Source of the DNA: Prevotella melaninogenica
GTDB taxonomy: Bacteria > Bacteroidota > Bacteroidia > Bacteroidales > Bacteroidaceae
Length of the DNA: 64,000 nucleotides
Assembly (NCBI RefSeq): GCF_018127965.1
Contig: NZ_CP072350.1
Span: forward strand, 1,116,001 to 1,180,000
Reading direction: 5' to 3'
Below are positions 1 to 64,000 of the stretch, piece by piece. The position numbers were made by a program, and so were the translations under genes. Below the pieces are notes generated by a model. It was not told where the DNA came from and did no database searches. It saw only the letters and a list, made by a program, of their open reading frames with translations. Numbering within the stretch: position 1 is the first letter of the stretch; each line of letters begins with the position of its first letter.

Positions 1-186
1 AGGTTTAAGGATACGAATAGCTGTGTGTAACTGGAAATTTGCACGATACATCATTTCCTTGTCACCCGTAAATGACACCATTCGGCGTCCTATTTGTACG
101 TTATTGGCACCTAACTGTGTCAGCTCTTTTGCTAATACTTGCTCCAAACCCATGAAGGTTTTGGCGATGAGTTCAAATTCTTGCAT
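1..186 (-). CDS. THUMP-domain class I SAM-dependent rRNA methyltransferase, N-terminal part (RlmL-like)
   Basis: The reverse strand opens at an ATG at 186 and stays open to the window edge (62 codons). The translation starts MQEFELIAKTFMGLEQVLAK and continues with a GANNVQIGRRMVSF segment. This is the beginning of the THUMP region of the RlmL/YcbY-type 23S rRNA (guanine-N2) methyltransferases found throughout Bacteroidales. THUMP binds RNA; the methyltransferase domain would lie outside the window. Family assignment is from the conserved N-terminus only. The gene is truncated by the window, not by mutation. Confidence 0.75.
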   Translation of the reverse strand, partial: MQEFELIAKTFMGLEQVLAKELTQLGANNVQIGRRMVSFTGDKEMMYRANFQLHTAIRILKP

Positions 187-328
187 TTATGTGATAAATA
201 TTTTTATATACGATGTTAAAATAAAATTAGCGGAAAACATTGTCTGATAGCTTCAATAAGAATAACCTATTGGTTGCTTATCAAGCGCTCCCCTTTTCCT
301 CTTTCGAGGTGAGAATAGGGTAGCCCCT

Positions 329-1273
329 TTATATTCCTCCGCCATATTCAAAGTCAATATCTAAGATATCTGTTTTGTTCTGTTTATACTTCTTTGTTCG
401 TGGACGCATATCTCGCGTAACCCACACATTGGCTCCAATGATACAGCCTTTCCCAATAGTGATACGGCCGAGGATAGTTGCATTGGCATAGACGACAACA
501 TCATCCTTTAGAATAGGGTGACGAGCAATTCCCTTAATAGGCTTACCATCTTTGTCAAGTGGGAAGCTCTTAGCCCCTAAAGTAACACCTTGATAGAGTT
601 TTACATGATTACCTATAATACAGGTTGCACCAATCACCACACCAGTACCATGATCAATGGTAAAATGTGTACCAATGGTCGCAGCTGGATGAATATCAAT
701 ACCAGTCTCTGAGTGCGCCATTTCAGTAATCATGCGTGGAATAAGAGGCACATTTTCTAAAACTAATTCATGTGCCAAACGATAGTTAATAACAGCCTTA
801 ATAGCTGGATAACATGAAATTACTTCTCCCAAATTGGCAGCTGCAGGGTCACCATCAAAGGCTGCTTGTATGTCTGTTGAAAGTATTTTACGCAGGGTAG
901 GGAACTTTCCGATGATACGTCCAGCTATCTTATCAGCCTCTTCCTGCATACAACGACGCGTATCAGCAGCATTCGGACAATGACAGTCTTCATTAAAACA
1001 TAGGCCAGCCATAACCTGCCGACATAGCAGTTTATGCAGTTGTTCTACATTTACACCGATTTGGTATTTTATCGTTTCAAAGTTAACAGACGAACGCCCA
1101 TAAAAACCAGGAAAGAGAATAGAACGTGAAAGTTCAATAATCTCTTCCAATTCTTTAGCTGATGGCAATGGGTCTCCATCACGATGCTCATGGCAAATAC
1201 CCTGCAACGCTTCCGGTTCAGAAAGTTCTTCAACGGTCTGTATAAGTTGCTGCGTGATGTCTTGTTTACTCAT
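329..1273 (-). CDS. cysE: Serine O-acetyltransferase (EpsC/CysE type)
   Basis: It should transfer acetyl from acetyl-CoA to L-serine, the first step of cysteine synthesis in the cytosol. The 314-residue protein has an alpha-helical N-terminal half and a left-handed beta-helix of hexapeptide repeats from about residue 190. The family catalytic signature is present as D193-I-H195-P and H208 (IDIHPAATIG, then IDHGTG). The N-terminal half is longer than in E. coli CysE, as in other Bacteroidales EpsC-like enzymes, and carries a Cys-rich stretch (CFNEDCHCP, residues 92-100). A TAtcTTTG -7 box about 40 bases upstream of the ATG fits a short leader. Divergent from the GH25 gene. Confidence 0.9.
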   Translation of the reverse strand: MSKQDITQQLIQTVEELSEPEALQGICHEHRDGDPLPSAKELEEIIELSRSILFPGFYGRSSVNFETIKYQIGVNVEQLHKLLCRQVMAGLCFNEDCHCPNAADTRRCMQEEADKIAGRIIGKFPTLRKILSTDIQAAFDGDPAAANLGEVISCYPAIKAVINYRLAHELVLENVPLIPRMITEMAHSETGIDIHPAATIGTHFTIDHGTGVVIGATCIIGNHVKLYQGVTLGAKSFPLDKDGKPIKGIARHPILKDDVVVYANATILGRITIGKGCIIGANVWVTRDMRPRTKKYKQNKTDILDIDFEYGGGI

Positions 1274-1438
1274 TGATACTGTATCGAGATGTAATTACGT
1301 TGCAAAGATAATGATTATTATCGGATTTTTATGAGTTTGTTCAAGAAAAATATACTAATTTTGCAGTGCTTTTTAAGCATCATTACAGGATAATTTAGAT
1401 TCAAAAAGAATCTTATTCAGAATGTTTCAAATATTTAA

Positions 1439-2152
1439 ATGATGAAATCAACTATATTTCCACGTACCATTAACATCTTATTTCTATCTGCCATTTGTGT
1501 AATCGCTTCTGCAGCAACATCTTCTCATAAGTCTTCAAAAAACACTAAACGTCAATATGATGGTATTGACGTATCGCATCATCAGGGACAAATCGACTGG
1601 AAAGAAGTGGCTAAAGACAAACAAATTAAATTTGTATACATCAAAGCAACACAAGGAACAAGCATAAAGGATAAAAACTACGAACAGAACATCAAGGCGG
1701 CACGCCGTCAAGGTTTACGTTGCGGTTCTTACCACTATCTTTCATGCTTAACCTCTGTTAGGTCTCAGTTTCGCAATTTCCAGAAAGCTATGCGAGGACA
1801 TAAACAGGATTTGATTCCAATGATTGACATCGAACATGATGGTGTAAGACGCTGGAGCAAGAAACAAGTACAAGATAGTGTTGCCTTATTTGCGAAATTA
1901 ATAGAGAGAAAGTATGGTAAGAAGCCACTTATTTATTCTCATGTAAGTTTCTATAATTCTCATCTTAGTCCTCAATTCAACAAGTACTTCCTTTTCTTGG
2001 GTAGATATAGTTCTGTGCGTCCATCTATCAAGGGAGTAGGCCGACATAACATCTGGCAGTTCTCCGATCGCGGTAAAGTACGTGGTATTCGTGGCTACGT
2101 AGACCTCGATCGTTTCATGTCAGGAACATCACTTGCAGCTATCCGTCTATAG
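1439..2152 (+). CDS. Glycoside hydrolase family 25 muramidase (lysozyme-like)
   Basis: Exported peptidoglycan muramidase, predicted to cut the MurNAc-GlcNAc beta-1,4 bond. The first 27 residues form a signal peptide (basic start, hydrophobic ILFLSAICVIASAAT). The GH25 domain begins YDGIDVSHHQGQIDW (Asp44 of the DVSHHQG motif) and has the catalytic DxE as D130-I-E132 (LIPMIDIEHDG). It ends near WQFSDRGKVRGIRGYVDLD, the usual GH25 close, so the gene is complete at 237 residues. Two adjacent ATGs (1439, 1442) are possible starts. A TAatTTTG box at 1356-1363 precedes it. It lies beside a transpeptidase gene on the same strand, suggesting a cell-wall remodelling pair, though 240 bases separate them. 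Confidence 0.88.
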   Translation: MMKSTIFPRTINILFLSAICVIASAATSSHKSSKNTKRQYDGIDVSHHQGQIDWKEVAKDKQIKFVYIKATQGTSIKDKNYEQNIKAARRQGLRCGSYHYLSCLTSVRSQFRNFQKAMRGHKQDLIPMIDIEHDGVRRWSKKQVQDSVALFAKLIERKYGKKPLIYSHVSFYNSHLSPQFNKYFLFLGRYSSVRPSIKGVGRHNIWQFSDRGKVRGIRGYVDLDRFMSGTSLAAIRL

Positions 2153-2393
2153 TAATTTACAATTATTTGGGCTTGTTGCAAAATAAATATAAACAGAGAA
2201 AAGTATGTTTCAAGCGAATAATTTATTCGTAATTTTGTAACCCATAAAAACTTAGATTACTTAAAACTTTCTTTTAAAGAAGAAAGAATGAGAGAACATT
2301 ATAGCTTCTGAAAGAAGAAAATATCAACCGCTTTATGAGCTATAAGCCTCGTAATTGATAATTAGAAACATATTAAGCAAGAATTTAATAAGT

Positions 2394-3557
2394 ATGCGTA
2401 AAATAACTATAAACAAAACAATTATATCATTTCGTTCTGCACTACTTGCACTCTTATTCGTAACAACGAATAGTGTTCAGGCACAAGAGTATCGTGAGGA
2501 CCCACCGCTAACATTCCGCCCACTGCTACAAGAGCTTGGCACAGAACTTATACAAGGTAAGAAGGGTAGTATAGTTGCCATTGATCCAGCCACGGGTGAG
2601 GTGCTCTGTATGGTAACAAATTCACCTACGGGTCCTAATGATGCCCTTGCTATTGCAACTGCTTATCCTCCTGGCTCAGCCATTAAGCCAGCGCAAGCGT
2701 TAGTCTTCCTCTCAGAAGGAATCGTCAAACCAGACACCAAGATTGCCTGTCATGATGGTTTTCGTGATGGAAACATAAAGGTTAAATGCCATCCGCATTA
2801 TTCTCCAGAAGCACTTGCAGGTGCATTGGCTGTATCGTGTAACACTTGGTTCTTGAAATCCTACCTATCAATGTTGAACAATACACAGAAGTATGGTTCT
2901 AAGGAGAAGGCTGTTACAACTTGGTGGGAATACATTGTTAGTATGGGACTTGGTGGCCCATTAGGTATTGACATGGCTGGCGAAAAGGGCGGATTGGTTG
3001 CCAATGTGAACTATCTATCACGCCGTTATAAGAATAATTGGGAGCCAAAAACAATTATGTGGGCAGGAATGGGACAAGGTGACATCACAGCCACTCCTTT
3101 ACAGCTCTGTAATTTAGCCGTAACGATTGCAAATCGTGGCTACTTCTTTACACCACATATTCATAAAAGCGTGGACTGGGCACCCCTCCCTTCACGCTTC
3201 CTCACGCCACGTCAGACAAAGGTTCCTTCTTACATTTATGCGGATGTCATTAAAGGTATGCGCTTAGCAGTAACAAAGGGTACAGCGACCGTACTCAACG
3301 GAACGACCTATCCAGTTTGTGGCAAGACCGGAACAGCCGAAAACGCTGGTAAGGACCATTCTATTTTCATTGGTTTCGCACCGATGAATGAACCCAAGAT
3401 TGCAATCTCTGTTTATATTGAACATGGGGGATTTGGCGCCGATGTAGCTGCCCCAATAGCAGGATTGATAATGGAGAAGTATCTTAAAGGTAAACTGAGT
3501 CCAAAATCACAAGCTATGGCAAAGCGCATTGAGCGCATAAATACGATGGACAAGTAA
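2394..3557 (+). CDS. Penicillin-binding transpeptidase-domain protein, minimal class B type
   Basis: A serine DD-transpeptidase-like protein. All three active-site motifs are present: SxxK as S95-A-I-K98, SxN as S148-C-N150, and K311-T-G in CGKTGTAEN. The N-terminus carries a signal peptide or anchor (FRSALLALLFVTTNSVQAQ). I prefer the ATG at 2394 (387 residues) over an in-frame TTG at 2355, because it puts the basic-hydrophobic segment at the start. The long dimerisation/pedestal domain of FtsI and PBP2 is missing: only about 60 residues separate the signal peptide from the SxxK motif. It may be a regulatory or accessory transpeptidase, or a beta-lactam-sensing protein; the sequence does not decide. 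Confidence 0.85.
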   Translation: MRKITINKTIISFRSALLALLFVTTNSVQAQEYREDPPLTFRPLLQELGTELIQGKKGSIVAIDPATGEVLCMVTNSPTGPNDALAIATAYPPGSAIKPAQALVFLSEGIVKPDTKIACHDGFRDGNIKVKCHPHYSPEALAGALAVSCNTWFLKSYLSMLNNTQKYGSKEKAVTTWWEYIVSMGLGGPLGIDMAGEKGGLVANVNYLSRRYKNNWEPKTIMWAGMGQGDITATPLQLCNLAVTIANRGYFFTPHIHKSVDWAPLPSRFLTPRQTKVPSYIYADVIKGMRLAVTKGTATVLNGTTYPVCGKTGTAENAGKDHSIFIGFAPMNEPKIAISVYIEHGGFGADVAAPIAGLIMEKYLKGKLSPKSQAMAKRIERINTMDK

Positions 3558-3594
3558 AATCATTTTGTAATAAAAAATCACATCATTAAAATCA

Positions 3595-3745
3595 ATAGAT
3601 GCTTAATAGCACTTCAATTAAGCATCTATTGGCTTCTAAAAGGTGCCCTTTTGAAGTCTTACTAACGCCCTTTTGAAGTCCAATTAAGCACCTTTTAATT
3701 TGCCACTTTGCAACAAGTTGATAACTAAAGAGTTATAACACCCAC
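3595..3745 (+). repeat. Family A interspersed repeat, copy A1 (forward)
   Basis: One of nine related intergenic copies. Core words are GCCCTTTTGAAGTC, TTACTAACGCCC, CAATTAAGCACCTTTT and, distally, TTGATAACTA. This copy also has an inverted pair GATGCTTAAT...ATTAAGCATC at its left end. It sits in the 364-base convergent gap between the transpeptidase and relA genes. Apart from it and the relA terminator the gap is AT-rich with nothing recognised. Confidence 0.85.
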
Positions 3746-3855
3746 CCAAAACTCTATTTTTAGGCTTACAAATAGCTTTTTACAACATTAAACTTGTAAA
3801 TATATTTCACACCAACACCTATTTTTCTTTAGCAAGATTTGATAATAACATTAAT

Positions 3856-3903
3856 AAAAAAAGCCCCCATTCTCACCTTTAAAATAGGGTAGAGAATGGG
3901 GGC
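3856..3903 (-). terminator. Rho-independent terminator of the relA/spoT gene
   Basis: Perfect 12-bp stem GCCCCCATTCTC (3863-3874) / GAGAATGGGGGC (3892-3903) with a 17-nt loop. On the reverse strand the stem is followed by a run of seven T. It lies just past the relA stop codon. Confidence 0.9.
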
Positions 3904-3921
3904 AAAGTTTATTAGATTATT

Positions 3922-6138
3922 TTATATTCTCATTACTTCCTTAACGCCCTTCACTGTTCTGAGTTTCTTGATGAGCATATTCAACTTGGAATTATCATCA
4001 AGAAGAACAACGAGGTTACCAGAGAAAAGACCATCATTCGAATCAATATTGATAGAGCGCATCACTATCTTCTCATCTTTTGAGATGATATTTGAAATGT
4101 TGCTCACAATACCGATGTCGTCATTACCTATGACACGCAGTGTAATAGCATACTGGGATGTACCCTTGCCACTCCAACGTGCCTTAACAACTCGATAGCC
4201 AAAACGCTTGCGCATCTCAGGTGCATTGGGACAATCATCGCGGTGAATCTTTATTCCTCCACTGACTGTCACAAAACCAAAGACGGGATCTCCATAGATA
4301 GGGTGACAACACTTTGCAAGCGAGAAGTCTAAACCTTTGAGATTTTTGTCAATAACAAGGACATCATCATTCTTCTTCAGATATTCTGTCGTAGGGTTCT
4401 CAAACTCAAAGTTCTCTGCACTCTCTGTCTCTTTTGTCTGATTGAGGTTGTGTGCATGATTGTAAACCTTCTGATATTCCTCGATGACATAGTTCGGATC
4501 AAGCTTCTCATCGGCAATCTGCTTATAGAATTCAGAAACCTCCTTGAAGCCTAACTTACGAATGAGTTGACCCATCGTAGAGTCTTCTATCTCAATCTTC
4601 TTATTCTTAAACCTACGTTCGAGCAATTCTTTCGCATACAGACCATCTTTGATTTGCGTTTCCTTTAACGCAAGACGTATCTTTGCCTTTGCTCGAGATG
4701 ACTTACATATATTCAGCCAATCACGATTAGGCTTCTGCGTCGTGGAGGTTAGAATCTCTACAGAATCACCACTATGTAACTCGGTTCGGAAAGATACATT
4801 CTTTCCATTTATCTTTCCACCGACACATTGATTTCCTATCTTAGAGTGGATGTGATAAGCAAAATCGAGTACTGTCACACCTTTTTGAAACTTTAGAAGG
4901 TCGCCCTTTGGCGTAAAGACATAAATCTCCTTTTCGTAAAGGTCAGACCTAAACTCGTCCATCACCTCAAGGTTGTTGCCAGCCTCAAGGGCAGAACGAA
5001 TAGAAGCTAACCAGTTATCCATTCCGCCTTCCGCCTTCACTCCTTTATATCTCCAGTGTGCAGCAAGTCCATGTTCGGCAATCTCATCCATACGTTCTGT
5101 ACGAATCTGCACTTCTACCCACTTCTTATCAGGTCCAAGTACAGTGATATGTAAACATTCATAACCATTAGACTTGGGCACAGAAAGCCAGTCGCGGAGT
5201 CGCTTTGGATTTGGCTGATACATATCCGTTACAATAGAATATGCCTGCCAACACTGCATCTTCTCCTTGTCTTCTGGTGAATCAAGAATGATACGAATGG
5301 CAAAGAGGTCATAAATACCTTCAAAGCCACACTTCTGCTTCTTCATCTTCTGCCAGATAGAATGGATTGACTTCGTGCGACCTTTAATATGAAACTTAAG
5401 CCCAGCAGCTTTAAGTTGCTCACTAACAGGAGTAATAAAGCTACTGATATAAGCATCACGCACCTTCTTGGTTGCATTCAACTTATCTTTTATATGATAG
5501 TAAGCATCATGCTCAAGATACTTTAAAGAAAGGTCTTCCAACTCACTCTTTAGCTGGTATAAACCTAACTTATGTGCCAAAGGAGCATAAAGATAGCTTG
5601 CTTCTTCAGACACCTTTCGTTGCGCTTCCTTATTCTCAACGTCACGAATCTGCCGCATAAGATTGACACGGTCAGCTATCATAATTAAGATAACACGCAT
5701 GTCCTCTGCGAAAGACAGCAGAAGGTTTCGGAAGTTTTCACTCTCGATAACTGGCGTTTTCTTATAAAGTGTCTGAACACGAATAAGCCCATGGATAATC
5801 CTCGAAGCACCATCACCATACAACTTGCTTATCTCATCAAGTGAAAGAAGTCCTGCTTGAACACTTTGATAGAGCAAAATCGAAATGACAGACTCACGAT
5901 TCAAACCAATGTCTTTAACTGCAATGACTGCAGTCTGTAGTGAACAAAGAATAGGATTCAAGCCAAAGACATTGCGTTGTATGCTATTCTCTGATATTAT
6001 CTTATCCAAATGTTCGCGCAATTTAGGAAGGTCATTCTCATAAAACGTTTCCCCAAGTGGCTTCTTCAGACTTTCGAATATCTGTTCAGATAATTCTCTT
6101 TCCTTATCCGTATAAATGAATTTCTCTTCCATAGGCAT
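3922..6138 (-). CDS. RelA/SpoT family (p)ppGpp synthetase with degenerate hydrolase domain
   Basis: Stringent-response enzyme making (p)ppGpp from GTP/GDP and ATP. Domains in order: N-terminal HD-like hydrolase region (about 1-190), synthetase (about 225-370; GRTKSIHSIWQKMKKQ, then IYDLFAIRIILD and VEVQIRTERMDEIAEHG), TGDS (about 390-450; DLLKFQKGVTVLDFAYHIHS), a helical and CC region (LAKCCHPIYGDPVFGF) and a C-terminal ACT domain. Where hydrolases have a buried His-Asp in LLHDVVEDT, this protein reads LLYQSVQAGLL, so hydrolysis is probably lost while synthesis is kept. The ATG at 6138 (738 residues) or 6132 is chosen over 6171, because a TAtcTTTG box at 6168-6161 would put transcription start downstream of 6171. 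A separate SpoT-type hydrolase would be expected elsewhere in the genome. Confidence 0.88.
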   Translation of the reverse strand: MPMEEKFIYTDKERELSEQIFESLKKPLGETFYENDLPKLREHLDKIISENSIQRNVFGLNPILCSLQTAVIAVKDIGLNRESVISILLYQSVQAGLLSLDEISKLYGDGASRIIHGLIRVQTLYKKTPVIESENFRNLLLSFAEDMRVILIMIADRVNLMRQIRDVENKEAQRKVSEEASYLYAPLAHKLGLYQLKSELEDLSLKYLEHDAYYHIKDKLNATKKVRDAYISSFITPVSEQLKAAGLKFHIKGRTKSIHSIWQKMKKQKCGFEGIYDLFAIRIILDSPEDKEKMQCWQAYSIVTDMYQPNPKRLRDWLSVPKSNGYECLHITVLGPDKKWVEVQIRTERMDEIAEHGLAAHWRYKGVKAEGGMDNWLASIRSALEAGNNLEVMDEFRSDLYEKEIYVFTPKGDLLKFQKGVTVLDFAYHIHSKIGNQCVGGKINGKNVSFRTELHSGDSVEILTSTTQKPNRDWLNICKSSRAKAKIRLALKETQIKDGLYAKELLERRFKNKKIEIEDSTMGQLIRKLGFKEVSEFYKQIADEKLDPNYVIEEYQKVYNHAHNLNQTKETESAENFEFENPTTEYLKKNDDVLVIDKNLKGLDFSLAKCCHPIYGDPVFGFVTVSGGIKIHRDDCPNAPEMRKRFGYRVVKARWSGKGTSQYAITLRVIGNDDIGIVSNISNIISKDEKIVMRSINIDSNDGLFSGNLVVLLDDNSKLNMLIKKLRTVKGVKEVMRI

Positions 6139-6276
6139 AATATATTCTATTTTCCAAAGGCAAAGATACAAAGAATTTCGATATAATTAGAAATAAATGT
6201 GTCAAATAGTTCCTTTCTTTCGGTTTAATTCGTTATTTTTGCAGTTAAAATACAATCTTTTTAATACCTTACCATT

Positions 6277-7794
6277 ATGTTGAAGAAAGAAGACCTAAAA
6301 CAGATTCATGACAAAGGAATAAGTAAAGAACAGATAAATAGACAGTTGGAAGACTTCAAAAGAGGCTTTCCTTACTTGAAACTTGAAGGTGCTGCAACAC
6401 CAAAGAAAGGTGTTATGGTACTCGATAAGAATGCTTGTGAGGCTGCTTGCAAAGCATGGCGGGATTATCAAACTCATGGGCATAAAGTTGTCAAGTTTGT
6501 TCCAGCTTCTGGTGCAGCCAGCCGCATGTTCAAAGACCTTTTTGCATTCCTCAATGGAAATAATGAAGCACCAGTTAGTGATTTTGAAAAGGAGTTCTTC
6601 TCAAATATTCACCACTTTGCGTTCTACGAGGTGTTATCAGCCAAATGTCAGCAGCTGGAAGGTAAGACTATCGACGCGTTGATAGCTAAAGGACGATACA
6701 AAGCTGTCGTTGCTACATTATTAAATAAGGAAGGATTAAATTACGGACAGCTACCTAAGGGGTTGTTGTTGTTCCATTCTTATGACGATGGAGCACGTAC
6801 TCCAATGGAAGAACATTTGGTTGAAGCTGCTCGGTATGCGGAAAGTAACAAGCAAGCACACGTACATTTCACCGTATCACACGAACACTTAGCCTTCTTC
6901 AAACAAAGAGTAGCTGACAAGCAGGCTAAATTTGAAGGTAAATTCGGTGTAAACTTTGATATTTCTTTCTCTGAACAGAAGCCAAGTACAGATACAATTG
7001 CTGTAAATCTTGACAATACTCCGTTCCGTAATGAGGACGACTCATTATTGTTCCGTCCTGGTGGTCATGGCGCATTGATAGAGAATTTAAATGATTTGGA
7101 TGCTGAAATCGTATTCATTAAGAATATAGATAATGTGGTACCAGACCGCTTGAAGGAAGAAACCATCAGTTGGAAGATGATTATTGCAGGTAAACTTGTA
7201 ACCTTACAAGAGCGTGCTTTTGCTTATCTTCATAAATTGGAAGAAGGTAATTGTACACATTCAGAACTCGAAGAGATGCTTGATTTCTTACAGAATGACC
7301 TCTCTTGTGAGAAGCATGATGTGGCTTCTTTGAATGATACAGCACTGGCAGAATACTTATATAAGAAGTTAAACCGTCCAATGCGTGTATGCGGTATGGT
7401 AAAGAACGTTGGTGAACCAGGTGGCGGTCCGTTCCTCGCTTATAATCAAGATGGTACTGTCAGCCTTCAGATTCTTGAGAGTTCTCAGATTGACAAGAAC
7501 AACGAAGCATCTATGAAGATGTTTACAGAAGGTACACACTTCAACCCTGTTGACCTTGTTTGCGCTATCAAAGATTACAAAGGCAATGCTTTTGACTTGA
7601 CAAAGTATGTCGATAAGTCAACAGGCTTCATCAGTTCAAAGTCAAAGAATGGTCGTGAACTTAAGGCTTTGGAACTTCCGGGCTTGTGGAATGGTGCTAT
7701 GAGCGATTGGAATACAGTCTTTGTAGAAGTACCACTCGGCACTTTCAACCCTGTAAAGACTGTCAACGATCTTCTGCGCGAGCAGCATCAATAA
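6277..7794 (+). CDS. DUF4301 family protein
   Basis: A 505-residue cytosolic protein of a family common in Bacteroidetes and without an assigned function that I know. No signal peptide or membrane segment. Visible motifs are VVKFVPASGAASRMFKDL (about 70-90), HSYDDGARTPMEEHLVEA (about 167-185), LLFRPGGHGALIENLNDLDA (about 258-277) and VCGMVKNVGEPGGGPFLAYN (about 371-390). The spacing of a Gly/Ala/Ser-Arg-Met loop, a PGGHGAL motif and an acidic DADIVFIKNIDN-like segment resembles sugar-phosphate nucleotidylyltransferases or UTP-dependent uridylyltransferases; this is inference. A TAttTTTG box at 6234-6241 precedes it and a hairpin follows. Confidence 0.8.
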   Translation: MLKKEDLKQIHDKGISKEQINRQLEDFKRGFPYLKLEGAATPKKGVMVLDKNACEAACKAWRDYQTHGHKVVKFVPASGAASRMFKDLFAFLNGNNEAPVSDFEKEFFSNIHHFAFYEVLSAKCQQLEGKTIDALIAKGRYKAVVATLLNKEGLNYGQLPKGLLLFHSYDDGARTPMEEHLVEAARYAESNKQAHVHFTVSHEHLAFFKQRVADKQAKFEGKFGVNFDISFSEQKPSTDTIAVNLDNTPFRNEDDSLLFRPGGHGALIENLNDLDAEIVFIKNIDNVVPDRLKEETISWKMIIAGKLVTLQERAFAYLHKLEEGNCTHSELEEMLDFLQNDLSCEKHDVASLNDTALAEYLYKKLNRPMRVCGMVKNVGEPGGGPFLAYNQDGTVSLQILESSQIDKNNEASMKMFTEGTHFNPVDLVCAIKDYKGNAFDLTKYVDKSTGFISSKSKNGRELKALELPGLWNGAMSDWNTVFVEVPLGTFNPVKTVNDLLREQHQ

Positions 7795-7861
7795 ACATTA
7801 TGAGCAGCATTAATAAGCATCATAAGAACAAAACTTAGTTTCGTTCACGATAAACTCAATT

Positions 7862-7906
7862 ATTCCCAACCCTTAGAAAACTGATTTCTAAAGGTTGGGA
7901 ATCTTA
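7862..7906 (+). terminator. Probable terminator after the DUF4301 gene
   Basis: Inverted repeat ATTCCCAACCCTTAGAAA / TTTCTAAAGGTTGGGAAT with one mismatch and a 5-base loop, 67 bases after the stop codon. Only a weak T-rich tail follows (CTTATTAT). Confidence 0.65.
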
Positions 7907-8030
7907 TTATCCATGAATGTTACGATATTAATTATTTGACACACAAACACTACTTCTCGACCCATGATAAACATAATTTGGTGCGATGTTTATCTGTCTT
8001 CTACAAATAACGTATTCCCTTATTAATTGA

Positions 8031-8446
8031 AGTTTGCAAACTATTTTCGTACTTTTCAAAACCAAGACATGCTCTTTTGGGTGCTAAAAGACGCCCAATT
8101 GACTTGCAAAAGGTGCCCTTTAAGACCCTTACTAACGCCCTTTTGAAGTCCAATTAAGCACCTTTTATTTTACTACTTGATAACTACTTGATTCTCTGTT
8201 GATTGCAAACCTGCCTCTTATATATGTTTTTGCTGTTAGTTATAGATGTTTTCTTTGAAATTATGTAATTATTTTTCAAACCTTTATCTGCATATTTTCG
8301 AAGTCTAAAAAGAAATGATTTTCAATGTCAGAGGATGATAATAGGATAGAATGTTGACTATCTTAGCCAAATTTTTATTTAATGAATGGCTATGATTCTT
8401 CCATTAAAGCAATACGAAAAGTGTCCACACATTTAACGGAAGGACA
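8031..8446 (+). repeat. Long interspersed element L-A, copy 1 (contains family A copy A2 at 8068-8168)
   Basis: About 415 bases that align, with divergence, to 26515-26930. Shared words run from GTTTGCAAACTATTTTCG through the family A core, TGTAATTATTTTTC, GATGATAATA, TTTTTATTTAATGA to a terminal inverted repeat TTCCATTAAA (8399-8408) / TTTAACGGAA (8432-8441). It fills most of the 815-base gap upstream of rho. No open reading frame of note lies in it. Confidence 0.75.
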
Positions 8447-8498
8447 CTATTATATCCTATTCATCCACAGAATAATATCAAAAAAAGATAAGAGAAAT

Positions 8499-8530
8499 CT
8501 TGTAAGGTTCAAATAAAAATTATACCTTTG
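8499..8530 (+). promoter_or_regulatory. Promoter of rho
   Basis: -7 box TAccTTTG at 8523-8530 with CTTG at 8499-8502, a 20-base spacer, matching the Bacteroidetes sigma-ABfr pattern. It predicts a leader of roughly 70 nt, in which GTTTCA...TGAAAC could form a small hairpin. Confidence 0.65.
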
Positions 8531-8609
8531 CGCCACAAAAGACACATTTAATGATGTTTCACCTTATGAAACGTCGACACTATCAAATGTAATTTCCCAT
8601 ACATATTAT

Positions 8610-10565
8610 ATGCTAAGCAAAGAAGAATTATTAGAGAAAGAAGTTTCTGAACTTGAAGCTATTGCTCAGAGTACTGGTGCTGTTTACTCACCTGGAGATG
8701 ATAAGGATAAGCTTGTTTATGCCATCCTTGACCGTCAGGCAGAAGAGGCAGGTACAGCACATCCCTTAGAATCAAAGCGTAAGCGTACCAGAATAGCACG
8801 AAAAGATACCGACAGGGTTTATTCGGTACATGGTGAAGAAGGGGAAAACTTCGACGTACAGAAGAATAAAAACACGGCAACAAGTCAGCCTTCATTGTTC
8901 AAAGAGTTGCCGGAAACAAAGGACGATAAGACTGAAGAGAAATCTCCAGAAGAAATATTAGCATCTATTCCAAAGCATCGTGGTCGTAAATCTAAGGCTG
9001 AATTAGAGGCTATTGCAGCTGCAGAAGCAGCTATAAAGGCAAAAGCAGAAGAAGCACAGCAGACTGAGGAGCCTATAGAGGAGGCTCCTGTAGAGAATGT
9101 AGAGCCATCTGCGCCAGAGGATTTCATCCCAGAAGATCAGTTCTCTAACGTACCACAGCAGGAAGAGAGTGAAGGTAAAGAAGAATTATTGGCACGTCTT
9201 CAGGAGAAGGTTAACGCACATAATATGAATATGGAACCAGCTGGTTACCCTGTATTACCTGATGGTGTATGGGCAGGTGACCCAGGAGATGGTACAGATT
9301 TCATTCCAGTTATTGACCTACCAATTGAAGATCAGGGTATTGTTCCAAACTATGATATGTTTGATCAGCCTACAACTCCTGCTCAGCTTCCGTCAACTCC
9401 GGTCTATGATAATGCTCCAGTTGCTAACAATGCGAACTATGATTTCTCTGATCTTATCAAGGCAAACGGTGTTCTTGAGGTAATGCCTGATGGTTATGGC
9501 TTCCTCCGTTCAAGCGATTATAACTACTTATCATCACCTGATGATGTGTATATTGCAAACAATCAGATTAAGCAATATGGTCTGAAGACAGGTGATGTTG
9601 TAGAATGCCACGTACGTCCACCACATGAGGGCGAGAAGTATTTCCCACTGACAAGCATTGATAAGATTAATGGTCGTAAGCCTTCTGAGGTACGTGACCG
9701 TATACCTTTCGAGCATCTTACACCGCTCTTCCCAGAGGAGAAGTTCACACTCTGTGGCGATCCTCGTACAACTAATCTTTCAACACGTATAGTAGATCTC
9801 TTCTCACCAATCGGTAAGGGACAGCGTGCATTGATTGTTGCGCAGCCAAAGACGGGTAAGACTATCTTGATGAAGGATATTGCAAATGCTATTGCAGCCA
9901 ACCATCCAGAGGCTTACTTGATGATGCTCTTGATTGATGAGCGTCCTGAGGAGGTTACCGATATGGCACGCACAGTAAATGCTGAGGTCATTGCTTCAAC
10001 ATTTGATGAGCCTGCAGAACGCCACGTTAAGATTGCTGGTATCGTTTTGGAGAAGGCAAAACGCATGGTTGAATGTGGTCATGATGTAGTTATCTTCCTT
10101 GACTCAATCACTCGTTTGGCACGTGCTTACAACACTGTAGCACCAGCATCTGGTAAGGTCTTGACTGGTGGTGTGGACGCCAATGCATTGCAGAAGCCAA
10201 AGCGTTTCTTCGGTGCTGCACGTAATATTGAAGGTGGTGGTTCTTTGACTATCATTGCAACAGCCTTGATTGATACTGGTTCTAAGATGGATGAAGTTAT
10301 CTTCGAGGAGTTCAAGGGAACAGGTAACATGGAGTTGCAGCTTGACCGTAGCTTGAGTAACAAGCGTATCTTCCCAGCTGTTAACTTGGTTGCTTCAAGT
10401 ACACGTCGTGATGACCTCCTCCAGGATCGTACAACACTTGATCGTATGTGGATTCTCCGCAAGTACATTGCTGATATGAATTCTATTGAGGCAATGAACT
10501 CTATCCACGACCGTATGAGACGTACAGAGAACAATGAGGAGTTCCTGTTGTCGATGAATGATTAA
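8610..10565 (+). CDS. rho: Transcription termination factor Rho, with large N-terminal insertion
   Basis: Hexameric RNA-dependent ATPase/helicase that ends transcription. The 651-residue protein has the N-terminal Rho_N helices ([19 protein letters not shown]), then roughly 220 residues of low-complexity acidic, Gln/Pro/Asn-rich sequence. The RNA-binding CSD follows from about 285 ([20 protein letters not shown]), then the ATPase core with Walker [13 protein letters not shown] and Walker [16 protein letters not shown]. coli Rho is about 420 residues; the difference is almost all the inserted segment, typical of Bacteroidetes Rho. A disordered region of this kind in Bacteroides thetaiotaomicron Rho has been reported to drive phase separation. 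Monocistronic, with its own promoter and terminator. Confidence 0.97.
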
Positions 10566-10630
10566 TGAAATCAGATTATTGAAACTTACTTTTCTTTTCT
10601 AACAGTAAGTTTACAGTATTAGTAAAATAG

Positions 10631-10687
10631 AAAAAGTGTATCAAAAGTATGAAACAGTATTGTTTCATTTTGATACACTTTTTTTGT
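10631..10687 (+). terminator. Intrinsic terminator of rho
   Basis: Long stem AAGTGTATCAAAA..ATGAAACA / TGTTTCAT..TTTGATACACTT with a GTAT loop, followed by TTTTTTT. It is 70 bases past the rho stop. Confidence 0.92.
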
Positions 10688-10729
10688 TTATATACAATTT
10701 CACCCAACTACCAAAAAGTCCCTTTTGTC

Positions 10730-10870
10730 CTATTATTTCACAACCTGCTTTTTAAAAGATGCTTAATTGCACTTGAATTAACGCCCAATTGGCTTGCAAA
10801 AGATGCCCTTTTCGATGCTAACTAACGCCCTTTTGAACCCTTACTAAGCACCTTTTAAAACATGGTTTTA
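10730..10870 (+). repeat. Family A interspersed repeat, copy A3 (forward)
   Basis: Core GATGCTTAATTGCACTTG, AACGCCCAATTGGCTTGC, AAAAGATGCCCTTTT, AACTAACGCCCTTTT and ACTAAGCACCTTTT at 10755-10859, preceded by the conserved flank CCTTTTGTCCTATTATTTCA. It occupies the 474-base convergent gap between rho and the T9SS plug gene; the remainder (10870-11039) is AT-rich with nothing recognised. Confidence 0.85.
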
Positions 10871-11039
10871 TAATATGCTGGATTACTGATAGTTACAAAA
10901 ATGATTTTAAGACATCATTTCTTATGCCTTTAGGGAGTAAAGACAATAAATTATGTAATATATTTTCGAATCCGAAAATATAAAATATCAGGTGCTTTCA
11001 GAATATAAAAACACGATGCTTATATAACTGAATAATCCC

Positions 11040-12305
11040 TTATTTCTTGATAAACCTAACATTTGCATAGCCAACAAGTTTATCGGTACGTCCTCCTTGT
11101 GGACGGAAATAAATAAGGGCTTGATAGCTATTTTCGGTTTGATAATGGCTATCGTCAACTCTAAAAGATGAGAGTCTACCTTGCTCATCTGCAGCAAGGA
11201 ACTGATAATTATAATAACCTAACTTCAAGGGGACTACTGCCTCATAATATCCACCAGTAGAATTATATGTCATCTCATAAGTAGGAAGCAGACGGTCATA
11301 AGTCCAATCACCATTCAAAAATATTCTGTAAGGGTAGGGAGAAGGTACGTTTAACTGAAAATGAGTCAGCATATAGTCACTCGTTGTATTTATCTCAACA
11401 TTATCAGAGTTACGTATCAAGAATGCACCATCAGCATCTTCATCATACAGATAATTCAAGAATGGAGTAGTAGGGAAGAGATAAGCATGAAAATTCTTAC
11501 CATCCCAACCAATTTTATCTACGCCCATAGAAGCAACATCGGTTGAGAGAATCTCAAACTTCCTATATTCATTACCCGCCCAAAAGATATAATCTTGATT
11601 GTGTGACCATCGTAAACCATTTGGCATGACATACTGCGGTTTACTATTCCAACGAGCATCAAGCCAATTACGGTTTTGTAATACTACTGTCTTAATCTGC
11701 TCCTGTGGATTACTGACCGTATAAGTACCATAATCTATCAGCATCTCAGCCTGCTGCTGCTCACGATTAATTGATTGATCTGTTTGTGTAGTTATATTCA
11801 ATCTAACACCCATAGAACTCTCTGCAGGCTCTGTAAGCATAAAGCAAGCAGTAAGCAAAGGGTGGTCAGAGCTACTATCATCATCATAGACACATAGACG
11901 ATAATTGCCTGACAACTTTGGCTGACACTTATCATTTGGTATGTCAAAATGATAGTGTGTGTAAAGTGTATTCGTAAGGGTAGACTCCTTTACATCATCT
12001 ATTGTATTTCCTGCTATAAAACCATCTACGACATCACTTTCAAAGAGTCCGACGGAAGGCTTCCAATCAGCTTCACAATGCTCTAACCGATAAGTCAGAC
12101 GGCGGTAAGTGTGTGTAAGATCGTCAAAATCTATACTTATCTTTCCGTCATTGAGTACCATGATAGGCAAATCCATCCACTTCTGATTAGCAACAACCTG
12201 TAATGAACGGATATTCTCGTCATTGATTTCATGTCGCTGAGCAAAAGCAGAAAAGGGGAGAAGACAAGCTAAACAATAGGTGAATATAAAGATTAATCTC
12301 CTCAT
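11040..12305 (-). CDS. Type IX secretion system plug protein (former DUF5103)
   Basis: Exported or periplasmic protein of the T9SS plug family, associated with the SprA translocon in Bacteroidetes. The 421 residues begin with a signal peptide (MRRLIFIFTYCLACLLPFSAFAQ). The N-terminal domain follows (RHEINDENIRSLQV, then FDDLTHTYRRLTYRLEHCEADW) and a C-terminal beta-rich region ends in YANVRFIKK. The motifs WMDLPIMVLN and PYPYRIFLNGDWTYDRLLPTYEM fit the two-domain family. The start overlaps the upstream small gene by 4 bases (ATGA type), so the two are probably co-translated. The family role is known from relatives; it is not shown here that this organism has a full T9SS. Confidence 0.82.
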   Translation of the reverse strand: MRRLIFIFTYCLACLLPFSAFAQRHEINDENIRSLQVVANQKWMDLPIMVLNDGKISIDFDDLTHTYRRLTYRLEHCEADWKPSVGLFESDVVDGFIAGNTIDDVKESTLTNTLYTHYHFDIPNDKCQPKLSGNYRLCVYDDDSSSDHPLLTACFMLTEPAESSMGVRLNITTQTDQSINREQQQAEMLIDYGTYTVSNPQEQIKTVVLQNRNWLDARWNSKPQYVMPNGLRWSHNQDYIFWAGNEYRKFEILSTDVASMGVDKIGWDGKNFHAYLFPTTPFLNYLYDEDADGAFLIRNSDNVEINTTSDYMLTHFQLNVPSPYPYRIFLNGDWTYDRLLPTYEMTYNSTGGYYEAVVPLKLGYYNYQFLAADEQGRLSSFRVDDSHYQTENSYQALIYFRPQGGRTDKLVGYANVRFIKK

Positions 12306-12748
12306 TCTTCTTTATCCAATAAATCTTTAAGGAAGCAATCGAGGTCCTTATCTAAATCATGCATGAGATCGCCACCTATAATAGCAATGTCATCATCAAC
12401 AAGATAAAGTTCTGCAATATTATTCTTATCATCATCTTCAAGGATGAAACTATAAGGTTTCATGATTGACATATTCTCAATAACGTTCTTTGTACGATTA
12501 AGTTCTGAACGCAAGATACATGCTGCTTCTTGATAAAAATTATCACTCTTATTATCAATCCATTGGTCGATGACACAACGAGTAATCTCATCATCTCCAT
12601 CGTCAAAAGCCATAAGGTCACCACTATCTTGCGATACACGCAAATGAATATCAGTCATTGGCATATCACAGTCATTAGCAGTAAATTTCTGTGCAACTTT
12701 CTTCAAAAAGCGTTCAATCTGTTGCTGGGTCTGTTCAGTTTCTGTCAT
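12302..12748 (-). CDS. Conserved small acidic protein, function unknown
   Basis: 148 residues, strongly acidic (about a quarter Asp/Glu), cytosolic, ending CFLKDLLDKEE. I do not recognise a named domain. Internal segments DIHLRVSQDSGDLMAFDDGDDEI and PYSFILEDDDKNNIAELYLVDDD suggest an alpha/beta fold with long acidic loops. The stop overlaps the start of the T9SS plug gene by 4 bases. A TAtaTTTG box lies about 40 bases upstream, so the pair forms a two-gene operon. The coupling suggests it might work with, or simply be transcribed with, the plug protein. Confidence 0.7.
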   Translation of the reverse strand: MTETEQTQQQIERFLKKVAQKFTANDCDMPMTDIHLRVSQDSGDLMAFDDGDDEITRCVIDQWIDNKSDNFYQEAACILRSELNRTKNVIENMSIMKPYSFILEDDDKNNIAELYLVDDDIAIIGGDLMHDLDKDLDCFLKDLLDKEE

Positions 12749-12917
12749 GTCCTTGGTATATGTTTATTTTATAACAACGGCAAATATACAAAAAGTTTTC
12801 GATTTTGTATATATGAACACATTTTTTTACGCTCTTTTTTGATGATTATAAAAAAACATTATCTTTGCAACATAACTCATTGAAATAAAACAGCCTAAAT
12901 AAGGAAAACAATATAAA

Positions 12918-13954
12918 ATGAAACAAACAATTCTTGTTACTGGAGGAACGGGATTTATTGGTTCACACACAAGTGTAGAGCTGATAGAAGCTGGTTATGA
13001 AGTCGTTATTGTTGACGATTTATCTAACTCTAAAATTGAGGTTTTAGATGGTATTGAGAAAATAACGGGCGTTAGACCAGCTTTTGAGCAGGTTGACCTT
13101 CGTGATCGTGAAGCTACAGAAAATGTCTTCCGTAAATATCCTAAGATAGAAGGTATTATTCATTTCGCTGCTTCTAAGGCGGTAGGCGAGAGTGTACAGC
13201 TTCCTTGATGTATTATAGAAACAATATTGTTTCATTGTTGAATCTATTGGAACTTATGCCAAAGTACAATGTAAAGGGAATTATCTTCTCAAGTTCTTGT
13301 ACGGTATATGGTCAGCCTAAGCCTGAAAACCTACCTGTTACAGAGGATGCTCCACATCAGAAAGCAACTTCACCATATGGTAATACCAAGGAAATCAACG
13401 AACAAATTATCTTAGATTATATTAATAGCGGTGCCGACATTAAGAGTATCGTATTGAGATATTTTAATCCTATTGGTGCACACCCATCAGCATTGATTGG
13501 TGAGTTACCTAATGGTGTACCAAATAACTTGATTCCTTTTGTTACACAGACAGCTATGGGTATCAGAAAGGAATTGACCATCTTCGGTAATGATTATAAC
13601 ACACCTGATGGTACTTGTATCCGTGACTACATCTATGTTGTTGATTTGGCAAAGGCTCACGTTGCAGCTATGGCACGCGTACTTGACCAGGATACAGAGA
13701 AGATTGAGTACTTCAACATTGGTACAGGTAGTGGTAACTCTACAAAGGAGATTGTCGAAACCTTTGAAAAAGCTACTGGTGTTAAGGTAAACTGGAAGTA
13801 TGGTCCACGTCGTGAAGGCGATATCGAAAAGATCTGGGGCAATTGCACCAAAGCCAACACAGTATTGGGTTGGAAAGCTGACACGCCATTGGCTGACGTT
13901 CTCGCAACTGCTTGGAAATGGCAGGAGAAGCTCAGAGAAGACGGAGTTATGTAG
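12918..13954 (+). pseudogene. galE: UDP-glucose 4-epimerase GalE, frameshifted in this sequence
   Basis: NAD-dependent SDR epimerase interconverting UDP-glucose and UDP-galactose. The first frame (12918-13208) starts MKQTILVTGGTGFIGSH and stops after ASKAVGESVQLP. The second frame takes over at 13205 with LMYYRNNIVSLLNLLELM and runs to the normal end. YGNTK (the YxxxK catalytic pair) and DGTCIRDYIYVVDLAKAHV are present in the second part. Adding one base near 13204-13207 (CCTTG to CCTTTG) restores a 345-residue protein of normal length. No slippery heptamer suggests programmed shifting. Sequencing error or a recent mutation are the options. A TAtcTTTG box at 12860-12867 drives it. Confidence 0.9.
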
Positions 13955-14046
13955 AAATCATTTTTTACGATTAATAATAGTCAAGATTAGTAAGCAAAAA
14001 CAATATTGCAGGTGTATCCTGCTTTATTTTGTGTTTGTGTTGTTGT

Positions 14047-14079
14047 TATCCCTCGATGTGAATCGAGGGATAATTTTGA
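14047..14079 (+). terminator. Terminator of galE
   Basis: Perfect 12-bp stem TTATCCCTCGAT (14047-14058) / ATCGAGGGATAA (14063-14074) closed by a GTGA (GNRA) tetraloop and followed by TTTTG. Confidence 0.85.
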
Positions 14080-14203
14080 TACCCTTAAATCAGTCCTACT
14101 ATTTATCAATACTGTTCGCTAAACATTTACGCTATCATCAGTGTTTATTGTATTCCACCTTATATATAACTACTATAAAGTATCTCTCTATTCATTTTCA
14201 AGC

Positions 14204-14273
14204 AATGTGTTGTTGCCCAGCACAAGTGGTGCTCATGGTCAGCACGAGTGGTGTTAAGGCTTAAACACATTAC
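14204..14273 (+). repeat. Family B 22-base palindromic repeat array, copy B1
   Basis: Two 22-base units, 14218-14239 and 14240-14261. Each begins CAGCAC and contains GTGGTG (CAC-AA/GA-GTG mini-palindromes). They are bounded by AATGTGTT on the left and AACACATT on the right, which pair with each other. It lies in the 550-base gap between galE and the tetR gene, together with the galE terminator and the tetR promoter; the rest of the gap shows nothing. Confidence 0.8.
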
Positions 14274-14441
14274 AAAATATGGATAAGAGAGGGATAACTT
14301 ATATAATAATCAATAAGAAGAACAGAGCTGTTATCTACTATTCGATTGAGGCTAATTATACTTCTCAAGAACTATATTAAGGTAAAACGGAACAACATTA
14401 AGGATAAAAAGATTAAAAAGGACAACTTTTATTCGTATAAA

Positions 14442-14473
14442 TTTGCGAATATGGGATATAATCTATAATTTTG
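14442..14473 (+). promoter_or_regulatory. Promoter of the TetR-family gene
   Basis: TTTG at 14442-14445, a 20-base spacer, and TAatTTTG at 14466-14473: both elements of the Bacteroidetes consensus. The predicted start is about 20-40 bases before the ATGs at 14505 and 14523. Confidence 0.8.
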
Positions 14474-14504
14474 CACATAAGATTTGCGATGTGCAAGTAA
14501 CTAA

Positions 14505-15116
14505 ATGAATAATTACAAGAGTATGTCAATATCAAAGACCAGACAAAAGCTTGTTGATGTAGCACGCCAACTTTTTGCAAAAAATGGTATTGCCAACACA
14601 ACGATGAACGACATCGCCAAGGCTTCAGGTAAAGGTAGACGCACACTCTACACTTACTTTAAGAGCAAGGACGATGTGTATTATGCTGTTATTGAGTCTG
14701 AGCTGGAGCGTTTATCAGACAAGTTGGACGAAGTAGCTGCTAAAAACATCAGCCCTCAGGATAAAATCATCGAACTCATTTATACACACCTTAGTATGAT
14801 TAAAGAGACTGTGATGCGTAATGGTAATTTGCGTGCAGAGTTCTTTAGGAATATATGGATGGTTGAAAAGGCTCGAAAGAACTTCGATGAAGACGAGATT
14901 GAACTCTTCCGTAAGGTTTATTCTGACGCCAAGGAAGACGGAGATTTTGATATTGAAAACGTTGAACTTGTTGCAGACATCACGCACTATTGTATCAAAG
15001 GACTTGAAGTACCATTTATCTATGGTCGCTTAGGTCATGGACTAACAGAGGAATCTTCACGTCCGCTTGTGGCTAAGGTTGTGTATGGTGCATTAGGTAA
15101 AAGCGGACTGAAATAA
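14505..15116 (+). CDS. TetR/AcrR family transcriptional regulator
   Basis: DNA-binding repressor-type protein of 203 residues. The N-terminal helix-turn-helix is clear: LVDVARQLFAKNGIANTTMNDIAKASGKGRRTLYTYF in pieces, with GKGRRTLYTYFKSKDD as recognition helix. The C-terminal ligand domain is unassigned. Met7 (14523, MSISKTRQK) is an equally good start. It lies 76 bases upstream of fabG on the same strand with no terminator between them. This suggests a role in fatty-acid synthesis control, or simply co-transcription; no operator palindrome was identified. Confidence 0.88.
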   Translation: MNNYKSMSISKTRQKLVDVARQLFAKNGIANTTMNDIAKASGKGRRTLYTYFKSKDDVYYAVIESELERLSDKLDEVAAKNISPQDKIIELIYTHLSMIKETVMRNGNLRAEFFRNIWMVEKARKNFDEDEIELFRKVYSDAKEDGDFDIENVELVADITHYCIKGLEVPFIYGRLGHGLTEESSRPLVAKVVYGALGKSGLK

Positions 15117-15192
15117 ATCATTATTCTATCATGTGATTTCAGTTAGCTTGCTTATTATAAACTTATAAACTAACAATATAAATCAAAACAAC

Positions 15193-15939
15193 ATGAAATT
15201 ATTGGAAGGTAAGACAGCCCTGATTACAGGTGCTGCACGTGGTATTGGTAAGGCTATCGCATTGAAGTTTGCAGAGGAGGGTGCAAACGTTGCATTCACC
15301 GACCTCGTTATCGACGAGAATGGCAAGGCTACAGAGGCAGAGATTGCTGCTTTTGGCGTAAAAGCTAAGGGTTATGCAAGTAATGCTGCAGACTTCGCAC
15401 AGTCTGAAGAGGTTGTAAAGCAGGTTAAGGAGGAATTCGGTTCTATTGATATCCTCATCAATAATGCTGGCATTACGAAAGATGGTCTTATGCTTCGTAT
15501 GACTGAGCAGCAGTGGGATGCAGTGATTGCAGTAAACCTTAAGAGTGCCTTCAACTTCATTCACGCTTGTGTTCCAGTGATGATGCGTCAGCGTGGTGGT
15601 AGTATTATCAACATGGCAAGTGTTGTTGGCGTTCATGGTAATGCTGGTCAGGCTAACTATTCAGCTTCAAAGGCTGGTATGATTGCTTTGGCTAAGAGTA
15701 TAGCTCAGGAGATGGGCCCTAAGGGAATTCGTGCCAATGCTATTGCTCCAGGCTTCATTGATACAGCTATGACACAGGCTTTGGATGACAATATCCGTAA
15801 GGAATGGACTTCAAAGATTCCTCTTCGCCGCGGAGGTACTGTTGAGGATATAGCAAACACAGCCGTTTACCTTGGTTCTGAACTGTCAAGCTATGTTACA
15901 GGTCAGGTTATCCAGGTTGATGGCGGTATGAATATGTAA
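15193..15939 (+). CDS. fabG: 3-oxoacyl-[acyl-carrier-protein] reductase
   Basis: NADPH-dependent reduction of 3-oxoacyl-ACP in fatty-acid elongation, cytosolic. The 248-residue classical SDR has the cofactor motif TGAARGIG (residues 12-19), NNAG (about 91-94), a catalytic Ser in INMASVVG, the YxxxK pair in NYSASKAG, and the C-terminal VTGQVIQVDGGMNM typical of FabG. Complete and of normal length. It probably shares a transcript with the TetR gene. Confidence 0.93.
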   Translation: MKLLEGKTALITGAARGIGKAIALKFAEEGANVAFTDLVIDENGKATEAEIAAFGVKAKGYASNAADFAQSEEVVKQVKEEFGSIDILINNAGITKDGLMLRMTEQQWDAVIAVNLKSAFNFIHACVPVMMRQRGGSIINMASVVGVHGNAGQANYSASKAGMIALAKSIAQEMGPKGIRANAIAPGFIDTAMTQALDDNIRKEWTSKIPLRRGGTVEDIANTAVYLGSELSSYVTGQVIQVDGGMNM

Positions 15940-15944
15940 TGTTT

Positions 15945-15998
15945 CTTCCCTCCCACCCAACAGCAATGCTGCAAGGGTAGGGAGGGAGAATTTAGTTT
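15945..15998 (+). terminator. Hairpin after fabG, probable terminator
   Basis: Stem TCTTCCCTCCCACCC / GGGTAGGGAGGGAGA around a loop that itself holds CAGCAATGCTG, directly after the fabG stop. The T tail is broken (ATTTAGTTTGCTTTT). Confidence 0.6.
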
Positions 15999-16148
15999 GC
16001 TTTTATAAATTCTATACTTATTCGACAAGTAGTTAGCCCTTTCTTCTAACACATACAGCGAAGAAGGAAGATTTTATATAAGCTGTTTCTCTATAATTGT
16101 TACTACTGATAATCTTTTATTATAGCTCTCTATAAGGCTTTTCTTACT

Positions 16149-16820
16149 ATGGAAGTACTTTACGAAGATAATCATATCATCATCGTCTACAAAGAGGCAG
16201 GCGAGATTGTACAAGGTGATAAAACTGGTGATGAACCTTTGTCAGAGATTGTCAAACAATGGATAAAGGAGAAATACCAGAAACCTGGGAATGTGTTTTT
16301 GGGTGTTGTACATAGACTGGACCGTCCCGTAGCGGGATTGGTTGTCTTTGCCAAGACATCAAAAGCACTTACAAGACTAAACGATATGTTCCGCAATGGT
16401 GAGGTACATAAGACTTATTGGGCTATTGTTACGCGTCCACCATTTGAGACAGAGGCAACACTAACAGACTGGCTTGTACGTAACGAACGCCAGAATAAGA
16501 GTTACGCTTATAATCACCAAGTACCAACTTCTAAAAAATCTATTTTACATTATAAGGTAATCAATCAGTCAGAACGTTACACACTATTAGAGATTAATCT
16601 GATGACAGGCCGTCATCATCAAATCCGTTGTCAGCTGTCTAACATGGACTGCCCTATAAAAGGCGATTTGAAATATGGTGCTCCACGTTCTAATCCAGAT
16701 GGCAGTATTTGTTTATTGAGCCACCGTGTTGAATTCATTCATCCTGTTTCAAAGGAAAAGATCTGCATAGAATCACCACTGCCAAAAGATAACTTATGGC
16801 AAGCAATAGGTAAATTCTAA
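16149..16820 (+). CDS. RluA-family RNA pseudouridine synthase
   Basis: Isomerises specific uridines in rRNA or tRNA. The 223-residue protein consists of the catalytic domain only, without an S4 domain. The family motif with the catalytic Asp is VHRLDRPVAGLVVFAKTS (about 55-72). Downstream motifs LLEINLMTGRHHQIRCQLS and CPIKGDLKYGA fit RluA/RluC-type enzymes. Short size resembles single-domain TruC/RluA-like members, so the target site cannot be named. Stands alone between fabG and the convergent mltG. Confidence 0.88.
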   Translation: MEVLYEDNHIIIVYKEAGEIVQGDKTGDEPLSEIVKQWIKEKYQKPGNVFLGVVHRLDRPVAGLVVFAKTSKALTRLNDMFRNGEVHKTYWAIVTRPPFETEATLTDWLVRNERQNKSYAYNHQVPTSKKSILHYKVINQSERYTLLEINLMTGRHHQIRCQLSNMDCPIKGDLKYGAPRSNPDGSICLLSHRVEFIHPVSKEKICIESPLPKDNLWQAIGKF

Positions 16821-16875
16821 TTGAGAAGCCTAAATTTAGTAAGACTGATAGCCCCAACTTTCGTTGCTTTTTACC

Positions 16876-16955
16876 ATCCGCACATGATGTGCGGGGCATC
16901 AACACGATATGTGCGAGGCCTCAACACAGTATGTGTGGAAGCATCGCACATAATA
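16876..16955 (+). repeat. Family B 22-base palindromic repeat array, copy B2
   Basis: Units start at 16879, 16901 and 16923 (22, 22 and 23 bases) and a partial unit begins at 16946. The first contains the 8-bp palindrome CCGCACAT/ATGTGCGG. It lies in the 188-base convergent gap between the pseudouridine synthase and mltG genes. Confidence 0.8.
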
Positions 16956-17008
16956 AGATAAGTATTAAAACTTCAAGAGAAGATAGTCAAATTAACTATA
17001 TTTCCTCC

Positions 17009-18043
17009 TTAATTTATTCCACGTTCATTCAATGCTTTAGCATACTTAGCAGCATTCACTTGATGTTCTTCGTATGTCTTGGCAAAGTTGTGTGTACCAC
17101 TAAAATCCTCCTTAGCACACATGTAGATATAATCATGGTGAACATAATTCAATACAGCATCAATAGCTGCCACTGATGGAATACGTATTGGACCAGGAGG
17201 AAGACCACGATATTTATAGGTATTGTAAGGATTATCAATCGTAAGCCACTTCTGATAGATACGATGAGCAGTAAAGTTCTTTGTAGCAAACTTTATTGTT
17301 GGATCAGCCTGCAAAGGCATATTCATGTGTAAACGATTGATATACATACCTGCAATCTTTGGCATTTCTGCCTCATTATCAGTTTCTTCGTCAACAATAC
17401 TTGCAAGCGTAACAATCTCACTTTCTGTAAAGACAGCCTGTTTCGCTTTCTCTTTACGTTCAAAGTTCCAGAACTTCTTGTTCTCTTCACTCATCTTATC
17501 GAGAAACTTATCGACTGAAGTATTCCAATAGAAATCGTATGTATTAGGAATAAACATTGCAGGGATGGTTTCTGGAGTAAAACCATACTTCTTACAAGTT
17601 TCTGTTGACTTAAGACGCGAAAGGAGTTCTGAACGTGAGAACATCAGCTTTTCGCTCACATCAGTGGCAAGATCTTCAATCGTTCTTACTGACCTAATAG
17701 TTATCTTCACAGGGGCTTGAAGACCATTAATAATGTGGCGTGAAGTCTGAAGAGAACCAGAAGAACCAACAGTAAATCTACCAGGACGGATATGATTTGA
17801 ATACCCCATAATTCCAGCAAGCTGCTTGAATACCCAAAAACCTTGAGGCGTTGAGATTGGCTGAAGCTTTGCATATACTGAGTCTATATTGTCGTTCTCA
17901 TCAATAAGAACATATTTTTCTTTCCCTGTACGGGACATTCCCGAGAAGAAAAGAAAGTATGCTACACCTGCTAATATCGCAAAAATTGCAACAATAATCC
18001 AACGGGACGTTGTCCCTTTGTTCTTTCCTTTAGATTTTGCCAT
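17009..18043 (-). CDS. mltG: Endolytic transglycosylase MltG (YceG-like)
   Basis: Inner-membrane lytic transglycosylase thought to cut nascent glycan strands and end their growth. The 344-residue protein has a single N-terminal transmembrane helix (WIIVAIFAILAGVAYFLFFS, residues 15-34) after a basic cytosolic tail. A LysM-like region and the YceG domain follow, with the catalytic Glu in LASIVDEETDNEAEMPKIAG and the conserved NRLHMNMPLQADPTIKFA. Complete. A TAccTTTG box on the reverse strand lies about 30 bases upstream of the ATG. Confidence 0.92.
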   Translation of the reverse strand: MAKSKGKNKGTTSRWIIVAIFAILAGVAYFLFFSGMSRTGKEKYVLIDENDNIDSVYAKLQPISTPQGFWVFKQLAGIMGYSNHIRPGRFTVGSSGSLQTSRHIINGLQAPVKITIRSVRTIEDLATDVSEKLMFSRSELLSRLKSTETCKKYGFTPETIPAMFIPNTYDFYWNTSVDKFLDKMSEENKKFWNFERKEKAKQAVFTESEIVTLASIVDEETDNEAEMPKIAGMYINRLHMNMPLQADPTIKFATKNFTAHRIYQKWLTIDNPYNTYKYRGLPPGPIRIPSVAAIDAVLNYVHHDYIYMCAKEDFSGTHNFAKTYEEHQVNAAKYAKALNERGIN

Positions 18044-18173
18044 CGTCTTTACTTTATAATTCTGAAGTGCAAAGGTACAATTTTAAAGTACAAAACGAGC
18101 AATGACATGCGACTTTGATTATATCTTTTTTGAAATTTAAGAGAAAAGATAACCTATTGTCTATATAATTGTG

Positions 18174-18181
18174 TACTTTTG
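18174..18181 (+). promoter_or_regulatory. -7 box of the HAD phosphatase gene
   Basis: TActTTTG. It overlaps the TTG triplet at 18179, ruling that triplet out as a start codon if the box is used, and it supports the ATG at 18203. No convincing -33 element was found. Confidence 0.55.
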
Positions 18182-18202
18182 TCTGAGGTAAACAAAAGGA
18201 TA

Positions 18203-18847
18203 ATGAAAGAATTTGGTACATATATCTTTGATTTAGATGGTACGTTGCTAAGTACATTAAACGACTTGGCTGCAAGTACAAACTATGCACTTCGTTGGGC
18301 TGGGATGCCTGAACGTACAATAGAAGAAATACGTATGTTTGTGGGAAATGGAGTAAAACTACTCATGGAACGTGCTATCCCTAATGGTATTAATAATCCT
18401 AAGTTTGAGGAGACTTACGCAAAGTTTCGTGAACATTATTTGGAACATAATCTTGACACAACCAGTCCTTACGAGGGCATTCCAGAGTTATTACGCGAAT
18501 TAAAACGTCGTGGTAAGAAGCTTGCTATTGTAAGTAATAAGTTCTATGCAGCAACACAAGACCTTGCAAAACATTTCTTTCCAGACACAATAGAGGTGGC
18601 AATAGGAGAGCGCGAGACTATTAGAAAGAAGCCTGCACCAGACACTGTATTGGAGGCTCTTCGGCAATTAGGAGCATCAAAGGAAGGTGCTGTATATATT
18701 GGTGACAGTGATGTAGATATAATGACAGCCAAAAACTGCGGATTACCATGTATCAGTGTGCTTTGGGGATTTCGTGATAAAGATTTTTTAATACAGCATG
18801 GTGGTACAATATTCGTTAATAAACCAGCTGATATTTTAGGCGAATAA
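18203..18847 (+). CDS. gph: HAD-IA family phosphatase, phosphoglycolate phosphatase-like
   Basis: Predicted to remove phosphate from 2-phosphoglycolate or a similar small substrate. The 214-residue protein has HAD motif I FDLDGTLLST (residues 8-17), a helical C1 cap, motif II LAIVSNK, motif III Lys in RKKPAPDTV and motif IV GDSDVDIMTAKN. The overall pattern matches Gph/PgmB-like HADs; substrate is not certain. Start at ATG 18203, because an upstream TTG lies inside the promoter box. A terminator hairpin follows. Confidence 0.8.
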   Translation: MKEFGTYIFDLDGTLLSTLNDLAASTNYALRWAGMPERTIEEIRMFVGNGVKLLMERAIPNGINNPKFEETYAKFREHYLEHNLDTTSPYEGIPELLRELKRRGKKLAIVSNKFYAATQDLAKHFFPDTIEVAIGERETIRKKPAPDTVLEALRQLGASKEGAVYIGDSDVDIMTAKNCGLPCISVLWGFRDKDFLIQHGGTIFVNKPADILGE

Positions 18848-18866
18848 TCTTGTTGCTCATTCTTAC

Positions 18867-18914
18867 TTGCTATATATAAAGTCATAGAGGCTTCATATAT
18901 AGCAATTCTTTTTT
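18867..18914 (+). terminator. Terminator of the HAD phosphatase gene
   Basis: Stem TTGCTATATA (18867-18876) / TATATAGCAA (18896-18905), then TTCTTTTTT. Confidence 0.8.
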
Positions 18915-18994
18915 ATTCCAATCAACCTTAAAAAAGAGTGATAATAGGGCTTTACAAACTATATTTATCATAACTACCATTATCTTAAAAACGA

Positions 18995-19068
18995 TAAACA
19001 CGTTTTGTGTTAATGCTCAGCACATATGGTGCTTACCATTAACACCACATGTGTTAGGCATAAAAACG
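18995..19068 (+). repeat. Family B 22-base palindromic repeat array, copy B3
   Basis: Units begin near 18995 (23 bases), 19018 (22) and 19040 (22). They carry AACAC-GTTTT-GTGTT, AGCAC-ATAT-GGTGCT and AACAC-CACAT-GTGTT mini-palindromes. It is in the convergent gap between the HAD gene and rlmH. Confidence 0.8.
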
Positions 19069-19093
19069 TTGCGTAAAGATAGCAAAATTGAAT

Positions 19094-19563
19094 TTATTCA
19101 TGGTGATATGGTTCACCTTTTATAATTGTACAAGCACGATAAAGTTGTTCTGTAAAGATGAGTCTGACCATCTGATGCGAAAAAGTCATACGTGACAATG
19201 AGATCTTTTCATTGGCACGTGCATAAACATCTGGGGAAAAACCATAAGGTCCACCAATGATAAAATAAGTCGACGAGCCGTATTCTGTTTTTGTTTCAAC
19301 CAATTCGCATATTCAACAGAACGAAATTCTGCACCATGTTCGTCTAACAATACGACCGTATCAGAAGGCTGAATTTCTTTCAAAATCAATTCACCTTCCT
19401 TTTGTTTTTGTTGATCTTCTGAAAGGCTTTTCGTATTTTTTAATTCTGGGATTGTAGTAATACTAAACGGCATATAATGCGCAATACGACTGACATAATC
19501 ATCTATACCAACCTTAAATATCTTACTCTGCGTTTTCCCAACAAGGATGAGTATTGTCTTCAT
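19094..19563 (-). pseudogene. rlmH: 23S rRNA (pseudouridine1915-N3)-methyltransferase RlmH, frameshifted in this sequence
   Basis: SPOUT-fold methyltransferase that modifies the pseudouridine in helix 69 of 23S rRNA. The first frame begins MKTILILVGKTQSKIFKVGI and is good through NTARRLI. The conserved C-terminal knot (FIIGGPYGFSPDVYARANEK, then KMTFSHQM-like LSRMTFSHQMVRLIFTEQLY and KGEPYHHE) continues in the next frame. Restoring one base in the A run at 19262-19265 (four to five; T on the coding strand) gives exactly 156 residues, the usual RlmH size. Because this family is nearly universal and small, a sequencing error is more likely than loss. It is followed closely upstream by maf and kdsC in one operon. 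Confidence 0.9.
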
Positions 19564-19564
19564 T

Positions 19565-20128
19565 TTAAAACTTCTTTATTTCTTCCCACAGTCTTTGCAC
19601 TGGCAATCCCATAACATTAAAATAGCTACCGTTAATAGATGTAACACCAACATAGCCAATCCATTCTTGAATGCCATAAGCTCCTGCTTTATCGAAAGGC
19701 TTATAATGCTCTATGTAATAGGCGATTTCATCCTCCGAAAGCTGCTTAAATGTCACATCAGTAGTCACTGAGAAAGCGCGTTCCTTATCGGTTGTCAACA
19801 AACAAACACCCGTAATAACCTGATGCGTTCTACCACTGATAAGCTGAAGCATACGACGTGCATCCTCTGCATCCTTAGGTTTTCCAAGAACTTCATCTCC
19901 AACAATTACCACCGTATCAGCCGTAATAACAAGGTCGCCCTCCCCTATCAATGTACGATAGGGGGCTGCCTTCTCACGAGAAATATAGCCAGCCACTTCA
20001 GCAGCAGGTAGATTATCAGGATAAGACTCATCAATATCAGGCAGTACCTTTACTTCAAAATCCAAGTCCAAACCACCTAAAAGTTCACGACGACGCGGCG
20101 AATTACTCGCAAGTATTATACGTTTCAT
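19565..20128 (-). CDS. Maf family nucleoside triphosphate pyrophosphatase
   Basis: House-cleaning enzyme hydrolysing dTTP/UTP or modified nucleotides to the monophosphate. The 187-residue protein has the signature ASNSPRRRELLGGL near the N-terminus (residues 7-20), an active-site Asp in VITADTVVIVGDEVLGKP and SGRTHQVITGVCLL. This pattern favours the YhdE (dTTP/UTP) group over YceF. One base separates its stop from the rlmH start, so translation is likely coupled. Between kdsC and rlmH on the reverse strand. Confidence 0.9.
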   Translation of the reverse strand: MKRIILASNSPRRRELLGGLDLDFEVKVLPDIDESYPDNLPAAEVAGYISREKAAPYRTLIGEGDLVITADTVVIVGDEVLGKPKDAEDARRMLQLISGRTHQVITGVCLLTTDKERAFSVTTDVTFKQLSEDEIAYYIEHYKPFDKAGAYGIQEWIGYVGVTSINGSYFNVMGLPVQRLWEEIKKF

Positions 20129-20139
20129 TATTTTACAGT

Positions 20140-20658
20140 TTACCAGCCAAAAGCCCTTTCATTCAATACCCATTTCCCTTGAGCCTTCATCACCTGCTCA
20201 AGAATATCACGTGCAACGCCATATCCTCCCTTACAATCACTAACATAGGTTGATATCTCTTTGATTTCAGCACACGCATCTTTTGGACAGCAAGGACATC
20301 CAGCACGCTTCATCACTTCGTAATCAGGAATGTCATCACCAACATATATGATTTCATCTTCTTTCAAATCATACTTCTTAAGAAACTCTTCCCATGTGCG
20401 TATCTTCATCGAACAGCTAATATAAACATCCTTAACGCCAAGATATTCATAGCGTGAACGCACGTTTTCATTATGTCCACCAGTCATAATCGCAAGCTGT
20501 AGCCCATGCTTTACAGCCAACTGAATAGCATAACCATCCTTAATATTAATCGTACGTAGTGGGTCACCCTTTTCATCCATCTGAATGGTAGAAGCAGACA
20601 ATACGCCATCCACATCAAAGACAACAGCCTTTATCTTTTGTAAATCGTAGTTTATCAT
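20140..20658 (-). CDS. kdsC: 3-deoxy-D-manno-octulosonate 8-phosphate phosphatase (KdsC-type HAD)
   Basis: Removes phosphate from Kdo-8-P to give Kdo for lipopolysaccharide. The 172-residue protein is a capless C0 HAD: motif I VVFDVDGVLSAS (about 12-23), the Gly-Gly-x-Asn turn IMTGGHNENVRSR, motif III and IV in YVGDDIPDYEVMKRAG. These features and the length match tetrameric KdsC. The C-terminus ends with a short tail VLNERAFGW. It is in the rlmH-maf operon and about 1 kb from kdsB, so two Kdo-pathway genes are clustered. Confidence 0.88.
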   Translation of the reverse strand: MINYDLQKIKAVVFDVDGVLSASTIQMDEKGDPLRTINIKDGYAIQLAVKHGLQLAIMTGGHNENVRSRYEYLGVKDVYISCSMKIRTWEEFLKKYDLKEDEIIYVGDDIPDYEVMKRAGCPCCPKDACAEIKEISTYVSDCKGGYGVARDILEQVMKAQGKWVLNERAFGW

Positions 20659-20738
20659 ATAAGTAAGTGTAATCTATTTAGATTGTAAACAACTACATTA
20701 TAACAAGTTACATCTATATATTAGAGTTTATTATTAAT

Positions 20739-21533
20739 CTATCTTTTGTCTAAAGTGGGATTATCCACCAGCGGATTAATCCCCCTTGAAAGCATCTGAT
20801 AAAGTTCCTGCAAATCCTCTTTGCCATTCATCAACTCCAACTGCTTACTCATTACATTCCTATCTCCACGCACAGCAGGTCCAGTCTGTGCCTCCTTTGG
20901 ACTGATTTTCTGTATCTTCTCAGTTGTTTCATTAATCAATGGCAACATCACATCGAATGGAATACCATGCTCACCGAGAATGTCTGAAGCCACCGTATAG
21001 CAGTAATTTGTAAAGTTACAAGCCCAAACAGCAGCTAAATGTAGATACTTCCTATCTGCAGAAGACAGCCTTATCACGCGCTGAGAAAGTTTATTAGCAA
21101 GACTCCTAATAACATCCTCCGTCTCAATAGAATTGCCCTCAATGAAGACTGGAATACGCTCAAAATCCACATCCTTAGCTTTAGAGAACGTTTGCATGGG
21201 ATAGAACACACCATAATGCAGTGCCTTTCCTTCAAAACAACTCATTGGCATAGAGCCTGCTGTATGGAGAAAAAGCTTCTCTCCCCTACCCTTACAGACC
21301 TCTGATATCAACTCATTGAGAACACTATCTTTCACAGAAAAGATGTAAATATCAGCCTCATCGCGAAGTGCTTTTATATCTGTTAGCCACTCTGCCTCAA
21401 GTAATTCACCTAACGTTCGGGCAGAATCTTCAGTACGACTATACACCTGACTGATAATAACACCAGCCTTTTTCAACGACTTACCTAACTGTGTGGCAAG
21501 ATTACCAGCACCAATCAATGTAACCTTCAACAT
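20739..21533 (-). CDS. Rossmann-fold and DUF2520 domain protein (putative NADP-dependent dehydrogenase)
   Basis: 264 residues from the ATG at 21533. The nucleotide motif MLKVTLIGAGNLATQLGKSL is at the extreme N-terminus, with GxGxxA/S spacing as in ProC-like and F420/NADP oxidoreductase folds. The C-terminal helical DUF2520 domain contains HLAAVWACNFTNYCYTVA and ETTEKI...TGPAVRGD, characteristic of the family. Substrate unknown. The upstream in-frame ATG at 21578 would add 15 residues before the beta strand and is disfavoured. A TAaaTTTG box (21546-21539) ends 5 bases before the chosen ATG, implying an almost leaderless mRNA. Divergent from kdsB. Confidence 0.82.
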   Translation of the reverse strand: MLKVTLIGAGNLATQLGKSLKKAGVIISQVYSRTEDSARTLGELLEAEWLTDIKALRDEADIYIFSVKDSVLNELISEVCKGRGEKLFLHTAGSMPMSCFEGKALHYGVFYPMQTFSKAKDVDFERIPVFIEGNSIETEDVIRSLANKLSQRVIRLSSADRKYLHLAAVWACNFTNYCYTVASDILGEHGIPFDVMLPLINETTEKIQKISPKEAQTGPAVRGDRNVMSKQLELMNGKEDLQELYQMLSRGINPLVDNPTLDKR

Positions 21534-21664
21534 GCCAACAAATTTAATAATTTTAAAGGAAATATATCGGGAAGTCATCGCCTTTTTAATAAAGATTTAC
21601 TACTTTTGCGCATACTGGCACATAAACCAGCAGTATATTAAACTTTAAACGAATAGAAACACGT

Positions 21665-22405
21665 ATGAAATTTATTGGAATTATCCCCGCTCGCTATAGC
21701 TCTTCACGCTTTCCTGGTAAACCTTTAGCAATACTTGGAGGAAAAGCCGTAATAGAACATGTTTACAGACAGGTAAGTAGTGTGATGGAAGATGTATTTG
21801 TTGCCACAGACGACCAACGTATCTACGATGCTGTAGAGGCGTTTGGCGGTAAGGCTATAATGACTCGTTCCGACCATCAGAGTGGCACAGATAGAATCTG
21901 CGAAGCCCTCGACAAGGTGGGTGGAGACTTTGATGTCGTTATCAACATACAAGGTGACGAGCCTTTCATACAGAGAAGTCAGCTTGAAACTGTCATGCAG
22001 TGTTTTGACGATTCACGCACACAGATAGCGACACTTGGCAAACCTTTTGAGTCAATGGAGGCGGTAGAGAATCCTAATTCACCTAAGATTGTACTCGACA
22101 ATGATGGCTATGCACTTTATTTCTCTCGCTCAGTCATTCCTTTTGTACGTGGAAAAGAAAGTGCAGAGTGGCTCAATCATTTTCCATTCCTCAAACACAT
22201 CGGGCTCTATGCTTACCGTACTGAAGTGCTACGTGAAGTAAGTCGTCTGCCACAGTCCTCACTTGAGTTAGCAGAAAGCCTTGAACAGCTACGCTGGTTA
22301 CAGAATGGTTATAAAATAAAAGTTGGTCTTACGAATGTTGAAACCATCGGTATTGATACGCCAGAAGACCTTCAGCGCGCTGAAGAAAAATTGCGTAATC
22401 TATAA
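21665..22405 (+). CDS. kdsB: 3-deoxy-manno-octulosonate cytidylyltransferase (CMP-Kdo synthetase)
   Basis: Activates Kdo with CTP for transfer to lipid A. The 246-residue protein has the family N-terminal motif IIPARYSSSRFPGKPLA (residues 5-21), NIQGDEPF (about 97-104) and the C-terminal GIDTPEDLQRAE. Length agrees with KdsB (about 250). Divergent from the DUF2520 gene; a TActTTTG box lies about 55 bases upstream. With kdsC nearby this marks an LPS-making outer membrane. Confidence 0.95.
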   Translation: MKFIGIIPARYSSSRFPGKPLAILGGKAVIEHVYRQVSSVMEDVFVATDDQRIYDAVEAFGGKAIMTRSDHQSGTDRICEALDKVGGDFDVVINIQGDEPFIQRSQLETVMQCFDDSRTQIATLGKPFESMEAVENPNSPKIVLDNDGYALYFSRSVIPFVRGKESAEWLNHFPFLKHIGLYAYRTEVLREVSRLPQSSLELAESLEQLRWLQNGYKIKVGLTNVETIGIDTPEDLQRAEEKLRNL

Positions 22406-22470
22406 AAACAAGGGCTGAAAGCATAAGAAACAGACTTCAGTACAACCTATCTAAGAACCACATCAAATAC

Positions 22471-22515
22471 TTTTGTCCGAACGTTGCCTACCTTATTAGC
22501 CACGTTCGGACAAAA
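22471..22515. repeat. Perfect 14-bp inverted repeat downstream of kdsB
   Basis: TTTTGTCCGAACGT (22471-22484) and ACGTTCGGACAAAA (22502-22515) with a 17-base loop, 66 bases past the kdsB stop. No T run follows on either strand, so it could be a transcript-end hairpin, a protein site or a mobile remnant. Confidence 0.7.
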
Positions 22516-22639
22516 TTGGCACAAACAAAGAAAGCTAAGAAAGACACACATAGAGGAAATTTTATTACAAAACGTCCACTGATTTTATCTTAAAAGACAG
22601 CCTAAAACAGTCCTAAGTATCACTTTTATAACTAACTAA

Positions 22640-22790
22640 TAATCAAATCATTATAAACCACCATTTCAAAAGGTACTTAATTGGCTTCTTAAAGGGCGTT
22701 AGTAAGACCTCAAAAGGGCATCTTTAGCAAGCTAAAAGGGCGTCTTTTCAAAGCCAAAAAAGCATCTATTGGCTTCTTGTATATGAATTT
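22640..22790 (-). repeat. Family A interspersed repeat, copy A4 (reverse)
   Basis: Core at 22666-22777: AAAAGGTACTTAATTGGC, AAAGGGCGTTAGTAAGACCTC, AAAAGGGCATCTTTAGCAAGC, AAAAGGGCGTCTTTTC. It fills part of the 663-base gap between kdsB and purM. The rest holds the 14-bp inverted repeat, AT-rich sequence, and a TAccTTTG box at 23038-23045 before purM. Confidence 0.85.
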
Positions 22791-23068
22791 ATTTTTACAA
22801 ACAAGACTTTGACTCGACAAAAAGAATACTATTTTTTACACACAAAAATATATTAACTTGCAACTTCCATTACCAACTAAAAACACTAATTAGTCAACAC
22901 AGGCAATAAGCTAATATCTATCTATGATAGAACTTCAAAACAACTATAAAAGTCGAGAACTCTTTTTTCAAGCAACAAAAGCCCTCTTTTAGTAGAAATT
23001 TATGCTTTAATTCAACTGATAATCAACAAATATTAGCTACCTTTGCACAAGAAAACTCCTTTTAAGAT

Positions 23069-24232
23069 ATGAACAACAGATACATGATGCGCGGCGTAAG
23101 TGCTGCTAAGGAAGATGTGCATAATGCCATCAAGAACATTGACAAAGGTCTTTACCCACAGGCTTTCTGTAAGATTATCCCCGATATTCTTGGCGGAGAT
23201 TCAGAATATTGCAACATTATGCATGCCGACGGTGCTGGTACAAAATCTGCACTGGCTTACATGTATTGGAAGGAGACGGGCGACCTAAGCGTATGGCGTG
23301 GTATTGCGCAGGATGCTATCGTAATGAATACAGACGACTTGCTCTGTGTGGGTGCGGTAGACAACATCTTGGTTAGTTCAACCATCGGCCGCAATAAGAT
23401 GCTTGTACCAGGCGAGGTTATCTCAGCTATCATCAATGGTACTGATGAACTCTTGGCTGATATGCGCAAGATGGGCATTGGCATCTACCCTACTGGCGGT
23501 GAGACGGCAGATGTCGGCGACCTTGTTCGTACAATTATTGTAGACTCAACTGTTACCTGCCGTATGCGTCGTGAGGATGTTATTGACAATGCAAACATCC
23601 GTCCAGGCGATGTGATAGTAGGTCTTTCATCTACTGGTCAGGCTACATACGAGACACGCTATAACGGTGGTATGGGTAGCAATGGTCTGACTTCTGCACG
23701 TCATGATGTATTTGCTAAATATCTTGCTGAGAACTATCCAGAGAGCTATGACCACGCAGTACCAGAGGAGTTGGTATACAGTGGTAAGTATAAGTTGACC
23801 GATGCTGTGGAGGGAAGTCCTATCAATGCAGGCGAATTAGTACTTTCTCCTACTCGTACCTATGCTCCAGTCATCAAGCGATTGTTGGATGAGTTGCGCC
23901 CAGAGGTTCATGGTATGGTACATTGTACAGGTGGTGCACAAACGAAAGTACTACACTTCGTTAATGAGAATTGCCGTGTCATCAAGGACAATATGTTCCC
24001 AGTTCCTCCACTTTTCCGTGCTATCAAGGAGTGTAGCGGTACAGACTGGAAGGAAATGTATCAGGTCTTCAATATGGGACATCGCATGGAAATCTATGTT
24101 CGTCCAGAGGTTGCTGAGCAGGTTATCGCTATCAGTAAGGAGTTCAACATTGACGCACAGGTTGTCGGACACATCGAAGAAGGCAAGCGTAGCTTAACGA
24201 TTAAGAGTGAGTTTGGCACATTTGAATATTGA
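23069..24232 (+). CDS. purM: Phosphoribosylformylglycinamidine cyclo-ligase (AIR synthase)
   Basis: ATP-dependent ring closure of FGAM to AIR in purine synthesis. The 387-residue protein belongs to the longer Bacteroidetes form (E. coli PurM is about 345). Conserved segments are HADGAGTKSALAYMYWKETG (about 52-71), MNTDDLLCVGA (about 90-100), YPTGGETADVGD (about 143-154) and the C-terminal FNMGHRMEIYV. Complete. It leads a same-strand run purM-prfA-pyrF. A TAccTTTG box lies about 24 bases before the ATG. Confidence 0.92.
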   Translation: MNNRYMMRGVSAAKEDVHNAIKNIDKGLYPQAFCKIIPDILGGDSEYCNIMHADGAGTKSALAYMYWKETGDLSVWRGIAQDAIVMNTDDLLCVGAVDNILVSSTIGRNKMLVPGEVISAIINGTDELLADMRKMGIGIYPTGGETADVGDLVRTIIVDSTVTCRMRREDVIDNANIRPGDVIVGLSSTGQATYETRYNGGMGSNGLTSARHDVFAKYLAENYPESYDHAVPEELVYSGKYKLTDAVEGSPINAGELVLSPTRTYAPVIKRLLDELRPEVHGMVHCTGGAQTKVLHFVNENCRVIKDNMFPVPPLFRAIKECSGTDWKEMYQVFNMGHRMEIYVRPEVAEQVIAISKEFNIDAQVVGHIEEGKRSLTIKSEFGTFEY

Positions 24233-24275
24233 TAATTCACAATTATAAATTCACAATTTACAATTAGGAATATTG
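24233..24275 (+). repeat. Short direct repeats of an AATTCACAATT-type word
   Basis: Two tandem copies of about 15 bases (AATTCACAATTATAA and AATTCACAATTTACAATT) just after the purM stop. Similar words flank menG at 42120-42165. This low-complexity word is frequent in intergenic DNA of Bacteroidales. Confidence 0.45.
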
Positions 24276-24369
24276 TTATTCTCCAAGTGTGGGAATACGC
24301 ACTTTCATGTATCAGATTGTTTCTGATTGTGGATGTTGAACGATAGGTTATGAATTAAACTAAAAGATT

Positions 24370-25482
24370 ATGATAGATAACAACAGTATATTACAGAAAC
24401 TCGACGGACTTGAGGCTCGTTATGAAGAAGTATCAACGCTTATAACAGACCCAAGTGTCATTGCAGATCAGTCACGTTATGTGAAACTGACAAAGGAATA
24501 TAAGGACCTTGGCGACATTATGGATGCTCGTCGCCGTTATATCAACTGTCTGACCACTATCAAAGAGGCAAAGGATATCATTGCCAATGAGAGTGATGCG
24601 GAGATGAAAGAGATGGCACGTGAGGAGTTATCTGAGAACGAAGCACTTCAACCTGCACTCGAAGAGGAAATCAAGTTGCTACTTGTACCAAAAGATCCAG
24701 AGGACGCTAAGAACGTTCAAATGGAGATTCGCGGTGGTGCCGGTGGTGATGAAGCTGCGCTCTTTGCAGGTGATCTCTTTAATATGTACAAACGTTATTG
24801 CGACAAGAAGGGCTGGAAGCTCTCTATCACTTCCGTTTCTGAGGGTACTGCAGGTGGTTTTAAGGAGATTGACTTTGCCGTTGAGGGTGATAATGTCTAT
24901 GGTACCTTAAAGTATGAGTCAGGTGTTCACCGTGTACAGCGTGTACCTGCTACCGAGACACAAGGTCGTATGCACACATCTGCTGCGACTGTAGCCGTAT
25001 TGCCAGAGGCTGATAAGTTCGAAGTAAACATCAACGAAGGCGATATCAAGTGGGATACTTTCCGTTCCAGTGGTGCCGGTGGTCAGAACGTAAATAAGGT
25101 TGAATCTGGTGTACGTCTGCGCTATCCATGGAAGAATCCTAACACTGGTGAGATAGAAGAAATCCTTATCGAGTGTACCGAGACACGTGATCAGCCAAAG
25201 AATAAGGAGCGCGCATTGAGTCGCCTTTATACTTACATCTATGATCATGAGCATCAGAAGTATGTTGATGACATCGCAAGTCGCCGTAAGACTTTGGTAT
25301 CAACAGGTGACCGAAGTGCTAAGATTCGCACTTATAACTACCCACAGGGACGTGTTACCGACCACCGTATCGGCTTCACTACCCACGACCTTCAGGGCTT
25401 CATGAATGGTGAAATCCAGGACATGATTGACGCTTTGACCGTTGCTGAGAATGCTGAGAAGTTGAAGGAAACAGAGTTATAA
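24370..25482 (+). CDS. prfA: Peptide chain release factor 1
   Basis: Recognises UAA and UAG and triggers peptidyl-tRNA hydrolysis. The 370-residue protein has an N-terminal helical domain, the recognition loop region after ETQGRMHTSAATVAVLPEA, and the catalytic GGQ in SSGAGGQNVNKVESGVRL (about 238-255). It also carries KNKERAL and the C-terminal YPQGRVTDHRIG. No RF2-style frameshift. 137 bases from purM, 26 from pyrF, so pyrF is probably co-transcribed. Confidence 0.96.
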   Translation: MIDNNSILQKLDGLEARYEEVSTLITDPSVIADQSRYVKLTKEYKDLGDIMDARRRYINCLTTIKEAKDIIANESDAEMKEMAREELSENEALQPALEEEIKLLLVPKDPEDAKNVQMEIRGGAGGDEAALFAGDLFNMYKRYCDKKGWKLSITSVSEGTAGGFKEIDFAVEGDNVYGTLKYESGVHRVQRVPATETQGRMHTSAATVAVLPEADKFEVNINEGDIKWDTFRSSGAGGQNVNKVESGVRLRYPWKNPNTGEIEEILIECTETRDQPKNKERALSRLYTYIYDHEHQKYVDDIASRRKTLVSTGDRSAKIRTYNYPQGRVTDHRIGFTTHDLQGFMNGEIQDMIDALTVAENAEKLKETEL

Positions 25483-25508
25483 CAACCAATATTTAGTAGA
25501 TAACCTTT

Positions 25509-26336
25509 ATGAACAGACAACAGTTAATCAACGAGATCTTCACAAAGAAGACATTCTTATGTGTGGGACTTGACACTGATATCAACAAGATACCAGCACA
25601 CTTGAAGAATGAGGATGACCCTATCTTTGCTTTCAACAAGGCAATTATTGATGCAACAGCGCCTTATTGCGTAGCCTATAAACCAAACCTTGCTTTCTAT
25701 GAGTGCTATGGTTTGAAAGGTATGTCGGCATTTGAAAAGACTATTCAATATATAAAGGAGAACCATCCAAACCACTTTATCATTGCTGATGCTAAGCGTG
25801 GTGATATCGGCAACACATCTAAGATGTATGCCCAGACTTTCTTCGAAGAGTATAATCTTGATTCTGTTACTGTGGCTCCATACATGGGCGAAGACAGTGT
25901 AAAACCTTTCCTTGAGTATGACGGAAAGTGGGTTATCCTACTCGCATTGACAAGTAACAAAGGTAGCCATGACTTCCAGCTGACAGAGGATAAGCAGGGC
26001 GAACGTCTCTTTGAAAAGGTTTTAAAGAAGTCACAGGAATGGGGAACAACCGAAAATCTCATGTACGTTGTAGGTGCAACACAGGGAAAGATGTTTGAGG
26101 ATATCCGCCGTATGGCACCAGAACATTTCCTTTTGGTACCAGGAGTTGGTGCACAAGGTGGTAGCTTGCAGGAGGTTTGTAAGTATGGAATGACAAAGGA
26201 TTGTGGTCTGCTTGTAAATTCATCACGTGGTATTATCTACGCAAGCACTGACACAGACTTTGCTGAAGTTGCTGCAGTAAAGGCAAAAGAGCTGCAAGAA
26301 GAAATGGCTGTTGAACTGGAACATATCGCAAAATAA
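25509..26336 (+). CDS. pyrF: Orotidine 5'-phosphate decarboxylase (type 2, PyrF)
   Basis: Last step of UMP synthesis. The 275-residue protein has the longer type 2 form. Key parts are [14 protein letters not shown] (about 16-29), YKPNLAFYE, the catalytic Lys/Asp cluster [17 protein letters not shown] (about 92-108) and a phosphate-binding [14 protein letters not shown] plus [11 protein letters not shown]. Complete. Ends the purM-prfA-pyrF run and is followed by a strong terminator. Confidence 0.95.
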
Positions 26337-26357
26337 CGATATACATACATCTAAAAG

Positions 26358-26404
26358 AAAAGGCTCAGTAGACAAACAAAGATGTTGTCGACTGAGCCTT
26401 TTCA
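26358..26404 (+). terminator. Terminator of pyrF
   Basis: Stem AAAAGGCTCAGT (26358-26369) / ACTGAGCCTTTT (26391-26402) with an inner GACAAC-like pair, ending in a T run. Confidence 0.88.
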
Positions 26405-26514
26405 TTCATTTCGCATTCAGAATAATAAGAACAGTTCTTCCTTAAATGAATAGATTGAAATAGAATAAAGACTTATACTCTCCTTAAGACAATACCATTT
26501 ATTCCCATCCCTTT

Positions 26515-26930
26515 AGTTTTTGTAAACTATTTTCGCGTGACTCAATTTCAATACATGCTCTTTCGGCTTCTTAAAGACGCCTAATAGGCTTGCAATAGGT
26601 GCCCTTTTGAAGGCTAACTAACGCCCTTTTGAAACCCAACTAAGCACCTCTTATCGAGCTATTTTATAACTATCTGATTCACTGTTGGTTGTAAAGTTGC
26701 TTTTTAAAAGGCTTCTTGCTCTGTTTTGAAGAAGGTTTAAACGAATAAATGTAATTATTTTTCGCTACCTTATCTATATTTTTTAAGTGTTGAAATTAAA
26801 AGACTTTCCGTGCCGATGGCTGATAATAAAATAGGAAGTTGGCTGTCTTAGCTATGTTTTTATTTAATGAGCAACTTCGGTTTTTCCGTTAAAGCTATAC
26901 GAAAAGCATACACATTTAACGGAAGAACCC
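26515..26930 (+). repeat. Long interspersed element L-A, copy 2 (contains family A copy A5 at 26554-26654)
   Basis: Aligns with 8031-8446 over its whole length. It ends in a perfect 10-bp inverted repeat TTCCGTTAAA (26884-26893) / TTTAACGGAA (26915-26924), only a few bases from the stop codon of the convergent barrel gene. It occupies most of the 593-base gap after pyrF; the remainder is AT-rich with nothing seen. Confidence 0.75.
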
Positions 26931-27709
26931 TAAAAACGATATCCGAATCCGAGGTTGAGATAGATTGGATAAAGTCCGAAACTAATCGTCTTGAAATCGC
27001 TTTCAAAGATGTTATTGAATGCCCATGTAAGGTCAGCACTGACTGTGAAGTGATTGAAAGCGCGCCATGTTGCACCTAACTGACCACCCCACTGAAAGTG
27101 ACGGAGGTTAGATGAGAAATCATATGACGCTGTATTGCCATCGGCAAAAGTAAGTTTCTCACCAACAGGAGTACCTTCACGCAGATAACCATCACTTACA
27201 TGACCCGTGAACTGACCATCTAACTTGATAGAAGAGTAAAGCCCTGCACGCACCTTCCAGCGATCATTAAAACGATAGTTCGCCATAACAGGAACAGTAA
27301 GAAGGGTTGTATTATAGTTTGTCTTTACATAACCCGTCCAATAACCTGCCACACGACTACCATCATTGAGAATCTCCATGCTGTAGTTCTTCACGTTTGC
27401 ACCAGTTATCATACCCTTTTCTTCAAACTTCAAGCCAGTAGAAACACCCCACTTCTGCTCCTTACCGAGCCATTTAGTGACTGCTCCTTCTAACGTCCCA
27501 TTGAACTTTGGGCTATAACTACTTATCTTTCTGATCTCTACAGGCATAGGAAGAGGAGAAGCGCCACCAATATTTACGCTAGCTTTCACCTCGTATTCCC
27601 ATCCATTCTGTTCTGCACTGCTCAATGAAGAAGTGCGGTCTGTTTGTGCAAAGGCTGTCGTTGCACAGCTCATAGCCACGATTGCAACTGCAATAATATG
27701 TTGTTTCAT
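26930..27709 (-). CDS. Outer-membrane beta-barrel protein (PorT-like family)
   Basis: 259 residues with a signal peptide (MKQHIIAVAIVAMSCATTAFAQ). Alternating hydrophobic strands with aromatic girdles follow and end ...LNLGFGYRF, the C-terminal Phe signature of BAM substrates. Tyr/Trp-rich strand pairs such as YNTTLLTVPVMANYRF and WRAFNHFTVSADLTWAF support an eight- to ten-stranded barrel. The specific role is unknown; PorT-type barrels are abundant in Bacteroidetes. It is 78 bases downstream of the PCMD lipoprotein gene on the same strand, suggesting co-expression. Confidence 0.75.
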   Translation of the reverse strand: MKQHIIAVAIVAMSCATTAFAQTDRTSSLSSAEQNGWEYEVKASVNIGGASPLPMPVEIRKISSYSPKFNGTLEGAVTKWLGKEQKWGVSTGLKFEEKGMITGANVKNYSMEILNDGSRVAGYWTGYVKTNYNTTLLTVPVMANYRFNDRWKVRAGLYSSIKLDGQFTGHVSDGYLREGTPVGEKLTFADGNTASYDFSSNLRHFQWGGQLGATWRAFNHFTVSADLTWAFNNIFESDFKTISFGLYPIYLNLGFGYRF

Positions 27710-27787
27710 TTGTCTTATTTTATCTTTAATATCTTTGTGTCAACTCTCAAACCATTGAACTCGTTACTTGTCAACTCCAAACAACTA

Positions 27788-28870
27788 CTACTCAGAGTAT
27801 AACTTCAGTTCATCCACATAGAGCGTACTGCCCACAGCACCATTGAAGAAAGCACCATCCTTACTTGAAGACATGATGATAGCAAGGCTATACTTACCGT
27901 TCTTCAACTTCTCACTGTCTACAGTGCGACCTGCTACAGGCTCAAATGAGATAGAGAAACGTATCCATTCGTCTGTTTCCTTTGCATTCTTAAGCTGTGC
28001 AAGGAGAACAATACGGTCACTGGTTAATGAATTGGTACCATCGAGATACTCCACTCCATCGCCTGTTTCAAAGAATACTGCGTAAATAGCCAAACTATCC
28101 TTACGACCTTTAATCTCCTTCTTATCCTTATCTTGGAACTTCTCTCCAGCCTTGTATTTATAGTAGCCAATCAACTCCTTAGGCATCTTGTAGAATGGAC
28201 GACCAAAGTGAGTTGACTTTGCTGGGTTACCCATATCAATTTGGAAATCACCTGTAAAGAGATTACCTGCTGCTATCGGCGCACCGAACATAGCACCAAG
28301 GAAACCCGTACTAACGGTTGTTAGCTTCAGACACTTACCCACATAACCATTGTCTGCTTGACTTGTTGGGTATTCAGTAGCCTTGCTATTACCCATGAGG
28401 AATGATACACCAACATTACCACTACCCCACTCTGCAAGATTACCATCAGCAGTCTTGTCAACAAAAGTATGATACTTACTGGTAGAATCAACCTTAAGCG
28501 TCTCGAAATGGAAATCAGTAGCAACATCATTACTTACGAATGATACCTTATAAGTCTTCTTCCACTGACCGTCTTGTGAGGTCACTGTATAGCTCTGAGG
28601 CTGTGTAAAGTTTAACTTAGTACCACTCTCAGGTTCAATCTTAGCACCTTCAGTGAGCTTAAACGTTGGAGCCAAGTTAGTTAAGTCTTCCCAACCATTG
28701 ACATAGAATAGTACTTCATTATTCGTGATAACAGGCTTACGGACCAGAGTTGTACCGTCAACCGTAACATCTGTAATATCTGCTTCCGCATTTAATGCTT
28801 CCTCCTTAATACAAGAAGAAAGTAAGAGTCCTGCCATCAGAGCAAGAACCATTGGTCTAAATAACTTCAT
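27788..28870 (-). CDS. PCMD domain-containing lipoprotein
   Basis: 360 residues, exported and lipidated: MKLFRPMVLALMAGLLLSSC puts a lipobox Cys at residue 20. The N-terminal part has DUF/Ig-like beta segments (DITDVTVDGTTLVRKPVITN, SYTVTSQDGQWKKTYKVSF). The C-terminal part, from about residue 130, matches the putative carbohydrate-metabolism (PCMD) domain with GFLGAMFGAPIAAGNLFTGDF and LAIIMSSSKDGAFFNGAVGSTLYVDELKL. This domain has a jelly-roll-like fold in Bacteroidetes surface proteins; binding target unknown. A TAccTTTG box on the reverse strand (28921-28914) drives the pair. Confidence 0.82.
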   Translation of the reverse strand: MKLFRPMVLALMAGLLLSSCIKEEALNAEADITDVTVDGTTLVRKPVITNNEVLFYVNGWEDLTNLAPTFKLTEGAKIEPESGTKLNFTQPQSYTVTSQDGQWKKTYKVSFVSNDVATDFHFETLKVDSTSKYHTFVDKTADGNLAEWGSGNVGVSFLMGNSKATEYPTSQADNGYVGKCLKLTTVSTGFLGAMFGAPIAAGNLFTGDFQIDMGNPAKSTHFGRPFYKMPKELIGYYKYKAGEKFQDKDKKEIKGRKDSLAIYAVFFETGDGVEYLDGTNSLTSDRIVLLAQLKNAKETDEWIRFSISFEPVAGRTVDSEKLKNGKYSLAIIMSSSKDGAFFNGAVGSTLYVDELKLYSE

Positions 28871-29108
28871 TAGATTATACGATTATTTATTAAAAATAGA
28901 CGAATTATCAGTGCAAAGGTACGTAAAAAAAACTGTATAAGAAAGAGATAAAGCTATATGATGATCAAAGCAAGGAACACACACATTAAAATTATATACA
29001 GAATAAAGTCTTTTATGTAATTATATATCAGCATTAAAGATTATTCTATCAATAAATTATGTATCTTTGCAAACAAATATATCACACTGATAAACATAGA
29101 AAACAAAT

Positions 29109-29815
29109 ATGGCAAAGGTATTGGTAACAGGTGCTAACAAAGGCATTGGCTATGGCATCTGTAAGTTTTTAGGCAAGAGTGGCTGGCAGGTAATCGTTGG
29201 TGCGCGTAATAGTGAGCGTGCCGAGGAGGCGATGAAGTCATTGAAAGCTGAGGGAGTGGACGTGATTGGATGGCAATATGTCAATCTATCAGACAACATT
29301 TCTTTGGAGCAAACAGCAAAAGAAGTAAAAGAGAATATCATGACTTGGAACTATTGGTAAACAATGCTGGTATTCCTGGTGATATGGAAGTAGCAAGTTA
29401 TGAGTCAGAGCTAAAGGATGTAATTGACACCGTACAAGTAAACTATGTCGGAACATTCTGCTTGACAAAGGCACTTACCCCATTACTCTCTGCAAACAAA
29501 GGAAGAATCGTGAACATAACCGTACCATCTGAGGTTAGTCCTTACTGGCACCCAATGGCTTACGTAGCCAGTAAAGCAGCACAGAATGCAATGACCAGTA
29601 TTATGGCTATGGAATTTGAGAAGAACAATATACCTGTTGAAATCTTCAATATTCACCCTGGTGCTACTACAACCGATTTAAATAACCATTATACAGGACC
29701 AGGTTCTCACTCGATAGATGTTGTTAGTGAGAAGATTGCAGAGGTTATCAATGATGGAAAAAAGTATCAAGGAGAGTTTGTTGAACTATATCCTATCGTT
29801 GACGAAGGACGATAG
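29109..29815 (+). pseudogene. Short-chain dehydrogenase/reductase, frameshifted in this sequence
   Basis: NAD(P)-dependent oxidoreductase of the classical SDR type. The first frame has VTGANKGIGYGICKFLG (cofactor motif) and runs to a stop at 29360 after EVKENIMTWNYW. The true continuation (YHDLELLVNNAGIPGDMEVA, then catalytic YVASKAAQNAM) is in another frame from about 29336. Adding one A at 29334-29335 (GAGAATAT to GAGAAATAT) restores a 235-residue protein. A TAtcTTTG box at 29062-29069 precedes it. Substrate unknown. Likely a sequencing error or a very recent mutation, since both halves are otherwise intact. Confidence 0.85.
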
Positions 29816-29859
29816 TTTTAGGCTAAAAGAATAACTCTTTTTATTCTTCCCTACAAACA

Positions 29860-30300
29860 TTGCAGTAGTACTCCTTTGCTCCCTACACCGCCGGAACCAC
29901 TGTGGGCTACGTGTCTTTAAACCCAAATCAGTCAATACGATTGTAAGAATTATACATTATTATGGTCTAATGACTGATTGGGGATAAATAAAACCTCCGT
30001 CAGCTCCCGTGGATTCGCATGAGATTTGACTTCAAAAGGTAAAGAAATATATTGACAAAATATTTAAAGAAAAGGTAGGGAAATAACTTAAAAGCAAGTT
30101 CTTCTATCATCTTTGTAAGTTACTTGCTATCAAACAGTTGAAAAGATAGATTTTAAAAGGTACTTTGTAAGGGTCCAAAAGGGCGTTACTAAGACCTCAA
30201 AAGGGCATCTTTTGCAAGCCCAAAGGGCGTTAATTGCAAGCCGTTTGTTGGTCTTTTAAAAATCAGCATGTGAAAAATTAGGACAAAAGGTATGTTTAGA
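29860..30300 (-). repeat. Long interspersed element L-B, copy 1 (contains family A copy A6 at 30150-30260)
   Basis: Aligns with 37965-38345. Shared words: GTGGGCTACGT, AAAGAAATATATTGACAAAA, GAAAAGG.AGGGAA, AAGTTACTTG.TATCAAA, the family A core, and GTGAAAAATT. Between TCTTTAAA and TAAAACC this copy carries the extra family C element C1. It lies in the roughly 1,050-base gap between the SDR gene and ftcD; no reading frame of note is present. Confidence 0.75.
29920..29987. mobile_element. Family C hairpin/MITE-like element C1
   Basis: Arms ACCCAAATCAGTCA and TGACTGATTGGGG (one mismatch over 13) about 36 bases apart. It interrupts L-B copy 1; L-B copy 2 reads straight through at the matching point (TCTTTAAATAAAGCC). 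Confidence 0.6.
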
Positions 30301-30510
30301 AGTTTGAAGTGATAAGGTTTGCCACTTGCATTTAAACTTTTAAGACATTTCAAACAGAGTATTTTTAAGTTTCTTACTGCTAATTTAGAGTTATTCTGTA
30401 CACCTTATTATATAATAGCTTTTTTATCACTCTATACTTAGAAGAACCTATTTTCACCTTCTATCCTCTCCTATTTCTATGTCTAATAGCTGTATCTGCA
30501 AACCTATTTT

Positions 30511-30712
30511 TAACCCCATTCGGTCATTAGAGCCTAAATATAGTTTGTTTTATTATCGAGCAGATTGTTTGGCTTTGGAACGCAGGCGTAGCGGGCTACG
30601 TCAAGTTACAAAGACACACAAGGTGTCGATAAGAAAATAAAAGATGTTAGGAAACAATACCATACTATCGTAAGAATGTACAATTTGTGGTCTAATGACC
30701 GATTTGGGGTTA
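30511..30712. mobile_element. Family C element C2, long version
   Basis: Arms TAACCCCATTCGGTCATTAG (30511-30530) and CTAATGACCGATTTGGGGTTA (ending 30712), near-perfect inverted repeats about 154 bases apart. The interior contains a REP-like palindrome CGTAGC-GG-GCTACG (30587-30600) and no coding capacity. The gap beyond it holds a TAgtTTTG box near 30765-30773, possibly the ftcD promoter. Confidence 0.6.
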
Positions 30713-30861
30713 ATACAATTATCTTCCATTACTTTGCTAAATGAAGTTAACTAAAGTTTGTTTAAATAGTTTTGCATTAAAAGTTTTGAATTACAAAAAC
30801 TAATTTGTATTTTTACACACGAAACCTAAACTATCATTGTTTAAATCTATATTTGTTATAT

Positions 30862-32565
30862 ATGGCACGAGAAAAACAAATCATCGAGTGTGTCCCTAAT
30901 TTTAGTGAAGGACGAAACAAAGATGTAATCAAGCAGATTACTGATGAAGTGGAATGCGTTAAAGGCGTTAAATTACTGGATGTTGACCCAGGAGAAGCAA
31001 CCAATCGTACGGTTGTAACCTTCGTTGGTGAACCATCAGTAGTTGTAGAGGCTGCTTTCCGCTGTGTTAAGAAAGCTGCACAACTTATTGACATGCGACA
31101 GCATCATGGTGCTCACCCTCGTATGGGTGCAACAGATGTTTGTCCGCTTATCCCTGTTGCTGGTATCACCTTAGAGGAATGTGCAGCATTGGCACGTCAG
31201 TTGGCAGAGCGCATCGCTAATGAACTACAGGTTCCTTGCTACTGTTATGAAGCTGCAGCGAAGACTCCGGAACGTAAGAACTTAGCTATTTGTCGTAAGG
31301 GAGAGTATGAAGGACTCCCACAGCGTATGTCAGAAGCAACAGAGGCACCTGATTATGGTGCACGCGAATGGGATGAGCAGTTAGCACGAACAGGCTGTAC
31401 AGCTGTCGGTGCACGCGACTTCTTGATAGCAACTAACTTTAACCTTAACACAACCTCTACACGTCGTGCCAATGCAATAGCATTTGATGTAAGAGAAAAA
31501 GGTCGTCCTATGCGTGAAGGTGGTTCGCCTGTTGGTAAGCCAATGAAGGACGAAAAGGGCGAAATCATCATGCAACCCGGTACGTTGAAAGCTACAAAGG
31601 CTATTGGTTGGTTCATTGATGAATATGGAATCGCACAGGTGTCAATGAATATAACTGACATCAATATCACACCTCTCCACATTGCCTTTGATGAGGTTTG
31701 TCGCTGTGCACAGAACCGAGGAATACGCGTGACTGGTACTGAAATAGTAGGTCTTATTCCTAAACGAACACTCCTTGAAGCTGGAACTTATTTCCTAAAG
31801 AAGCAGCAACGTTCAACAGGTATTCCAGAAGAAGACATCATCAAGATTGCCATTATGTCAATGGGCTTAGACGATTTGAAACCTTTCAATCCACGTGAGA
31901 AAGTCATTGAATATTTGTTGGAAGATGCCAATAAGACACCAAAGCTCATTGATTTGACTGTCAAAGAGTTTGCTAATGAGACTTCACGTGAATCTCCAGC
32001 ACCTGGAGGCGGTACAATCTCTGCTTATATGGGAGTATTGGGTGCTGCTTTAGGTACAATGGTAGCCAACCTCTCCAGCCATAAAGCAGGTTGGGATGCA
32101 CGCTGGGAAGAGTTCAGCAACTGGGCTGAAAAGGGTCAGGCAATACAAGCTGAACTAATGGTACTCGTTGATGAAGATACAGAAGCTTTCAACCGAATCA
32201 TGTCTGCCTTTGGACTTCCTAAGAGTACTGATGAGGAAAAGGCTGCACGTTCTCAGGCGATACAAGAAGCAACACTCTTCGCAACAGAAGTTCCTTTGCA
32301 TACGATGAAGGCTTCATACAAGGTGTTTGAACTTTGTCGTGCAATGGCAGAAGAAGGTAATCCTAACAGTGTTTCAGATGCTGGTGTTGGTGTATTGGCA
32401 GCTCGTGCTGCAGTACTCGGTGCAGGTCTGAATGTGAAGATTAATGCTTCTGGCTTGAAAGACAAAGAAAAAGCAGAACATTTAGTTGCCGAGGCAAACA
32501 AGTTAATTGCTCAAGCTAATGAAGCTGAGGCAGAGATAATGAAGATAGTTGAGGCTAAACTATAA
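30862..32565 (+). CDS. ftcD: Formimidoyltransferase-cyclodeaminase (fused FTCD)
   Basis: Bifunctional folate enzyme of histidine breakdown. It moves the formimino group from N-formimino-L-glutamate to tetrahydrofolate, then deaminates it to methenyl-THF. The 567-residue protein has the formiminotransferase half first (CVPNFSEGRNKDVIKQIT at about 8-25; RQHHGAHPRMGATDVCPL) and the cyclodeaminase half from about 370 (ESPAPGGGTISAYMGVLGAALGTMV). The ATG at 30862 is chosen; the upstream frame to 30805 is not protein-like. First gene of the hut cluster. Confidence 0.93.
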   Translation: MAREKQIIECVPNFSEGRNKDVIKQITDEVECVKGVKLLDVDPGEATNRTVVTFVGEPSVVVEAAFRCVKKAAQLIDMRQHHGAHPRMGATDVCPLIPVAGITLEECAALARQLAERIANELQVPCYCYEAAAKTPERKNLAICRKGEYEGLPQRMSEATEAPDYGAREWDEQLARTGCTAVGARDFLIATNFNLNTTSTRRANAIAFDVREKGRPMREGGSPVGKPMKDEKGEIIMQPGTLKATKAIGWFIDEYGIAQVSMNITDINITPLHIAFDEVCRCAQNRGIRVTGTEIVGLIPKRTLLEAGTYFLKKQQRSTGIPEEDIIKIAIMSMGLDDLKPFNPREKVIEYLLEDANKTPKLIDLTVKEFANETSRESPAPGGGTISAYMGVLGAALGTMVANLSSHKAGWDARWEEFSNWAEKGQAIQAELMVLVDEDTEAFNRIMSAFGLPKSTDEEKAARSQAIQEATLFATEVPLHTMKASYKVFELCRAMAEEGNPNSVSDAGVGVLAARAAVLGAGLNVKINASGLKDKEKAEHLVAEANKLIAQANEAEAEIMKIVEAKL

Positions 32566-32579
32566 TGCATTTCTTTACA

Positions 32580-32603
32580 TTATAAGGATTATATTCCTTA
32601 TAA
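32580..32603 (+). other. Small hairpin between ftcD and hutU
   Basis: TTATAAGGA (32580-32588) / TCCTTATAA (32595-32603) with a 6-base loop, 15 bases past the ftcD stop. No T run follows, so it may stabilise or process the hut message rather than end it. Confidence 0.5.
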
Positions 32604-32813
32604 ACAAGGAAATAAATAACACTTTAGCTATCCCACAACGAAGTTAATTATATGTCAATAAATTGGGCAGGCATACCTTGCTTGCACGATTAAAATCTCC
32701 ATAAGATAATAGATATATAATCGTAGCTAAGGCTGTTATATGCTTTAACTATTACACTTTACGCTGAAAACCTTTTTTAATAACTACAACCCAAATAGAT
32801 CTATTAAGTAACT

Positions 32814-34823
32814 ATGACAAAAGAAGAATTTATAAAAGACATTTGCACAGGCATAGCCGACACGCTACCTGAGCCACAAGCATATGACCCTTCTATTAAT
32901 CACGCACCAAAGCGTAAGGATATTCTCACACAAGAAGAGAAGAAACTTGCACTACGCAATGCCCTGCGTTATTTTCCAAAGAAGTTCCATGCAACATTAG
33001 CACCTGAGTTTGCGGAGGAGTTACGCCAATATGGTCGTATCTATATGTACCGATTCCGCCCTACTTATGAGATGTATGCGCGCCCTATCGACGAATATCC
33101 TCATAATTCTAAACAGGCGGCAGCTATCATGATGATGATTCAGAACAACCTCGATAAGGCTGTTGCACAGCATCCGCATGAATTGATTACATATGGTGGT
33201 AATGGTGCTGTATTCCAGAATTGGGCACAATATCGCTTGGTGATGAAGTATTTGAGCGAGATGACAGACGAGCAAACATTAGTGATGTATTCTGGTCATC
33301 CGCTCGGACTCTTCCCTTCTCATAAGAATGCTCCTCGTGTAGTGGTAACAAATGGTATGGTAATACCAAACTATTCTAAGCCTGATGATTGGGAACGTGA
33401 TAATGCCTTGGGTGTAAGTCAGTATGGACAAATGACCGCTGGTTCCTATATGTATATCGGTCCACAGGGTATCGTTCATGGTACAACAATCACCGTTCTG
33501 AATGCAGCCCGCAAACGATTAAAGGCAGGAGAGACCAGTATTAAAGGTATGCTCTTCGTTACTTCTGGCTTAGGCGGTATGTCTGGCGCTCAGCCTAAGG
33601 CTGGTAATATTGCAGGTGTAGTAAGCATTACGGCGGAAATCAATCCATTAGCAGCACAGAAACGTTATGACCAAGGTTGGGTTGACGAACTTCACACCTC
33701 ACTCGATGAACTTATCCCTGCAGCATTGAAGGCTGTTGAGGAAAAGCGTACAGTCTCTATGGCTTATGTGGGTAATGTTGTTGACCTTTGGGAACGCTTA
33801 GCAGCAGAAGATGTACACGTTGACTTAGGAAGTGATCAGACCTCCCTACACAACCCTTGGGCTGGTGGGTACTATCCAGTCGGACTTTCTTTGGAAGAAT
33901 CTAAACGTATGATGGCAGAGGAACCAGCGTTATTTAAGGAGAAAGTGCAGGAGTCTTTACGCCGTCAGGTGGCAGCTATTAACAAGCTGACAGCGAAAGG
34001 TATGTACTTCTTCGACTATGGTAATGCTTTCCTTTTAGAGTCAAGTCGTGCGGGAGCGGACATCATGAAAGCTGACGGCAAGTTCCGTTATCCTTCTTAT
34101 GTACAAGATATTATGGGACCAATGTTCTTCGATTATGGCTTTGGACCATTCCGTTGGGTTTGTTCATCAGGTGACCCAAAGGACTTAGAAACATCCGACC
34201 GCATTGCAACAGAGGTATTAGAAGAAATACGAAAGACGGCAACTCCAGATATTATCGGTCAACTTGACGATAACATTCATTGGATAAAAGAAGCAGGAAA
34301 GAACCATTTAGTTGTTGGTTCTCAGGCTCGTATCCTATATGCAGACTCGGAAGGACGCACCAAGATTGCCTTAGCTTTCAATGAAGCAATACGTAAGGGA
34401 GAAATCTCTCGACCTATCGTTCTGGGACGTGATCACCATGATGTGTCGGGAACAGACTCTCCTTTCCGTGAGACATCAAACATCTATGACGGCTCACAGT
34501 TCTGTGCTGATATGGCAGTACAGAATGTTATTGGCGACTCTTTCCGTGGTGCAACATGGGTATCTATCCACAATGGTGGCGGTGTTGGCTGGGGAGAAGT
34601 TATCAATGGTGGCTTCGGTATGGTGATTGATGGTAGCAAAGACTCTGACCGTCACATCCGTCAGATGCTCCTTTGGGATGTGAACAACGGTATTGCACGT
34701 CGTAGCTGGGCACGCAACACAGGTTCTATTGATGCCATTCGAAGAGAGATGGAACGTACACCAGGGCTCTGTGTCACTCTCCCTAACTTCGTTGATGATG
34801 ATGTTATAAACACTGCTTTTTAA
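32814..34823 (+). CDS. hutU: Urocanate hydratase
   Basis: Converts urocanate to 4-imidazolone-5-propanoate using tightly bound NAD+. The 669-residue protein is about 110 residues longer than the Bacillus or Pseudomonas enzyme and belongs to the long Bacteroidetes form. The glycine-rich NAD segment is FVTSGLGGMSGAQPKAG (about 244-260). Other conserved parts are QTSLHNPWAGGYYPVGLS, GNAFLLESSRAGA and the active-site region VSIHNGGGVGWGEVINGG near 585-600. Second gene of hut; 34 bases upstream of hutH, so coupled in one transcript. Confidence 0.95.
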   Translation: MTKEEFIKDICTGIADTLPEPQAYDPSINHAPKRKDILTQEEKKLALRNALRYFPKKFHATLAPEFAEELRQYGRIYMYRFRPTYEMYARPIDEYPHNSKQAAAIMMMIQNNLDKAVAQHPHELITYGGNGAVFQNWAQYRLVMKYLSEMTDEQTLVMYSGHPLGLFPSHKNAPRVVVTNGMVIPNYSKPDDWERDNALGVSQYGQMTAGSYMYIGPQGIVHGTTITVLNAARKRLKAGETSIKGMLFVTSGLGGMSGAQPKAGNIAGVVSITAEINPLAAQKRYDQGWVDELHTSLDELIPAALKAVEEKRTVSMAYVGNVVDLWERLAAEDVHVDLGSDQTSLHNPWAGGYYPVGLSLEESKRMMAEEPALFKEKVQESLRRQVAAINKLTAKGMYFFDYGNAFLLESSRAGADIMKADGKFRYPSYVQDIMGPMFFDYGFGPFRWVCSSGDPKDLETSDRIATEVLEEIRKTATPDIIGQLDDNIHWIKEAGKNHLVVGSQARILYADSEGRTKIALAFNEAIRKGEISRPIVLGRDHHDVSGTDSPFRETSNIYDGSQFCADMAVQNVIGDSFRGATWVSIHNGGGVGWGEVINGGFGMVIDGSKDSDRHIRQMLLWDVNNGIARRSWARNTGSIDAIRREMERTPGLCVTLPNFVDDDVINTAF

Positions 34824-34857
34824 TCATTTAAATCTATTATACTAATCCTTAGAAACT

Positions 34858-36339
34858 ATGAACAAAATTCATCAGATCAGTGCCGAGCATCTGTCTATTG
34901 AGCAGATTGGTGAGATAATCAAGAACGGCACAAAGCTTGAACTTTCTGAAGATGCACGTCAACGAATTATTCGTTGTAGAGAGTATCTCGATAATAAGAT
35001 TAAAGAATCAGAAACTCCTATCTATGGTGTGACAACAGGCTTCGGCTCTCTCTGTAAGATATCTATCGACAAGGATAGTCTTTCACAACTGCAGAAAAAC
35101 CTCGTAATGTCTCATGCTTGTGGTGTGGGAGACCGCGTTCCTAATGAGATTGTAAAGATAATGTTGCTGCTCAAGATTCAGTCGCTCAGTTACGGCTATT
35201 CAGCCTGCCAGCTGAAGACCGTCGAGCGACTGATAGACTTCTTCAACAATGATATCTATCCTATTGTATATATGCAAGGATCATTAGGTGCATCAGGCGA
35301 CCTCGTTCCTTTAGCTCACCTCTCTCTACCACTTATCGGTATGGGTGAAGTTGAATACAAAGGTGAAATCTTATCTGGTTCTGACATCCTTAAGAAGATG
35401 AAATGGGAAGTTATCGAACTCGTTTCTAAAGAAGGACTTGCCCTACTCAATGGAACTCAGAACATGAATGCCTTCGCTGTATGGGCACTCTTACAGAGTG
35501 AACGTTTGAGCGAGTGGGCTGATGTTATCGGTACAATGTCTCTTGAGGCTTACGATGGACGTATTGAACCATTCACACACGCTGTTCACGCTGTTCGTCA
35601 TCATAAGGGGCAGATTGACACTGCAGCACGTATAAGAGAATTATTAGAAGGCAGTGAGCTTATTAAACAGCCTAAAGTCAACGTACAAGACCCTTATTCA
35701 TTCCGCTGTATGCCACAGGTACATGGCGCATCAAAGGACACAATTGCCTATGTTAAGTCTGTCATAGATATTGAAGTGAATGCTGCAACTGATAACCCAA
35801 CCGTTTGTCCTGATGAAGACCTTGTTATCTCAGCAGGAAACTTCCATGGAGAACCAATTGCACAGCCAATGGACTTCCTTGCTATCGCACTCTGCGAACT
35901 AAGCAATATCTCTGAACGCCGCATCTATAAGCTCGTATCTGGAACTCGTAACCTACCAAGCTTCCTCGTGGCTAAGCCCGGTGTAAACAGCGGTTTTATG
36001 ATTCCACAGTACACAGCTGCATCTATTGTTAGTCAAAGCAAGACTTATTGTACTCCTGCATCTGTCGACAGTATTCCATCTTCACAAGGTCAGGAAGACC
36101 ATGTTAGTATGGGTGCTAATGCGGCAACAAAGCTCTATCAGGTTGTATTGAATACGGAACGTGTACTTGCTATCGAACTCTTTAATGCTGCACAAGCACT
36201 TGAGTTCCGTCGTCCGCTGAAGTCTTCTCCAACGATTGAAGCTATACACAAGGCTTATCGCGAGAGTGTACCTTTCATTGACACAGACGAGTTTATGGCA
36301 CCTCACATCGCCAAGTCTGTTGAATTCTTACGTAAATAA
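34858..36339 (+). CDS. hutH: Histidine ammonia-lyase
   Basis: Non-oxidative deamination of histidine to urocanate. The 493-residue protein has the self-forming MIO cofactor triad A145-S146-G147 in GSLGASGDLVPLAH, YGVTTGFGSL near the N-terminus (active-site Tyr56), and the C-terminal SSQGQEDHVSMGANAATK. Complete. In this cluster it stands third, after ftcD and hutU. Confidence 0.96.
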   Translation: MNKIHQISAEHLSIEQIGEIIKNGTKLELSEDARQRIIRCREYLDNKIKESETPIYGVTTGFGSLCKISIDKDSLSQLQKNLVMSHACGVGDRVPNEIVKIMLLLKIQSLSYGYSACQLKTVERLIDFFNNDIYPIVYMQGSLGASGDLVPLAHLSLPLIGMGEVEYKGEILSGSDILKKMKWEVIELVSKEGLALLNGTQNMNAFAVWALLQSERLSEWADVIGTMSLEAYDGRIEPFTHAVHAVRHHKGQIDTAARIRELLEGSELIKQPKVNVQDPYSFRCMPQVHGASKDTIAYVKSVIDIEVNAATDNPTVCPDEDLVISAGNFHGEPIAQPMDFLAIALCELSNISERRIYKLVSGTRNLPSFLVAKPGVNSGFMIPQYTAASIVSQSKTYCTPASVDSIPSSQGQEDHVSMGANAATKLYQVVLNTERVLAIELFNAAQALEFRRPLKSSPTIEAIHKAYRESVPFIDTDEFMAPHIAKSVEFLRK

Positions 36340-36348
36340 ATAAGTCTT

Positions 36349-36402
36349 AAAGGGGTTGTATTAAGATTGTCTACAGTTTTGATATAGCCCCTTTCTTATT
36401 GA
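36349..36402 (+). other. Weak hairpin between hutH and hutI
   Basis: AAAGGGG (36349-36355) / CCCCTTT (36388-36394) followed by CTTATT. It could act as a partial terminator lowering hutI expression; the long loop makes this uncertain. Confidence 0.4.
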
Positions 36403-36447
36403 ACATCCCATATTCTCACACTTTCATAGATTATAGGAACACTTGAA

Positions 36448-37692
36448 ATGAAAAGATTAATAGTTAAAAACATTGGCTTACTTGCTGGTATAGGGCAAGA
36501 AGGAAAGCTATGTCTTAAAGGTAAAGAGATGACAGAACTAAACACGCTGTCCGATGCTTACCTTATTATAGAGGACGGACATTTTGCTGATTACGGTAAG
36601 ATGAGTGATTGCCCACCAGCTTTTGGGAACGAGGAGATTGTTGATGCAGAAGGAGGAACAATTCTCCCTTCATGGTGTGACTCTCATACCCACATTGTCT
36701 TTGCTGGTAGTCGAGAGCAAGAGTTTGTTGACAAGATTCGTGGACTTAGCTATGCAGAAATTGCTAAACGTGGTGGTGGTATCCTTAACTCAGCAGATCG
36801 CCTTCATGAAATGAGTGAAGACGATCTTTATCAACAAGCGATGAAACGTGTTGATGAGATTATTAGAAAAGGAACTGGATGTGTAGAGATAAAAAGTGGA
36901 TATGGACTTAACACGGAAGATGAACTAAAGATGCTCCGTGTTATCCGTCGTATCAAAGAGACAACACAGCTGAAAGTCGTTGCAACATTCCTTGGTGCAC
37001 ATGCTGTTTCGCGTGAATATAAAGGTAGACAAGATGCCTACATTGAGTTAATCATCAACGAAATGATACCCGCTGTGGGTGCTGAGAAATTAGCAGAGTT
37101 CATCGATGTGTTCTGTGACACGGGCTTCTTTACGCCAGAAGAAACCGCACGGATTCTTAAAGCTGGTGCAGCATATGGTATGCGCCCCAAGATACATGCT
37201 GACGAGTTAGAATCATCAGGTGGTGTTGAAGTCGGTGTAGAACATAATGCTCTGTCAGTTGACCACTTAGAGAGTATGACTGAAGAAGAGATTGAGATTC
37301 TGAAGCATAGCGAAACAATGCCGACTGCACTCCCAGGAACCTCCTTCTTCCTTAACCTACCTTTTGCCTTAGGTCGAAAAATGATAGATCAAGGATTACC
37401 ACTTGCCCTTGCAAGCGATTATAACCCTGGCTCTACCCCATCAGGAGACATGAAGTTTATCGTTTCTCTTGGCTGTATCAAGATGCGCTTAATGCCAGCA
37501 GAAGCAATCAACGCCGCAACCTTGAATGGAGCATGTGCGATGGGATTGAGTAAAGAATATGGTTCTATTACACGTGGAAAAGTGGCTAACTTCTTTATTA
37601 CAGACACAATCCCTTCTATAGAATTTATCCCTTACGCTTATACAACCCCTATCGTAAAACGAGTTTTCCTGCAAGGAGAAGAGTATGTATAG
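36448..37692 (+). CDS. hutI: Imidazolonepropionase
   Basis: Zinc/iron amidohydrolase opening 4-imidazolone-5-propanoate to N-formimino-L-glutamate. The 414-residue protein has the metal His pair in WCDSHTHIVFAGSREQEF (about 75-92), TGCVEIKSGYGLN, metal His in ATFLGAHAV and KIHADELESSGG, and a final Asp region LALASDYNPGSTPSGDMKF. Complete. Last gene of the hut cluster; together the four genes take histidine to glutamate plus a C1-folate. Confidence 0.95.
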   Translation: MKRLIVKNIGLLAGIGQEGKLCLKGKEMTELNTLSDAYLIIEDGHFADYGKMSDCPPAFGNEEIVDAEGGTILPSWCDSHTHIVFAGSREQEFVDKIRGLSYAEIAKRGGGILNSADRLHEMSEDDLYQQAMKRVDEIIRKGTGCVEIKSGYGLNTEDELKMLRVIRRIKETTQLKVVATFLGAHAVSREYKGRQDAYIELIINEMIPAVGAEKLAEFIDVFCDTGFFTPEETARILKAGAAYGMRPKIHADELESSGGVEVGVEHNALSVDHLESMTEEEIEILKHSETMPTALPGTSFFLNLPFALGRKMIDQGLPLALASDYNPGSTPSGDMKFIVSLGCIKMRLMPAEAINAATLNGACAMGLSKEYGSITRGKVANFFITDTIPSIEFIPYAYTTPIVKRVFLQGEEYV

Positions 37693-37964
37693 GTAGATTT
37701 AATGGTGCATCATAATAAGTTGAAACTACATTAGTAACATATTGCAAGGTAATCAAGCCTCAACGACACATCTATTGAAAAGGGGGGAACAAGTCATTAT
37801 GACGGTTCTTGCAAAAGATGGAGTGATAAAGTAGACCCTTAGATAATAAGGTACGCGGAGAGCAAAGAGGACTAATAGCTATAGACGGAGATACCTATGG
37901 TATAAAGAGCAACAGAGATGTTCCACACAGGTTTCTGATATCTTTGTCATCTATTTTTCCAATA

Positions 37965-38345
37965 AGAACTGCAGCTATGGTCCTTTGATTCCTCCCTCAT
38001 CGGTGTTATAGTGGGCTACGTATCTTTAAATAAAGCCCTCGTTACCTTCGTGCATCTGTGTGATATTTAAAGTCGCAAGACAAAGAAATATATTGACAAA
38101 AAGATTGAAGAAAAGGCAGGGAAGTGACTTAAAAGTGAGTTATTTTAACGCTTACATAAGTTACTTGTTATCAAATAGTTACCAGAGGGAGCTTTTAAAA
38201 GGTGCTTAACAAGGGTCCAAAAGGGCGTTAGTTAGACCTCAAAAGGGCATCTTTTGCAAGCCAATTAGGCGTTTATAGCAAGCCGTTTAGTGATCTTTAC
38301 AAAATCGGTATGTGAAAAATTCAGACATTATTGCCTTTGTTTAGT
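37965..38345 (-). repeat. Long interspersed element L-B, copy 2 (contains family A copy A7 at 38191-38300)
   Basis: Aligns with 29860-30300 but lacks the family C insertion, giving an apparent empty site near 38027-38033. It fills the middle of the 779-base convergent gap between hutI and rpsP. 37693-37964 holds nothing I recognise, and the rpsP terminator lies at the right end. Confidence 0.75.
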
Positions 38346-38410
38346 AAGACAATAATGCCTTATTTATGTGGGAATGTTTACCGTATTGTAACACTTTTGA
38401 ATCTATCACA

Positions 38411-38449
38411 AATAAAAAGTCCATAAACTCTTGAAGAGTCTATGGACTT
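38411..38449 (-). terminator. Terminator of rpsP
   Basis: Stem AAGTCCATAAACTC / GAGTCTATGGACTT (one mismatch) with a TTGAA loop; on the reverse strand it is followed by TTTTATT. It lies 23 bases past the rpsP stop. Confidence 0.88.
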
Positions 38450-38471
38450 ATGCTTTAATTGCGAGCGAGGA

Positions 38472-39023
38472 TTATGCCTCTGCTGGTGCCTCCTCTGCAG
38501 GAGCCTCAGAAGTAGTATCCTCAGCAGCCTGTGCTGCCTCAGCCTCAGCCTGTGCTGCAACGGCAGCAGCCTTCTTGTCTGCAACCTTCTTAGCAATAGC
38601 CTCGTTAACCTTCTTCTCAGCCTCGAGGTTCTGAGCAGCAGCAGCCTTCTTCGCGTCGGTTACCTTCTTCTCAACAGCCTCTGTAGCTGCAACCTTAGCC
38701 TGCTTCCAAGCATCAAACTTCTGCTGGCATGCAGCCTCGTCGAATGCGCCCTTCTTAACACCACCACGGAGGTGCTTCATCATGTAAACGCCCTCACCCT
38801 TAAGGATGTTACGAGCAGTGTCTGTTGGCTGAGCACCTGTCTCAACCCAGTAAAGAGCACGATCAAAATTCAAATCTACTGTGGCTGGATTGGTGTTAGG
38901 GTTATAAGTACCAATCTTCTCAGTAAACTTACCATCACGTGGTGCACGAGCGTCAGCGATTACGATGCTGTAGAAAGCATAGTTCTTACGACCACCGCGC
39001 TGCAATCTGATTTTTGTTGCCAT
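38472..39023 (-). CDS. rpsP: 30S ribosomal protein S16 with long C-terminal tail
   Basis: Small-subunit protein. The first 80-90 residues are canonical S16 ([20 protein letters not shown], then [12 protein letters not shown] and [21 protein letters not shown]). The remaining 90 are Ala/Lys/Glu-rich, probably helical or disordered, ending [11 protein letters not shown]. Most bacterial S16 proteins are 75-90 residues; extended tails are common in Bacteroidetes. Single gene with its own consensus promoter, a perfect leader hairpin and a terminator, not in the usual rpsP-rimM-trmD-rplS operon. Confidence 0.95.
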
Positions 39024-39060
39024 AATTCTTTAATAAATATTTTAAAGGTTTGAATTTAAT

Positions 39061-39079
39061 GCTGTCATCTCGTGACAGC
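39061..39079 (-). promoter_or_regulatory. Perfect hairpin in the rpsP 5' leader
   Basis: GCTGTCA / TGACAGC, 7 bp around a 5-base loop. It lies just downstream of the predicted transcription start and about 38 bases before the ATG. It may be an autoregulatory S16 binding site or a stability element; no homologous leader is known to me. Confidence 0.55.
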
Positions 39080-39084
39080 GACTG

Positions 39085-39116
39085 CAAAATTACTTCTTTT
39101 TTTTCTAACAGCCAAA
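39085..39116 (-). promoter_or_regulatory. Promoter of rpsP
   Basis: Reverse-strand TTTG (39116-39113), 20-base spacer, TAatTTTG (39092-39085): an exact match to the Bacteroidetes consensus. Confidence 0.85.
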
Positions 39117-39214
39117 TAATCTGATGATTATATTAATGCCACAACGATTATTTCTCGTACTGCTACGGCTTTTTTATAAAAGCATTTCAAGATTTGATAG
39201 CTTTCAATACTAAA

Positions 39215-40009
39215 TTATCTTACAGTAATATGGAAACAACCCTGATGCTTCTCATGCTTTATGAAGCATCGTCCTTGTGAACGTAAGTCGTTAAGCACTT
39301 CACTTAAAACCCATTTAAGAGTATCATTTGTCACAGGACGAGTAACTGAAGCATATTTATTGTAAGCAATATCAAAGGTTGTACCATACAAGTGGCAGCT
39401 ATTCTCTGTTGCATTATGATTATGCCGACGAAGTTTCTCAACATCTTCCTTTGTTCTCAATACGCTTGAAACTAAAAGTTTATTGATAGGAACTCCCTTT
39501 GTCTGCAAGCTATCCATAAAGTTACGGGCAATATCTTGAAGTAAGATAGCAGCACGTGGCACAAGGTATGGTATGCTACTATTCAACTTCTTCATATTAT
39601 AATATGGATTACTACCAACATATACCAACTCACTCTTACGTTTCTCAGCATCAGCACGATCAGCAACAGGCTTCACACCATAACGCAACGCAGCTTCAAG
39701 TTGCTGTGGCTGCGAATCAGGGAAGCTCTCTTCATAATCTCTTACACCAACGATTCTGTTTTTCTTCTGTAATCCATCTGATGTAAAGAAATGAGACATC
39801 TTAACATTACTTGGAGTTGATTGAGCTTTAATCTTAGCTGAGTCAACTTTTTCCATGACATGCGTGCTATCACCATCAACTTTGGATAATGCTTTCATCC
39901 TATCATGAGCGATAGACGGAAACAGTAACCTTATGAGGGCTAAAAGAAAAGTTATAGCAATGAAGCCCAATAAAAAACGATTCTTTGTTATCTTCTTTTT
40001 TTGTTTCAT
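39215..40009 (-). CDS. DUF5715 family protein, peptidase M15-like
   Basis: 264 residues with one N-terminal membrane segment (FLLGFIAITFLLALIRLLFP, about 12-31), so anchored in the inner membrane or exported. The C-terminal half shows an M15/VanY-like zinc pattern: SSVLRTKEDVEKLRRHNHNA, then SCHLYGTTFDIAY (His and Asp ligands in HxxxxxxD) and a last His in GCFHITVR. The family is annotated DUF5715 in Prevotella; a D,D- or L,D-carboxypeptidase role in peptidoglycan is inference. It is about 200 bases downstream of rpsP on the opposite side and divergent from phoH. Confidence 0.75.
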   Translation of the reverse strand: MKQKKKITKNRFLLGFIAITFLLALIRLLFPSIAHDRMKALSKVDGDSTHVMEKVDSAKIKAQSTPSNVKMSHFFTSDGLQKKNRIVGVRDYEESFPDSQPQQLEAALRYGVKPVADRADAEKRKSELVYVGSNPYYNMKKLNSSIPYLVPRAAILLQDIARNFMDSLQTKGVPINKLLVSSVLRTKEDVEKLRRHNHNATENSCHLYGTTFDIAYNKYASVTRPVTNDTLKWVLSEVLNDLRSQGRCFIKHEKHQGCFHITVR

Positions 40010-40117
40010 TGATACAAAGGTAATAAGTTTTTGTTGATTGCGAATTATGAATTAAGAATAATTTGTAAGTATCATTATTTTATAGTAACTTTGCGAACAA
40101 ATATAAAGTAGAAAAAA

Positions 40118-41065
40118 TTGATAGAGAAGCATATAGTTCTTGAAGATATAGACCCAGTAGTCTTCTATGGGGTTGGCAATGGTCACCTCCAAATGATAAA
40201 ATCACTCTTCCCTAAGTTGAGAATTGTTGCAAGAGACAATGTTATTCGCATCTTAGGTGATGAGGAAGAGATGGTAAAGATTGAAGAAGACATTGAAACC
40301 ATGCGTAAGCATGTGGAGCGGTATAACACCATTACAGAAGAGGACATCCTTGATATCGTGAAAGGTCGTAAGACCAAAGCTGATGCGGTAAAGGACGTCC
40401 TTGTTTATTCTGTATCGGGCAGACCTATCAAAGGTCGTTCGGAGCATCAGCAGCAACTGATTGATGCCTTCGAGAAAAACGATATGATATTTGCAGTTGG
40501 ACCAGCGGGAACGGGTAAGACCTATCTCAGTATTGCCTTGGCTGTTAAGGCACTCAAAGAGAAAGCTGCAAAGAAGATTATCTTATCACGCCCAGCCGTT
40601 GAAGCTGGTGAGAAACTTGGATTCCTTCCAGGTGATATGAAGGATAAGATTGACCCCTATCTGCAACCACTTTATGACGCTTTAGAGGACATGATTCCTG
40701 CTGTAAAGCTACAGGATATGATGGATAAACATATCATTCAGATTGCTCCATTGGCATTCATGCGAGGACGAACACTGAGTGATGCTGTAGTAATCCTTGA
40801 CGAAGCACAGAATACAACACCAGCACAAATCCGTATGTTCTTAACACGTATGGGCTGGAATACAAAGATGGTTATCACAGGTGACTTGACTCAGATTGAC
40901 CTCCCTCATGCAGAGAAGAGCGGATTAAAGGAAGCACTTTCTATTCTAAATGGTGTGGATGGTATCTCGGTCATCAATCTGGATAAAAAAGACATTGTAA
41001 GACACAAATTAGTTACGCGTATCGTGAACGCATACGAAGCACACGATAAAGCTAACAAGAGATAG
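40118..41065 (+). CDS. PhoH family ATPase
   Basis: Cytosolic P-loop ATPase related to the phosphate-starvation protein PhoH and linked to RNA/ribosome metabolism. The 315-residue protein has an N-terminal KH-like domain and a helicase-like core: Walker A VGPAGTGKTYLSI (about 129-141), AVEAGEKLGFLPGDMKDK and Walker B VVILDEAQNTTPAQ. The likely start is TTG at 40118, about 26 bases after a TAacTTTG box (40085-40092). The first ATG comes 26 codons later inside conserved sequence. 21 bases upstream of purC, so probably co-transcribed. Confidence 0.88.
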   Translation: MIEKHIVLEDIDPVVFYGVGNGHLQMIKSLFPKLRIVARDNVIRILGDEEEMVKIEEDIETMRKHVERYNTITEEDILDIVKGRKTKADAVKDVLVYSVSGRPIKGRSEHQQQLIDAFEKNDMIFAVGPAGTGKTYLSIALAVKALKEKAAKKIILSRPAVEAGEKLGFLPGDMKDKIDPYLQPLYDALEDMIPAVKLQDMMDKHIIQIAPLAFMRGRTLSDAVVILDEAQNTTPAQIRMFLTRMGWNTKMVITGDLTQIDLPHAEKSGLKEALSILNGVDGISVINLDKKDIVRHKLVTRIVNAYEAHDKANKR

Positions 41066-41086
41066 GACTCTATAAACATAAAAACA

Positions 41087-42037
41087 ATGAAAGCATTAAC
41101 AAAAACTGAATTCCATTTCGATGGACAGAAGAGTGTGTATCACGGCAAAGTACGTGATGTGTATGACATCAACGACGATCTTATCGTCATGGTAGCTACC
41201 GACCGAATCTCAGCATTCGATGTCGTACTGCCTAAAGGAATACCGTTCAAAGGACAGGTTTTGAACCAGATTGCTGCCAAGTTCCTTGACCTGACAACAG
41301 ACATCTGTCCTAACTGGAAGTTGGCTACTCCTGACCCAATGGTAACCGTTGGTCTGAAGTGTGAAGGCTTTCGTGTTGAAATGATTATCCGTTCAATCCT
41401 TACAGGTTCTGCATGGCGTGCCTACAAGGACGGATGTCGCGAGATTTGTGGCGTAAAACTCCCTGATGGTATGCGTGAGAACGAGCGTTTCCCTGAGCCA
41501 ATCGTAACTCCAACTACTAAGGCTGACGAAGGTCACGACATGAACATCTCTAAGGAAGAGATTATTGAGCAGGGTATTGTTTCTGCAGAAGACTATGCAA
41601 TCATTGAAGACTGGACACGCAAACTCTTTGCACGTGGTCAGGAGATTGCTGCAAAGCAGGGCTTGATACTCGTTGATACAAAGTATGAGTTCGGCAAGCG
41701 TGATGGTCAGTGCTACCTCATTGATGAGATTCACACACCAGACTCAAGCCGCTACTTCTATGCAGAAGGTTATGAGGAGAAACTTGAGAAGGGTGAACCA
41801 CAGAAGCAGCTTTCTAAGGAATTCCTTCGTCAGTGGCTTATCGAGCACAACTTTATGAATGAGCCAGGACAGACCATGCCTGAGATTACAGATGAATATG
41901 CTGAGACAGTTAGCGACCGTTATATCGAGCTTTACGAGCATATCACAGGCGAAAAGTTTGACAAGGCTGTTGAAGATGGCGATATTGCTGCACGCATCGA
42001 GAAGAATGTAAAGCAATATCTGGCTTCAAGAAAGTAA
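41087..42037 (+). CDS. purC: Phosphoribosylaminoimidazole-succinocarboxamide synthase (SAICAR synthetase)
   Basis: ATP-dependent ligation of aspartate to CAIR in purine synthesis. The 316-residue protein has [20 protein letters not shown] (about 20-39), [30 protein letters not shown] and [13 protein letters not shown] with [14 protein letters not shown]. It is longer than the E. coli enzyme (237), as in the fungal-like and Bacteroidetes group. Complete. Between phoH and menG on the plus strand. Confidence 0.95.
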
Positions 42038-42051
42038 AATGATAAATACAA

Positions 42052-42165
42052 ATTCATATTTCTAAGTTCTTAATTCTGATTAGAACTATTCGCTGATAAA
42101 CAACATAACATCAAAGAATAGTAATCATAATTAAGAATTTAGAATTATGGATTATGAATTAAAAC
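42052..42165 (+). other. Imperfect inverted repeat upstream of menG
   Basis: TTCTAAGTTCTTAATT and AATTAAGAATTTAGAA pair at 15 of 16 bases across about 75 bases. It is AT-rich and of a word type repeated elsewhere (24233-24275). Function unknown. Confidence 0.4.
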
Positions 42166-42171
42166 AAGAAT

Positions 42172-42906
42172 ATGTACGAGCAGGAAAAGATTAAGCCCTA
42201 TGATGGAGAGGGCGAGAAAGGAAAACTAATAGAAGAGATGTTTGATAACATCGCACCAACTTATGACACCCTAAATCATCGTCTTTCTGGAAATATTGAT
42301 AAGGGGTGGCGTAAGAAAGCTATTCGTCAGTTGCAGCCTTTCCGTCCAAAGCAGATGCTTGACATTGCTACAGGTACTGGCGACTTTGCCATTCTTGCAG
42401 CTAAAGAGCTGAAGCCAGAACATCTTATCGGTGCAGATATTTCTGAAGGTATGATGGCTATCGGTCGTGAGAAAGTAAAAGCTGCAGGACTAAGTGATGT
42501 CATTTCGTTTCAGAAGGAAGACTGTCTTAACCTTTCTTTTCCCGACAATACGTTTGATGCTGTGACAGCTGCATTCGGTATTCGTAACTTCCAGAACCTT
42601 GATAAGGGACTTGCTGAGATTTGCCGTGTACTGAAGAAGGGTGGACACCTGAGCATTGTAGAGCTGACAACACCTGTTAAGTTCCCAATGAAACAACTTT
42701 TCCGCATCTATTCTAACACATTCTTGCTGAACTATGCTAAGTTTATCTCAAAAGATAAAAGTGCATACGAATACCTTAACAAGACTGTTGAGGCTTTCCC
42801 ACAAGGCGAAAAGATGATGGAGATATTCCAAAAATCAGGCTTTGCGAAAAGCTCTTTCCGCCGATTGACATTCGGTATCTGTACAATGTATTTTGCAGAG
42901 AAATAG
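42172..42906 (+). CDS. menG: Demethylmenaquinone / 2-polyprenyl-benzoquinol methyltransferase
   Basis: SAM-dependent C-methylation that completes menaquinone (UbiE/MenG family). The 244-residue protein has [20 protein letters not shown] (about 24-43), SAM motif [38 protein letters not shown] and the family C-terminus. Since Prevotella uses menaquinone, MenG activity is the likely one. Its neighbours purC and aroE belong to other pathways, so this is a mixed biosynthetic run. Confidence 0.93.
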
Positions 42907-43146
42907 GATTCTTCTGAGATATTGACTTACAAAACCTAATATGACAGAGAGAAAATATTAGACACATTATCATAATGGTTTTGATTTCATTTTCTTGTCA
43001 CATTTAACACTTCAAGTTAAACAAGTGTGATACAGAGCATTAAGCAACCGATTTGAATGACAGAAGTGACAGGAAAGTTCGTTTGTAAGTAGAATATCGT
43101 TCGATGTAACGGATGGATAAAATAATTTATAGAACAAGGTAAAGAT

Positions 43147-43899
43147 ATGGACAAGTACGGACTAATTGGCTACCCATTAGGGCATTCTTTCTCTATTGGC
43201 TATTTCAATGAGAAATTCGAGAACGAACACATCAATGCCCAATATATCAACTTTGAAATTCCATCTATAGAGGATTTCAAAGAGGTAATTGATGCTAATC
43301 CTCAATTACGTGGACTGAATGTGACCATTCCTTATAAGGAGCAGGTAATTCCTTATCTTGATAGTCTTAGTCCAGAAGCTAAAGCTATTGGTGCTGTAAA
43401 TGTTATTCGTGTCACCCACAAAGGTAATAAAACTATACTTAAAGGCTTCAATAGCGATGTGATTGGCTTCACACGTAGTATTGAACCTTTACTTGAACGC
43501 CACCATAAGAAGGCACTTATCCTCGGAACTGGGGGTGCATCAAAGGCTATCAACTATGGGCTAAAGTCGCTCGGACTGGAAACGAAGTTCGTATCACGTA
43601 CAAAACGAGCTGAAGTTTTAACCTACGAAGAAATAACTCCTGAGATTATTCGTGAGTATAATGTGATTGTTAATTGTACTCCACTCGGCATGTACCCCAA
43701 TACGGAAGTATGCCCATCGCTTCCATACGAGGCTATGGACAGCCACACACTACTCTACGACCTACTATATAACCCTGATGAAACCTTATTTATGACAAAA
43801 GGGCGTGAGCATGGAGCTATTGTAAAGAATGGTCTTGAAATGCTTCTTCTACAGGCTTTCGCAAGCTGGGAGTTTTGGGAAGGAGAAGAACAGAAATAA
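43147..43899 (+). CDS. aroE: Shikimate dehydrogenase
   Basis: NADPH-dependent reduction of 3-dehydroshikimate in aromatic amino-acid synthesis. The 250-residue protein begins YGLIGYPLGHSFSIGYFNEK (substrate Ser pair). It contains the catalytic Lys in LNVTIPYKEQVIPY (about 58-71), the NADP loop LILGTGGASKAINYGL, and the late Gln region NGLEMLLLQAFASWEFW. Short but complete. 240 bases after menG, and followed by a terminator. Confidence 0.92.
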   Translation: MDKYGLIGYPLGHSFSIGYFNEKFENEHINAQYINFEIPSIEDFKEVIDANPQLRGLNVTIPYKEQVIPYLDSLSPEAKAIGAVNVIRVTHKGNKTILKGFNSDVIGFTRSIEPLLERHHKKALILGTGGASKAINYGLKSLGLETKFVSRTKRAEVLTYEEITPEIIREYNVIVNCTPLGMYPNTEVCPSLPYEAMDSHTLLYDLLYNPDETLFMTKGREHGAIVKNGLEMLLLQAFASWEFWEGEEQK

Positions 43900-44015
43900 A
43901 ACTGATTCATCCGGAAATATGGAGTAATCAACTAAAATCCTTATATAATAAGGTAAATCTTATCACTCTAAATTACTGAAGACCCATAAAACTTTCTGAA
44001 AGGAGATGAGGAATG

Positions 44016-44050
44016 AGGAGGAAAGATTAAGCAAATCTTTCCTCCTTATT
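44016..44050 (+). terminator. Terminator of aroE
   Basis: 13-bp perfect stem AGGAGGAAAGATT / AATCTTTCCTCCT with a 5-base loop, then TATTTAAT. Confidence 0.75.
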
Positions 44051-44109
44051 TAATATAGGGAAAACTCATCGTCATCTCCCCTACTCATTTGAAAAGAGAT
44101 TGGTACAAG

Positions 44110-44300
44110 AGCATTTGTCCTAATTTTTCACTCCTTATTTTTAAGAACATGCTCTTTTAGCTTCTAAAAGACGCCCAATAAGCTTGCAAAAGATGCCCTT
44201 TTGAGGTCTTACTAACGCCCTTTTGAAGTCCAATTAAGCACCTTTTACTTTCGAGTTTTACAAGTAACTGACTCTCTGCGAGTTACAAGCGTGTCAAAAA
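44110..44300 (+). repeat. Family A interspersed repeat, copy A8 (forward)
   Basis: Core 44147-44250: ACATGCTCTTTTAGCTTC, AAAAGACGCCCAATAAGC, AAAAGATGCCCTTTTGAGG, ACTAACGCCCTTTTGAAG, CAATTAAGCACCTTTT. The left flank contains TTTGTCCTAATTTTTCAC, shared with copies A3, A6 and A7. It is in the 520-base convergent gap between aroE and the FMN/FeS gene; the rest is the aroE terminator and AT-rich sequence. Confidence 0.85.
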
Positions 44301-44419
44301 GAGGTGATTTTTGACCATTTAAAGGGGGAAATTAGCAACATAATGTCAATATTTTTCACAATAGATACTACTCCCAAACTATTTACTTAAAGATGGATGT
44401 GGGCTGTTTTATTCCTACA

Positions 44420-45505
44420 CTACACCCACTTTGTAACCTTAGTTGTAGGCAACTTTAATAGACTTCCCATTGGACAGACAAAGCGACAATAAGGACGTGG
44501 CACAAAGAATGACAGCAAGATAAACACAACAGCTATCAGAATAATTACCCAAGCTGCAGATTTGAATATAAAAGCTACAAACAATTCATAATCCATCCAC
44601 TGTGACCAAACACCTGCAAGCATCAAGATCATCAATACCCAAAACAATAGTTTACGGAAATGTTCAAGATATTGTACAGTTTGTTTGCTCATCTTCAACT
44701 TATTATGATTTGTCATTCCCGCCAACTCTTGTACAGAGCCTAACGGACAAACATGTGTACAATAGTAATTCTTCTTACCAAAAAGGGGATAAATGAAGGC
44801 TGTTATCAACATAATGATAGGAATCAATGATATCCATACATTCATACCACCAGACATGAAACCAACAAGAACAGACCATGAAATAAATGTTCCTCCCCAT
44901 AAGCCTAAAACCACAAAATTCAATAAGAGCTGGAAGACACGATAACGCTTGTTCTTAACAAACAAAGGAATAATAGCTGCCATAAGAACAACAATAAAAC
45001 CAATTATCGTCTTTGCTCGTAAGTCCAGTCTATCAAAGAATGAAGTCTCTTTCACATTCTTAGCCGCATACTGTAAACCAGCCTTCATATTTCCAATAAT
45101 AGCATTTGAAGAGTAAGTGGCCCCAGTTACGCCATCAACCTTCATAGCCAACGCCTGTTCGGTCGTTTTACCATTCCAACGATTTAATAATTCACTGGCT
45201 TCTTGGAAGAATTCGGGGGTCTCAGAATTATGTAATGCCTTTACCTGCTGAACCTTTCCCTTCTTAAGATAAATCTCTAAAGGAACTGCGCCTCCAAAGC
45301 CCTTTACATCCTTTGCTAAATAAGTGGTATTGATAACAACCCTACCATCATCTAATGTACGAAGGGTATCTATCTTGGTTTTTGTTTCCTTGTTATCATT
45401 ACTAAACACACGATTACCCAATAGTTTTCCATCACGTTGTACTGCCGCAACTGCCAAAACCAATATGCAGGCTAATAACAAAAATAATTGTTGAAGTTTC
45501 TTCAT
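44420..45505 (-). CDS. FMN-binding and 4Fe-4S membrane protein (NosR/NapH-like)
   Basis: Predicted inner-membrane electron-transfer protein. From the ATG at 45505 it has 361 residues: a signal-anchor (LQQLFLLLACILVLAVAAV), an external FMN-binding domain with the flavinylation motif VDGVTGATYSSNAI (about 120-133), several membrane helices (TIIGFIVVLMAAIIPLFV, and more), and two CxxxCP cluster motifs, CTHVCPLGS and CRFVCPMGS, the latter near the C-terminus. This arrangement matches the RnfG-like domain fused to a NapH/NosR-like polyferredoxin. Its donor and acceptor are unknown. The upstream frame to 45622 lacks protein character. Confidence 0.8.
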   Translation of the reverse strand: MKKLQQLFLLLACILVLAVAAVQRDGKLLGNRVFSNDNKETKTKIDTLRTLDDGRVVINTTYLAKDVKGFGGAVPLEIYLKKGKVQQVKALHNSETPEFFQEASELLNRWNGKTTEQALAMKVDGVTGATYSSNAIIGNMKAGLQYAAKNVKETSFFDRLDLRAKTIIGFIVVLMAAIIPLFVKNKRYRVFQLLLNFVVLGLWGGTFISWSVLVGFMSGGMNVWISLIPIIMLITAFIYPLFGKKNYYCTHVCPLGSVQELAGMTNHNKLKMSKQTVQYLEHFRKLLFWVLMILMLAGVWSQWMDYELFVAFIFKSAAWVIILIAVVFILLSFFVPRPYCRFVCPMGSLLKLPTTKVTKWV

Positions 45506-45637
45506 TAAACTGATACATCTTTTTATTCTGGGAAATGCAAAAATACAAATAAATATCGAAACCAACCTAATGTGAGATACAGATAATTGAACTTTTTTAT
45601 ACTTTAACTTTATTAACATCAAAATATTAGATTTTAT

Positions 45638-45668
45638 TTTGCCTCCTCACGGCTTTTTCCTATATTTG
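45638..45668 (+). promoter_or_regulatory. Promoter of the glycine cleavage operon
   Basis: TTTG at 45638-45641, a 19-base spacer and TAtaTTTG at 45661-45668. The leader to the gcvT ATG is about 75 bases. No glycine-riboswitch pattern was recognised in it. Confidence 0.8.
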
Positions 45669-45751
45669 CAATCAGACTTTGCAAATAGGTCTACCTAAGC
45701 ATATACTTACAAGCTACCAAACGAAGAACCAAACTTATAAACCTAAACAAT

Positions 45752-46837
45752 ATGCCAAACAAAAGAACATGTCTATATGACAAACACGTAGCATTAGGCG
45801 CACTTATCACCCCTTTTGCAGGCTTTGACATGCCCATCCAATATACAGGAATTATTGATGAGCATAACGCAGTAAGAGAACATTGCGGAGTTTTTGATGT
45901 GTCTCACATGGGAGAGGTTATAGTATCAGGTCCCGATGCTGACAAGTTTATTAACCATATCTTTACAAATGACGTAAACGGACTTGCTGCGGGTAAGGTG
46001 CTTTACGGTATGATTTGCTATCCTGATGGTGGAGTTGTAGATGACACATGTATTTGTAAACTTGACGACCACTTGTATCTCATGACAATCAATGCTTCCA
46101 ATATTGATAAGGACGTAGCATGGATTGAACAGAACGCAGAAGGTTTCGATGTTGTTATTGAGAATAAGAGCGAAGCTTATGGTCAGTTAGCAATTCAAGG
46201 TCCAAAGGCTGAAAGCATGTTAGAAGATGTGCTCGGTCTTGCTTGCAAAGAATTGAAGTTCTATGAGGTAAAGCGTCTTCAGCAAGATGGTACTGAGGTC
46301 ATCGTTTCTCGTACAGGATACACTGGAGAAGATGGTTTTGAAGTTTATGGCACACCAGAATATATCGTAAAGATATGGGATAAGTTGATTGAAGCTGGTG
46401 TAAAACCTTGCGGATTAGGCTGCCGAGACACCTTGCGCTTTGAGGTAGGCATGCCTCTATATGGTAATGAACTTTCTGATAAGATAACTCCAGTCATGGC
46501 TGGTTTATCAATGTTCGTGAAGTTTGATAAAGAAGAGTTTATCGGAAAGGAAGCCCTTTTGAAACAAAAGACCGAAGGTGTCAGCCAGCGTCTCCGTGGT
46601 ATTGAGTTAGACGATAATGCTATTCCTCGTCATGGATACAAGGTTCTAAAGGATGGTGTAGAAGTTGGTGAAGTCACCACGGGCTACCACCTCATCTCTG
46701 TTGATAAGAGTTGTGCTGTCGCATTGGTAGATGCTTCCGTTCAGATGGGTGATAGACTTGAGATCCAAATCCGCAAGAAGACTTTCCCAGGCACTGTTGT
46801 TAAGAAGAAATTCTATGAGAATCACTATAAGAAATAA
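45752..46837 (+). CDS. gcvT: Aminomethyltransferase (glycine cleavage T protein)
   Basis: Tetrahydrofolate-dependent release of ammonia and methylene-THF from the aminomethyl-lipoyl H protein. The 361-residue protein has FAGFDMPIQYTGIIDEHNAV (about 21-40), VFDVSHMGEV with the GcvT Asp, ISRTGYTGEDGFEVY-like VSRTGYTGEDGFEVYG, and the C-terminal ISVDKSCAVALVDAS. Complete. First gene of gcvT-H-PA-PB-lpdA. Confidence 0.96.
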   Translation: MPNKRTCLYDKHVALGALITPFAGFDMPIQYTGIIDEHNAVREHCGVFDVSHMGEVIVSGPDADKFINHIFTNDVNGLAAGKVLYGMICYPDGGVVDDTCICKLDDHLYLMTINASNIDKDVAWIEQNAEGFDVVIENKSEAYGQLAIQGPKAESMLEDVLGLACKELKFYEVKRLQQDGTEVIVSRTGYTGEDGFEVYGTPEYIVKIWDKLIEAGVKPCGLGCRDTLRFEVGMPLYGNELSDKITPVMAGLSMFVKFDKEEFIGKEALLKQKTEGVSQRLRGIELDDNAIPRHGYKVLKDGVEVGEVTTGYHLISVDKSCAVALVDASVQMGDRLEIQIRKKTFPGTVVKKKFYENHYKK

Positions 46838-46875
46838 AATCTATAAAGCTAATAAACAATCAAAAAAATAATATT

Positions 46876-47256
46876 ATGGCAAAAGTAATTGAAGGACTCT
46901 ATTATTCAGAGTCACATGAATTCGTTAAAGTAGTTGGCAGTGTTGGCTATATTGGTATTACCGATTATGCACAGCACGCTTTAGGTAACATCGTATATGT
47001 TGATATGCCAGATGTAGACGATGACATTGAAGTAGACGAAGATTTCGGTGCTATCGAGAGCGTTAAGGCTGCTTCAGACCTCAAGTCTCCAGTCTCTGGT
47101 AAGGTTATCGAAGTTAATGAGGCATTGGAAGATGAACCAGACTTGCTCAATAAAGATGCATACGAAAACTGGATTATAAAAGTTGAACTTACAGATACTG
47201 CAGAGCTGAAGAATCTTATGGATGCTAAAGCTTACGAAGAATTCTGTGCAGAATAA
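46876..47256 (+). CDS. gcvH: Glycine cleavage system H protein
   Basis: Lipoyl carrier shuttling the aminomethyl group between P, T and L proteins. The 126-residue protein has the lipoylation site Lys in FGAIESVKAASDLKSPVSG (about 56-74) and the standard beginning YYSESHEFVKVVGSVGYIGI. Length is normal. 38 bases after gcvT. Confidence 0.97.
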   Translation: MAKVIEGLYYSESHEFVKVVGSVGYIGITDYAQHALGNIVYVDMPDVDDDIEVDEDFGAIESVKAASDLKSPVSGKVIEVNEALEDEPDLLNKDAYENWIIKVELTDTAELKNLMDAKAYEEFCAE

Positions 47257-47279
47257 AGTTCTACGAAATAAATATATGG

Positions 47280-47340
47280 GCGTTTATAAGTGCAAATAGG
47301 TGATGATAGAAAAGCCTATCATCGCTTATAAACGCTTATT
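47280..47340 (+). other. Strong intra-operon hairpin between gcvH and gcvPA
   Basis: Outer stem GCGTTTATAAG (47280-47290) / CTTATAAACGC (47325-47335) and inner stem GATGATAG (47302-47309) / CTATCATC (47316-47323), followed by TTATTTATATTTATAT. It could be a partial terminator, attenuator or processing site that lowers P-protein relative to T and H. Confidence 0.7.
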
Positions 47341-47384
47341 TATATTTATATCTGTCTACTACTAACCTATTCAATCCTAAACAA

Positions 47385-48695
47385 ATGATTCATAAGTTTT
47401 TACCTCACACAGGTGAGGATATACAACAGATGCTTAACCGTATTGGCATAAAGAAGCTTGAAGACCTATATGCTGAAGTACCTGAGAGTATCCGTTTCAA
47501 GGGAGATTATGATATTCCTGAGACGATGAGCGAGTTAGAAATACGCGCTTTCTTTGAGAAACTTGGACAAAAGAATGACAAGCTTATTTGCTTCGCAGGT
47601 GGAGGAGTATATGACCACTATGCACCAAGTGTTATTCAGAATCTTCTCAGTCGTTCGGAGTTTCTTACATCATATACCCCCTATCAAGCTGAAATATCAC
47701 AAGGAACACTCCATTATATCTTTGAGTTCCAAAGTATGATGGCTGAACTTACTGGTATGGATATCGCCAACGCTTCTATGTATGAAGGCACGACAGCAAC
47801 TGCTGAGGCTATGATGGTGGCTTTCGATAATGCCAAGAAAGCTGACACTGTATTATATTCTGAGACCTTATGCAAGAATGTCATTGGTGTATTAAAGACT
47901 TACGCACATTTCCATGGCATCAAGCTCAAGGCTATCAAGGCGGTTGATGGTGAGACTTCACACGAAGACTTAAAGAACCAATTGCAGGCAGGTGGTGTGG
48001 CTGGAGTTATCGTACAACAGCCTAATCGACATGGTATTATTGAAGACTTTACTGGCTTTGCTGATACTTGTCATGAAGAAAAGGCACTGTTCATTATTAA
48101 CAGTGTTGCAGCTGATCTTGCTTTATTAAAGACACCAGGAGAATGGGGTGCAGACATTGCTATAGGCGATATTCAGAGTCTTGGGCTTCCAATGGCATTT
48201 GGTGGACCATACGCTGGCTACATGTGTTCAACTGAAAAGCTTATGCGTAAGCTCCCTGGTCGTATCGTGGGTAAGACATGTGATAGCCGTGGACAGCGTG
48301 TATTCGCACTGACCCTACAAGCACGTGAGCAGCATATTCGCCGTCAGAAAGCAACGTCAAACATCTGTTCTAACCAGAGTTTGATGGCACTTTATGCCAC
48401 TATTTACATGAGTATGATGGGAAAAGAGGGTATAAAGGAAGCAGCACAGATAGGCTATGATGGTGCACACTACCTTTGCGAGCAACTCCTTAGTACAGGT
48501 AAAGTTAAGCTTGTCCACAACAAGCCTTTCTTTAATGAGTTCCTTATTCAAATGGAGGAACGCGACACCTTCTTCGACAAGGCTATCAAACAGGGCATTC
48601 TCCCAGGTATCAAGGTTGATGATGACAAACTCCTTATTGCCGTTACAGAGAAACGTACGAAAGAGGAGATTGATACACTCGTCGGATTATTATAG
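47385..48695 (+). CDS. gcvPA: Glycine dehydrogenase (decarboxylating) subunit 1
   Basis: N-terminal half of the P protein as a separate chain, forming an alpha2beta2 enzyme with GcvPB. The 436-residue protein starts MIHKFLPHTGEDIQQMLNRI. It shows FAGGGVYDHYAPSVIQNLLS, YTPYQAEISQGTLHYIFEFQ and the fold-type I PLP scaffold without the PLP lysine, as expected for subunit 1. GRIVGKTCDSRGQRVFALTL is also conserved. Complete. Confidence 0.95.
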   Translation: MIHKFLPHTGEDIQQMLNRIGIKKLEDLYAEVPESIRFKGDYDIPETMSELEIRAFFEKLGQKNDKLICFAGGGVYDHYAPSVIQNLLSRSEFLTSYTPYQAEISQGTLHYIFEFQSMMAELTGMDIANASMYEGTTATAEAMMVAFDNAKKADTVLYSETLCKNVIGVLKTYAHFHGIKLKAIKAVDGETSHEDLKNQLQAGGVAGVIVQQPNRHGIIEDFTGFADTCHEEKALFIINSVAADLALLKTPGEWGADIAIGDIQSLGLPMAFGGPYAGYMCSTEKLMRKLPGRIVGKTCDSRGQRVFALTLQAREQHIRRQKATSNICSNQSLMALYATIYMSMMGKEGIKEAAQIGYDGAHYLCEQLLSTGKVKLVHNKPFFNEFLIQMEERDTFFDKAIKQGILPGIKVDDDKLLIAVTEKRTKEEIDTLVGLL

Positions 48696-48726
48696 TCACA
48701 CAAAGTTTTTCTAAATCTACGCAACA

Positions 48727-50217
48727 ATGAATAATAAACTATATGGCAATCTGATATTTGAGTTGTCACATCCAGGAAGACGTGCTTACAGCCTCCCAGA
48801 GAATCGTTTTGACCATCATCCTTTACCCGACTTCTGCAAACGAGAGAAAGATGCAGACCTACCAGAATGTGATGAGATGACGGTTGTACGTCATTATACT
48901 AATCATAGTGAGAATAACTTTGGCGTTGATAATGGTTTCTATCCTTTGGGCTCTTGTACGATGAAGTACAACCCTGTCATCAACGAAGAGATAGCTTCAA
49001 TGACATGTTTTACAGCCCTTCACCCTCACCAACCTATTGAAACAGTCCAAGGTGCATTGGAGGTTGAATACAATATTCAACGTGCTCTTGCTTCTATTAC
49101 GGGTATGGCAGAAGTCACACTTAACCCATACGCTGGTGCGCATGGCGAGTTAACAGGTTTGATGCTCATAGCATCTTACCATCAACAGCGTGGTGATACA
49201 AAGCGAACAAAGGTTATCGTACCTGACTCTGCTCATGGTACAAACCCTGCCTCTGCTGCTGTTTGTGGTTTAGAGATTGTGGAAGTAAAGAGTACAGCTG
49301 AGGGACTTGTTGATGTCAACGACTTAAAACCTCTCTTGGGTGATGACATTGCGGGTATGATGATGACCAATCCTAACACCTTAGGTCTCTTTGAGAAAGA
49401 TATTCCAGAGATTGCTAAGCTCATACATGACTGTGGCGGTCTGCTATACTATGATGGTGCCAACCTCAATCCACTATTAGGTGCAGCACGTCCTGGAGAC
49501 ATGGGATTCGATGTTATTCACCTCAATCTACACAAGACATTCTCTACACCACATGGTGGAGGTGGTCCTGGTGCTGGTCCTGTCGGTGTCGGCGAGAAAC
49601 TAATTCCATTCCTGCCAAAGCCACATGTAAAGAAGACGAAGGATGGTTTTGTTGTTGACAATCCAGATACGACAGGAGAGTTCTCGTCTGATAATATTCG
49701 TATTAGTGGTTACCTCGGCAATTTCCTCGTTATTCTTCGTGCCTATACTTATATTCTCACACTTGGCAAGAAGCATCTCAAGGAGGTTGGACCATTTGCA
49801 ACTCTAAATGCGAACTATATCAAGGAATGTCTAAAGGACGATTACGAGCTTCCTATTGACACACTTTGTAAACACGAGTTTGTATTCGATGGCTTGAAAG
49901 ATAAGAGTACCGGTGTAACAACAATGGATGTTGCCAAACGCCTACTCGATTATGGCTATCATGCTCCAACAATATATTTCCCACTTCTGTTCCATGAGGC
50001 TATGATGATAGAACCAACAGAAACAGAAAGTAAGGACACTATTGATGGATTTATAAAGGTGATGCATACCATTGCTAAAGAGGCTCTTGAGAACCCAGAG
50101 CTTGTTAAGGGAGCACCATACAACACACCTATTGGACGTGTAGATGATGTTCTTGCAGCTAAGCATCCAATCCTTACTTATCGTCAGCTTGTCAATGACG
50201 TAGAGGAGAATGTATAG
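48727..50217 (+). CDS. gcvPB: Glycine dehydrogenase (decarboxylating) subunit 2
   Basis: Catalytic half of the P protein: PLP-dependent decarboxylation of glycine with transfer to lipoyl-H. The 496-residue protein contains [26 protein letters not shown], and the PLP lysine in [20 protein letters not shown] (about 255-274). 31 bases after gcvPA and 34 before lpdA, so one transcript. Complete. Confidence 0.96.
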
Positions 50218-50251
50218 CATATCTCCACAGTAACTCTATTAGAGATTGAAT

Positions 50252-51616
50252 ATGAAAAAGACAAATCTATTAATAATCGGTTCGGGACCTGGTGGTTACC
50301 GAACCGCTTCCTATGCTGCTCAGAATGGTTTGAAAGTGACAATCATTGAGAAAGCACAGCCTGGTGGAACCTGTCTGAATGCTGGTTGTATTCCTACGAA
50401 ATGCCTTGCACATGATGCTGAGCTACGCCTTACGACTTCTTCTCTTTATGAAACGACTCCCCCACTCGATTTTGCGAAGGTAATGGAGAGGAAAGAAGGA
50501 GTTATCAATCAAATTAGAGAGGGTGTAAGTACTTTACTTAGTCAGCCTGGTATAGACTTTATTGTAGGTGAGGCTCGATTTGTTTCTGACCATGTTATTG
50601 AAGTAAATGGCGAACAAATAGAGGCTGAGCATATCATCATTGCGACTGGATCACGTTCAAAGATGCCACCTTTCATGAGTGAAGAAGACTTCTTGAGCCA
50701 GTCTGAAACAGCACAAAACATTGTCACATCCACCGAATTGCTTTCTATTGCGAAAGTTCCTAACCGTCTCACAATCATTGGAGCAGGAGTAATTGGAATG
50801 GAATTTGCCTCGGCTTTCTCAGCTTTCGGTAGTGAAGTGACAGTTATTGAGTTTATGAAGGAATGCCTCCCTCCTATTGACAGCGACATAGCTAAACGCT
50901 TAAGGAAGACATTAGAGAAAAGAGGTGTGACCTTCTACATGCAGAGTGCCGTAAAACAAATCCTATCACCTACAGAGAGTGGACAGGAGTATACAACCGT
51001 TATATTCGATAAAAAGGGTAAAGAAGATAGTATTGATACCGACCTTGTATTGATTGCTACCGGTCGTCAAGCTAACTTCGACAATATCGGTATTGAATCA
51101 ACTGGCATAGAAGTAAACGCAAAGGGTATTGTTGTCAATGACAATATGGAAACAAATGTGAAGGGTGTATATGCTATCGGTGACGTCAATGCACGCCAAA
51201 TGTTAGCGCATGCTGCAACCTTCCAAGGCTTCCGTGCTGTCAATCATATTCTTGGAAAGGACGATAACATCCGACTTAATATCATGCCATCTGCTATCTT
51301 TACATATCCAGAAGCAGCCTGCGTGGGTAAGACTGAAGACCAGTGTAAAGCTGAGGAAATAAAGTTCTCTACTCGAAAAGGCTTTTATCGTGCCAATGGT
51401 AAGGCTTTAAGTATGAAAGAAACTGAAGGTATGATAAAGGTGCTGATAGCTGAAGATGGCTCTATATTGGGCGCACACTGCTATGGCGCACACTCTGCCG
51501 ACCTTATTCAAGAAGTTGCAACTTTAATGAATTATGATGCTAAACTGGATAAGATACGAGACATCATTCATATCCATCCTACGTTAAGTGAAATTCTACA
51601 AGATGCACTCCTATAA
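50252..51616 (+). CDS. lpdA: Dihydrolipoyl dehydrogenase (L protein)
   Basis: FAD/NAD flavoprotein reoxidising the dihydrolipoyl arm. From the ATG at 50252 it has 454 residues. FAD motif LIIGSGPGGYRTASYAAQNG is at the N-terminus, the redox disulphide is GGTCLNAGCIPTKCLAHD (CxxxxC), then the NAD motif TIIGAGVIGMEFASAFSAFG and the C-terminal His-Glu pair HIHPTLSEILQDAL. As the last gene of the gcv operon it is probably dedicated to glycine cleavage. A TTG two codons upstream is a less likely start. Confidence 0.95.
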   Translation: MKKTNLLIIGSGPGGYRTASYAAQNGLKVTIIEKAQPGGTCLNAGCIPTKCLAHDAELRLTTSSLYETTPPLDFAKVMERKEGVINQIREGVSTLLSQPGIDFIVGEARFVSDHVIEVNGEQIEAEHIIIATGSRSKMPPFMSEEDFLSQSETAQNIVTSTELLSIAKVPNRLTIIGAGVIGMEFASAFSAFGSEVTVIEFMKECLPPIDSDIAKRLRKTLEKRGVTFYMQSAVKQILSPTESGQEYTTVIFDKKGKEDSIDTDLVLIATGRQANFDNIGIESTGIEVNAKGIVVNDNMETNVKGVYAIGDVNARQMLAHAATFQGFRAVNHILGKDDNIRLNIMPSAIFTYPEAACVGKTEDQCKAEEIKFSTRKGFYRANGKALSMKETEGMIKVLIAEDGSILGAHCYGAHSADLIQEVATLMNYDAKLDKIRDIIHIHPTLSEILQDALL

Positions 51617-51694
51617 AAAGACAAGAATATTGGTTTCATTCTCTAAAATGACAATAATGAGCCTTTCTTCTCACATTTAATCAACGTGCCAATA

Positions 51695-51770
51695 CTTAAC
51701 ACGTGTGGTGCGAAGGCTTAGCACATGTCGTGTTGATGCTTAGCACCAATGGTGCGGAGCGATAAACACC
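51695..51770 (+). repeat. Family B 22-base palindromic repeat array, copy B4
   Basis: Three units at 51695, 51717 and 51739, each 22 bases and each starting CTTAACAC or CTTAGCAC with a central GTG/GGTG, plus a partial fourth. It lies 78 bases after lpdA. The 759-base gap up to ribE also contains the structured RNA candidate; otherwise nothing is seen. Confidence 0.85.
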
Positions 51771-51934
51771 TGCTAATATGTACTCAAGGCGAGGGCAATT
51801 TGTTGTCAAAAGGAGGTTATAAAACCAATAAACGATTAAAGTTATACACAAAAGAACATTATCATTTCTGCTCCTTTCAACACAAAGAACAAAGGGATTC
51901 ACCTCCAGAAGTAAATACTTTTAAGTATAAAATG

Positions 51935-51966
51935 TTTGGAGGATAAAAATCTTTATACTAACTTTG
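51935..51966 (+). promoter_or_regulatory. Promoter of the structured RNA candidate
   Basis: TTTG at 51935-51938, 20-base spacer, TAacTTTG at 51959-51966. The predicted start is about 51972. Confidence 0.85.
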
Positions 51967-51971
51967 CACGC

Positions 51972-52241
51972 AGAAAGGATACAGATTTAGTCGTATCGAT
52001 TCGATCGGGATAGTCATCAAATAAATTAGAAAACCCGAGATGACTTCTTTTGTTAATGGCGGGCCACATAAATCGCATTTCAGCGACTAAGCCGCAAGGT
52101 CAGTGGATTACAAAGACGAGGAGCTCTCTTATCATTGATACTCGGACTTTTCATCACATCGTCGATACGACTTTTCTAATTCCCATTTCTTTAAAGAAGA
52201 GGGATTGAGGTGGGGTTTCCAAGTGATTCCCCACCTTTTTC
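51972..52241 (+). ncRNA. Structured noncoding RNA candidate, family unknown
   Basis: About 270 nt with its own consensus promoter and a strong terminator, and no reading frame. The 11-base AGTCGTATCGA (51989-51999) pairs perfectly with TCGATACGACT (52162-52172) and encloses a 162-base domain. Inside it, AGTCATC (52012-52018) / GATGACT (52039-52045) and TCGGG (52005-52009) / CCCGA (52034-52038) cross each other, so they are alternative pairings or a pseudoknot. GCGG/CCGC (52059/52092) encloses TCGC/GCGA (52073/52083), and CGAG/CTCG (52117/52141) adds a further short hairpin. It does not match RNase P, tmRNA, SRP RNA or the FMN riboswitch as I know them. A 6S-like RNA or a new regulatory RNA are the options. 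ribE begins 135 bases after the terminator. Confidence 0.65.
52208..52241 (+). terminator. Terminator of the structured RNA
   Basis: AGGTGGGG (52208-52215) / CCCCACCT (52229-52236) followed by TTTTT; a second hairpin around TTCTTTAAAGAA lies just upstream. Confidence 0.92.
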
Positions 52242-52375
52242 AATTATTCAAGCGTATAGTAATTATGTAAAACTTAACCTCCTATAAGTAGCCTGTGAAG
52301 TAATAAAAGATTATCTATCAATACTTATACCATCATTTAGGCTTTCTTAAAGGGGATAATAAAAGAAATTTAGCA

Positions 52376-52981
52376 ATGTTCTCAGGAATTGTAGAAGAGA
52401 TGGCAATCCTTAGAGGGATTGAACATGAACAGGAGAATATCCACTTCACTTTTCAATGTTCATTCACAAAGGAATTGAAGATTGATCAAAGTATTGCGCA
52501 CAATGGCGTGTGCCTTACAGTCATTCGCTTCCAAGACGATACCTATACGGTGACAGCCATGAAGGAAACTCTTGAACGCTCGAACTTAGGCTTACTCAAA
52601 GTGGGAGATCGTGTGAATATAGAACGTTCAATGATTATGAACGGTAGATTAGATGGACATATCGTACAAGGTCACGTTGATCAAACAGCTAAGTGTGTTA
52701 ATATGGAAGATGCAGATGGTAGTACCTATTTCACCTTCGAATATCCATGCAACCGAGAGATGGCACAACGTGGCTATTTCACCGTTGATAAAGGCTCTGT
52801 TACGGTCAATGGTGTCTCGCTGACTGTTTGCGAACCTACAGATAACAGCTTTAAGGTAGCCATCATTCCTTACACACGAGAGAATACCAATTTTGCTGAC
52901 ATTAACATTGGTACTGTGGTAAACCTCGAGTTTGACATTCTTGGCAAATATATAGCACGCTTAAACAGCTTTACAAAATAG
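52376..52981 (+). CDS. ribE: Riboflavin synthase (alpha chain)
   Basis: Dismutates 6,7-dimethyl-8-ribityllumazine to riboflavin. The 201-residue protein has two lumazine-binding barrels: MFSGIVEEMA at the N-terminus with HNGVCLTVI, then GDRVNIERSMIMNGRLDGHIVQGHVD and SVTVNGVSLTV in the second. Complete. It stands alone with a terminator after it. The typical FMN riboswitch is not visible upstream, although the structured RNA candidate is there. Confidence 0.94.
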   Translation: MFSGIVEEMAILRGIEHEQENIHFTFQCSFTKELKIDQSIAHNGVCLTVIRFQDDTYTVTAMKETLERSNLGLLKVGDRVNIERSMIMNGRLDGHIVQGHVDQTAKCVNMEDADGSTYFTFEYPCNREMAQRGYFTVDKGSVTVNGVSLTVCEPTDNSFKVAIIPYTRENTNFADINIGTVVNLEFDILGKYIARLNSFTK

Positions 52982-53011
52982 ATATTGTAAATATTTATTG
53001 TCACAGCATAT

Positions 53012-53080
53012 AACAACCCTAAACAACGTAGGAATTAGAGTAAAGAAAGCTATTTCAGTGTTGTTTAGGGTTGTTTTATT
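53012..53080 (+). terminator. Terminator of ribE
   Basis: 16-bp perfect stem AACAACCCTAAACAAC (53012-53027) / GTTGTTTAGGGTTGTT (53060-53075), then TTATT. It is nearly symmetric and could work on both strands. Confidence 0.88.
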
Positions 53081-53232
53081 ATAAAAATAAGTTAATTAAA
53101 AACCTTTTGTATATACATAACAATTGGTTAATGTAAAAAAAACTCACATATTCAATCAATACATTTTATTTTACAAAAAGTTTTATTACCTTTGTTTGCA
53201 GATATAGTTGTAAAGACAAATAAAAGTAATAA

Positions 53233-54315
53233 ATGAGGAAACAAACAGACATATTTAAAAGTTTTTGGAACCAAATTATCATTTGGCTTCCGCTTTTCCT
53301 CATACCCATTTTGTACGCTCCGCAAGGACATACATCATGGCAAAACGACTTGTCGATATATATCATTCCCCTTTCAATGATGGCAGTTGCATATACCAAT
53401 TATTTTGTACTTGCACCCATGTTATTAAAGGGACGGAAGAAAAAGTTCTGGGTAATCAATACACTGCTCATCCTTTTCTTATCTATTGTACAGCACGAAT
53501 GGTTATACTACATATCAGGTGAGCAAAACCTGATGACTTATCCATACCAAATCTTTGTAGAAAACAAAGAGGACAAGTACATATACCCACACGTCTTTTT
53601 TATTATACGCAATATCTTTAATCTAAGTATCTGTGCTGGTGTTGCAACTTCAATACTGATGGCACAGCGTTGGTCAAAGGCTGAAAAGGAAAAGCGTGAG
53701 GCAGAAACAGCAATGACAAAAGCCGAGTTGGTAAACTTACGTCAGCAAGTCAACCCACACTTTTTGCTAAACACAATGAATAATATCTATGCGCTGACAG
53801 CTTTCGATACAGAAAAGGCACAGAAGGCTATTATCGACCTTTCAAAGATGTTACGACATATTCTCTATGACAACCAGCAGCCTTACGTCTGCCTAAAGGA
53901 AGAAGTAGAGTTCTTACACAATTATGTCGACTTGATGATGATACGCATACCAGAGAATGTTGAAATAAAACGTGAGTGTAACATCCCATCTAATTGTAAC
54001 ATCCATGTTGCGCCAATGATATTTATCTCATTGTTAGAGAATGCCTTTAAACATGGTATTAATCCAGAGCAAAAGAACTTTATTCACATAAAGTTAGATG
54101 CAAATAATGAGCAAATAATATTCTCCATACAAAATAGTAACAACCCAAAGGGAGAGGCAGAAAGGAACGGTCACGGCATAGGTCTCAAACAAGTAGAGCG
54201 CCGTCTTGAGCTTGCTTACCCTGGTAAGTACAAATGGGAGAAGGGATTTGATAGTAATAGAAATACATATTCATCTAAAATTATCATTTATGACACTAAA
54301 CTGTATAATCATTGA
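53233..54315 (+). CDS. LytS-type sensor histidine kinase (His_kinase family)
   Basis: Membrane sensor of 360 residues. Four membrane segments are visible before about residue 140 (IIWLPLFLIPILYAP, YIIPLSMMAVAYTNYFVLAP, VINTLLILFLSIV, IIRNIFNLSICAGVATSIL). A coiled-coil linker follows, then the phosphoacceptor His in LRQQVNPHFLLNTMNNIYAL (about 172-191). An atypical HATPase has N box ISLLENAFKHGI and G box NGHGIGLKQVERRLEL. The signal sensed is unknown. Its 3' end overlaps the response regulator by 26 bases, so the two are translationally coupled. A TAccTTTG box lies at 53187-53194. Confidence 0.9.
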   Translation: MRKQTDIFKSFWNQIIIWLPLFLIPILYAPQGHTSWQNDLSIYIIPLSMMAVAYTNYFVLAPMLLKGRKKKFWVINTLLILFLSIVQHEWLYYISGEQNLMTYPYQIFVENKEDKYIYPHVFFIIRNIFNLSICAGVATSILMAQRWSKAEKEKREAETAMTKAELVNLRQQVNPHFLLNTMNNIYALTAFDTEKAQKAIIDLSKMLRHILYDNQQPYVCLKEEVEFLHNYVDLMMIRIPENVEIKRECNIPSNCNIHVAPMIFISLLENAFKHGINPEQKNFIHIKLDANNEQIIFSIQNSNNPKGEAERNGHGIGLKQVERRLELAYPGKYKWEKGFDSNRNTYSSKIIIYDTKLYNH

Positions 54316-55000
54316 CGACGAACCTTTAGCAGCAGACTTGCTTGCGAGTTATGCAAAGAAAACACTCTTTTTGAACTTAATTGGTGTTTTTAATAGTGCT
54401 GTAGAAGGCGTAAAAGCCATCCGTGAGAATAGGGTTGACCTCATATTCTTAGATATACAGATGCCTGAACTTAGTGGACTGGAGTTTGCAAAGATTCTAC
54501 CAAAGGAAACTAAGATTATTTTCACAACTGCATTCAGCCAATATGCTATCGATGGTTACAAGGCAAATGCAATTGATTATCTTATGAAGCCTATTAGCTA
54601 TGATGACTTCTTAGCTGGTGCAAACAGAGCTTTAGACTGGTTCCAAAGTACCCGTCAGACAGAGAATGCGTCAAACGACCGCTTTATCTTTGTGAAGAGC
54701 GAGTACAAACTGGTTAAAATCATGTTTGATGACATCCTCTATATTGAAGGATTGAAGGACTATGTTAAGCTCTATCTTGCTAACGACCATAAGCCAATCA
54801 TGAGTCTAATGAACATGAAGAAGATTGAGGAATCACTTCCTAAACCAGAATTCATGCGTATTCATCGTTCCTACATCGTACACATGAAGAAGATTGACGG
54901 CATTGATCGTTTCCGTGTTGTAATCGGAGATTCTATCCTTCCAATCTCAGATAGTTATAAGACCGCTCTTCAAGATTATCTTGATGGGCATACATTATAA
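54290..55000 (+). CDS. LytTR family response regulator
   Basis: Cytosolic partner of the overlapping kinase. From the ATG at 54290 it has 236 residues: a receiver domain with IIIDDEP at 6-12, phospho-acceptor D55 in LIFLDIQMP and K100 in DYLMKPI, and a LytTR DNA-binding domain from about 138 (FIFVKSEYKLVKIMFDDILY, FMRIHRSYIVHMKKID). The upstream start of the frame is ruled out by the kinase reading frame and by the position of the first beta strand. Target promoters are not evident. Confidence 0.92.
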   Translation: MTLNCIIIDDEPLAADLLASYAKKTLFLNLIGVFNSAVEGVKAIRENRVDLIFLDIQMPELSGLEFAKILPKETKIIFTTAFSQYAIDGYKANAIDYLMKPISYDDFLAGANRALDWFQSTRQTENASNDRFIFVKSEYKLVKIMFDDILYIEGLKDYVKLYLANDHKPIMSLMNMKKIEESLPKPEFMRIHRSYIVHMKKIDGIDRFRVVIGDSILPISDSYKTALQDYLDGHTL

Positions 55001-55029
55001 GCTTGAACAGATAAAACAAACAAAATAAT

Positions 55030-55086
55030 AAAGACACTAACTTCTGTCTCTTTCGAAAGAAGAATATAGAAGTTAGTGTCTTTTTA
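55030..55086 (+). terminator. Terminator of the LytS/LytR-type operon
   Basis: 16-bp stem AAAGACACTAACTTCT (55030-55045) / AGAAGTTAGTGTCTTT (55068-55083), then a T run. The inner loop contains TCTTTCGAAAGA. Confidence 0.92.
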
Positions 55087-55206
55087 TGCTTTAAACCCAT
55101 GGAAAACTATATGGGTAAGAGAAGTCGAAAAGACGAAATGGATAGTGAAACTTATCCATTTCAAGACTCATATATATGTTTCTACCACGCGAACATCAGA
55201 ACAACG

Positions 55207-56004
55207 CTACTTACTCGTAGTCAATCCACTGCGTTTCGTACGCTTAAATGAGCGGTAATCATCAAGTTCAATCTCAACATCTGGCTCAATAAGTTCGCCA
55301 ACTCTTGGCAACTGGAACTTCATATACTTGATGTTCAATCCACGTTCAATCCATTGATTCTCATAATAAGTATGAATACCAAGAATCTCACGTGTCTTCT
55401 CATCCATCTGATTTTCAGCCACCCTACCCTCGCTTAACTCATTACCATAGAGGTCTTCTGTACGGAACAGAACTGGCAAATGGTTCACATTAACCATGTA
55501 GGTAGTATATGTAAAGAGGAAGTTTGAATCCGTCTTAAGATGAACAATACCACCATCTATCAAGAATTGACGATAACGATTCATGAAGAAGGTAGAAGTC
55601 AGACGCTTATGCACGTTCTTCATCTGAGGATCCGAGAAGGTAAGCCATATCTCTTGCACCTCATCTTCGCTAAAGAAACGGTCGATAATCTCAATGCTGG
55701 TACGCAAGAAAGCTACATTCTCCAACCCTTCTTCCAAAGCTTGTTTAGCACCTGTATAGATACGAGCACCCTTGATATCTACGCCAATAAAGTTGATATT
55801 GGGGTAAACACGTGCCAAACCAACAGTATATTCCCCCTTACCACATCCCAACTCAAGTACAATCGGGTTATCGTTATGGAAATACTGTTCACGCCAATAC
55901 CCTCTCATTTCAAACGGAACTTCACTGATAACGCCATAAGGATATTGGAAAACGTTCTTAAACGTTTCCATCTCTGCAAATTTCTTTAACTTACCTTTAC
56001 TCAT
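55207..56004 (-). CDS. trmB: tRNA (guanine-N7-)-methyltransferase
   Basis: SAM-dependent m7G46 modification of tRNA. The 265-residue protein has SAM motif [21 protein letters not shown] (about 50-69), [20 protein letters not shown], and the TrmB signature [19 protein letters not shown] (about 119-137). The conserved N-terminus [10 protein letters not shown] supports the ATG at 56004. A TAccTTTG box (56017-56010) ends 5 bases before this ATG, so the mRNA may be leaderless. Divergent from the Cof-type HAD. Confidence 0.93.
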
Positions 56005-56009
56005 GAGTG

Positions 56010-56017
56010 CAAAGGTA
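56010..56017 (-). promoter_or_regulatory. -7 box directly abutting the trmB start
   Basis: TAccTTTG followed by CACTC and then the ATG. The usual distance from this box to the transcription start would place the start at or inside the ATG. Confidence 0.55.
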
Positions 56018-56139
56018 CAATAAAAATAAGGAACGAGCCGTAAGGAGCAGTATTTAATTTATTTAGACTGACTGCATAGCCATAAATTCACTTGATTACA
56101 AGATATTTTTGTACCTTTGTACTCTAAAAGTGATTCATC

Positions 56140-56931
56140 ATGGCAATAACAGCTGCATTCTTCGACATAGATGGTACGTTGGTATCCTTTAAGACGCACC
56201 AGATTCCAGCATCTACTATAAAGGCTATTGAGCAGGCAAAAGAACAAGGCGTGAAGATTTTCATCTCCACAGGACGCCCTGTAGCCATCATCAATAACAT
56301 TGATGCCATCCGACATCTTATTGATGGATATATCACCTTTAATGGTGCACGTTCCTTTATTGGCGAAGAAGATATCACTTTGATGCCTATTCCCGAAACC
56401 GAGGTACGAGCAATGATTGAGGATGCCAGCCGTCGCGACTATGCCGTCTTGGTATGTGGTCGAGATGTTGTTGCACTTCATAATCATAAACCTATCTTTG
56501 ACGAGATTTTCGTCCAAGACTTAGGTGTTAACAATATCGATATCAATAAACCTGTAGAGCCACTGCTCAACCAACCCGTTCTGCAGCTCACACCTTTCTT
56601 CAGTGAAGAAGATGAGAAGGCTATTTCCTCATCAATGCCACACTGTGTATCAGCACGTTGGCATCCAAGTTTCACCGATATTACTGTACAAGGAGCTGAC
56701 AAAGGGAACGCATTGAAGCAGATGTCAAAGCACCTTGGTATCGGTTTGGAAGAATGTATTGCCTTCGGTGATGGTGGCAATGACATGACGATTCTCCAAA
56801 CAGCCGGTATCGGTGTCGCAATGGGAAATGCCTATGAAGGGGTAAAGGCTGTAGCTGACTATGTCACAACAAGTGTAGATGAGGAAGGCATACGTAATGC
56901 CTTCATACATTTCGGAATTATAAACAACTAA
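56140..56931 (+). CDS. Cof-type HAD-IIB family hydrolase
   Basis: Sugar-phosphate or cofactor phosphatase of the Cof family. The 263-residue protein has motif I AAFFDIDGTLVSFKTH (about 5-20), motif II ISTGRPVA, a C2 cap, Lys in GADKGNALKQMSKHLG and motif IV AFGDGGNDMTILQTAGIGVAMGNA (about 205-228). Substrate cannot be told. A TAccTTTG box at 56112-56119 lies 21 bases before the ATG. Followed closely by the CDF gene on the same strand. Confidence 0.85.
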   Translation: MAITAAFFDIDGTLVSFKTHQIPASTIKAIEQAKEQGVKIFISTGRPVAIINNIDAIRHLIDGYITFNGARSFIGEEDITLMPIPETEVRAMIEDASRRDYAVLVCGRDVVALHNHKPIFDEIFVQDLGVNNIDINKPVEPLLNQPVLQLTPFFSEEDEKAISSSMPHCVSARWHPSFTDITVQGADKGNALKQMSKHLGIGLEECIAFGDGGNDMTILQTAGIGVAMGNAYEGVKAVADYVTTSVDEEGIRNAFIHFGIINN

Positions 56932-57004
56932 AGATTAAGGGTTATGACTTCTGAATCTTAATTCAGAAGCAGACATAACTATATATTAGGAATTAAAAGA
57001 AACA

Positions 57005-57637
57005 ATGTCAAACAAGATAGAACGTTCTTCACAAGAAAAACGTACTGCCTTTGTGGTAGTCTTTGCTTTCTGCGTTATGCTTGCTGAAATTGTTGTGGGA
57101 CTATCTTCCCACTCAATGGCACTCTTTGCAGATGGCGTTCACATGGGGTCACACGTATTGGTTATCGGACTCAATTGGGCAGCCTACGTGTTAGTACGCT
57201 ACCTACAAAACAAGGGTGCAACCCATTACGATACAGAAAAGATACTAAACTTAGCTGCTTTCACAAGTGGTATATTTCTTATTCTCACAGCTATCTTTAT
57301 TATCGTAGAAGCAGTAGAGCGATTCTCAACACATGGAGAAATCCATAACTATGAATTGGCGTTAACCACAGCAGGAATAGGCTTAGTAGCAAATACTATC
57401 AGCGCTTCAATCCTTCATGGACATCATGGTACAGCAGACTACAACAGTCATGCAGCCTATCTTCATGTCCTTTCAGATGCTCTAACAGAGATTGGAGCAA
57501 TCATCGGAATACTCTGTGCCATGTTTTGGAACATTACTTGGATTGACTCAGCAGTAGCCGTTGTCAGCGCATTGGTTGTTCTCCGTTGGGCAAAACGATT
57601 ATTATGGGATACTGGCAGGTCGCTAACAATGTTATAG
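57005..57637 (+). CDS. Cation diffusion facilitator family transporter, short form
   Basis: Membrane exporter for divalent metal ions (Zn/Co/Ni-type). The 210-residue protein shows six hydrophobic segments, with metal-site residues in ALFADGVHMGSHV (HxxxD-like, helix 2) and AAYLHVLSDALTEIG (HxxxD, helix 5). HGHHGTADYNSH between helices 4 and 5 is a His-rich loop. The cytosolic C-terminal dimerisation domain is absent: the protein ends about 15 residues after helix 6, WAKRLLWDTGRSLTML. This resembles the DmeF-type short CDFs. 73 bases after the HAD gene. Confidence 0.85.
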   Translation: MSNKIERSSQEKRTAFVVVFAFCVMLAEIVVGLSSHSMALFADGVHMGSHVLVIGLNWAAYVLVRYLQNKGATHYDTEKILNLAAFTSGIFLILTAIFIIVEAVERFSTHGEIHNYELALTTAGIGLVANTISASILHGHHGTADYNSHAAYLHVLSDALTEIGAIIGILCAMFWNITWIDSAVAVVSALVVLRWAKRLLWDTGRSLTML

Positions 57638-57799
57638 TTTTGTCTGTCATCGCATACTTCTTTCTAAAGTTCAGAGTCAATCATAGCGATCTATTCCATC
57701 TCATCTGTTTAAAATAAGTCGGATGAGTGTATATTAGAAGGAAAGAAAAAGCATTACAAAACTCACAAGTCAACATGCTATTTTACACGTAAAAACAGC

Positions 57800-57975
57800 C
57801 TCACATCACACCGTTGTAATCAATTGACACTCAAAACATTACAAGATAGCCTTTTAAAAGGTGGTTAGTTAGCCTTCAAAAGGGCGTTAATAAGACTCCA
57901 AAAGGGCACCTTTTGCAAGCCAAAAGGGAGTTAATTGCAAGCTATTTGGTGGTCTTTACAAATTGACTATGTGAA
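57800..57975 (-). repeat. Family A interspersed repeat, copy A9 (reverse)
   Basis: Core 57850-57960: AAAAGGTGGTTAGTTAGCC, AAAAGGGCGTTAATAAGACTCC, AAAAGGGCACCTTTTGCAAGCC, AAAAGGGAGTTAATTGCAAGC. It is in the 589-base convergent gap between the CDF and acyl-CoA ligase genes, which also holds C3 and the ligase terminator. Confidence 0.85.
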
Positions 57976-58045
57976 TTTATTTTACATTACTAACTATTGT
58001 CGTACTATTATAAAGGGGCAAAGCTATATTTTCCCCAACTATTAA

Positions 58046-58104
58046 CCCAAATCGGTCATTAGAGCACAATATGTATATGTTGAGCCTCTAATGACCGATT
58101 TGGG
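58046..58104. mobile_element. Family C hairpin element C3
   Basis: Perfect 19-bp arms CCCAAATCGGTCATTAGAG (58046-58064) / CTCTAATGACCGATTTGGG (58086-58104) with a 21-base loop, flanked by TTAA and ATAA as in C2. Confidence 0.7.
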
Positions 58105-58129
58105 ATAAATCAATCTTTCAAAAGGGTAA

Positions 58130-58203
58130 AAACAAAAGAGGGATATAAATTCCCTTCTATCCATAGTTGCATAAAATGCTGGATAAAAAAGGATTTATAT
58201 CCC
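58130..58203 (-). terminator. Terminator of the acyl-CoA ligase gene
   Basis: GGGATATAAATTCC (58140-58153) / GGATTTATATCCC (58191-58203) with an inner TATCCA/TGGATA pair; a T-rich stretch follows on the reverse strand. Confidence 0.75.
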
Positions 58204-58226
58204 CAATATTCTAATAGATTAGAAAA

Positions 58227-59891
58227 CTATTCTGTGTATAAGAATCGCTTGATTGACTTCTTCGGTGTCTTTTCAAACTCTTCTTCTTGAATACGTATCT
58301 CAGCAACCTTGCAGTAAGCTGGTACAATCGTATTCAACTGTGTGCGGTTCTCCTCCATAATATTCTTGAGGTCATCCGCATTGAGTCCTAAGTTCTGAGC
58401 TTCGTCATAATCAGGATGAACTAAGGCAATAAGCTTTTCACCACTCTGAATAACCAAACATTCACTTACGAGAGGCAGAGAATTAAGTTTATCCTCAATC
58501 TCCTCTGGGTAGATATTCTGCCCATTACTTCCAAGAAGCATATTCTTAGAACGTCCCTTGATAAAGACATTACCATCCTCATCCATCAAACCAAGGTCAC
58601 CCGTATGGAACCAATCATCCTTGTCAATCGTCTGACCTGTATCTTCTTCATTCTTATAGTAACCAAGAAGAACATTAGGTCCCTTAGTCAAGATTTCACC
58701 TGGTACGTTCACTGGATCAGAACTATTGATACGTACTTCCTGGTGTAAAGCTGCCTGACCACAAGAACCCTGCTTAAAGGTCTTCCAATCACGATAACAG
58801 ATAATCGGACCACATTCTGTTGCACCATAACCTACAGTATATGGGAACTCAATGCGACGTAAGAAACTCTCGATTTCACCATTGAGAGCTGCTCCACCAA
58901 TAATAATCTCATAAAGATTACCACCAAAGGCCTGATATACCTGCTCACGAATCTTTGCACGTACCTTCTTATTAATTACTGGCATATTCAGCAGGAGACG
59001 CATACGATTGTTCTGAATCTTCGGGAACACCTTCTTACGAATAATCTTCTCAATTACCAAAGGTACAGCAATCATAATAACAGGCTTTACCTCTTGAAGT
59101 GCTTGAGAGATAATAGCAGGAGAAGGGATACGTGTCAAATAGTAAATGTGAACACCTGAGAGGAACTCATAGATAAACTCGAATGCCATTCCATACATGT
59201 GAGCCATTGGAAGAATACTGATAACATTATCTCCTGGCTTAATTACATGGCCTAAAACATGCTTAGCAAAATCAGCATTGCTCCATAAAGATCGGTATGG
59301 AAGCATTACACCTTTAGAGCGACCTGTGGTTCCACTGGTATAATTTATCAAAGCAAGTTCGTCTGGACTCTGCTCACGATAGTAGTGTATATGCTCTGGA
59401 CGGAAGTACTTAGGGTAACGACGTCCAAACTCCTCATTGAGATGTTCACGTGCATAAGTCAACTTATCCGTACGACTTACTACCAATGAGTAATCTGGAA
59501 TATAAATAATTCCCTCTAAGTTTGGCATCTTCATGGCGTCAATCTGAGTCACAACGACATCACCTACAAAAAGAAGTTTTGCATCTGAGTGATTGACAAT
59601 GTTATGAATCTGCTCTGGCATAAACTCATGCAAGATAGGCACAGCTACCGCACCGTAAGTGAGTACTGCAAGGAAAGAAGCAGCCCAAGCGGAAGAGTTT
59701 CTTCCACAGAGTGCTATCTTATCACCACGTTTTACCCCACTTGCTTCAAACATAATGTGCAACTTTTCAATCTTTCTTGCAACATCATGATATTGAAGGG
59801 TCTTACCTTTATAATCTGTTAGAGCATCACGGTCCCAATGTTCGATGATACTCTTCTCTATTAATTCATTAAAACTCGGAATCTTTTCCAT
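58227..59891 (-). CDS. AMP-dependent long-chain acyl-CoA ligase
   Basis: Activates a fatty acid with ATP and CoA. From the ATG at 59891 it has 554 residues. The adenylation P-loop is LINYTSGTTGRSKGVMLPY (about 180-198), followed by GYGATECGPIICYRDW, the hinge GDLGLMDEDGNVFIKGRSKN and the A10 lysine in FEKTPKKSIKRFLYTE at the very end. It matches FadD-like and Aas-like ligases in Bacteroidetes; chain-length preference is unknown. The upstream ATG at 59906 is also possible, only about 13 bases after a TAtcTTTG box. Confidence 0.88.
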   Translation of the reverse strand: MEKIPSFNELIEKSIIEHWDRDALTDYKGKTLQYHDVARKIEKLHIMFEASGVKRGDKIALCGRNSSAWAASFLAVLTYGAVAVPILHEFMPEQIHNIVNHSDAKLLFVGDVVVTQIDAMKMPNLEGIIYIPDYSLVVSRTDKLTYAREHLNEEFGRRYPKYFRPEHIHYYREQSPDELALINYTSGTTGRSKGVMLPYRSLWSNADFAKHVLGHVIKPGDNVISILPMAHMYGMAFEFIYEFLSGVHIYYLTRIPSPAIISQALQEVKPVIMIAVPLVIEKIIRKKVFPKIQNNRMRLLLNMPVINKKVRAKIREQVYQAFGGNLYEIIIGGAALNGEIESFLRRIEFPYTVGYGATECGPIICYRDWKTFKQGSCGQAALHQEVRINSSDPVNVPGEILTKGPNVLLGYYKNEEDTGQTIDKDDWFHTGDLGLMDEDGNVFIKGRSKNMLLGSNGQNIYPEEIEDKLNSLPLVSECLVIQSGEKLIALVHPDYDEAQNLGLNADDLKNIMEENRTQLNTIVPAYCKVAEIRIQEEEFEKTPKKSIKRFLYTE

Positions 59892-60049
59892 TGCACAACA
59901 TTTCAATCTGTGTGCAAAGATACATATTTATAAGCACATTTCAAATATTATGTGCAGAAATGTATAAAGATTGGGGTAAATGAGAGCAACAAAGAAATAA
60001 TTATTATAACACAATATTCAGCTTGTTAAAGCCATAAAAAAGTTGTATA

Positions 60050-60088
60050 AAGAAAAAGACGGATATACTTTGATAGTACATCCGTCTT
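60050..60088 (-). terminator. Terminator of the PpiD/SurA-like gene
   Basis: AAGACGGATATAC / GTACATCCGTCTT with a 7-base loop (TTTGATA); on the reverse strand the stem is followed by TTTTTCTTT. Confidence 0.85.
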
Positions 60089-60112
60089 ATATATATAAGG
60101 TGTAGTAATCTC

Positions 60113-62260
60113 TTAGAAGAAGAGGTAGCGGTTATCAACAACCTTTGCCTTAAGGATAAGATCCTGCATAAAGTTACCAACCAACTGCATATTTGCCTGA
60201 GCAGCCTGCTGCATTACCAAAGTCTCATCGTACTTAGAACCTGCACGCATAGACTTCTTTACTACCTGGAACACATAAACACCAGCATTACCCTTTACAG
60301 GAGCCTTAGAGAACTTGCCTGCTGCCGTACCTGCAACTGCACCAGAGAGAGCTGGCTCTACAGAACCAGTTGCTTGTACAAATGCTGGAGCTGCAAATGT
60401 AATCTGATTAACAGAAGAGACCTTAGCACCCTTAGCCTGAGCTGCTGCAATAGAGTTTACACCCTTGAGCTTAGCCATGAGCTTCTCAGCCTTCTTGTCC
60501 TTAATAATCTCACGTTTGAGGATTTCCTTTACCTGTGCATCATCCCATGAACGATAGCCCTGTGGATGAACAGCTGTCAAAGCGATAACCAAGAGGTGAT
60601 CATTATTACCACACTCATAGAGAGGTGAAACCTCACCCTGCTTAGCCTCGAAGAGCCACTTCAATGCATCACGTGTACCAGGAATACCACCAACATAGTG
60701 CTCAGCTGTAGAGATGTCATTGAGTGACTGAACCTGATAACCAGACTTAGGAGCATTCTTCTCAAGGTCAGCTACAGTAGAACTCTTAGCCACAAACTCT
60801 GAGAACTTATTGTAAGCATTGCTGCGTGTAGCCTTAGAGAAGTCTACAACCTTCTTAATAACAGCAGCAGTTGTCTTTGTTGTGAAGGCCTTCTTATCAA
60901 GTACCTGGAGGATAATGTTACCCTGTGTAAGAGCGAGATTCTGCGTTGCATTCACCTCACCATTGAGCAGAGCGTTTATGAATGTACGGTTATCTTGATT
61001 CATACTTGGAGCCATCTCATACTGCTGACCAGTAAACCATACCTTCTCACCAGTCTGACCATAACGCTTAGCAAGTGCATCAAAATCAGCACCACCAGCC
61101 AATGCCTTCTGAATAGAGTCTGCCTTAGCACGAGCCTCATCAGGAGTTGCAGCTGCAATATTAATCTGACGGAACTGGATTGAGTCTGCCAACTGTGCCT
61201 TAGAAAGTACACGGATGATATTCAAAGTATTGTCCTGAGCGTTTTCAACAACACCAGTTGTACCTACAGAAAGTGAATCAATCTTTGATGCAATATCAGG
61301 ATACTGCTGATAAGCCTTGTTACTTACAGGAAGACCAAGATAAGGAATCTCAGAACCACTCTTGCTAACAACAGCAGCTGGATCTTCTGCAGAAGCAAGT
61401 TGCTTCTGGAAGTCGTTCATCTCCTTAACAACCTGACTGCGGTCTGCAGCACTTGCCTTAATCTGGAAGTCAACAAACTTGATATCACGTGTCTCAACAT
61501 TCTGGCGGAAAGCTGGCTTCAATTCTGCATACTTAGCCTTGAGGTCATCGTCTGTCACCTTAACATCAGCATCCTTTACAGTGCTGTAAGCCAAAGAAGC
61601 AAGTTGAATCTGACTTTCCTCGTTATTATCCTTGAAAGCCATCTTAGCCTCAGCCTTGTTTGAGAGAACACAACTTGCGAGCAGTGCCTGATACTTCTGA
61701 CCGAGCAACTGAGCACGAAGATTCTTCTCTACAAAGAGCCAGTAATCATAGATAGCCTGCATCTGCTCTACCTGTGGAGACTTTGCAGCCTTAGCCTTGT
61801 TATAGCTATCAAAGAACTGCTTTAGAGCATTTACATCAAAACGACCAGTCTGCTGGTTCACGAATGGAGTCTGAACCAACATTGGATTAGTACCCTCATT
61901 CAATACGTTTTGAATCTCATTCTCTGTTACAGTAAGACCAACCTTCTCTGCATCAGCCTCGATAACACGATTGCTTACAAGCTGCTGCCAAACTTGGTCC
62001 TTTACTTGATTAAGTTCCTGATCGGTGAGATTATCACGCTGCATAGTAAACTTAATTGCAGACTGATACTCATCAATCAACTTCTGATAATCCTGGACAC
62101 TAATCTTTTTGCCCAAGATTTCTCCAATCTGCTGACGCGCTTCGCCCTTGATTCCATCACACGAGCGAGCTGCATCTCCAGCTAAGAATGCAAACAAGGC
62201 AAGACCGATAGCGCCTACCAGTATGCCGCCTTTGCTTCTAATTTTTCCTAATGCTGCCAT
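60113..62260 (-). CDS. PpiD/SurA-like peptidylprolyl isomerase (SurA_N and parvulin domains)
   Basis: Periplasmic folding helper anchored in the inner membrane. The 715-residue protein has an N-terminal membrane helix (GGILVGAIGLALFAFLAGDAA, about 11-31), a SurA_N-like helical region (about 35-200), and a parvulin domain around 345-450 (IQFRQINIAAATPDEARAKA, GGADFDALAKRYGQTGEKVW). A C-terminal chaperone region closes the protein. Size and layout match PpiD-type proteins of Bacteroidetes. It is just downstream of the CNNM-type gene on the same strand, with a TAttTTTG box in the roughly 100-base spacer. Confidence 0.88.
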   Translation of the reverse strand: MAALGKIRSKGGILVGAIGLALFAFLAGDAARSCDGIKGEARQQIGEILGKKISVQDYQKLIDEYQSAIKFTMQRDNLTDQELNQVKDQVWQQLVSNRVIEADAEKVGLTVTENEIQNVLNEGTNPMLVQTPFVNQQTGRFDVNALKQFFDSYNKAKAAKSPQVEQMQAIYDYWLFVEKNLRAQLLGQKYQALLASCVLSNKAEAKMAFKDNNEESQIQLASLAYSTVKDADVKVTDDDLKAKYAELKPAFRQNVETRDIKFVDFQIKASAADRSQVVKEMNDFQKQLASAEDPAAVVSKSGSEIPYLGLPVSNKAYQQYPDIASKIDSLSVGTTGVVENAQDNTLNIIRVLSKAQLADSIQFRQINIAAATPDEARAKADSIQKALAGGADFDALAKRYGQTGEKVWFTGQQYEMAPSMNQDNRTFINALLNGEVNATQNLALTQGNIILQVLDKKAFTTKTTAAVIKKVVDFSKATRSNAYNKFSEFVAKSSTVADLEKNAPKSGYQVQSLNDISTAEHYVGGIPGTRDALKWLFEAKQGEVSPLYECGNNDHLLVIALTAVHPQGYRSWDDAQVKEILKREIIKDKKAEKLMAKLKGVNSIAAAQAKGAKVSSVNQITFAAPAFVQATGSVEPALSGAVAGTAAGKFSKAPVKGNAGVYVFQVVKKSMRAGSKYDETLVMQQAAQANMQLVGNFMQDLILKAKVVDNRYLFF

Positions 62261-62360
62261 TTTAGATTTATTATTTGATTTTAATTATTCTATTCAATAT
62301 GACAAATTGCCCACAAAAATACAAAAAAAAGGGCAAGTATCATAATTTTTCATTCAGAAA

Positions 62361-63626
62361 TTACTCTGTGCCATTGACTTTTAGCCGTACTAGTTCTATT
62401 TTTGTCATGGTGTTCTTGATTATCTTAAACTCGTATTGCCCAACAGTAATGATTTCGTTTAGTTTTGGAAAACTCTGATAGACGTGTAACAATAAGCCTC
62501 CGACTGTCATATAATCATCATTCTCTGGCAAATCAAGATTGAACATTTCATTCACCTTGTCAATTTCCAAACGTGCCGAAAGGACATACTCGTTATCATT
62601 TATCTGCTTTGCAATATACTTTGTATTGTCATGCTCATCCTCAATGTCGCCGAAGATTTCTTCTACGATATCTTCCAATGAAACAATACCGCTGGTACCG
62701 CCAAACTCGTCCACAACCACTCCCAAGCTTTTCTTTTGGATAAGGAAAACCTGCATAAGTTTATGTGCAGCCATCGTCTCTGGCACAAACGGCATTTGTC
62801 GGATATGGTCTTTCCAGTTCTTTGGAGAACGGAACATCTCTGAAGAGTGAATATAACCCTTTATATGATCGATATCCCCTTCATAAACAACGATCTTAGA
62901 GTTGCCACTTTCTATGAACATTTGCTGTAGTTCTTCGAGTGAGCAATTCTCTTCAACAGCCTTAATCTCAGTACGTGGCACCATGCAATCACGCACTTTC
63001 GTATCTTGAAACTCCAAGGCATTTTGAAATATCTTTACCTCGTCTTCTATTTCATCTTCGTTCTTAGCATTCTCAATAGTACTCTGTACGAGGTGGTCAA
63101 GGTCTACCCTGGTAAACGTACCATCAGACTCTTTCTCGTCCATCTTTACACCAACAAGACGCAAAAGGACTCGCGCAAGAAAGGTTGCAAAGCGACTAAT
63201 AGGCCAAAGAATAATAAAAAAGACATATGCCAATGGGGCAAAAAAAGTTAGTAAGCGGTTAGGATTGCTCTTAAACAAGGTCTTAGGTAAGAACTCTCCT
63301 GTAAAAAGAATGATGAGTGTTGATGCTAAAGTATCTAATATCACACGTGTTGCCGAATCAAATGATGCAAACAGTGTCGTATCAAATATCTGAGCAAAGA
63401 AGATACCATAGATAACAAGAACAATGTTGTTACCTACAAGCATCGTAGATACAAAACCATTCGGATTATTATAATAGATGGTTAGACACTTTTGTGCAAT
63501 ACCATTCTTCTCCTTATCCATCTCCGCAAGAAGACGATTACTTGCAACAAAGGCAATCTCCATTCCTGAAAAGAATGCAGAGAGTACCATTGTTATTATA
63601 ATTCCTATAATTAAATTTATATCCAA
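62361..63626 (-). CDS. Hemolysin-family protein (CNNM/DUF21, CBS pair, CorC_HlyC)
   Basis: Membrane protein of the CNNM/CorC superfamily, linked to Mg2+ or Co2+ handling. The 421-residue protein has the DUF21 transmembrane domain first (MVLSAFFSGMEIAFVASNR, about 14-32, with the family SGxExA motif), then a CBS pair from about 205 (VRDCMVPRTEIKAVEENCSL and FLIQKKSLGVVVDEFGGTSG). A C-terminal CorC_HlyC domain (MTVGGLLLHVYQSFPKLNE) closes it. The name hemolysin is historical. Start at 63626 is well placed before the first helix. Confidence 0.9.
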   Translation of the reverse strand: MDINLIIGIIITMVLSAFFSGMEIAFVASNRLLAEMDKEKNGIAQKCLTIYYNNPNGFVSTMLVGNNIVLVIYGIFFAQIFDTTLFASFDSATRVILDTLASTLIILFTGEFLPKTLFKSNPNRLLTFFAPLAYVFFIILWPISRFATFLARVLLRLVGVKMDEKESDGTFTRVDLDHLVQSTIENAKNEDEIEDEVKIFQNALEFQDTKVRDCMVPRTEIKAVEENCSLEELQQMFIESGNSKIVVYEGDIDHIKGYIHSSEMFRSPKNWKDHIRQMPFVPETMAAHKLMQVFLIQKKSLGVVVDEFGGTSGIVSLEDIVEEIFGDIEDEHDNTKYIAKQINDNEYVLSARLEIDKVNEMFNLDLPENDDYMTVGGLLLHVYQSFPKLNEIITVGQYEFKIIKNTMTKIELVRLKVNGTE

Positions 63627-63737
63627 TTTCTTATTACTATTTAGTGCGACTTAGTGAACAGTTCCCGTACATGTTAGCCTTAAATCTCTTCCTATATATG
63701 ACAGTTATGAACCTATTTTCTCATCTTCTATGATTGT

Positions 63738-63796
63738 GCTGATGCCCCACACATATCGTGCGAAGGCTTAGCACCAATGGTGCGGAGCACTAATTG
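63738..63796 (+). repeat. Family B 22-base palindromic repeat array, copy B5
   Basis: Two full units at 63745 and 63767. The second, with its flank, shares TGCGAAGGCTTAGCAC and CAATGGTGCGGAGC with copy B4, from which a unit appears to have been lost. It fills part of the 323-base gap between the possible lptC end and the CNNM-type gene; the rest shows nothing. Confidence 0.8.
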
Positions 63797-63949
63797 CAAT
63801 GCAATAGATTAATGAAAGGAAAACAACTTGTTGTAAGTAAGGAGTTATAAGGATAAACTTACTAACGCTTAAAACAACACAAAACTATCTATTTAAGAGA
63901 GATTATACATGGTAGGGAAGAATATTTAAGTTTTATCAAACTACAATCA

Positions 63950-64000
63950 TTACTTTTGGTTTACTACAGGACCTTTCATGCTATCGACACGTGTGGTATC
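63950..64000 (-). CDS. C-terminal end of an unidentified reverse-strand gene (possibly lptC)
   Basis: An open frame enters from the right edge and ends DTTRVDSMKGPVVNQK-stop. Only 16 residues are visible, so no domain can be named. In other Bacteroidales the gene upstream of the CNNM/PpiD pair is often the LPS-export protein LptC. That synteny is the only reason for the suggestion. Confidence 0.35.
   Translation of the reverse strand, partial: DTTRVDSMKGPVVNQK

Follow-up and report, generated by a model that had tools for sequence, protein, structure and literature searches.

A probable 6S RNA gene with a covariation-supported rod fold upstream of ribE in Prevotella melaninogenica

We analyzed a window of 64,000 nucleotides from the genome of Prevotella melaninogenica (contig NZ_CP072350.1, positions 1,116,001 to 1,180,000). 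An RNA gene lies on its forward strand between a dihydrolipoamide dehydrogenase-like gene (50246-51616) and ribE (Table 1). The names of the two flanking genes (dihydrolipoamide dehydrogenase; riboflavin synthase, ribE) were assigned by reading their translations. An initial annotation, made from the letters alone, had proposed a stand-alone structured RNA gene with a promoter of the form TTTG-20-TAACTTTG, an 11-bp closing stem pairing over a long range, and a G/C-rich terminator, and by sequence this proposal is borne out. The promoter is present in the letters at 51935-51966. The arms of the closing stem are complementary at 11 of 11 positions, with 162 nt between them. The terminator arms, AGGTGGGG (52208-52215) and CCCCACCT (52229-52236), are followed by T, and the hairpin that they form folds at -20.5 kcal/mol (z -2.58). 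A simple terminator scan listed none; it accepts loops of up to 8, and the 13 nt between the arms here probably put this hairpin outside its range. Short open reading frames overlap the region, such as one of 52 aa at 52050-52208. A predicted promoter and terminator of its own are as expected of a 6S RNA.

Table 1. Coordinates of the RNA gene, its parts, and its downstream neighbor within the window.
Feature	Position	Strand	Basis
Promoter, Bacteroidota type: TTTG (51935-51938), 20 nt, TAACTTTG (51959-51966)	51935-51966	+	Sequence
6S RNA, probable (Rfam RF01693, Bacteroidales-1)	51989-52178	+	Rfam match and own model R1
Closing stem, 5' arm, AGTCGTATCGA	51989-51999	+	Complementarity and covariation
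Extended closing stem, 5' strand (GAU, GGGA, AGUC), bulged pairing with 52145-52160	52003-52015	+	Covariation
Central bubble, 5' strand; expected template of the product RNA	52016-52036	+	Anatomy from alignment and covariation
Apical arm with nearly invariant internal loop	52037-52128	+	Alignment and covariation
Central bubble, 3' strand, UUAUCAUUGAUACUCG	52129-52144	+	Alignment
Extended closing stem, 3' strand	52145-52160	+	Covariation
Closing stem, 3' arm, TCGATACGACT	52162-52172	+	Complementarity and covariation
Intrinsic terminator, hairpin and T run	52208-52241	+	Folding and sequence scan
Downstream neighbor ribE (riboflavin synthase, read from translation)	52376-52981	+	

The family of the RNA had been given as unknown in the initial annotation, with a confident Rfam match named as the result that would overturn this. 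A search of the whole window with Rfam release 15 returned one match above cut-off, to RF01693 (Bacteroidales-1), at 51989-52178(+). This match has a score of 112.4 bits (E 8.1e-18; gathering cut-off 60), spans model positions 1-179 at full length, and refutes the earlier assignment. The same annotation had listed 6S RNA and Bacteroidales motifs among the families to check, and the search led to exactly these: Rfam describes RF01693 as “6S-Bacteroidales RNA suggested.” It is the single match to this family in the genome. At E 10, neither the general 6S model (RF00013) nor 6S-Flavo (RF01685) matched in this genome.

We searched for RF01693 in 199 genomes and found it at 121 places in 120 of them, the window's own included. 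All 121 were fetched and 116 were aligned; the remainder consisted of one locus in which a contig end cuts the RNA (L110) and four with scores of 35-55 bits, below the Rfam cut-off (L118-L121). A perfect TAnnTTTG lies no more than 75 nt upstream in 100 of the 116 aligned loci. Among those 100, the spacing to TTTG is 20 nt in 43, 19 nt in 22, and 23 nt in 1. In 91 of the 116 sequences, the base of the closing stem is marked by four or more consecutive T residues.

The position of the RNA ahead of ribE had led the initial annotation to allow that it might be a leader or attenuator controlling ribE in cis. In favor of this possibility, 94 of the 121 loci carry ribE in the same orientation as the RNA, 16-310 nt downstream. 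All 94 of these are within the genus, which contributes 105 loci, and ribE was found in the fetched flank of none of the 16 loci outside it (one of which, L110, stops at the RNA). The absence of ribE there argues that a ribE leader is not the main role of the RNA, and adjoining ribE seems to be a neighborhood habit of the genus. According to our own scan, a separate hairpin terminator precedes ribE at only 20 of the 94 loci, which makes read-through into ribE plausible in many relatives; in these, ribE may be transcribed from the 6S promoter, by analogy with fau, which follows ssrS in E. coli. In the window, however, a terminator separates the RNA from ribE, and no FMN riboswitch family in Rfam reaches its cut-off, RF01693 alone doing so. 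These results weaken the proposed leader role, and we consider control in cis to be highly unlikely.

The alignment gave a fold for the whole RNA. We derived the structure with RNAalifold with ribosum scoring, after which helices were placed by hand on the window sequence. The fold is a rod: an 11-bp closing stem continues into a bulged extended stem, which is followed by a central bubble (strands of 21 and 16 nt) and then by an apical arm. Across the 116 sequences, 93.5% of 4585 cells in the rod are paired, and 30 of its 40 pairs show two-sided changes. The number of cells with two-sided changes was 405, compared with 93.0 (sd 17.3) in shuffled alignments, and none of 500 shuffles reached the observed value for any of the five measures used. 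When one strand of the rod was slid, pairing fell to 37-52%. Covariation in the 11-bp stem, which the initial annotation had singled out for checking, was found in these 116 sequences at all 11 pairs: every pair carries a two-sided change in one or more sequences, pair 7-254 in a single one. The extended closing stem (helix 3) is paired in 97.0% of cells and shows two-sided changes in 3 of 11 pairs; in 8 of the 116 sequences, including that of the window, AGUC/GACU takes the place of ACUC/GAGU (pair 30-230). Pair 60-208 of the apical stem is A-U in 73 sequences and G-C in 35. An automatic RNAalifold run on the same alignment produced a poorer structure, in which 26 of 30 pairs have two-sided changes and the closing stem is also present.

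Folding of the window sequence singly was only modestly better than folding of shuffled sequences (z -2.07; 8 of 200 as good), and it is covariation that identifies structure beyond chance. The Rfam model of RF01693 pairs the apical arm only, leaving the closing stem and the bubble flanks unpaired, whereas the rod derived here contains the closing stem with covariation behind it. The analysis thereby supplies a covariation-supported fold that includes an element absent from the Rfam model. 6S RNA of the RF00013 type, exemplified by E. coli ssrS, is a rod with a closing stem, a central bubble, and an apical arm. The rod found here by covariation, with its closing stem, its large bubble in the center, and its apical arm, has this 6S architecture.

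A covariance model, R1, was built from the 116 aligned sequences with the rod, including its closing stem; its calibration was short, making its E-values rough. In the window, R1 scored 175.6 bits at its only hit at E up to 10, the window being one of its 116 building sequences. We tested R1 on 12 of the 17 RF01685 matches from a sample of the phylum. Seven of these 12 6S-Flavo loci exceed the cut-off of RF01685, and the other five (L129-L133) lie below it. R1 found all 12 end to end (model 1-188; rough E-values of 2.2e-10 to 6.2e-6). Its hits coincided with the places matched by RF01685 and extended to the closing stem. At E 0.01, RF01693 recovered one of the 12, and its score there (38.3 bits) did not reach the cut-off. 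In a separate test, we made a profile from the 3' strand of the bubble and the GGAGUUU clamp and applied it to about 6,200 positions per locus. At 11 of the 12 loci its top score fell inside the 6S-Flavo match; in the exception, L130, three positions outscore the match. On the 12 Flavo sequences, 89.6% of the cells of the R1 rod are paired, and 98.5% of those in the closing stem, figures biased towards the structure by an alignment fitted to the model. 6S-Flavo resembles this RNA in having a corresponding closing stem, the ACUC/GAGU clamp, the 3' bubble strand, and the apical stem, but at its loci the closing stem falls outside the 108-position RF01685 match. It is likely that RF01693 and RF01685 represent a single ancient 6S family, found across the Bacteroidota and divided in Rfam because the models omit its closing stem, which is variable but covaries. 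Both the more complete fold and the union of the two families may be additions to what Rfam contains; we claim no priority, the literature consulted being that under open licence.

R1 does not recognize E. coli ssrS (6.2 bits), and between RF00013 and this RNA there is a sequence match in neither direction. The likeness lies in the rod anatomy and in the metabolic gene that then follows, fau in E. coli and ribE here. Given the negative searches with RF00013, RF01685, and ssrS, the case for identity with proteobacterial 6S RNA is built on architecture and the connection to 6S-Flavo, not on sequence. An RNA that acts in trans or binds protein without being 6S, and has only the rod shape in common with it, would be consistent with the failure of RF00013 to match and with the history of RF01693, which the available part of its source first lists as a candidate RNA with a cis-regulatory role left open (PMC2864571). 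Such an RNA is most improbable in view of the homology to 6S-Flavo, found both by R1 and by the bubble profile, and of the conserved sequence that flanks the bubble on both strands. We conclude that the region is very probably a well-preserved, ordinary 6S RNA gene of Prevotella, belonging to a family already catalogued in Rfam. An “unknown RNA” is in this way assigned to a housekeeping regulator, and the general picture of 6S RNA is unchanged.

Among its inner stems, the initial annotation had noted two that cross. Both TCGGG/CCCGA (52005-52009/52034-52038) and AGTCATC/GATGACT (52012-52018/52039-52045) are indeed perfect in the window, and the second is part of the minimum-energy structure when the window sequence is folded singly. 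Over the 116 sequences, AGUCAUC/GAUGACU pairs in 57.8% of cells; the columns of UCGGG/CCCGA are pairable in 92.6% of cells, but their changes are one-sided only. Taken together, the two stems are paired in 70.7% of cells, compared with 71.0% in shuffles, and their covariation is no stronger than in shuffles, 426-499 of 500 of which reach the same level. The stems thus stand in the letters of the window, but AGUCAUC/GAUGACU is not conserved and there is no conserved pseudoknot; since the same bases take part in the better supported rod, we give next to no credence to a pseudoknotted RNA formed by both. The UCGGG/CCCGA pairing could be an alternative state of the rod-shaped 6S RNA. A further pairing, CCGAG/CUCGG between the bubble strands, forms in 69.8% of cells. 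Its cells with two-sided changes and its covariation score exceed all 500 shuffles, whereas its number of two-sided pairs is equaled or surpassed by 396 of them, and with this mixed outcome it was not adopted into the rod.

Matches were found in 124 of the 199 relatives with R1, compared with 120 with RF01693. In the 80 genomes from other families of the same order (G120-G199), RF01693 was found in 16 and R1 in 20. Neither model matched in 16 genomes of the same genus, 15 of which are at most 88% complete, the other (G060) being listed at 98%. Among 14 named control genomes, RF01693 matched only in Bacteroides ihuae. Genome G099 (61% complete, 2% contamination) contains two RF01693 places on different contigs (L034 and L078), which represent either a second 6S RNA or contamination. 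In a whole-genome scan of the phylum with strict filters, R1 was found in 8 of 148 genomes: its own, 5 of the 17 with RF01685, and two others, G274 and G309. The R1 matches in G309 and G274 (loci L149 and L153), from one further family, have no RF01685 match and are possible unannotated 6S RNAs. Including the closing stem in the model connects two Rfam families and adds some candidates, which could help in annotating Bacteroidota genomes. In the parts of the literature available, one Bacteroidales-1 RNA is annotated in each of three strains of P. gingivalis (PMC5771137), and 6S RNA is expressed in F. psychrophilum (PMC9723704).

The internal loop of the apical arm, AUGGCGGGCC (52056-52065) and GGAUUACAA (52105-52113), is nearly invariant in the 116 sequences and forms no plain helix; 6S-Flavo keeps it only in part (GC-GGC and GGAU). 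Its GAUU sits 20-22 nt before the base preceding the conserved A of the bubble (20 nt in 100 of 116), close to the 19-20 nt spacing of the TTTG box in promoters of the phylum. That there is one Bacteroidota-wide 6S family and also that this loop is its phylum-specific sigma-contact element is conceivable, though we regard the combination as unlikely.

In the window, the 3' strand of the bubble contains TATCATTG, which agrees with TAnnTTTG at 5 of 6 positions. We examined such mimicry in 48 of the 116 sequences (nonredundant at 75%) with a matrix made from the upstream promoters. None of 300 shuffles scored as high as the 3' strand, but the same held for the 5' bubble strand, which served as a control, and mean scores were negative. 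In eight example bubble strands, shuffles equaled the number of matches in 12-90% of cases, the window giving 12%. With the control strand scoring too and shuffles equaling the matches, a promoter-sequence mimic in the bubble is unsupported. The distance from A to T in the bubble is 4 nt in 112 of 116 sequences; we treat this distance and the 20-nt spacing between GATT and the bubble as leads only.

In E. coli 6S RNA, the product RNA is templated by the 5' bubble strand. The junction between closing stem and bubble here carries a conserved ACUC-NN-CA, and C52018 falls in an invariant column of the alignment. From these letters and the anatomy, product RNA is predicted to start opposite C52018 and to begin GAUGACUAUCCC. 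By analogy with 6S RNA elsewhere, the function would be sequestration of sigma-RNA polymerase, with release through product-RNA synthesis. The RNA would be transcribed from its own predicted promoter and would then fold into the rod that covariation supports. With helices on either side, the bubble would mimic a promoter in its open complex and would tie up the RNA polymerase holoenzyme that carries the housekeeping sigma factor. Once nucleotides return, polymerase would initiate a product RNA on the 5' bubble strand, probably opposite C52018. This product would read into the closing stem and unfold it, whereupon polymerase would leave. Promoter mimicry by 6S RNA and release of polymerase by product-RNA synthesis are described in the available part of one report (PMC7657543). 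RNA-seq in B. thetaiotaomicron revealed a 6S RNA together with product RNAs of two classes (PMC7366714), and the accessible portion of that paper contains no equation of this 6S RNA with RF01693.

Upstream of the promoter, at 51685-51759, the window contains three imperfect copies (65-71% alike, spaced at 22 nt) of a palindrome-like repeat. Its sequence GTGCNAANNCTTAGCAC occurs at 22 exact places in the whole genome, compared with 0 for a reversed control, and is also present near 63757 in the window. Judged by these copies, it is an interspersed repeat.
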